A stretch of DNA of 64,000 nucleotides from Bolinopsis microptera (lineage: Eukaryota > Ctenophora > Tentaculata > Lobata > Bolinopsidae): contig NC_087084.1 in the NCBI RefSeq assembly GCF_026151205.1, forward strand, positions 13,233,453-13,297,452. Direction: 5' to 3'. Position numbers and translations under genes: made by a program. The notes beneath the pieces are model-generated. The model was not told where the DNA came from. It saw only the letters and a list, made by a program, of their open reading frames with translations, and made no database searches. This document shows, piece after piece, positions 1 to 64,000 of this stretch (position 1 is the stretch's first letter; the number at the start of each line of letters is the position of its first letter).

Positions 1-2
1 CA

Positions 3-314
3 TCAAAATCAGAACAGGCTACCATGTTCCTTAAACGAGTGGCAACACTTCTGGCAGCCAAGACCAGCCAGGACAAAAGCCTCATCATGGCAAATCTTAG
101 GCGTCGTTTGCGATTTGAGCTACTCAAAACAGTTTTGATTGCAGTGAGAGGACACAGAGGACGGTATTATGAGAAAGCAATACCTGTTGACGAACTGGAC
201 CTAAACCTCGCACACACCACCAGCGATGAAGACAGGGGTGATGATGTTGATGATGAAGATGAGGAAGTTGATGATGAGGTGGAGAATGTAGAGGAAGAGG
301 TTTCAGAAGAGTGA
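3..314 (+). CDS. C-terminal part of a mobile-element-type ORF (5' end outside window)
   Basis: The frame is open from the window edge to the TGA at 312-314, so the Met at 24 need not be the true start. The middle reads RRRLRFELLKTVLIAVRG, followed by an acidic Asp/Glu tail of about 40 residues. The pattern R-x-x-F-x-L-L-[KR]-x-x-x-I-A-x-R-G resembles the C-terminal tail of abundant uncharacterised proteins in marine invertebrate genomes that behave like transposon genes; this comes from memory. A second copy of the motif lies at 34663-34914 in this window, which supports a repeat family. A polyadenylation hexamer AATAAA follows at 368-373. The function is unknown. Confidence 0.4.
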   Translation, partial: SKSEQATMFLKRVATLLAAKTSQDKSLIMANLRRRLRFELLKTVLIAVRGHRGRYYEKAIPVDELDLNLAHTTSDEDRGDDVDDEDEEVDDEVENVEEEVSEE

Positions 315-367
315 GCTGAAAAGAAGACAATATTCTATTCTAATTTATTGATTATTATATTTATTGA

Positions 368-373
368 AATAAA
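368..373 (+). promoter_or_regulatory. polyadenylation signal AATAAA
   Basis: An AATAAA hexamer lies about 55 bases after the stop codon of the ORF ending at 314. It is a plausible cleavage signal in an AT-rich 3' region where such hexamers also occur by chance. Confidence 0.35.
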
Positions 374-887
374 CATATAATATCCATTACTCCAGGAGTG
401 ATGACAGGATATATAGAAAGAACAAAAAAAAAGTTAATATGAAATTTGCTTTGTTTTGTATTATATTTGTATTCAAAAAATTATTGAATAACGCCAGTCA
501 AATCAATTTTGTTTTTGAAACCATAAATTACATATTTTTGACCGTTTATGAACATATTTTGAGTGATCTTGTTATTTCGCTTATGTTGATTTGAAAAAAA
601 TATGACGCGATTTGTGCTTGATACATGTTTCGTATCCAAATATCAGAAGCGGCGGCGCGCGCTTCGCGCGCGAAAAGTGGCATGCAACGTATGTCAAATT
701 TGTGCTGCACTAATAGCTTATAAGTTGGAAATTATATGCGCGGCGTTACCAAGAATTTAAAATATTTTAATGCTAAGTTGTTAGTTATAGTAGTAGTAGA
801 AAATCTTTCAAAGTACGAAATATCTCTTTAAAAGAGCATCCTAGGCACCTTATAGATATCAAAACGCATAAAAAAGAAAACAAAACA
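374..887. other. AT-rich intergenic stretch
   Basis: I see no coding feature here. A short GC-rich island near 650-675 contains overlapping GCGCGC runs and a small palindrome around ttcgcgcgcga. Confidence 0.5.
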
Positions 888-1557
888 TCAACCATCTTCT
901 AACTTCTTCCACTCCTCCCTATCTAAAGCTAAAAATCTAAGGTCTTCGAAATCAGTCAAATTCTTAAGTCTAATATCAAGATTTCTACTAGTCAAGTCTT
1001 TTCTAATAACATCTAATAAGTTTAAACATGGTCTACCCCGTCTCCCTTCCATAAAAATATCAGAATTTATAGCAAATAACATAGAGGTGTATGCTGGTGA
1101 GTCTTCCTGTCCTCTTAAGATATGTCCTAACATTCTCCATCGAAACTTAGAGACTCTCACAGACAAGGGAGTGACATAACAACGAGCATAGAGTGCCTCA
1201 TTAGAAATAACCCCAGTAGGCCATCTGATGTTGAGGATTCTTCGGAGGTGTTTGCGATGAGCAATGTCAAGTTCATTCAACGAAGCTAGTGGTGCAGCCC
1301 AGGAGTTGCAGTTGTAGAGTAGAATGGAGACTACTTGTGCCTCGTAGATTTTGATCTTCCTTTGGACTGAAATCTTGCTCTTCATCCAAACTTTCTGAAA
1401 TTTACTAAAGGCAACATTACCAAGAAATATTCGATTCTTGATATCCTTAACAGTGCACATCAACGATCCTAAAGTTTTGTTAGAGCGCCACTCTTCATCA
1501 CCTCTATACACTTTTCCAACAATCACCTTGCGTTTAACAGTGGGTTTAGGATCTGCT
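888..1557 (-). pseudogene. LINE reverse transcriptase, C-terminal fragment
   Basis: The open frame runs on the minus strand from about 1557 down to 888. It carries the hallmarks of the post-catalytic region of a non-LTR retrotransposon polyprotein: KTLGSL, then VVSILLYNCNSWA, HRKHLRRILNIRWP, SNEALYARC, and RVSKFRWRMLGHILR. This string of motifs is typical of CR1/RTE-like endonuclease-reverse transcriptases. The catalytic core with its YADD-type motif is absent upstream, so this is a 5'-truncated copy. A TTTAG acceptor-like sequence precedes the open frame but is probably chance. Flanks are AT-rich and no target duplication was identified. Confidence 0.75.
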
Positions 1558-2390
1558 AAATAAAAAAGTTGTTAGTTATACAATAAGTAATAAAATTCTT
1601 AATTGACGAGTTTTGTGAAAATTATAAATTTATAGTATCAAGATAGCATTATATTATACATAACAGTTCGCTACTCATTAAATATTGTAAACGCGACTAA
1701 AGTGTTAACGCGCCGCGCACACAGAAGAGCTAGACTTTGAAAAAAACCAAAAATAAATCGAGCGCTACCATATTTCGGGGATCATAGCGCTCAATTATTT
1801 CGAAGTTATTCCCTGCGAAACTTCTTGCGGTACGCTTGTACGTTGCCGTCGAAATTTTCGAAATCTGCCTAATTTTCTGATATTTGTACCCATTGTTCGG
1901 GATTAACTGCACACTTTGCCTTAATGGTTTCATTCATCTTTCTCACGCCGACCCTATGCGATTTCGTCAAGATACTGAAGTACGTGGCTTGCACAGGCGG
2001 GTAGGCCCATCAGCGATGAACTCGAGGATCTGTTTTACAACTCTCATGCCCGTCCCATAAAATATGAAGTTCTTATTTTTTGGGTGAGAGACTGCAAATG
2101 TGCTCATTGAATGGTGCCGAAGTCTCAGTCATCTGCTTTTGGTTTAATAATAAATCCTCCAGCTCTGTTGTCTGCATCTTATCCGATTGTGTGCTTACCA
2201 TTACCAATGGTGACCGGATTCGCGAAACTTTATCACTTTTGCAGGGAGACCTACATTTCATGATTATTACATCACATCACTACATAACTTACACATCTTC
2301 ATGAATTATCAGCTGCTCTAAATTATCAGCTGCTTTTGGTCCCATGGAAAAATATTATTTCTAGCCGGTCAAAGGTCAGCGCTTGTGTTT
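1558..2390. other. intergenic, no supported gene
   Basis: Only short overlapping ORFs on both strands appear here, without recognisable domains. GCGC-rich clusters occur near 1710. Confidence 0.4.
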
Positions 2391-2515
2391 AATTGTATTG
2401 CGTGAGCGATTTTCAAAATATGTCCTAGGGATCATTTAGAAGAGATTTTCGGCCAGAATTTTGATTTTTAAATCTTGGACCTCCAATAATTTTCAAAAAA
2501 TCGCGCAATACAATT
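2391..2515. repeat. small inverted-repeat element (12-bp arms)
   Basis: The sequence aattgtattgcg at 2391-2402 is repeated in inverted form at 2504-2515, and a less perfect match (gattttcaaaat against attttcaaaaaatc) continues inward. The 125-bp span looks like a decayed hairpin or MITE-type insertion. No clear target duplication was seen. Confidence 0.4.
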
Positions 2516-2653
2516 ACACATAAGTATAAAGAGTTACTTACTTAGGATATAGATAATTAGGAGAGATTTGTAGATTCTTTTACTGGGTCATCGAATAGTT
2601 CGACCACCCTTGCAGCATTGCTGCTGCCTTATTCATACTCCAGTCCAGCAAAG

Positions 2654-2833
2654 AATTTCCCAAGGGTCGACCGAGTCCTCGGCCTCGGTTTTACCGAGGA
2701 ATAGCGATTTTTCCTCGGCCTCGGCCTTGGTCAGGAGGACAATTCCTCGGTTGTCCTTGGCCTCGGTTTTATCAAAGCAAAATTTCCTCGGCCTCGGTCG
2801 CAAATCCTGCCCTCGGTCGACCCTTGGAATTTC
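2654..2833. mobile_element. MITE-like element with 16-bp TIRs and AATTTC target duplication
   Basis: A perfect 16-bp terminal inverted repeat, CCAAGGGTCGACCGAG, occupies 2660-2675 and 2812-2827. It is flanked directly by AATTTC at 2654-2659 and 2828-2833, which fits a 6-bp target-site duplication. The 168-bp interior is an iteration of cctcgg-type hexamers in both orientations. There is no coding capacity, so mobilisation would have had to be in trans. The superfamily is not identified. Confidence 0.6.
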
Positions 2834-2892
2834 CATCAGGGCAGCTGCAGTTGCTCACAGATGGGTTATCTGGAAACTATGTAAAAAAATGA

Positions 2893-3201
2893 TCATACAA
2901 TGACTGTTGTCGTTGAGTACTGCTCTTGCTGAGACTTGGAATGGTGGCCTTGATTCCGTGTCTTGATGGAATAGAAAATGGATCCCCAGGTCATTTGGGC
3001 AGCGTTGGTGTAAGATTTTCCACATATGGATAAAACACTTTTAAACATAACGCTTTTTTCCATTTGCATCGATATTAATTTTAGTGCTTTGAACCGCTGC
3101 CAATAGTCAAGATGTCGAGAACCCCAAATCCTTGAGGTGAAGTCAGTTGTGGTACTAGTAGTGTAACACTGAACACTTTTGGTTCGATCACTGAATTTCA
3201 T
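2893..3201 (-). pseudogene. decayed LINE fragment (extreme C-terminus)
   Basis: The minus-strand frame reads SRHLDYWQRFKALKLISMQ. That corresponds to the stretch HLxYWERLxxLKLxSLQRRRERY found near the end of jockey/CR1-type polyproteins. Here the usual RRRERY arginine cluster has become MEKSVMF, so the copy is degraded. It is a different piece from the LINE fragment at 888-1557, and whether they are the same family cannot be decided. Confidence 0.5.
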
Positions 3202-3497
3202 TTATTAGAGTTAATCCATAATATAATGGAGATATTGTAGGAGTTTCCTTCTTTAATCAGAGTTTTGGTTGAATTTGTTTGATCGCTGAATTGTAATAAA
3301 CCCAATAAATTATTGTTCTAATGACATGGACAGTACAAATCACATCTTGAAATTCTTGAATGTTACTACGACTATTTATACATGTTATTATATCTATCAA
3401 TTTAAAAGTTTCTCTAAATAAAATAACTGAAATTAAAACTTGTAATCAGTACTCCATTAGCAATGTGAATCAGAAGGAAGGTTCCACATAGTCCACA

Positions 3498-30885
<27,388 letters not shown>

Positions 30886-31925
30886 GATAAGAGTTATCTA
30901 GGTATGAACTGACATGTTGGAGTGAAATCACGATTTATGACGTCACGCTTCGATTTGTGACGTCATGTTCAGTGACCTTGAGATGGGGTGACGTCACGTT
31001 ATTATGGGTAATGGGTTGTAGACATTGAGCATGCCATCTACTAGGGCTTAACTGAATTTATGTTATAGCCTAGAGGAAGGGCTACTCATAACTATCGATT
31101 TAGGCTTGAATAATCAAAGACTGATTATTTAATTTTATCTGATGGCTTCTCGCAGAAAGTCACAAAATCACGGCACTTTAAATAGTTGCGACCACTAGAA
31201 TTTCAATGGTAGCTTGAATGTACCTTCATTTGGCAGAGCTAAGTAAGTGCCTTTGTCGTGCATGATTTTTACGGTTATTTCTTGCTTTTTTATTAGAAAA
31301 GATTAAATTATGTTGGGCAGAAGCTTGATAGCTAAATTGCTATAGGTAGAAACCCAGTCTCATGGGTATTTTTTAAATTCTAATTTAAATGAAATAAGCT
31401 TCATTTCTTCCCGATTTGAAGCTATCCTACTAATTATAATGTGCCTACAGCAGGTATAAAATTAGCTATTTAGCTATCACAGATTTGTACGTAAATTATT
31501 TTATGATAAAAATAAAAAGTTAAAGCTAAATTAAATCATCGCTGTTTACTGTCTAACTCAAATCATTTATTATTTTCTATTGGTCTCAATTATTTTATTT
31601 CTCTTTTCTTGATACTACAAAAAGTATAAAATACCACAAGATGAGAGTTCGACAGACAGCGGCGATGTTTTCTAATGATAAGAACAGATTGAATTGAAAA
31701 GTGCCAAGTTTTCACTTAATTATCTTAACGGTTTATATTTTCACTATTATTGTGAGAGTGCGATTCGACCCACCAATTTTAATGATTTACGAACTTTTAA
31801 AAGAATATTTTTAAGTAACGATAATATTAATAACAAGGCCATATTTATTAAAATGTCCATTTTGGGAGAGAGTTGAACCTCTTTACTTCTCAACGAAGTG
31901 CGAATAAATATTATCATCAGTAGAC
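30886..31925. other. RPB1 3' flank and intergenic DNA
   Basis: AT-rich sequence with several AATAAA-type hexamers (for example near 31507 and 31904) that could serve RPB1. I cannot choose between them. No other gene is supported. Confidence 0.4.
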
Positions 31926-31928
31926 TAC

Positions 31929-32021
31929 TATTTTTCTACTGACTATCTAGTCAGTAGAAAAATAAGTATTATAAGTAAGTAGACCAAATGAAGTTAATCT
32001 AGATTAACTTCATTTGGTCTA
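31929..32021. repeat. two adjacent perfect palindromes
   Basis: The first, 31929-31964, has 17-bp arms around a 2-base centre (arm TATTTTTCTACTGACTA). The second, 31980-32021, is a 42-bp perfect palindrome with no spacer (it starts TAGACCAAATGAAG). Either could extrude as a cruciform or form a hairpin in RNA. Confidence 0.8.
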
Positions 32022-34070
32022 ATCTGTTCTTGTGCCTGTGGTTTCAAATTCTATTTTATGTTCAAGTGAACTTGGCAAAATTCTTGTTTCATTTTGTATT
32101 ACTATTAATTACGTATCTCTTCTCTTTCCACTAAATTACTTGTCCATTGTCAATGAACTTGCTAGTCTGAGAGCATGCAATTATATTGTCCCACGTTGTG
32201 GGCGCACGAATGCATGGTTACGGTAGTAGCGAAATGAACATGAGGATGATCGCGGCGTGTAGTGATACAACAATTGTAGCTTCACGCAATAAATGCAAAT
32301 TTTTTTGGACTGTGGAAGCTGACCGCTACAACTCATTCCCATTGCTTACCAATACCAGCCACGCATTCCACATTCGCAATTCGGTTGTGCATACTGCACA
32401 GCGCGGCGCGGAGTGCAATGTTGAATGTACTGTGATTGTAGCACAATTTACTACTGTTGACTAGTAGTGTGACTATTAGTTATTACTAAACTGAACGGTG
32501 TACTGCATGTCTGCATGCATCAAAAAACTCAGCGCACGTACGTTAGTAGGTTTGAAATGGTAAACTTACTTGTATCACGTCGTGACCCCATTCACCGCAT
32601 TGTCGTTTTACTAGGTAGTGCGCCATCGACAGTGAGCCGCGCGTGCCGACTGTATAGTAGGATGGTTTTTTAGCGCTAATTTCGGCCAGCACAATTTTCT
32701 TCAAACAAATAGATATTGAGTATCCTTCCCGACCTCCAATTGCTACAAAAATTGGTAAGCTTACTCATAGACTTACAAGGAAAGTGTCCGAAAAATTTAA
32801 AGCATATCCAACCATCAGACATTATGTTACAGCTAAAAGCAGCGTATTTTGCCCCATTTTGATCACTATATTAACTCCGATATCCACCAAATTTTTCGGA
32901 CAGTTGTGAAAGCCTTATTGGAAGGTCATCGCCAATTTCCAGAATGATCTCATTTAAGGAACTGAAGATAAATCCGAATAATACGACAAAAATGGTCAAA
33001 TTTGGACGAATTTGGTCAAATTACGCTACTTTTTACAGCTACTTTTGCTCCAAAAGCCGCGCACCATCAAATATGGCACCTAGGCGAAACTCACTGATCT
33101 TTCCAAAAAGGTATGACAAATTTGGTATTGTGAAAATTCTCACAGTCTCGAGAAAACAGTGCACAGTGGTACAAAAATATTTAAAATCCGAGCAAGTTTA
33201 TTTTCATCGTGCACCCCCTAGTTTTACTAAGTATAAATAAATAGTATCGTGTGGTAAAAGACACGTTACGTGCGCGGCAGGTCTACAACGTGCATTAACG
33301 TGTGACAAAAATTACATGACAAAGAAATTGTAAAATAAAATAGATATTTACATCACACAATCATGACTAACGACAAACGAGTGATACTGGATACTCGTAA
33401 TTAAGTATTTGTTGCAAATATTTAAGTTCCAGACCGTTAACAGGTCGATACTCGTAAAATATTTGTTTCGTCGACGAGTCCATCTCGGCGCGCGTCTTGG
33501 TAAGTTATAAACCTACAACAAGACCGTCAACGAGTCCAGCTCGGCGCGCGTTTTGATAAATTACTAATCTACAATACGCGCGCGTTATAAACCAACAACA
33601 AAAGATCGCCGCGCAATTAAAGGTGTAGAGATTGTTGTACGCGTTGACGGATGTTACTCGTCTAAATTTCTTCGAAGTAGCGCGCGCCGCTTTCTTCTCG
33701 AAATGTTACTGGCCCGACGGCAAGTGCTACAAAGTAGCCCGCGCTGGGCCAGACCATTAACAATGGTCAATTGTACGCAACGAGGTAAGATGCTTTTAAA
33801 TATAATCATTGTTGCTTAATTCATAATTACGAATTTAAAATAATTTTTCTTACCTGGGGATCATACAAATTCTAAATTTTTGACGGCTGACGATGGTAAG
33901 TCGCTACGTTTAACTCGGGACTTTTATAGTTTTAAGTCTTGGAGCTCAAAATGTCTCGTGCTGTGGGCCGTATAAACGGCGCACACCACCGCCCCGCCTT
34001 ACTGCTTACATTACTAATTCATGGTTGCAGGGCGGAGCCGGTGCCGTTTGTCTCGGCCTCGAGTGGCGAG
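32022..34070. other. intergenic, no supported gene
   Basis: Short ORFs only. A 14-bp inverted pair (tgtccgaaaaattt near 32787 and its complement near 32889) hints at another small hairpin element. Around 33470-33700 GCGCGCG-rich segments with a recurring tcggcgcgcgt motif occur. Confidence 0.35.
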
Positions 34071-34198
34071 TACTTGCCCATCGAATACACGATTGAAACA
34101 CTAATTATTTACTGGCATTATACAGTTTCCAAAACGAAGTACGAAGGTATATTAACTTTGAGCTTTGTTTTGGCGACTGCTTCATCGATGGGCAAGTA
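34071..34198. repeat. 128-bp segment with 14-bp terminal inverted repeats
   Basis: TACTTGCCCATCGA at 34071-34084 is repeated inverted at 34185-34198. No target duplication was seen, so it is either a small MITE or a chance pair. Confidence 0.4.
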
Positions 34199-34662
34199 GG
34201 CTATTATGTATTATGTTCATATAGAGAATAGAGATTCGGCGGAATGACAGGCTGATCAGCGCGGCCCATTAAAAATGTTCAAGTTTAATTTCAAAACTCA
34301 AACATCAAAATAATTATTAATTTAATTTTTGATCTTTGGGGCTTTGTTCCAATAAAAATAATTTGCTTTAAAAATAAAAGGACACAGTATATACTAAGGA
34401 AAACAAAATTTTTAAAAATAATGAAAGCCCGTCAAAATGTTTTAAATATAATTGTGAGGCGGTACAGCTATTTCCGTACATATACACTACACACTAGCAA
34501 GCCATATAATATATCGATATATTTTATGTTTACTATTTGATAACACGTTTGTACATTTTATAATATATACTAGACAATTTGCAATTAACAAGTGGAATGG
34601 AAGACAAGCATGTAATTTCTTTAAAAAGCTAGCTGATAAACTTTTTAAAATCTTGCTACACG

Positions 34663-34914
34663 TTGCACACCTCTCGTGTCGGCTGGCTAGGCGCGCGATC
34701 AAAAGGGGTTGCAGCGTGTACTGTGTCAAAAATCATATCAGGTCAAAGATCAAAGATAGTGAGGCAATGCACAATGACTTTTATCAGGAAAAGAGTAATA
34801 TTTGATTTATTGAGAACAGCGACCATTGCTCTTAGAGGGAAAATAGGGTTGAAGAAAGACAGAATTTTAAAGAAAGACAACATTTTTATTTACCACAAAA
34901 CAATCCATACATAA
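34663..34914 (+). pseudogene. second copy of the mobile-element-type tail motif
   Basis: The frame includes RKRVIFDLLRTATIALRG, closely matching RRRLRFELLKTVLIAVRG in the ORF ending at 314, and likewise near the end of the frame. Beyond the motif it becomes Lys/Ile-rich low-complexity sequence. It is most likely a decayed copy of the same element. Confidence 0.35.
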
Positions 34915-36314
34915 TGTTATATTCATAAATAAATTCAAATTTCAATTTCAATTTCAACCATATATAATGTTGAAGTAGTGAAGTAAAAATAGCAGACTTA
35001 GATATAAATTTATATCCAACTAAAATGAATGCTTCTGAAACAACACCCATGATTATTGGTATCATTTATACTTATCCACTCTCATCAATTACTAAACTAG
35101 AGTACACAATATAATAATAGAGATGATTCGATTTGCTTTGCTGTTGCCCATAAATTTTTTTTACATTTTAGGAAGGGAATAGTTCCTCGATTGAAAATTT
35201 TGATAAGGGGTCGTAATCAACGAGGGGGAGGGAGTTTCTAAATAATTCAACGTTTGTGTAATTTTATCACATTAGTAAAACAGATTACAGAGGGGAGAGG
35301 AGGTTAAAAATTAGCCAAAAATTAGTGAAGCAATATGTTGATTGTCATGTTGTAAAGGTCAGATGCGCTATGTTTATGTCACTGGAAAATGCAAGAGAAT
35401 GTCGATGGTTTATGTATTAAAGCTAAACGTTAAGCTAGAGAATTTTCCCATCAAAAATATAATTAATTAACCATCCCATCTACTGAAACGTAAACTTCAA
35501 CAAGGTGGCATAAATTTTAGATTTTGCATGTACATGTACATGTACAGATGGAACAAGAATTTTGCTGCCGTTACAGCATGTACGAACAATTTTCTCTACA
35601 ATGTAATTCCAGTAATTATTCTAAGTGGAAAAATCCTATAACAGCATGCTGCTTTTCAACAATGTATTCGCTTTTTACCATTGCCGAACTAAGAATCAGC
35701 GATGAGTTTATCAGATGAGTTATAATGCAATTTGTTTTGACATAGCTGCAAAACTTGAGCACCGGATGATTTATCAGGCTTGTTTCACTAAGATACAATT
35801 TACATTGACGTTTCCGTTCAAATGAGTTATATGCTATTATATTCCTGAATTTTATTAAAATGTTATTTATTTGAAACCTGTGTTACAGTCGTAAACCACT
35901 AAACATGCTAGTTGCTATGTGTTTAATTAATTATCACACAACTTGCTTGGTGTCACACAGCAAAATAGATGCCTCCACTGAAAGGGTGTGGTCTATATAA
36001 TACATATAGCTGAATTCAGCCCCCACTGTAGCAACTTTTGGCAACCTCATATATCCAAACCCGATTACTTGTAATAAATGTATTTTAAGCATAGCATATT
36101 TAAAAGCGGATTGTTGCTTTAAATACATGATTAAAGAGATTCAATAATATACAAATAATTGAGAGTCCCATAAACAAAATATCAAAACATAGAATAAAAT
36201 ATTGTATTATAACACAGGACAAATGGCTGTTGCTGTGCTTCTAGCAACTTACCCTATGTAATGAAAATCTGAACTCCTACTGCACCTTGATAACTTTATG
36301 CACCCTACCACCAG
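34915..36314. other. upstream region of LRRC49, first exon not located
   Basis: AT-rich sequence with a short (tgtaca)n run near 35527. The first LRRC49 exon must lie here or further upstream, ending in phase 2, but no convincing start exon was found. Confidence 0.4.
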
Positions 36315-39300
36315 ATCCATCAAAGGAAACAGAGTACCAGTCACCCCCAACCAAGTAAGATATTTTTAATTTGGATAAAAAATTTAAGTATCTCATGTAG
36401 TGATTGAGTACCCACTGTACTGCAAGTTTTCAGTTTTTACAAGGAAATTCTCAAAGTTACAGGGATGAAGATGTTTATGAATTTCAGGTTTCTACGTATG
36501 ATCACTCTGGTACATTATACCCACAGCGAAAAGTGTACGGTGTAGGGTCGCTTGCCTTCAACAACAAATCCTTCCCCAACTTCACTGATTCAAGGCCATC
36601 AAGCAGATCAAACTTGAGGTAATGAGGTATATATGCACTAATTTAGAATAGCATGCATGGCAGTAGAAGAAGCAGATTAAAATATAAAACAGGGAATAGA
36701 ATTAGATTTTTAGACCAGAATACACATTAAAGCTAGGTGAATAATTTAATATTAATTATATCACAAAGCTTCAAACTGGTAGAAATAAACAAACTCTGCT
36801 ATGGCCTTAAATTTATAATAATAATGTTACTATTAAACAAAAAATCAAAGTCACCCTGGTTACCTCAGACTGATTAAGTTTTCAAATCAGATGTGTTTTA
36901 TATTGTTTCAAAAATTTTAAATCTGGTGCAGTGTATATTCACTATATAATAGTTTAATTATCATTTAAATACAAGCCTGTTACTTGACTTTCTGCTCGTT
37001 TTTCTATGGCTAACAATTTGAGTCTGAAATTGAGCAGGTTAAATCATTTTCAGTAACCCTGGCACGCAGCAAAATGTTTTGCCTCAGTCCCATGCCACCG
37101 GAATAGTCCCAAATGAGCAGACCACGGCCACGGATGAGAAAACAGGATGTCTCCCTGGGGATAGAGTCGTCTTTGCAGGTTTTTAACATTTACATCAAAA
37201 TGATTGTATTTCTTTAATTTGTAGCCCTTTACATAGGTTTATTGATAATGTAATTATCATGTAATTTTGTTGTGTCAAAACACATTCTTAGAATGTAGTT
37301 TCCATCTGCCAAAATCTGTCAGATATTATTAATATCTATGAGCATATATTGGCTGAGAAAAGCATAAAATTGACAATTATGCACATTTGCTGCGTGTCAC
37401 TGAATTTTTCAGTCACGTGCACGTTATTTTATCTGCAGATTCATTGAACTGAATGATATTGTTTAAAACCTCACTCTTGTATCATCTATCGTTTGTTCAG
37501 CTAACAGTGTTGTTTGAAAGATAGTGGTTTTTAAAATCATGGACAGATTTTTAATATTTTAGACTAATGTACACCGGTTCACTATGATATGCTCTGTTAA
37601 CAGTTGTGGTAGTTCAATGATCTACTTTCTGACATTGAAATTTTCAGAATCCCCCTCTGCACCTGGAGTTCCCATAGTTTACCGACTACCTGAGGAGAAA
37701 TCAGCTAACCCAGATCGGTTAAACCTGGACAGGAGACGCCTCACCATTTGTCCTATTTTGGAGGGGGAAGAGAACCTTCGACTTCTTAATTTTCAGCACA
37801 ACTCTATTGCCAGAATTCAACATTTGTCGTCCTTGCGACGTCTCATTTTTCTGGATCTTTATGACAATCGGATTGAAGAGATCTCGGGTTTAAGTACACT
37901 TTCATCGCTGAGAGTTTTAATGTTGGGTAAAAATAGGATATCTAAAATTGACAACTTGAACAACCTTTTGAAACTTGACGTTTTGGACCTTCACGGAAAC
38001 CAAATTAAGGAACTAGAGAACCTGAACCATCTCTCAGAATTACGTGTACTCAATTTAGCTGGCAATCAACTGACAAAAGCTTGCAATTTTCTGGGACTCT
38101 CCTCGTTGACGGAACTAAACTTAAGAAGAAATAAGATACAGTACGTAGGGGAGTTGGATCACCTGCCAAAGTTACTGAGACTGTTCCTTAGTTATAACGA
38201 TGTTCGCAGCTTTGAGAGCATACGGTGTCTGGGTGGCAGCCAAAGTTTACAGGTTACAACACTTTCTCTTTCGTATAATAAAACAGCAGCATGTACTAAA
38301 TTAATTTCATGTACGTGTTGATAAACTTAAGTGCAGTGCAAATGTAGATACGATAAAGATCGAGCTAGGAAGAGATCTCAACTGGAAGTGAAAAATGTTC
38401 GCAATCGCAACATTCAAACAAACAAAACTTAGAATTCAAATCAGCAATGCTCTGAATTATCAATTTTAATTCTAGATTAAATTTATGCTGCCTTAAAACC
38501 CGTAACCAGGTGTACAGTCTATAGGTTATTGTTACGACTTCTGGTCGGAACAGTTCAATAAATCATGCATAATTATGTAGCGTAATTAACATCATGCACA
38601 AAATTTTACAGATGATTTGTGGACAGATTTCACAGATTTCGTGTTAACAAGTTTCACGTCGTTGATCTTTCAACTTGTTTCTTTATCAAGGAGTTAGCTC
38701 TGGACGGGAATCCATTCACGGCGGAAGCGTCGTACAAACAGATCGTTATAGACCAAATGCAATGCTTGCGGCAGTTGGATCTGAAGAAAGTGACTGATGA
38801 TGAGCGACGCATGGCAAGCATTGTTGTGAGGAAGGAACAGGAGAAGAAGAAGGAGTGTAGTAAGGTGAACAAATCTTATCTGAACGCACGGCTTTGCCAC
38901 GTTTTACCTACTTCCAACTCTACAGTTGTACTACAGACTACAGCTGAGTTTCAAATGTTAAATCAATACAGATTAATGTTAGTCATTTTATTGTTTAAAC
39001 AAAGTGCAGTGTGTATGTTACACGGAACCAAGCATTTTAGTTCCTTGTTTCCTTGTTATCATAGAATAAGTGTATCACTGTTTTTTTTATAAACCTAGCT
39101 GTGATCGGTATTAAAAAATCCTGCAAGCACACTCTTCCATACCCCCATGCTCTGAAGAATGTAATGCGAAGTCTCCAGGCCCAAGCAATGAAGGAGCGAC
39201 GGCGTGTAGCAATACAAAACGCAGAGAAACGTTGGCAGGAGGACAATAACATAAACACGGGAGCAGCACCGTCCCTCAACAACGGGAATCCTGATAACCA

Positions 39301-42300
39301 CACTGTGTCCCTAGGGTTCGAATCTCTGTCTCACTACACCGAGGTCAGGATATGTTTGGCGAGTACTCTGTGCTACCTTTCCATGTTATTTTTACTAATC
39401 ACTTATTTTATTAATAACTTTATTAATAACTGCTATAACTCTTTGTCAAAGCAGAACATTGTTTGGGTCTGGCTAGAACTGGGAGAAGCTGGAAGTTTGT
39501 TCAGACACGTGGCGTAGCTTTCAAATATCCCAAAGTAAACTTGAACCCTAACTGCTACTAATCTAAAATGATTTATTAACCCAAGTTTATCAATGTGTTA
39601 GGTAGAAACAGACACTCTGCGTTTGTACGGAGCGGCAGCATTGGACGGGCTAGACAAGAACAACACTGTTAGCAATGTGGCAGCTATATCTCATATCTAC
39701 TTCAAGTTTATACCTTACGATAGTATTGTTCCTCACTTCCCTAAACTACGAGTCAGGTTTGGAAAAATAACATTTGATTAGTCGTATTCATAAAAAGTTA
39801 GTATTCATAAAAAGTTCCAGAGAATTTTGGTATGAAACCCAAAATTGTTCAACTTTTTATAAATACGGCTTAATATGCATTAGAATTGTTCGCTTTGAAT
39901 TAAATCGAAATTGCTGATTTCAAATCGTAATCACTTGATTAATCATCCAATTTCCAATATCCAATAATAACCTTGTAATTATTCCCAGGTTCCCTGCACT
40001 TCAAGGCCTCACCTTCTCCTTCTCCTCCATCTCCTCTCTCAAGCAGCTCAGTTCCCTAACCGCTGTTAGACGTCTTGACTTTATCTCCCTTTCTCCCGAG
40101 GGCAACCCTGTTACTAACTTCTCTCTTTGGAAGTAAGAAGGGATGGTGTTTGGGCTTTTTTTGTTTATAACAGCCATTCTCCTATGATCATGGTATGAAT
40201 GTCCGTTATGTAAAATTCTCTCACTCTTGTTTACGCTAATATATTGTAACTTACCCATGTGATAACTACTTGAATGTGATAACTATGTTCTCTTATGAGT
40301 CCTACATTTAGGGTGTGATTAACAGGTAAATAGTGGTGTGATAACTCCTGTTATCACACTCCAAGCAGTGATGAGACTGCTTAATATCAAACTATTCGTC
40401 AACAGAAGAAGCTATAATTATTGCACAGATTCTCTCATAGATTAGGTTAAGTAACTCTCCCTAATAATAATAATATCAAACTATTCGTCAGTAGAACATG
40501 TAACTATAATTATTGTCAAGATTCAAGTCACTCGACTATCTCCCCCTCTAGGTACTACTTACTGTACAGACTGTCCCACTTTAACCTACGTAAGATAAAC
40601 GAGGTAGACGTCAGTATGACTGACACAGTCCTGGCTGAGCAGCTCTTCTCCGAGCTGGGGAATGTTACTTTACAACAGTTCGATCTGAGTCGGATACTCG
40701 GCCTTCTTCCTGACGTTCGCAGGAAACAGGTTAGATTATAACGCGTTAGATGCCACGTGACGTCATAACACGTGACATCACAAGTTGTATAAAATCCTCG
40801 AATTTTCCCACAACGTTGGGCAAGAGGTCAAGCCTTTCTTCAGAATCTCTGATATTATTAAACACGTTGATCATGGTGCTATAATCCCGATTTTCTCCAG
40901 GTGTTAGGGCACTGTGATACCTTAGAACAAAAGAAAAACATTTCACAGAGACAGACTGAAGATCGTAGAAAACTGATAATTGCTTCGGAACAGAAAAACA
41001 GGCCCATTGGTAGGCAATCCTGCATTTATTACTTTGCTCTCTTCTGTCTCGTCTTCTTGACATTCTTTTTAAAGTCTGTACTGTTACTATTAGTATTATG
41101 ATTTTATTTTTATTTTGTTAAATTAATAGCTACACTTTCGTCGGATCTTTTCGACAAATCACTGTAGAATATGCTCATCACAAGATCTTAGTAATTAAAA
41201 TACTAATTAAAATGCTGATTAAAATACTAATTAAAATGCTAATTAAAAAATACCGATTGAATGCCGTATGAGGGCCCTATTGATCGTTCTGAGAACTCCG
41301 TTTTTAAAATAATGTTAGCACAGCATACTGAATTTGATGTAAACTTAAATCTATGCTTACCATCAACCATGCAAATCCTTTTTTCACATTAAAAACAGTG
41401 AAAGAAAAATTAAGCAACACATTTATATTTGCTAAAGCTGTTAAATTCGTTATACTACTTCTTATTCGCTCTTTGTCTCTGGAATTGAGTTGTATTTGTT
41501 TGTAGACTCGAACAAATTATGGACACCTTAATATGCGGTAGATAAATGCAACATTAGGGTGCGGCAATTAGAGACACCTTATGCGGTAGATAGAGGCAAC
41601 ATTAGGGTGCGGCAATTAGAGACACCTTATGCGACCTAGATAAATGCAACATTAGGGTGCGGCAATTAGAGACACCTTACGCGGTAGATAAATGCAACAT
41701 TAGGGTGCGGCAATTAGAGACACCTTATGCGGTAGATAGAGGCAACATTAGGGTGCGGCAATTAGAGACACCTTATGCGGTAGATATATGCAACATTAGG
41801 GTGCGGCAATTAGAGACACCTTATGCGGTAGATAGAGGCAACATTAGGGTGCGGCAATTAGAGACACCTTATGCGGTAGATAGAGGCAACATTAGGGTGC
41901 GGCAATTAGAGACACCTTATGCGGTAGATAGAGGCAACATTAGGGTGCGGCAATTAGAGACACCTTATGCGGTAGATAAATGCAACATTAGGGTGCGGCA
42001 ATTAGAGACACCTTATGCGGTAGATAGAGGCAACATTAGGGTGCGGCAATTAGAGACACCTTATAATGCGGTAGATAGAGGCAACATTAGGGTGCGGCAA
42101 TTAGAGACACCTTATGCGGTAGATAGAGGCAACATTAGGGTGCGGCAATTAGAGACACCTTATGCGGTAGATAGAGGCAACATTAGGGTGCGGCAATTAG
42201 AGACACCTTATGCGGTAGATAGAGGCAACATTAGGGTGCGGCAATTAGAGAATAGAGACACCTTATGCGGTAGATAAATGCAACATTAGGGTGCGGCAAA

Positions 42301-45300
42301 ATTCGCGAACCATGCGATCTCTCATCTCGTACCTTTTCTGATTTCTATTGCAAAATTGCAAGAATATATACGGCAGATAATGCGATCCCGCACGTAAATG
42401 TTGCCTCTGTATACGGTACTGGTAGATTTCGACTAGTCGTGTTTCTGTAGTTCTCGTACAAATCATGATACTATCCTTTCTCATGTTCTCCAGACATACG
42501 ACTGCACTGTTGGTATGTGTTTTGTGATATAGGGTCCTGATTGTTTAATCAGATTGTATTACACAGTTACAGTTTTAAGAGATCTTATTACACACAACCA
42601 ACACGTCACCGTATACATAGTAGTACTACTGCTAATATTGTTATACATTTTGTATCGTACACTGCAAATAAAACACAATAGATTATACAATCGCCAGAAG
42701 ACCCCGATCTAGATTTGTTGTCTATGTATAACTGACAGTAAACCCGCTTTTGGGGTCACGTCACTGCTCTTTTGTACACGCAATCAGACAAAGAGCCCAC
42801 ACTTCTGACTACATTACTTGTGACAGTGTATAGTGACACATGCTGTATATTGGAAGACAATGAGTCCTAGCCTGTATCATCACGTGACAATCACCTGTTA
42901 TCACGTGACAATCACGTGTTATGTATGTGGAATTCATTAGAGTCCTGCCAAGCAATTCATCTAGCAATTCAGTATGTGTCTTTAACGCACTTAGGTCCTA
43001 GGATCATGATTGTAACAGTGTGTTACTGTGTGCACTTGATGCACGTTATTATGTGCACATGCACCAATACTGTGCACTTAGTTGTGAGCTGGTCTGAGAC
43101 TATTCTTACTATCCCTTATTGTGGCAAGGTGTCATTTAATTTAATGATTAATTGCCACTTGAGGCAATATTATACAGGTGCGGTGAAATTGTGAAAATAG
43201 TGCGATCCTGCCTCCCTCACCTGCCTAAAATTGTTTTATGTGCGAAAAAATGTGGAGGAAAAAACACCGGGATTAAGCTGAACAATTTGGAAAATTTACA
43301 GCCTTTGGCTTTAGGTACTCCCAGGTTGGATCATTCATCAGCGTAGTAATTATAGTACATAATAACGTTGCCTTATACGATTGTTAAGTTTAACACAGCA
43401 AATAATTTAAAAGGTTAATGTCTTTAAATACTGAGTTTCCATTCGATTAAACTGTATAATTCTAGAATTACCCTCATCACATACATAATATAGAAGGTTT
43501 TACTATTAGATGGGCAGGAATCAGGATAACAGGGCTAGTTGAGCATATACAATAGACTATGAGCATACTTGAGGCAGAGTATTATTGTAACTTTACAACA
43601 TTAGATTCCAATATTATTATTATAATATACTGTGCACTTAGTTGTCGGCTATATGTGGTGTTAGCAAGGTGTTCATAAACATAATAATACTATAATAATA
43701 TGATTTGTTAATTATGCTTTTCTGGGTTGCTAGATTTATTATGCTATATAACTCCTTCGATCTTCAAGCGGTCTGGTTAATTAACTAAGCCACCACACCA
43801 TAAGTTAACTATAACAAATCATTACGTTCTGTAATTGTGAGAACCACAGTCCACAGAAGTTGAAGTACCATTTGTGGTACTTGATTTGCACTCAAGTGTT
43901 GGCTCTTCCTAAAGAGATGTCTCAGTATTAATCACCTTCTCAAATTTGTTCAGTTTTTCTCTAACCATGTTCAATTCTAGCAGTTTTATTAAATTTATCG
44001 GCTCATTATAAAACTGCAGAGTCCTTACCAATTAAATTGCCACGTGTACAGGCCTACAGTTCTATACCTCAGCGCAAAACCTCTCAGAGAAACTCAATAC
44101 GGGGCTGTATTGTCCATGTTACTCGCTCAGTACACGTCTTTGTTACAGAAAGAAAGAAAAAACTAGAATATCACTAGTATAGCCCTACATAGAATATCAC
44201 TAGTATAGCCCTACATAGAATATCACTAGCCTCGGATGAAACGTGCTTCTTACAGCGATTATAATTTGCCCTTTTTCAATGACGAAAGATCTTGCTCTTT
44301 ATAGACAAAGATAATTCAGTTTAATCTAGCACCCCGCTTTGAGCGGGCGGCTTATGACGTTCACAATTTACTAAAAAATAAAGGGATAGTACAGACTTTA
44401 TATTGTCCAGCCTGCTGTTTTGTGTTATTATTACACTGAGTTTAAAAGATTAGGCGCGCTGGTCAGTGTAGTTAAAATTGCTTATGAGTAGTCGTTATGA
44501 GTCTTAAAAATTACACGTCTTATTTATTCGTATTATAGAGCAAAAATTCGTAAAGAACAAAACTATTAAGTTCTAACAAAACATATTTATAACATTTTTA
44601 TAATATTTATTTAACATTTTTATTTAACATTTTTGTAACATTTTTGTAACATTTTTGTAACATTATGTAGCATATCCCGAAAGTAAGTAACATTGTTTCC
44701 CATCAGGGACAGAGTCACTGAACGTATCAGCGTTAGTGTATAATACAGTAACTAGACCTAAAAGCGCTAAACCTTCTGATAAAGTTACCAGCGCTACCTC
44801 CCAAATACTCGACGAGGTTTGAAATTTGATCTGTGATTTGTTAATGAACTGAAATATTTAATTGAAATTACGCCATGAGCTGATAATTACCCTCGGTAAT
44901 TACTTATAACTGTAGTAACTAATATATGAGTAATATTATGATCTAAAATGACATCTGGAGCTTGTTAAATTGTAAAGACTAATAAATTACACTTTTTTAC
45001 CACCTCTGACTTAATTATAAATTAAAATTAAAAATCTAATTAGCAAATTGAACAGCTGCTTTAAATTATATAACTATTACTGTAAGTTACATTATACATT
45101 ATCCATTATACATTATACATTATACATTATACATTATACATTGTACATTATCCAGATAGTAGCGTCAGCTATATCACGACAGAACAAGCTGACTGCACTA
45201 GAGAAAGTGTGGAACAGTGTTCTGAGGGACACAGTCCGGGCAGCCACTAACGATTTTACCTGTTTGTCATCAACCGTGGACAAGGCTCTGTCTCAGATAC

Positions 45301-45311
45301 AGGACACGTGA
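36315..45311 (+). CDS. LRRC49: leucine-rich repeat-containing protein 49 (start exon missing)
   Basis: Exons 36315-36354 (tentative), 36488-36618, 37054-37178, 37648-38252, 38691-38864, 39158-39343, 39602-39756, 39989-40132, 40552-40729, 40901-41009, 44707-44816 and 45156-45311 join in phase to about 700 residues; human LRRC49 has about 686. Exon 37648-38252 holds the SDS22-like leucine-rich repeats (LRLLNFQHNSIARIQ, LIFLDLYDNRIEEISGLSTL, LDVLDLHGNQIKELENLNHL). The C-terminal part matches the family region ELALDGNPF, ERRMAS, FSLWKYYLLYRLSHF and the final short helix. LRRC49 is reported as a component or regulator of the tubulin polyglutamylase complex that adds glutamate chains to microtubules at cilia and centrosomes. 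The acceptor at 38690 (ctttatcaag) is weak. The 3.7-kb intron 41010-44706 holds a 48-bp minisatellite. Confidence 0.9.
41535..42298. repeat. 48-bp minisatellite in LRRC49 intron
   Basis: About 16 copies of a 48-bp unit beginning near gcggtagatagaggcaacat. Because 48 is a multiple of three, an apparent ORF repeats RQLETPYAVDRGNIRV through the array; it has no support as a gene. Unit variants differ at aaatgc against agaggc. Confidence 0.9.
42300..44706. other. remainder of the large LRRC49 intron
   Basis: No gene supported. A 26-bp unit (around tatcactagtatagccctac) repeats up to three times near 44165-44230, and aacatttttgt repeats near 44600-44665. Confidence 0.4.
45085..45155. repeat. (cattata)n repeat abutting the last LRRC49 acceptor
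   Basis: Repeated cattata/attatacatt units run up to tatccag, the acceptor of the terminal exon. It is another simple repeat directly at an intron end. Confidence 0.8.
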
Positions 45312-46112
45312 CTGTGACATGTAACGTGACGTCATCACACCACGTGACGTTATTAATTCGCCTGGTATCATTGCTCAAGACCTAGACCTCATGTGACGTC
45401 ACAGTGCAGATGACGTCATGATGACGTCATGATAGTAGACAATTGCTACCCATCTGATACGTGTCCTCTGATCTTCAGACTTTTCATTATTATATTATCT
45501 TAAATTATTGAGATTTACTAATATCATATAAGTTGTTTGAAATGGGGGGCAAATGATTTTTGTTAGGCCAGACTTCAGATAGTAACCTTAACCATGTTTT
45601 TAATCAGAAAAGCACTAGTTTGCTAGTTTGATAGTTTGCTAGTCATTGCCTGTCTTACTACCAGTATAACCAATATTTGTACATAAAAGTATCCCTATGG
45701 TACTATCATAACCTTACATAATGTAAATATGTAATACTAATGATTCAATATTACATAATTTTTAGTTTGTATATATTGTTGTATCATATATATTATTTGA
45801 TAAACTTTATATTTACAGCACATTTTATTGATTTCATTTCATGCATTGTATAATCTATAGAGCTATAGTAGTTCCAATTGTAAGTAAGTTTAACATGTAA
45901 CATGTAAGTCTGTCACTTGCACTTGTCCTAAGTTATAATCCAATAACATGCCAACAGTATCCAAATCTAAAGTAAAACCTCCATTATAAGACTATAGCAT
46001 GTAAAGCATATTTCCCACTATTCTTCAACATCTAATTATATTAATAATAAATTGCGCTAACAAGAGCCCATAACCCACACACCCCAGTAACAACACCCAG
46101 ATCCCCCAAGGT
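45312..46112. other. intergenic between LRRC49 and the RING protein gene
   Basis: LRRC49 3' flank with repeated cacgtgac/gacgtcatgatgacgtcat motifs at 45325-45430 (CRE-like tgacgtca cores), then AT-rich DNA. The closely spaced palindromic tgacgtca cores could be regulatory, but nothing proves it. Confidence 0.35.
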
Positions 46113-49100
46113 ATGGATAACGCGGATCTAGAGTCCCTAAAACTGGTTCCCGGTCGTCTGAATCCCAAGTTCTCAGCGTCCCTAACAGAGTACAATGTGT
46201 TACTCAGCAGTGCGGCTACACAAGTGCGGGTAGAAGGCCTGACTGCAGATAGTGGAGCTAGTTACAGTGTTAAAGGTGCTGAGGGGGAACGAACTGTGCC
46301 GCTTAATGAGGGTATCAACTACGTTCACATTGAGGTCTCCGCTATTGACGGCACCACCAAAAATTACACAATAACTGTCACTAAACTAGCTGCTAACCTA
46401 GCTGAGCTGCTAAATCTGAATCTGGTTCCTGGCAGGTTAGACAGAGCGTACCAGAAGAAGATAAGTGAGTATTACGCTACACTTGGGTGGGCGGTTAATC
46501 AGGTGACAGTGAAGCCGGTGAAGCAGGACCCTAAGATGACGGTGGATATAGACGGGAACCCTCCAGCGACTCCAGTACAGCTGCAGAGCATGGAGACCAC
46601 AGTTAAAATCAATGTTTTGTCCCCAGATCAAAGTACCACGAAAGTCTACACGCTGCACCTGCTGAAAGAGGATACTGGTTACAGACCAGAGACCGCTAAG
46701 ACTGATTTGTTGTGTGGAGTTTGCTCGAGTTTGTATCAGTGCCCAAGGAGACTGCTCCAGTGTTCTCACAGTTTCTGTACGGTTTGTCTGGCTGTGAGTC
46801 AGCGGACTGATAAGAAATGCCCAACGTGCAGCGCTCCCCCACCCGTTGATCCACCGTTTGATGATGTTGACAGTGAGCTGCGTGAAAAACTCCTCTCTGT
46901 GGAAGTGCTGTGTTTTTATTGCGGCACTGGTGTGGGTAGTCCCGGACTCTTAGAACACGCTGTGGAATGTTCTGAGAGACTGGTCACGTGTCCCACATGT
47001 GATCAAGACGTGAAATACAGCACTTTAGAACACAGTGATTGCACTGCGTCTTGTAAACTGTGCGGAAAGAAGTACTTGGCGGAGGAGGAGGATATCCATT
47101 CTAAGATGTGCCTTCAGGGAGAAAGTCTTCCAAACATTGAGCTCACAGATTACAAGGCAGGAGTCAGTGATTGGGAAAAGAAGTTGAGAGTTGATACCGC
47201 AGATGATTTCAAAGAGCTTTATGAATCGGGGGAGAAGTGGGAGAAGGAGTACCACAAAGTTCGCTCCACCACTTCTGATGTCGTTGAAGTGAAGAAGAGG
47301 TTGGAAAGTGCTGCCCATGCCTATGCTAATGCTGTAGTTGCAAACTCCAAATCTTATAATGCACATAGCAGATTAGGTATTGTGTTGGAAGAGATTCATT
47401 ATGTTGAGGATTTGATGGCAAAGCTAAAAAAGGAAAAGGTTGACGCATCAGCATCAAATAAGGAAGCAAAGGACAGCAGCAAGTTCGAAGAAATTGACGC
47501 TATTTGCCAATTACATGGAGTAGCTAAAACAGCACCACTCAGTGAAAAACTCAAGGCAATCGACATGGAGTACCATTCGTTAAAAGAAAAAGGAGACTCC
47601 TTCAGAGCTGATCGAGTTCAAGAACTTTACGCCTGGAAATCCAAACAGGCTACAACAGCAGAAAAGATTTCGCTCATAGCTGGAAGTGATGAAACATACC
47701 TCGGCAAGGCAGGGAGAAAGTACGAGGACGCAGTATCAAAGGAACCTTCCTCGTTTAGTTGCAATTACTTGCTGGGATGGAGCTACCTCCAACAGTTCAG
47801 ATATGAAGAAGCAGTTACAAGATTCCGGGTCTGTATCGGTGCCAAACCTCTCCTCAAACATGTTAGATATTTGCTGGGGATAGCGTTGTCAAAGTGTCCT
47901 GGAGATGATCACGAGGATGAAGCTATCAGGTATCTCAAGCAGGGGGTACTGTCTTACCAACACTGGATATCATGCCAGAAAAGAGAGGGGGCTAACAGAA
48001 GTCAAGTAATGGCAGCTGAAACTGAGTTCTCATTATACAAACCTCAATATTTGCGTGGCTTCATATATCTTGCTCGACTCACGGATAGTAAGGAGGAGAA
48101 GAGAAAACTATTGCTTTCAGTAGTCTACTTGGTGCCAAGAATCCTTCAAACTTTGGAGCAAAGAGGCCAAACCTACAAGAGCATAGAGGCCGTTCAGTTT
48201 TCTGCCATGGATAAACTTCTCTCAATCGTGGAAAAGGACGAAATACAGACGTTTTGTAAGAGACTTAGTGCTCTTTTATCTAAAAGTCCCGACTCAGGGA
48301 ACAGAAAGCTACTTGAGCTACAAGTTGAGACTAGCAAGAAGTGTGTCGTGGTAGAAGCAAGCAATGGTCAGTCTCTCACCACTCTTGGAGATTCGTTGCT
48401 AACCTTGTATGAGATGACTGATTCGAAAACACTGTTGAAAGAGTCAGAACAGTGTTTCCGTGCTGCTATTCAAGTTGAGGGCAAGGCGATCAAGTCTGAA
48501 GCCGTTCCCGAGCAAGTGAAAGAAATGCAGTGGTATAAAGAGAAAACTGGTGTTAAATCTCCCCCTGCTGCAGCTGGAAAGGGGGCCAGGGGAGGTCCTG
48601 CTAAAAGAGGAGCCCCCGCTGCGAGAGGTGCTGCAAAGGGAGGTGCAGCAAGAGGTGGTGCAGCAAGAGGTGGTGCAGCAGCTGGGAAAGGTGCAGCACG
48701 TGGCCGTGGTGGAGCTAGAGGCGCTGCAGCAGGAGCAGCACGTGGAGGCAAAGCTGCACACAGTTGTGTCCCTGCTAAGGGTGGTAAGGAAGAAAAGAAA
48801 CCAGAGACAGAGCCAGGGAATGAAACAGGTCCTTTAAACGAGAAGAGTGCTGGACCCAGATTAGGGCTGGCCAGAGTGTTGAGTCTGAATGATGGAAATA
48901 ACGTTGAGGAGAGGAAGGCACTTTATAACGAGGTTATTGTGATAGCGAGTGGTTTACATGATGCGTATATTGAACTGGGTGAGCTGTGTCGGGGCACCAT
49001 GGAGGCTGTGGATGTTTACGATAAGTTCCCCTTCAGCGAGGAGTTGACATTCGATGATGCGTACATTTTTGGAGAAATGGTTCAAATTCTTATGAAGCTG

Positions 49101-49304
49101 GAGGAATTTGATGATCCCCGACTGGAGAAGTCCCTGATGGGATATGGAAGTGTCATGGGGTGGAACAGCCTGGAATCCTACGTTCCAAAGCTTGAGAATG
49201 CTTTTAAAACAGCTTTGTTGAGGAACGTGTATTGTCATGTCAACAAGAAATGCGCGGAGGATGATGATGTTAAGCAGTATTTCAAGATTAAACTGTGGAA
49301 CTGA
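46113..49304 (+). CDS. cadherin-like beta-sandwich/RING/TRAF-type zinc/TPR-like protein, single exon
   Basis: One uninterrupted frame of 1,063 codons; the ATG is the first in frame after a TAA 42 bases upstream. Residues 1-95 and about 98-190 are two copies of a domain starting LxxLxLVPGRL and ending in TKNYTITV or TKVYTLHL, the pattern of cadherin-like beta-sandwich domains (PF12733 type). Residues about 199-240 form a C3HC4 RING (CGVC, CSHSFCTVCL, CPTC). Further Cys/His pairs up to about 332 resemble TRAF-type zinc fingers. From about 390 to 800 the protein is helical with TPR-like repeats (LGWSYLQQFRYEEAVTRF). About 815-890 is a low-complexity Ala/Gly/Arg tract, then a conserved-looking helical C-terminus. 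A RING suggests ubiquitin-ligase activity, but this is inference. I know no named orthologue. It lacks introns, unlike its neighbours. Confidence 0.9.
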   Translation: MDNADLESLKLVPGRLNPKFSASLTEYNVLLSSAATQVRVEGLTADSGASYSVKGAEGERTVPLNEGINYVHIEVSAIDGTTKNYTITVTKLAANLAELLNLNLVPGRLDRAYQKKISEYYATLGWAVNQVTVKPVKQDPKMTVDIDGNPPATPVQLQSMETTVKINVLSPDQSTTKVYTLHLLKEDTGYRPETAKTDLLCGVCSSLYQCPRRLLQCSHSFCTVCLAVSQRTDKKCPTCSAPPPVDPPFDDVDSELREKLLSVEVLCFYCGTGVGSPGLLEHAVECSERLVTCPTCDQDVKYSTLEHSDCTASCKLCGKKYLAEEEDIHSKMCLQGESLPNIELTDYKAGVSDWEKKLRVDTADDFKELYESGEKWEKEYHKVRSTTSDVVEVKKRLESAAHAYANAVVANSKSYNAHSRLGIVLEEIHYVEDLMAKLKKEKVDASASNKEAKDSSKFEEIDAICQLHGVAKTAPLSEKLKAIDMEYHSLKEKGDSFRADRVQELYAWKSKQATTAEKISLIAGSDETYLGKAGRKYEDAVSKEPSSFSCNYLLGWSYLQQFRYEEAVTRFRVCIGAKPLLKHVRYLLGIALSKCPGDDHEDEAIRYLKQGVLSYQHWISCQKREGANRSQVMAAETEFSLYKPQYLRGFIYLARLTDSKEEKRKLLLSVVYLVPRILQTLEQRGQTYKSIEAVQFSAMDKLLSIVEKDEIQTFCKRLSALLSKSPDSGNRKLLELQVETSKKCVVVEASNGQSLTTLGDSLLTLYEMTDSKTLLKESEQCFRAAIQVEGKAIKSEAVPEQVKEMQWYKEKTGVKSPPAAAGKGARGGPAKRGAPAARGAAKGGAARGGAARGGAAAGKGAARGRGGARGAAAGAARGGKAAHSCVPAKGGKEEKKPETEPGNETGPLNEKSAGPRLGLARVLSLNDGNNVEERKALYNEVIVIASGLHDAYIELGELCRGTMEAVDVYDKFPFSEELTFDDAYIFGEMVQILMKLEEFDDPRLEKSLMGYGSVMGWNSLESYVPKLENAFKTALLRNVYCHVNKKCAEDDDVKQYFKIKLWN

Positions 49305-50273
49305 AATGTTGTTATCTTCTGGTAAACTGTAACTTAGAATAGGTTAGATTAGGAGATTATTTTCCAGGGAACTTGTTCTGTATTAGTTAACTTTGCATGT
49401 GTGATTCATTATGATTACATATTATATAATAATATGCTAATTTTGCACTTTAAAACTTGAATAGAATTCAGTACCTTGAGTGAACTTTGTGTCACCCAAG
49501 TATTTTTGTTAAGAGTAAAAAAATGTTATTAATTTCGTTACAATCGTTACTCAGTCCATATTGTAAATATTCAATAATTTATATTAATGGTAAGTTTAAA
49601 TGTAAATAATTTTTATTGAACTTGTTAAGCATTTTGTACAGGTGTGTTTATTTTCAGCTCAAAGTTTGTCAGTCTTAAATTATTCAACCACAATGGTTTA
49701 TGGTTATAATAATATATATTTATTTCCCAATTGAATATTGTAGATATTTTTGTAAATAAGAATATTAAATTTAAATCAGTATAATACATATCAAATTTTT
49801 ACATTTTTCTACGGATTGAGAATAATTATTATCAGGAATGAAATTCGCTTTATACTTTTTTCGAACCAGCTTGTGTTTAATTACAATGAATCAAATCTCA
49901 CACAATAATATTGTATTGAAAACAATATGAAGGTCGATGGTCATAAAAAACAACACCTTTTTTGATTTCAACAAAGTTGCATTTTCTTGCCCGCCCGTAA
50001 AGCCGTAACAATATGACCGACTAAACATTCACTCCCACCCAAAAATTAAAAAGCAGACTATAACATGGTAATAATAAGACAATCAAGTAAAAACACACAA
50101 GTTTAGATTGTAGACTGTTAACAATTGCTACATATTGGCACAGTATTACTACAGTTTTATAAGTATAACAAGAAACAAGTGTAAGACCACTATGTAAATT
50201 ACAGGTACCCATGACAGCAGGTATCACTATTAGTATTAGTCTATCATATTATATTGTGTTAGTCATCAACAGT

Positions 50274-50304
<31 letters not shown>

Positions 50305-50979
50305 GAATTACTAGAAATTAGTTGGGTAATTATTTAGCAGCTTAGAAAACTTACAGTAAGCTCAGTAAACATTTACTTTGAATAGAACTCTGGTGACCTC
50401 AGAATTTTTCAGAATTTTGAATATTTTAGATAGTTTGTCTTTCAAAGAAATGTGGCCCGTAATAAATATATTTGCCACTCATTATAGAAACACAAAAGAT
50501 TAAGCTATAACACGATTATAGGTAATACTGAGTCCGACACATTTTATTTGCTACGCTAGATGCTGTTAAGCTGTTAGTTTCGTCAAATGCTTGCCAAGCT
50601 CGTGTGTTAATGTTCACAGTAGCTATACACTAGGGTGTGCCTCTGATAGTTGACATGGACAGTCAGTCAATTCAGGTGCTAACAAGGGAGGCATCAATAA
50701 TACACACTCACTTAAAAAAGTGTCACCAGGAAAAGTTAGTAACTTTGTCATAAGTAACCGAAAGGTGTTACTGAAAGGTGTTACTGAAAGGTGTTACTGA
50801 AAGGTGTTACTGATTTAACCACAAGGTAATAACTCAGCTAATTAAAACAACACATACTGGACCTGGCAAAATTCCAACTGTTCCACTAATACAGTCACCA
50901 TGTCTGGGGCCTGCTTAACATTTGTTACATGTAATGTTTTGTAAAACTTGTTTCTAAAACTCTCTTTAACATGTAGAAT
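49305..50979. other. intergenic between the RING gene and GALNT
   Basis: AT-rich sequence without supported genes. It contains a (GTT)10 run at 50274-50303 and four copies of gaaaggtgttact at about 50758-50812. Confidence 0.5.
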
Positions 50980-53900
50980 ATGACAATAAGGCTTAATGGA
51001 AGACTGATAAAGAAGATTGTACTATATGGAGCAGTCATATTTGCAGTAGTCCTCCTATTATCACAGTTTCACTCTCCCATCCATATACAGGTTAGTGTTT
51101 ATTTGATATACAGGTTAGTGTTTATTCGATATACAGGTTAGTGTTTATTTGATTATATACTAGAGGTTAGTGTTTATTTGAGGATACTGTAGATTTTAGA
51201 AATGAGTTGAACTTGAATTATGGTAATGTTTGATGAGAATATAAGTATCAAAAATTCAAATTTTATCATGAATACAATATCCCTTTCTAAGTATTCAATA
51301 TCAGATTAGGTTTAGAGTTGAGATAATATGTATGATCTAGAAAAATATTAATTCCTACATTACAGCATTTTCACACATAGTTTCAGATGACACGTGTACA
51401 GTGTTTACGTGACACATGACTTTACATGATACTACAAAGTTATGTACATACATTTTGTACATACATTATGTACATACATTATGTACATACATTATGTACA
51501 TAAATTATAAATGTACATTAATTACACAGTGTTATGCACCAAACCATATTACATCGCACACTCAACATTACCCAACACGACGTGGCTAATATATCGGGTA
51601 TCGTATTATACAATTATATCCAGTATCATCAACTTATAACGGGATATCGTATGTCAGGTAAAAGTCCTTGACTTAGATTCTATTTCAGGTAAAAGTCCCC
51701 GACCCAGAAGACAGTACCCAAAGATTAACAGAAAACCCCGGGGACAAGATACCCCTTCCCATACCCCGTCAGAGACTACCTGAGGCTAAAAAGAAGCCTG
51801 ATCTCATAGATGATAGGAACAAGTTCCAACCAGCTGTAAGTTTAATAATATAATATAAAGTAATAGTTATATAAGTAATATTAGTATAATATAAAGTTAT
51901 AGAATATATAAACTTAATAGTTGTATAAAGTTATATCTATCTAACAAAACTGTAAGCTTTTCAAAGATGTATTGTTGTTGGGAATGGGCTGTATATTATG
52001 TAAAATGTTGATCAGTAATATTATCGGTTAGAATTTCATTTATTTGATTCCAATCATCTTACAAATAATTAATAAACAACTCTATTTCAGGTGCAGAACA
52101 AGCTGCCGGAAAGCAGAACCTACGAGTACACGTGGGTAGAGAGTGCACGATTGCGTGAAGCACGGGAGGCTCTGGAGAAGAAGTTCCAGCAGAAAGTAAG
52201 AGATCTGGGTGATGATGCTGAGAAAGTAAAGAATCAGGTCTGTTTTAGGAGTTTGTACTGTTAGATATGTTTGGAGTATTGATAAATTGATATCATGAGG
52301 AATTAAAAGAGTTTAGTGCCTATTCTGCCTTTTAATGACTTAAATGTACATCTTCGTTGGGTATATTTTAATGTCTAAGCGTGTGATAAAGTTGGAATTT
52401 ATTTATTTTATTATCTTTTTAATAAATCAGAGTAAGCATATTTACCAGTTATAAGATATCTTCTGTATTAACGTATAGTTTAAATAATATGTAAATAGGA
52501 TAATTGATAATTACATAATTACATAATTGGTCAGATCAATAAAACATGTTCCAGGGTACGGTGAACATGGTTACAACTCTCACTTAGCCGAGACTATAGC
52601 GGTTAACAGAGATATCGGGGATAAACGGCATCCACAGTAAGTATTGTATATAATACGTTATAATGGTAGAGAAATGTTTATGTAGGAATGGGAAGATTAT
52701 AGTGGCTGTATTATAGTGGCCGTATAGTGACTGTTTAGTGGCTGTATCGTGGCCGTATAGTGACTGTTTAGTGGCCGTATCGTGACTGTTTAGTGGCCGT
52801 ATCGTGACTGTTTAGTGGCCGTATAGTGGCTGTATCGCGACATATCGTGGCTAAACCTAATCTCCCAATTTCTCAAATGTAGCTCAAACATACCTTATCC
52901 CACCCGGGTATGTGTATTAAAATATGTATAATATTAGTACATACATAAAATATTATGTGTTTATATGCAACAGGGGTGTTATACTTTCATTCCGTGTATT
53001 CTTAGTAGCAAGCATGCAGTTTTAACCAGTTGTAACTGGAGATAGGCTTATTTAAAAGTAAGCAAGTTAACAACGTCTACTACGTTTACTGGTAATTCAC
53101 AGTCGGCTGATCGTGACTTTACATTTGTTTGAGGTAATGTGTAACTTACACCTAAGCTGATCATGTAAAAGTGCTTACAAAAAGCACATACAATTACAAA
53201 GTACACACACCCCGCATTTTAAACATTCCAATCCTGTGTAATCCTACTTCATGCCTACCACCATCTCAATCCTGTGTAATCCTACTTCATGCCTACCACC
53301 ATCTCAACTCATTTTACAGTGGATACACCCACGACCCTATTTGTCATAGTTATTAGAGGTGATGTAATAATGTAGGCTTATTTAGTGACTAGGACTGGTG
53401 TGCCGAAAATTAGGTTAAGCAAAATGAAGTTCTGTATTATACAGGAGTGTGAATATATTATCATGTTTCTGATAACATAATGTTAAATTGTAAAACTAAT
53501 ATTAGGTATGACTTATGTTTGAGTTGTTATCCAGAACCTCTTGTTATTGAGAACCTCGAAAGCATTGGTTAAAAGTGGCTAACAAATTATAATCTGTGCA
53601 TCAATCTCAACAAATCAACATGAAAATTATCCTGACTATTTGCCAAGAAGTACAAAGTTTCATCCTCTATTTATTCATCTCACAGAGCGACTGTTATCAT
53701 CTGTTTTTCATCAGGTGTAAGAACGGAGGATGGCCCACAGACCTGCCAAGAGCGAGTATAATCTTCTGTTTTACTTCAGGTGTAAGAACGGAGGATGGCC
53801 CACAAGAGCGAGTATAATCTTCTGTTTTACTTCAGATGTAAGAACGGAGGATGGCCCACAGACCTGCCTAGAGCGAGTATAATCTTCTGTTTTACTTCAG

Positions 53901-56900
53901 ATGTAAGAACGGAGGATGGCCCACAGACCTGCCTAGAGCGAGTATAATCTTCTGTTTTACTTCAGGTGTAAGAACGGAGGATGGCCCACAAGAGCGAGTA
54001 TAATCTTCTGTTTTACTTCAGATGTAAGAACGGAGGATGGCCCACAGACCTGCCTAGAGCGAGTATAATCTTCTGTTTTACTTCAGGTGTAAGAACGGAG
54101 GATGGCCCACAAGAGCGAGTATAATCTTCTGTTTTACTTCAGATGTAAGAACGGAGGATGGCCCACAGACCTGCCTAGAGCGAGTATAATCTTCTGTTTT
54201 ACTTCAGATGTAAGAACGGAGGATGGCCCACAGACCTGCCAAGAGCGAGTATAATCTTCTGTTTTACTTCAGATGTAAGAACGGAGGATGGCCCACAGAC
54301 CTGCCTAGAGCGAGTATAATCTTCTGTTTTACTTCAGGTGTAAGAACGGAGGATGGCCCACAGACCTGCCAAGAGCGAGTATAATCTTCTGTTTTACTTC
54401 AGGTGTAAGAACGGAGGATGGCCCACAGACCTGCCTAGAGCGAGTATAATCTTCTGTTTTACTTCAGATGTAAGAACGGAGGATGGCCCACAGACCTACC
54501 AAGAGCGAGTATAATCTTCTGTTTTACTTCAGGTGTAAGAACGGAGGATGGCCCACAAGAGCGAGTATAATCTTCTGTTTTACTTCAGATGTAAGAACGG
54601 AGGATGGCCCACAGACCTGCCTAGAGCGAGTATAATCTTCTGTTTTACTTCAGGTGTAAGAACGGAGGATGGCCCACAGACCTGCCTAGAGCGAGTATAA
54701 TCTTCTGTTTTACTTCAGGTGTAAGAACGGAGGATGGCCCACAGACCTACCAAGAGCGAGTATAATCTTCTGTTTTACTTCAGGTGTAAGAACGGAGGAT
54801 GGCCCACAGACCTGCCTAGAGCGAGTATAATCTTCTGTTTTACTTCAGGTGTAAGAACGGAGGATGGCCCACAGACCTACCAAGAGCGAGTATAATCTTC
54901 TGTTTTCACAACGAGAACTTGATAGTATTATTAAGATCTATATACTCGGTACTAATGCGGACACCGCCGGAGCTATTGGCTGATATCATTGTCGTGGACG
55001 ACTCAAGTACAGAGAAACACCGTAAGTGTTTTTAACTGTTAATCTTCATTTTTTATCAAGCTGTTTTGAGGTAAAAATTTTAAAATGATCACAAGTTTTT
55101 CATCGATCGTGCATATTATGAATATAAATTCATGAATATACCAGATTTTCGGAAATCTGCCAGCATGAAGAGTATAGAAAAGTTGGTTACAGCAGAATCG
55201 CTACTGTACCCTACTGTAAACATGTAACAATATGTGTTACCAATATGTTACCAATATGTTACCAATATGTTACCACAAATTACATTATTATCCTTCATTA
55301 CGGTTGAAGTATCGGAATAGTTAGTGGGCTAAATTAGGACACCGTATTTTAAAATATTTGTATCATTGCAATGTAGGAGTAATAGGACTGTAGTCGAATG
55401 TACTGGTAGCTAGGAATGTACTGGTAGCTAGGAATGTACTGATAGCTAGGAATGTACTGGTAGCTAAGAATGTACTGGTAGCTAGGAATGTACTGGTAGC
55501 TAGGAATGTACTTATAGCTAGGAATGTACTGGTAGCTAAGAATGTACTGGTAGCTAGGAATGTACTGGTAGCTAGGAATGTACTGATAGCTAGGAATATA
55601 CTGGTAGCTAAGAATGTACTGGTAGCTAGGAATGTACTGGTAGCTAGGAATGTACTGGTAGCTAGGAATGTACTGGTAGCTAGGAATGTACTGGTAGCTA
55701 GGAATGTACTGGTAGCTAGGAATGTACTGGTAGCTAGGAATGTACTGGTAGCTAGGAATGTACTGGTAGCTAGGAATGTACTGGTAGCTAGGAATGTACT
55801 GGTAGCTAGGAATGTACTGGTAGCTAGGAATGTACTGGTAGCTAGGAATGTACTGGTAGCTAGGAATGTACTGGTAGCTAGGAATGTACTGGTAGCTAGG
55901 AATGTACTGGTAGCTAGGAATGTACTGGTAGCCAGGAATGTACTGGTAGCTAGGAATGTACTGGTAGCTAGGAATGTACTGGTAGCCAGGAATGTACTGG
56001 TAGCTAGGAATGTACTGGTAGCTAGGAATGTACTGGTAGCTAGGAATGTACTGGTAGCTAGGAATGTACTGGTAGCTAGGAATGTACTGGTAGCTAGGAA
56101 TGTACTGGTAGCTAGGAATGTACTGGTAGCTAGGAATGTACTGGTAGCTAGGAATGTACTGGTAGCTAGGAATGTACTGGTAAAATGATCACCAATATCT
56201 TCGAATGGAGTTGGTGGTCGACTCCGAAGCGATTTCACTAAATACAATTTCCTGATTGACAAGCTAACTTAATATTTTATCTATGAATTTTACTTGATAG
56301 AGTGCTTATCTTAAAGTTAAATGTTTTTACAGGCTCTAAGGATGTAGTTTTACGAAGATTTCAAGCCTTACGTTGTGTGTTTCCCTTCGTGTCCAAAAGC
56401 ATTATATAAATATTTTATCTTTAGAGAGAATGTTCGTGCCATAGTTTTGAGCAAATCCCCAAATAGAACAACAGATGATAACTTTCAATTATGTTACCAT
56501 GGCGGCTGATATATAACGTGCTCGATATTCATCTCACCTGCCCAAATGGATACATGACAAAATGTGGTAGTACCACAGCAACGTCAGAATTTACATTAAT
56601 ATTAAATTTACTTCTGAGTAATTTCAGACTAACAGTGAACACGCCCTGTTGAGCGGCGTATTATATAACACATCCCGCGGAATACCACGTAATTTGAAAT
56701 TTATATAAAAAGTAAATATTCTTAATCCAAAGAATTCACCCGATTTAGAGGCACGTGTTTAGACTTTAGTGACAGTTCGCAAAAACATAAAATATCGTAG
56801 TATCATGCTATCAGTATTATATTAGTAAACTTAATGACTACCATTATTTGGTGTCTTGATGATTTAATTTTGATTCTCAAGTTCGTGTATATTTTTTAAA

Positions 56901-59900
56901 TTGTAGTTTCGGCATGGTGATCAGTTCTACTGTCAGTAAACATTCCCGTGTACTTTTTTTTGCGATTGAGGAGCACTACCCAGAGGCATTACTCGGCACT
57001 AACGCCTTAAAATCTTTAATTACAATCAAATATAAATATATGCACACAATGTATAAAATATGAATAATGTATAAAATATGATTAAGCTATTAGCAAATTT
57101 AAATAGTTTTATTAAGAATTTCTAAATAACTCTTATCTCTTGACATAAATTTAGAACAGCGACACAGGGTCTGAAAAATGCGCGGTGATATTTTTATCTT
57201 GTAAATGAAAGTGAAATTGCGCGGTAGCGATAGCATTGTAAAAATTCTCGAAGATAGTCATATTTCGATCTGAGGTAAAAGTTTTGTTGCTCGTCACTAT
57301 CAACGTATGTTGTACCAAATTATTTAAGTTTCTAAAAGTACGAAATTTGAGTTGTTCCAGTCCTTGTCATCCGGGTTAAGTGCTTGTGCAGTGAGCACAT
57401 GCTTGTTGACTGTAGACTTGAATGAATTTAAGAATTTGTCTTGTAGGTAAGTCGTGACGTATTTTATGTCCTTGTTAATAAAGTTTACCGTTTTGTTATA
57501 TAACTTAGGCCCAATATAAGAAATGTTCTTGTCTGAATTACATAAACGGTTAAATGGTACTGCAAAGAACTTAGGTTCTCTTCTAGGTGCGTTTAAGTTT
57601 GAAAAAGTGAACATTCTTATTATATTTGGTGGTGCAGTGTTAGAATATACTTTGTGCATTAAGCTATTAAGCATAATATACATTTAGCTATCACGTTCGG
57701 TAAAGCTTATACTTCTAGTTTATTGAAAATTTTCTTTGTGTGTGAAGGTGTACTGTTCAGATCTTTGTCATAAAAATAGCGGTGGTATTGGTTGTCTGCA
57801 GCGCAAATGCCCTTTTTCTGGGCCGAGAAGACTCTTTTAACGGAGTTTAGTGATATTGTTCCCCAAACTGTGCAGCAATAGTACAAGTGAGACTGAACAA
57901 AGCTGTTGTATATCAACTTAAGTGCTTTGTTAGGTACTGAGCCTTTGAGTTTGTAGAGAATGCCCGCATTTCTAGATACTTTAGTGGCTAAATGTCTAAT
58001 GTGGTGGGCCCAATTTAGCTTGGTATCAATGATCACGCCAAGAAACTTTTCGTGATCACTTTGCTTTAATCGTTCACCTCCCATGTAGATTTCTATATCC
58101 TCAGTTTTCTTATTTGTAAAGATCATATATTTAGTTTTGCTAGCATTTAATTTAAGCCCGTTATTAGTAGCCCAATCAATTATCAAAGTCAGAATCTCAT
58201 TCACCATTGCATTAAGTCGTTCAAATGTATCTGTACTTATTATTAGGTTTGCGTCGTCAGCGAAATAAATATTTTTAGCTAAATTACTAATCTGAGGAAT
58301 GTCGTTGATGTAAATTATGGACAGAATTGGTCCAAGAATGGAGCCCTGTGGAACTCCGTAGTTAAGTTTAAGGTGAGAGGACTTGCAGTTGTTGACGCTC
58401 ACGTATTGCTCTCTATCGGTAAGATATGAGTCTAACCAAGATAAAGCCAACCCCCGAACTCCATAGTGCTCAAGTTTTCTTAAAAGGATACTTCTGTCAA
58501 CCATGTCAAAGGCCTTGCTGTAGTCCAAAAGAAGCAGCGCTGTGACCTGCTTTCTTTCTAGTGCCCTTTGGATATGGTTTTGGGCTTCTAGTAAAGCATG
58601 TTCGCAGCTATGCCCAGCCCGAAATCCGTATTGATCTGAGTCAAATAGGATTTTCTCTGTCTTTAAGTGATCTAATAGTCAAAAATTTTTGAGAAACTTC
58701 CAGTATGATTTAAAGTGTTTTTTAAAGTATTTGAACAAGCTTAACAAGTATTGTGTAAATTATTAATATATAAATATAAAGTATATAAAGTAAGTCCATA
58801 TAAAGCTTAACAAGTATTAAAGTATTAAGCTTGAGAATGCAAGTTATCTCAGCGAAAAATTTATTTCAGCAAAAATTCAAGTAGAAAGAAAAAATTCTCC
58901 GTAAAACGTATAAAATGATAAAGATTGTGGGTAGAATATAATATGGAGTATACTATATATGTAAATATGCGCGAAATATATATGTAGAATAATAGAATGT
59001 GTAAGATTAGTAAGTGTATTCACTAACCTTAGTACAGTCTCCTTCCAGCTGATATAAAAGAACCGTTAGACGAGATGGTTGCTCTGATGGGAGGTAAAGT
59101 TAAAGTTCTCAGACTCGACCAGAGGTCCGGACTCATTAAAGCTAGGATGGCTGGTGCTGCTTACAGTACTGGAGAGGTACTTTCACTTTCACTTTCACTT
59201 TCACTTTCGCAAACCTATTTATAAGTATCATATCTGTGCATTAAACATCCTCTTTTTTCTTGTTCCTTCTATATTCTCAAAATGTGTTTGTGGAGCTGAA
59301 GGGAGTGCAAAGAATTATAAATTAGAGCCGTTCCACTTACACACTTACCTTACATAAAATTACAATATACTGTATTAAAATACTCACTACTCTCAATTCT
59401 CTCAATTCTCTCCTACATTGAACCTTTAGTAGATGTAACCCTCCTTTAGTAGATGTAACCCTCCTTTAGTAGATGTAACCCTCCTTTAGTAGATGTAACC
59501 CTCCTTTAGTAGATGTAACCCTCCTTTAGTAGATGTAACCCTCATTTAGTAGATGTAACCCTCCTTTAGTAGATGTAACCCTCATTTAGTAGATGTAACC
59601 CTCCTTAAGTAGATGTAACCCTCCTTTAGTAGATGTAACCCTCCTTTAGTAGATGTAACCCTCCTTTAGTAGATGTAACCCTCCTTTAGTAGATGTAACC
59701 CTCATTTAGTAGATGTAACCCTCCTTAAGTAGATGTAACCCTCCTTTAGTAGATGTAACCCTCCTTAAGTAGATGTAACCCTCCTTTAGTAGATGTAACC
59801 CTCCTTTAGTAGATGTAACCCTCCTTTAGTAGATGTAACCCTCCTTTAGTAGATGTAACCCTCCTTTAGTAGATGTAACCCTCCTTTAGTAGATGTAACC

Positions 59901-62900
59901 CTCCTTTAGTAGATGTAACCCTCCTTTAGTAGATGTAACCCTCCTTTAGTAGATGTAACCCTCCTTTAGTAGATGTAACCCTCCTTTAGTAGATGTAACC
60001 CTCCTTTAGTAGATGTAACCCTCCTTTAGTAGATGTAACCCTCCTTTAGTAGATGTAACCCTCCTTTAGTAGATGTAACCCTCATTTAGTAGATGTAACC
60101 CTCCTTAAGTAGATGTAACACTCCTTTAGTAGATGTAACCCTCCTTTAGTAGATGTAACCCTCCTTTAGTAGATGTAACCCTCCTTTAGTAGATGTAACC
60201 CTCCTTTAGTAGATGTAACCCTCCTTTAGTAGATGTAACCCTCCTTTAGTAGATGTAACCCTCCTTTAGTAGATGTAACCCTCCTTTAGTAGATGTAACC
60301 CTCCTTTAGTAGATGTAACCCTCCTTTAGTAGATGTAACCCTCCTTTAGTAGATGTAACCCTCCTTTAGTAGATGTAACCCTCCTTTAGTAGATGTAACC
60401 CTCCTTTAGTAGATGTAACCCTCCTTTAGTAGATGTAACCCTCCTTTAGTAGATGTAACCCTCCTTTAGTAGATGTAACCCTCCTTTAGTAGATGTAACC
60501 CTCCTTTAGTAGATGTAACCCTCCTTTAGTAGATGTAACCCTCCTTTAGTAGATGTAACCCTCCTTTAGTAGATGTAACCCTCCTTTAGTAGATGTAACC
60601 CTCCTTTAGTAGATGTAACCCTCCTTTAGTAGATGTAACCCTCCTTTAGTAGATGTAACCCTCCTTTAGTAGATGTAACCCTCCTTTAGTAGATGTAACC
60701 CTCCTTTAGTAGATGTAACCCTCCTTTAGTAGATGTAACCCTCCTTTAGTAGATGTAACCCTCCTTTATTTTCAGGTCCTAGTTTTCTTTGATGCGCACA
60801 TTGAGTGCTCACACGGGTGGGCGGAGCCTATGATGGAGAGAATTTATCACGATCCTTCTACTGTTGTGTGTCCTTGTATTGATATTATCAAGGTAATTAG
60901 TGTAATTAGTAATTACTGTTGTGTGTCCTTGTATTGATATTATCAAGGTAATTAGTGTAATTAGTAATTACTGTTGTGTGTCCTTGTATTGATATTATCA
61001 AGGTAATTAGTGTAATTAGTAATTACTGTTGTGTGTCCTTGTATTGATATTATCAAGGTAATTAGTGTAATTAGTAATTACTGTTGTGTGTCCTTGTATT
61101 GATATTATCAAGGTAATTAGTGTGTCCTTGTATTGATATTATCAAGGTAATTAGTGTAATTAGTAATTACTGTTGTGTGTCCTTGTATTGATATTATCAA
61201 GGTAATTAGTGTGTCCTTGTATTGATATTATCAAGGTTATTAGTGTAATTAGTAATCACTGTTGTGTGTCCTTGTATTGATATTATCAAGGTAATTAGTG
61301 TAATTAGTAATTACTGTTGTGTGTCCTTGTATTGATATTATCAAGGTAATTAGTGTAATTAGTAATTACTGTTGTGTGTCCTTGTATTGATATTATCAAG
61401 GTAATTAGTGTAATTAGTAATTACTGTTGTGTGTCCTTGTATTGATATTATCAAGGTAATTAGTGTAATTAGTAATTACTGTTGTGTGTCCTTGTATTGA
61501 TATTATCAAGGTAATTAGTCAATTAGTCAATTAATCAGACGATTAGTTAAACAATGTTATAATTTTCTGATATAGTCTGACTTGAAGAATGTAATAGAAA
61601 CGTTGGTTAGCAGTGAACACAATATTATGATCGTTCACTGTACACACTGGTTAAGGGGACATACACCAAAAGCTTTTATGCCCTGGCCCTGCTGTTAACG
61701 TCATATTAAGAAAGTATACATAAAAACAATAAGATTTGATACATTAAAAATTATTTTTGAGGACCCGCACTTTCGAAAAAATAAATATTTTCTTTTTCGA
61801 AAATTTTAGAAATTTTGAGAAGTCTGTCACTGTAATACCGATATTTCAGTCATTTTAAACGTTTATTGACTGATTTTTTAACTGAACATTATTTACAATT
61901 CGTACAAGAAGCCCTTCAAAGGATTTTATAATTAAAATATAGATGACGAAGTTACAGGCCAAACAAGGTCGAGAGAAGCAAAATTGAAATTTTTGTAAAA
62001 ATCAAAGTTGTATATTTTACCATTCACCCAGGTCATAAGATATCGCTTCAAAAATTCTTGTGAGTGTAGCTGATGATCATATCCAACTTTTTGGAACAGG
62101 ATTTCTCTCAATTTTGAGTTTTAAAATTTAAGGTATGAAATGTGGCCTCAAACGACTTAGTAAAATTCATCGTAAAAAGGGCCAAACATGGCAGATTTAA
62201 GGCTTAAAATGCCTATAACTCAAAAAGTATCAGTTTTTTTGAAATAATTAATTAATTTAATAAATAATAAAGACTTCTCAAAATTTTCAAAATTTTCGAA
62301 AAAGAAAATATTTATTTTTTCGAAAGTGCGGGTCCTCAAAAATAATTTTTAATGTATCAAATCTTATTGTTTTTATGTATACTTTCTTAATATGACGTTA
62401 ACAGCAGGGCCAGGGCATAAAAGCTTTTGGTGTATGTCCCCTTAATGATATGATGAGCTGTAATCCAGTGGGCAGCGATTGTTATCATTTTCACTGGAAT
62501 GGTTCTCAAATTTCACCAAACATTACACGGTTACTTTACCGTTAATATATGAGACTCAGGACCCAGTACTCAATGTGCATATTGTATTCTTCTATTCATT
62601 AGAATCGATATCATTTGGGAATTCGCTTTTACTACTAGCAGGACTATTTTACACCACACAATGCAAAAATGGACACACTGCATTTATGTTAAGTTATGGT
62701 ATAATAACTCCTCGACTAAATGTCACTTTGAGAGCTTGGCAAATGTTAAATAAGATTGAAGAATATAATGAAATAGAATATGATAAAATGCATAAATCAT
62801 GATAGCCTACGTCAACAGTAGTAGCCTTCATCAACAGTCTAAAAGGGAGATAAAATTCACAACTTATTTGATAGCTAAATCAAAACCATATTTCGGGAGC

Positions 62901-63418
62901 AATCGATAACCAATTCAAGCTCAAATTTTAATAAAATAATGTACACTATGAATTATATTTAATTATTAATAATTCCCCCCTTAAATTCCAGCACGACACG
63001 ATGGAGTACCCCAACAATGCCCAACAAGAGATACAGAAAGGAGGGTTCCACTGGGGCCTCATTTACAAGTGGATACCTCTTAATGCTACTCAGCGAGCAC
63101 TAGGAATAACCGCACCCCAGGCGTACGTTAATTTTACACTGCTGTACTTTTATAACTCATATTATCAGGTTTTTCTGGAACATTTGAAATGGAGATTATG
63201 GAAAAATCAAAGTAGCAGCAGTAAGACAGATAATTAAAAATAATGATGATGTGTTATAATTTATCTTATAATTAAATATCTTATAAATTACAAACCCCAG
63301 GTCTGCCACAATGGCTGGAGGACTGTTCGGTATAGCTCGGGACTATTTCTACCAACTTGGCACTTACGACGAGGACATGAAAATCTGGGGCGGTGAAAAT
63401 CTCGAGATATCTTTCAGG
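50980..63418 (+). CDS. polypeptide N-acetylgalactosaminyltransferase, 5' part (3' end outside window)
   Basis: Golgi type II enzyme of the GALNT family, which starts mucin-type O-glycosylation by adding GalNAc to Ser/Thr. Exons 50980-51090, 51689-51835, 52091-52208 (or to 52237), 52555-52636, 54849-55021, 59049-59176, 60776-60892, 62992-63122 and 63301-63418 encode 375 residues so far. Exon 1 has a short basic tail and a membrane anchor ([18 protein letters not shown]). The catalytic domain shows [33 protein letters not shown], the metal-binding DxH motif in [16 protein letters not shown], and the hallmark [14 protein letters not shown]. Later catalytic exons and the ricin-type lectin domain would lie beyond the window. 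Exon 3 must end at 52208 (CTGG, then gtgatg) for the frame to continue; the better-looking site at 52237 would create an early stop. Introns 1, 4, 6 and 7 contain splice-site repeats. Confidence 0.93.
51083..51172 (+). repeat. repeated 5' splice sites after GALNT exon 1
   Basis: The exon end atatacag plus gttagtgtttatttg is repeated three times at 23-bp spacing, followed by a fourth diverged copy. Only the first donor keeps the reading frame with exon 2. Confidence 0.8.
51437..51510. repeat. (tacattatgtaca)n short tandem repeat in GALNT intron 1
   Basis: About five imperfect copies of a 14-bp tacatacattatg unit, partly palindromic through tgtaca. No function is apparent. Confidence 0.7.
52711..52830. 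repeat. short tandem repeat in GALNT intron 4
   Basis: Repeats of tagtggccgtatcgtgactg with small variants, about six copies. It lies within the intron, some 75 bases after the exon 4 donor. Confidence 0.75.
53708..54913 (+). repeat. 19-copy tandem array of GALNT exon 5 acceptor plus exon start
   Basis: Units of 65 bp (four units are 56 bp, lacking gacctgcc and one neighbouring base) each consist of a 3' splice site (gttttacttcag; tcatcag in the first) and about 58 bases of GALNT exon 5 coding sequence ([19 protein letters not shown] in the real exon). Unit starts are at 53715, 53780, 53836, 53901, 53966, 54022, 54087, 54143, 54208, 54273, 54338, 54403, 54468, 54533, 54589, 54654, 54719, 54784 and 54849. 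Only the last runs on into the full exon. Unit lengths are not multiples of three, so splicing to an upstream copy and reading through shifts the frame and hits TAA. Confidence 0.92.
55390..56190. repeat. 18-bp minisatellite in GALNT intron 5
   Basis: About 44 copies of an 18-mer around ctggtagctaggaatgta. On the minus strand it gives an artificial 299-codon frame repeating TFLATS. The unit length is a multiple of three and lacks stops in this frame, which explains the ORF. Confidence 0.9.
56263..57320. other. GALNT intron 5, no feature
   Basis: AT-rich sequence with no supported gene or repeat. Confidence 0.4.
57324..58680 (-). pseudogene. 5'-truncated LINE (jockey/CR1-type reverse transcriptase) with a frameshift
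   Basis: On the minus strand the frame opens at about 58680 ([17 protein letters not shown]) and continues through the RT core: [32 protein letters not shown] and the catalytic FADDANL. It then runs to [11 protein letters not shown] and thumb-region motifs before stopping at 57707. The C-terminal part continues in another frame (57683-57324, [10 protein letters not shown] and IGPKLYN), so one frameshift separates them. Endonuclease and N-terminal RT are missing, which is typical 5' truncation. It lies antisense in GALNT intron 5. Confidence 0.88.
59177..59211. repeat. (CACTTT)n at the GALNT exon 6 donor
   Basis: The donor gtactttcactttcac merges into four to five copies of cacttt, so the repeat starts within the 5' splice site. 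Confidence 0.75.
59430..60770. repeat. 20-bp minisatellite filling GALNT intron 6 up to the acceptor
   Basis: About 67 copies of a 20-mer, ccctcctttagtagatgtaa, with rare variants (ctcattt, cttaag). Each unit contains a pyrimidine tract and TAG. The last unit turns into ccctcctttattttcag, the acceptor of exon 7. Confidence 0.92.
60859..61520 (+). repeat. 13-copy tandem array of GALNT exon 7 end plus 5' splice site
   Basis: The last 34 bases of exon 7 (from tactgttgtgtgtcc to tattatcaag) and the donor gtaatt with about 16 intron bases are repeated at 56-bp spacing. Two shorter units retain only the tgtccttg-to-donor part. One copy has gttatt in place of gtaatt. Thirteen exon-donor junctions are visible; the first (60892) keeps the frame. 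Confidence 0.92.
61651..62445. mobile_element. TTAA-flanked element with about 170-bp inverted arms
   Basis: The left end GGGGACATACACCAAAAGC starting at 61655 is mirrored by the right end finishing at 62441; both are flanked by TTAA (61651-61654, 62442-62445). The arms are nearly identical for about 170 bases. TTAA targets suggest piggyBac-type mobilisation. It has no coding capacity and differs in TIR sequence from the TTAA element at 20998-23070. Confidence 0.7.
62446..62991. other. GALNT intron 7, distal part
   Basis: An open frame at 62479-62802 exists but has no recognised motif and lies between two confirmed GALNT exons, so I do not call it a gene. Confidence 0.4.
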
Positions 63419-64000
63419 GTACGTAATACATACTATTATAATGCATTTTACACATAATTGGGCTGCAGTAGACGGTCTGTATACTGTACATTTGTCCAGT
63501 TCAGAACATAAATCAATCATTACTTTAAATTTATGTGATATACTGACAAATGGAAAGTACAGCGCTGCTAACATGCCATATCATTACATATCATTACACC
63601 CATATCATTACACTACAGTGATTAGCAGCAACACACGCTCCAACGAATTGTAAGATTTCACACAAAAATTCAAATTCTGCACGGCATAACTTCACACTTA
63701 AGGTATTCTGAAGTACATTACTTCATTCTTTTAGGTATTTAGGGTTTAATTCTTATCTTTAATTCGTCTTGTTCTCACTTTCGTAGCTCTCAGACCTTGT
63801 ACCTACATTTTGGGTCCATCAAATTACAGTAATTAAATTTTGGTATACCACATATTTTGGCGTAAAGATTTTAAAATGTATTTGAGAAGCTTCATGTACA
63901 AAGGTACGTGACATGCCGTGCTCCACACATTTCTAAAATACTTGTCTCCCTCTCTGGCAACGCATTGTAAAGGTTGTGATATTGTCTCTCTCCCTCTCTG
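63419..64000. other. GALNT intron 9, runs off the window
   Basis: The donor gtacgtaat follows exon 9. No further exon was recognised before the window end. Confidence 0.5.

What the first reader, a model, noticed from the sequence alone, without database searches (positions are those of the whole stretch)
53708..54913. Nineteen tandem copies of a 3' splice site plus exon start in a GALNT gene
A 65/56-bp unit made of the acceptor and the first coding bases of exon 5 is repeated 19 times, and only the last copy continues into the exon. Each unit is a potential splice acceptor. Units are not multiples of three, so reading through upstream copies gives a stop. The spliceosome must favour the last copy, or splice out the others as recursive or cryptic exons, or waste much of its transcript. 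The array may act as a splicing decoy or a rate control for an O-glycosylation enzyme.
Basis: partly seen in the sequence, partly recalled or inferred. Interest (0 to 1): 0.92.

Follow-up and report, generated by a model that had tools for sequence, protein, structure and literature searches.

The report
Splice-junction minisatellite in ctenophore GALNT gene
A gene for a sugar-adding enzyme, probably from a comb jelly, carries 19 back-to-back copies of the spot where one exon begins, a kind of repeat known from lancelets ("mirages"); this gene has more of them at other exon edges, and the genome seems rich in them, so it is a natural test of how cells choose the right splice site.

Summary
In detail: 19 near-identical copies of a 3' splice site plus the first 58 nt of a GALNT exon lie head to tail at 53715-54906, and only the last runs on into the exon. 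18 of the 19 acceptors would give a stop about 100 nt on. It is of a known kind: "mirages", minisatellites spanning exon-intron boundaries, described in amphioxus and reported not to disturb splicing there. The genome (264.65 Mb; homeodomains found, nuclear-receptor zinc fingers not) is most likely a ctenophore, size-matched to Bolinopsis microptera. There, tandem donor motifs outnumber reversed controls 43-fold (AGGTAAGT) and 7-fold (AGGTGAGT), and 9 of 14 hand-picked array edges run into likely exons. In each GALNT case only the copy giving the shortest exon keeps the frame, so the best reading is a neutral minisatellite tolerated through exon-definition-like choice. Decoy or rate control is unsupported. 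No RNA could be examined.

The parts
53684..53714 (+). diverged part-copy at the left edge (reads [10 protein letters not shown]; holds the acceptor of copy 1)
   Evidence: 25 of 31 identical to the unit; best ungapped match elsewhere in 1-53600, + strand, is 19 of 31
53715..54906 (+). exon 5 acceptor array: 19 exon starts, units 65/56 bp
52555..52636 (+). exon 4; donor CACA|gtaagt that must reach the right acceptor
54849..55021 (+). exon 5 proper, from the 19th acceptor
   Evidence: only acceptor with an open frame
50980..51090 (+). exon 1 (start codon, membrane anchor by eye)
51083..51181 (+). exon 1 donor array, 23-bp unit, 4 donors
   Evidence: only the first donor keeps an open frame
51655..51700 (+). 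exon 2 acceptor in two copies (first exon base 51658 and 51689)
   Evidence: 51658 gives a stop, 51689 is open
59049..59176 (+). exon 6; an ACTTTC x5 run starts 3 nt after its end
59423..60768 (+). 20-bp array, 67 copies, ending 7 nt before the exon 7 acceptor; holds pyrimidine tract and AG but no exon
60776..60892 (+). exon 7
60859..61533 (+). exon 7 donor array: last 34 nt of exon plus GTAATTAGTG..., 55-bp (some 34-bp) units, 13 donors
62992..63122 (+). exon 8
63301..63418 (+). exon 9 ([11 protein letters not shown])

Best explanation
The array is a minisatellite born by tandem duplication across the intron 4/exon 5 boundary of an apparently intact ctenophore GALNT gene: a "mirage". The duplicated block runs from the acceptor to codon 19 of the exon, whose TATAATCTTCTGTTTT (coding IIFCF) serves as branch-point- and pyrimidine-tract-like sequence for the next copy, so each new copy arrives with a complete acceptor. 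Unequal exchange then spreads and homogenises copies. Splicing is expected to use the exon-proximal copy (54849), because only that acceptor pairs over a short 173-nt exon with the donor at 55021; the other 18 are read as intron. Shown: array, breakpoints, homology, frames, recurrence. Inferred: the splicing choice, neutrality, unequal exchange.
For: Array and unit anatomy. Gene: 334-aa catalytic piece matches GALNT1 8v9q at 9.1e-105, lectin piece PF00652 at 5e-25. In four arrays of this gene only the exon-proximal site keeps an open frame: 1 of 19, 1 of 13, 1 of 4, 1 of 2. Copies 17 and 19 share the same variants and 16 and 18 likewise, as if a two-unit block including the coding copy had duplicated. 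All 3 single-base variants among copies are synonymous and the 9-nt deletion is in frame, against 37 of 174 possible changes synonymous (P about 0.01, or 0.003 with the frame), as if variants pass through the coding copy. A paralogous GALNT has an array of about 136-bp units at the matching junction: 6 exon starts, 5 with an acceptor, counted by eye. Genome-wide: AGGTAAGT pairs 1648 against 38 for the reversed motif, singles 10758 against 7965; AGGTGAGT pairs 1585 against 224. Array edges run into exons of ADAM-, dynein- and copine-type genes. Amphioxus mirages are reported to leave splicing normal (passages of PMC3087553 and PMC3902484).
Against: No RNA was available, so use of the last acceptor is unproven. 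Acceptors 2 to 19 have the same 31 upstream bases, so nothing local favours the last. In this gene arrays cover 36-38% of 50980-63418, and by covered length 3 of 15 junctions inside arrays is no more than chance (rolled-mask means 5.4-5.7; also not with tolerance of 10 or 25 nt). Only counting arrays by founding unit gives an excess (0.28 expected, 3 seen, P 0.003; 0.33 and 0.005 if the 52712 array is given a 55-bp unit). Two of three GALNT paralogue acceptors fetched (L089, L090) show no duplication in the about 170 nt before them.
Confidence: 0.72

Rival explanations
1. Splicing decoy or rate control: the extra acceptors capture spliceosomes and send a tuned share of transcripts to nonsense-mediated decay, setting enzyme level.
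For: 18 of 19 acceptors would give an early stop, and local signals of copies 2 to 18 equal those of the last.
Against: Same kind of array at other junctions and in unrelated genes; the variants look like ordinary repeat turnover.
Confidence: 0.07
2. Self-correcting (recursive or dual-specific) splicing: joining exon 4 (...CACA) to a G-type copy recreates CACA|GTGTAAG, a weak donor that can be spliced again to a later copy, so early errors are repaired until the last copy is reached.
For: 11 of 19 copies have AG|GT; dual-specific AGGT sites in tandem repeats are documented in human genes (abstract and passages of PMC10809524).
Against: 8 of 19 copies have AG|AT; GTGTAAG is a poor donor by general consensus (recalled); units of 56/65 nt may be too short as introns; the last copy carries the same donor-like sequence and would risk skipping of exon 5.
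Confidence: 0.1
3. Assembly artefact: the true locus has one or few copies.
For: Read data not available here; if this is Bolinopsis microptera, the assembly was made with wtdbg from PacBio reads (passages of PMC10232365). In amphioxus one such array was wrongly assembled in the draft genome (supplement legend in PMC3087553).
Against: 1.2 kb is short for long reads; variant order is not periodic; several independent arrays in this gene and in a paralogue; one amphioxus case was upheld by re-sequencing (passage of PMC3902484).
Confidence: 0.06
4. The gene or this exon is no longer used, so the array is debris in a dying gene.
For: The exon 3/4 and exon 11/12 joins could not be settled.
Against: Exons 4 to 11 read on in one open family-like frame, and exons 12 and 13 are open; FDAHIE and [11 protein letters not shown] kept; exon 5 encodes the conserved start of the catalytic fold.
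Confidence: 0.05

Closest known systems
Mirage minisatellites of amphioxus (Adh3, globins BflGb6 and BflGb9, PGBD5, troponin C)
   Same: Tandem copies of an exon-intron boundary, donor or acceptor side, AG/GT signals in many units, homogenised inside and not at the cluster boundary (passages)
   Different: Another phylum (ctenophore, inferred); 19 and 13 copies against 3 and 6 in the two BflGb6 haplotypes; four junctions of one gene; genome-wide excess counted here
Dual-specific AGGT splice sites in tandem repeats (human UBC, VCX3A)
   Same: AG|GT at repeat boundaries in 11 of 19 copies
   Different: In UBC the sites delimit each ubiquitin monomer and isoforms splice stochastically (abstract); here units are 65/56 nt and break the frame
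Intron gain by tandem genomic duplication (Rogers model; potato RdRp case)
   Same: Duplication of sequence holding splice signals
   Different: Here an existing junction is multiplied; no new intron is shown. PMC4974935 seen only in the search listing with the start of its abstract; the Rogers model as cited

Membership tests
[quoted passage not shown]
   58 nt of exon plus 7 nt of acceptor in each full unit
mirage minisatellite | units carry AG/GT splice signals | tested here: met
   AG in 19 of 19, AG|GT in 11 of 19; the literature asks it of many, not all, units
mirage minisatellite | homogenised core, divergent edge unit | tested here: met
   core copies differ at 3 bases and one deletion; left part-copy 25 of 31
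mirage minisatellite | copy number varies between haplotypes or somatically | not testable with these tools
   one assembly, no reads
mirage minisatellite | regular splicing undisturbed | not testable with these tools
   no RNA data
dual-specific splice-site repeat (UBC type) | AGGT at each repeat boundary | tested here: not met
   11 of 19 only
dual-specific splice-site repeat (UBC type) | repeat units read through in frame | tested here: not met
   units 65/56; stop in the second copy
GALNT (polypeptide GalNAc-transferase) | GT2-type catalytic domain plus ricin-B lectin domain | tested here: met
   PF00535 5.6e-28, PF00652 5e-25, PDB GALNT1 9.1e-105

The most novel reading that the evidence does not exclude
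In this ctenophore lineage splice junctions are themselves hot spots for minisatellite birth: arrays arise at donors and acceptors far more often than at equally common non-splice words and recur at the same junction in paralogues, perhaps because splice signals or co-transcriptional events at them seed tandem duplication, while exon definition makes the extra copies harmless. The arrays would then feed back into coding sequence by exchange with the exon copy.
Probability: 0.3. Interest if true: 0.75.

Novelty: new member of a known kind. Interest (0 to 1): 0.5.

Why it matters
Each array is a natural series of near-identical competing splice sites at graded distances, acceptor side in one exon and donor side in another of the same gene. 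In the four GALNT arrays the only frame-keeping site is the one that makes the shortest exon, and on the acceptor side not the first one met from the upstream donor, so long-read cDNA could test exon definition against first-come choice directly, in a lineage that may be sister to all other animals. It would also show that amphioxus mirages are not a lancelet oddity, and bear on how splice-site repeats turn over and may seed new introns.

Tried and rejected
Rfam on the window: 0 matches. COI to name the organism: not completed. A processed copy of the gene that would show the mRNA: in which only the best candidates are scored, lists nothing above 71% identity outside the gene itself. Enrichment of arrays at this gene's junctions by covered length: not significant. 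A 21-base match between the paralogue's upstream intron and the GALNT unit scores 30 against a shuffled maximum of 26 in 2000, but the reverse complements of 232 window pieces reach 31, so an inherited old array is not claimed. Acceptor motif pairs (498 against 119) are dominated by one array at C3:10522198 and its copy at C3:10725660, so they weigh little. Splice-site strength by a trained matrix: not done, since acceptors 2 to 19 are locally identical. Motif singles include array copies, so the excess per real site is only rough. The script failed on a file name; exon 10 was not found by its string and was read.
Full report
WHAT IS THERE. The window is C13:13233453-13297452 of a 264.65 Mb genome in 232 contigs. 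At 53715-54906 lie 19 copies of [G/A]TGTAAGAACGGAGGATGGCCCACAGACCT.CC.AGAGCGAGTATAATCTTCTGTTTT, 18 of them followed by ACTTCAG; the 18 spacings are 65 (14) or 56 (4), and only the 19th runs on into CACAACGAGAAC....

THE GENE. Exons 1 to 9 lie in the window and 10 to 13 downstream in L039. The catalytic piece (exons 4 to 11, 334 aa, exon 10 put in by eye) matches GALNT1 (8v9q, 9.1e-105), GALNT9 and others and Pfam Glycos_transf_2 (5.6e-28); exons 12 and 13 give Ricin_B_lectin (5e-25). Exon 4 ends CACA and exon 5 begins G TGT AAG, so the split codon is CAG or CAA, both Gln. The joins of exon 3 to 4 and 11 to 12 were not settled. The exon start is kept in paralogues: three matches elsewhere in the genome begin at the same query residue 27 (C13:14308430, C1:16264559, C13:1846229).

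FRAMES. With acceptors 1 to 18 the message meets a stop 100 or 109 nt after the acceptor; with acceptor 19 it stays open (exons 4 to 9 joined). Exon length would run from 1307 nt (copy 1) down to 173 nt (copy 19).

MORE ARRAYS IN THE SAME GENE. Exon 7's last 34 nt plus its donor GTAATTAGTG are repeated at 60859-61533 with 13 donors, of which only the first (60892) keeps an open frame; exon 1's donor is repeated 4 times (51090, 51113, 51136, 51165), only the first open; exon 2's acceptor stands twice, only the second open. A 20-bp array of 67 copies ends 7 nt before the exon 7 acceptor and an ACTTTC run starts 3 nt after exon 6. So in these four arrays, on either side of an exon, the usable site is the exon-proximal one, which makes the shortest exon.

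IS THAT MORE THAN CHANCE? By covered length no: arrays fill 36-38% of the gene stretch, and 3 of 15 junctions inside arrays is below the rolled-mask means of 5.4-5.7; with 10 or 25 nt of tolerance it is still not above them. By founding unit yes: nine arrays, units picked by hand (sum 233), should hold 0.28 junctions and 3 do (P 0.003; 0.005 if the 52712 array is given 55 bp). The genome-wide counts carry more weight.

GENOME-WIDE. AGGTAAGT followed 12-42 nt later by AGGTAAGT: 725 + 923 matches, against 30 + 8 for the motif read backwards; single motifs 5220 + 5538 against 3981 + 3984. Pairs inside one long array count many times. By separate places, read from the capped listing: 12 on C1 up to 20.56 Mb (two of them the same sequence) against 18 control places in the whole genome, 8.6-fold per Mb if the listing is complete that far; the largest control array, C13:2435334, is itself a donor array on the other strand. 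AGGTGAGT pairs: 830 + 755 against 96 + 128, 7-fold. TTTTCAGG pairs: 285 + 213 against 47 + 72, mostly one array and its copy in the part listed.

ARE THEY AT EXONS? 14 array edges were fetched, chosen by hand and not at random. Nine run into a likely exon with about 10 nt or more of exon in the unit: L075, L076 (Reprolysin 4.7e-13 for a peptide joined from two exons; an ADAM), L077 (Sushi 2.5e-3, under cut-off), L078 (dynein heavy chain, PDB 2.9e-13 for the unchanged frame), L081 (MFS 7e-3, under cut-off), L082, L084 (copine-type acceptor on the minus strand, PDB BONZAI 1 2.6e-7; Pfam Copine 1.5e-4, under cut-off), L085, L087. L075, L082, L085 and L087 have no family match and rest on an open frame ending at a splice site (no PDB search for L082 and L085). 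Two abut a splice site with few exon bases (L086, L088), two show no exon (L079, L080), one is undecided because the piece lies wholly in the array (L083).

PARALOGUE. The GALNT gene at C13:1845300-1846340 has its own array at the matching junction: units of about 136 bp, 6 exon starts, 5 of them preceded by an acceptor, counted by eye. Two other paralogue acceptors (L089, L090) have no duplication in the about 170 nt fetched before them.

HOW IT FORMED. The exon block copied ends at TGTTTT, before CACAACGAG; joined to the old intron end it gives TATAATCTTCTGTTTTACTTCAG, so coding sequence for IIFCF doubles as branch-like and pyrimidine-rich sequence. The left edge holds an older copy, AGAGCGACTGTTATCATCTGTTTTTCATCAG, 25 of 31 identical; it reads RATVIICF, close to GALNT9's TDVIICFHNE (alignment), where the present exon has RASIIFCF. 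This suggests, but does not show, that the coding copy was overwritten by exchange with the array; against it, a paralogue (L013) also reads ASII there. All three single-base differences among copies are synonymous and the deletion is in frame, as expected if variants pass through the coding position.

WHICH ORGANISM. Homeodomain: 111 matches; nuclear-receptor zinc finger PF00105: 0 (no control genome rang, so absence is not proven). Nearly all matches fall on C1 to C13. Table 1 of PMC11797021 lists Bolinopsis microptera at 265 Mb and 13 chromosomes, though with 346 scaffolds against 232 contigs here (passages). That ctenophores lack this zinc finger is recalled. A ctenophore close to or identical with B. 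microptera is an inference.

KNOWN KIND. Tandem repeats spanning exon-intron boundaries in amphioxus were named mirages; Adh3 data and globin RT-PCR suggested normal splicing; cores are homogenised and cluster boundaries are not (passages of PMC3087553; PMC3902484; the 2002 Adh paper is not held). Searches for ctenophore with minisatellite and Mnemiopsis with splice site, tandem repeats, exon and intron gave 2 listings each, none on this by title; that is all I can say about print.

VERDICT. A real, striking member of a known kind, in a new lineage and in seemingly unusual abundance, with no evidence for a regulatory role.

Noticed in passing
window 61651-62445: 175-nt inverted repeat, 99% complementary, 445 nt apart, in intron 7: a likely MITE-type element.
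   Followed up: partly
window 57710-58678 (minus): Reverse-transcriptase reading frame (PF00078, 6.5e-29) inside intron 5, probably part of a non-LTR retroelement.
   Followed up: partly
window 46125-49304: Large single-exon gene with Cadherin-like sandwich (PF12733) and RING finger domains.
   Followed up: no
C3:10522198-10525883 and C3:10725660: Very long acceptor-containing array of 47-bp units, apparently present twice about 200 kb apart.
   Followed up: partly
C1:884700-885300 (L078): Dynein-like exon with an internal in-frame duplication of 57 codons next to the donor array.
   Followed up: partly
genome G000: At least 96 matches to PF00535 in the genome, many in single open frames of about 600 aa: an expanded glycosyltransferase set with many members that look intronless.
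   Followed up: no
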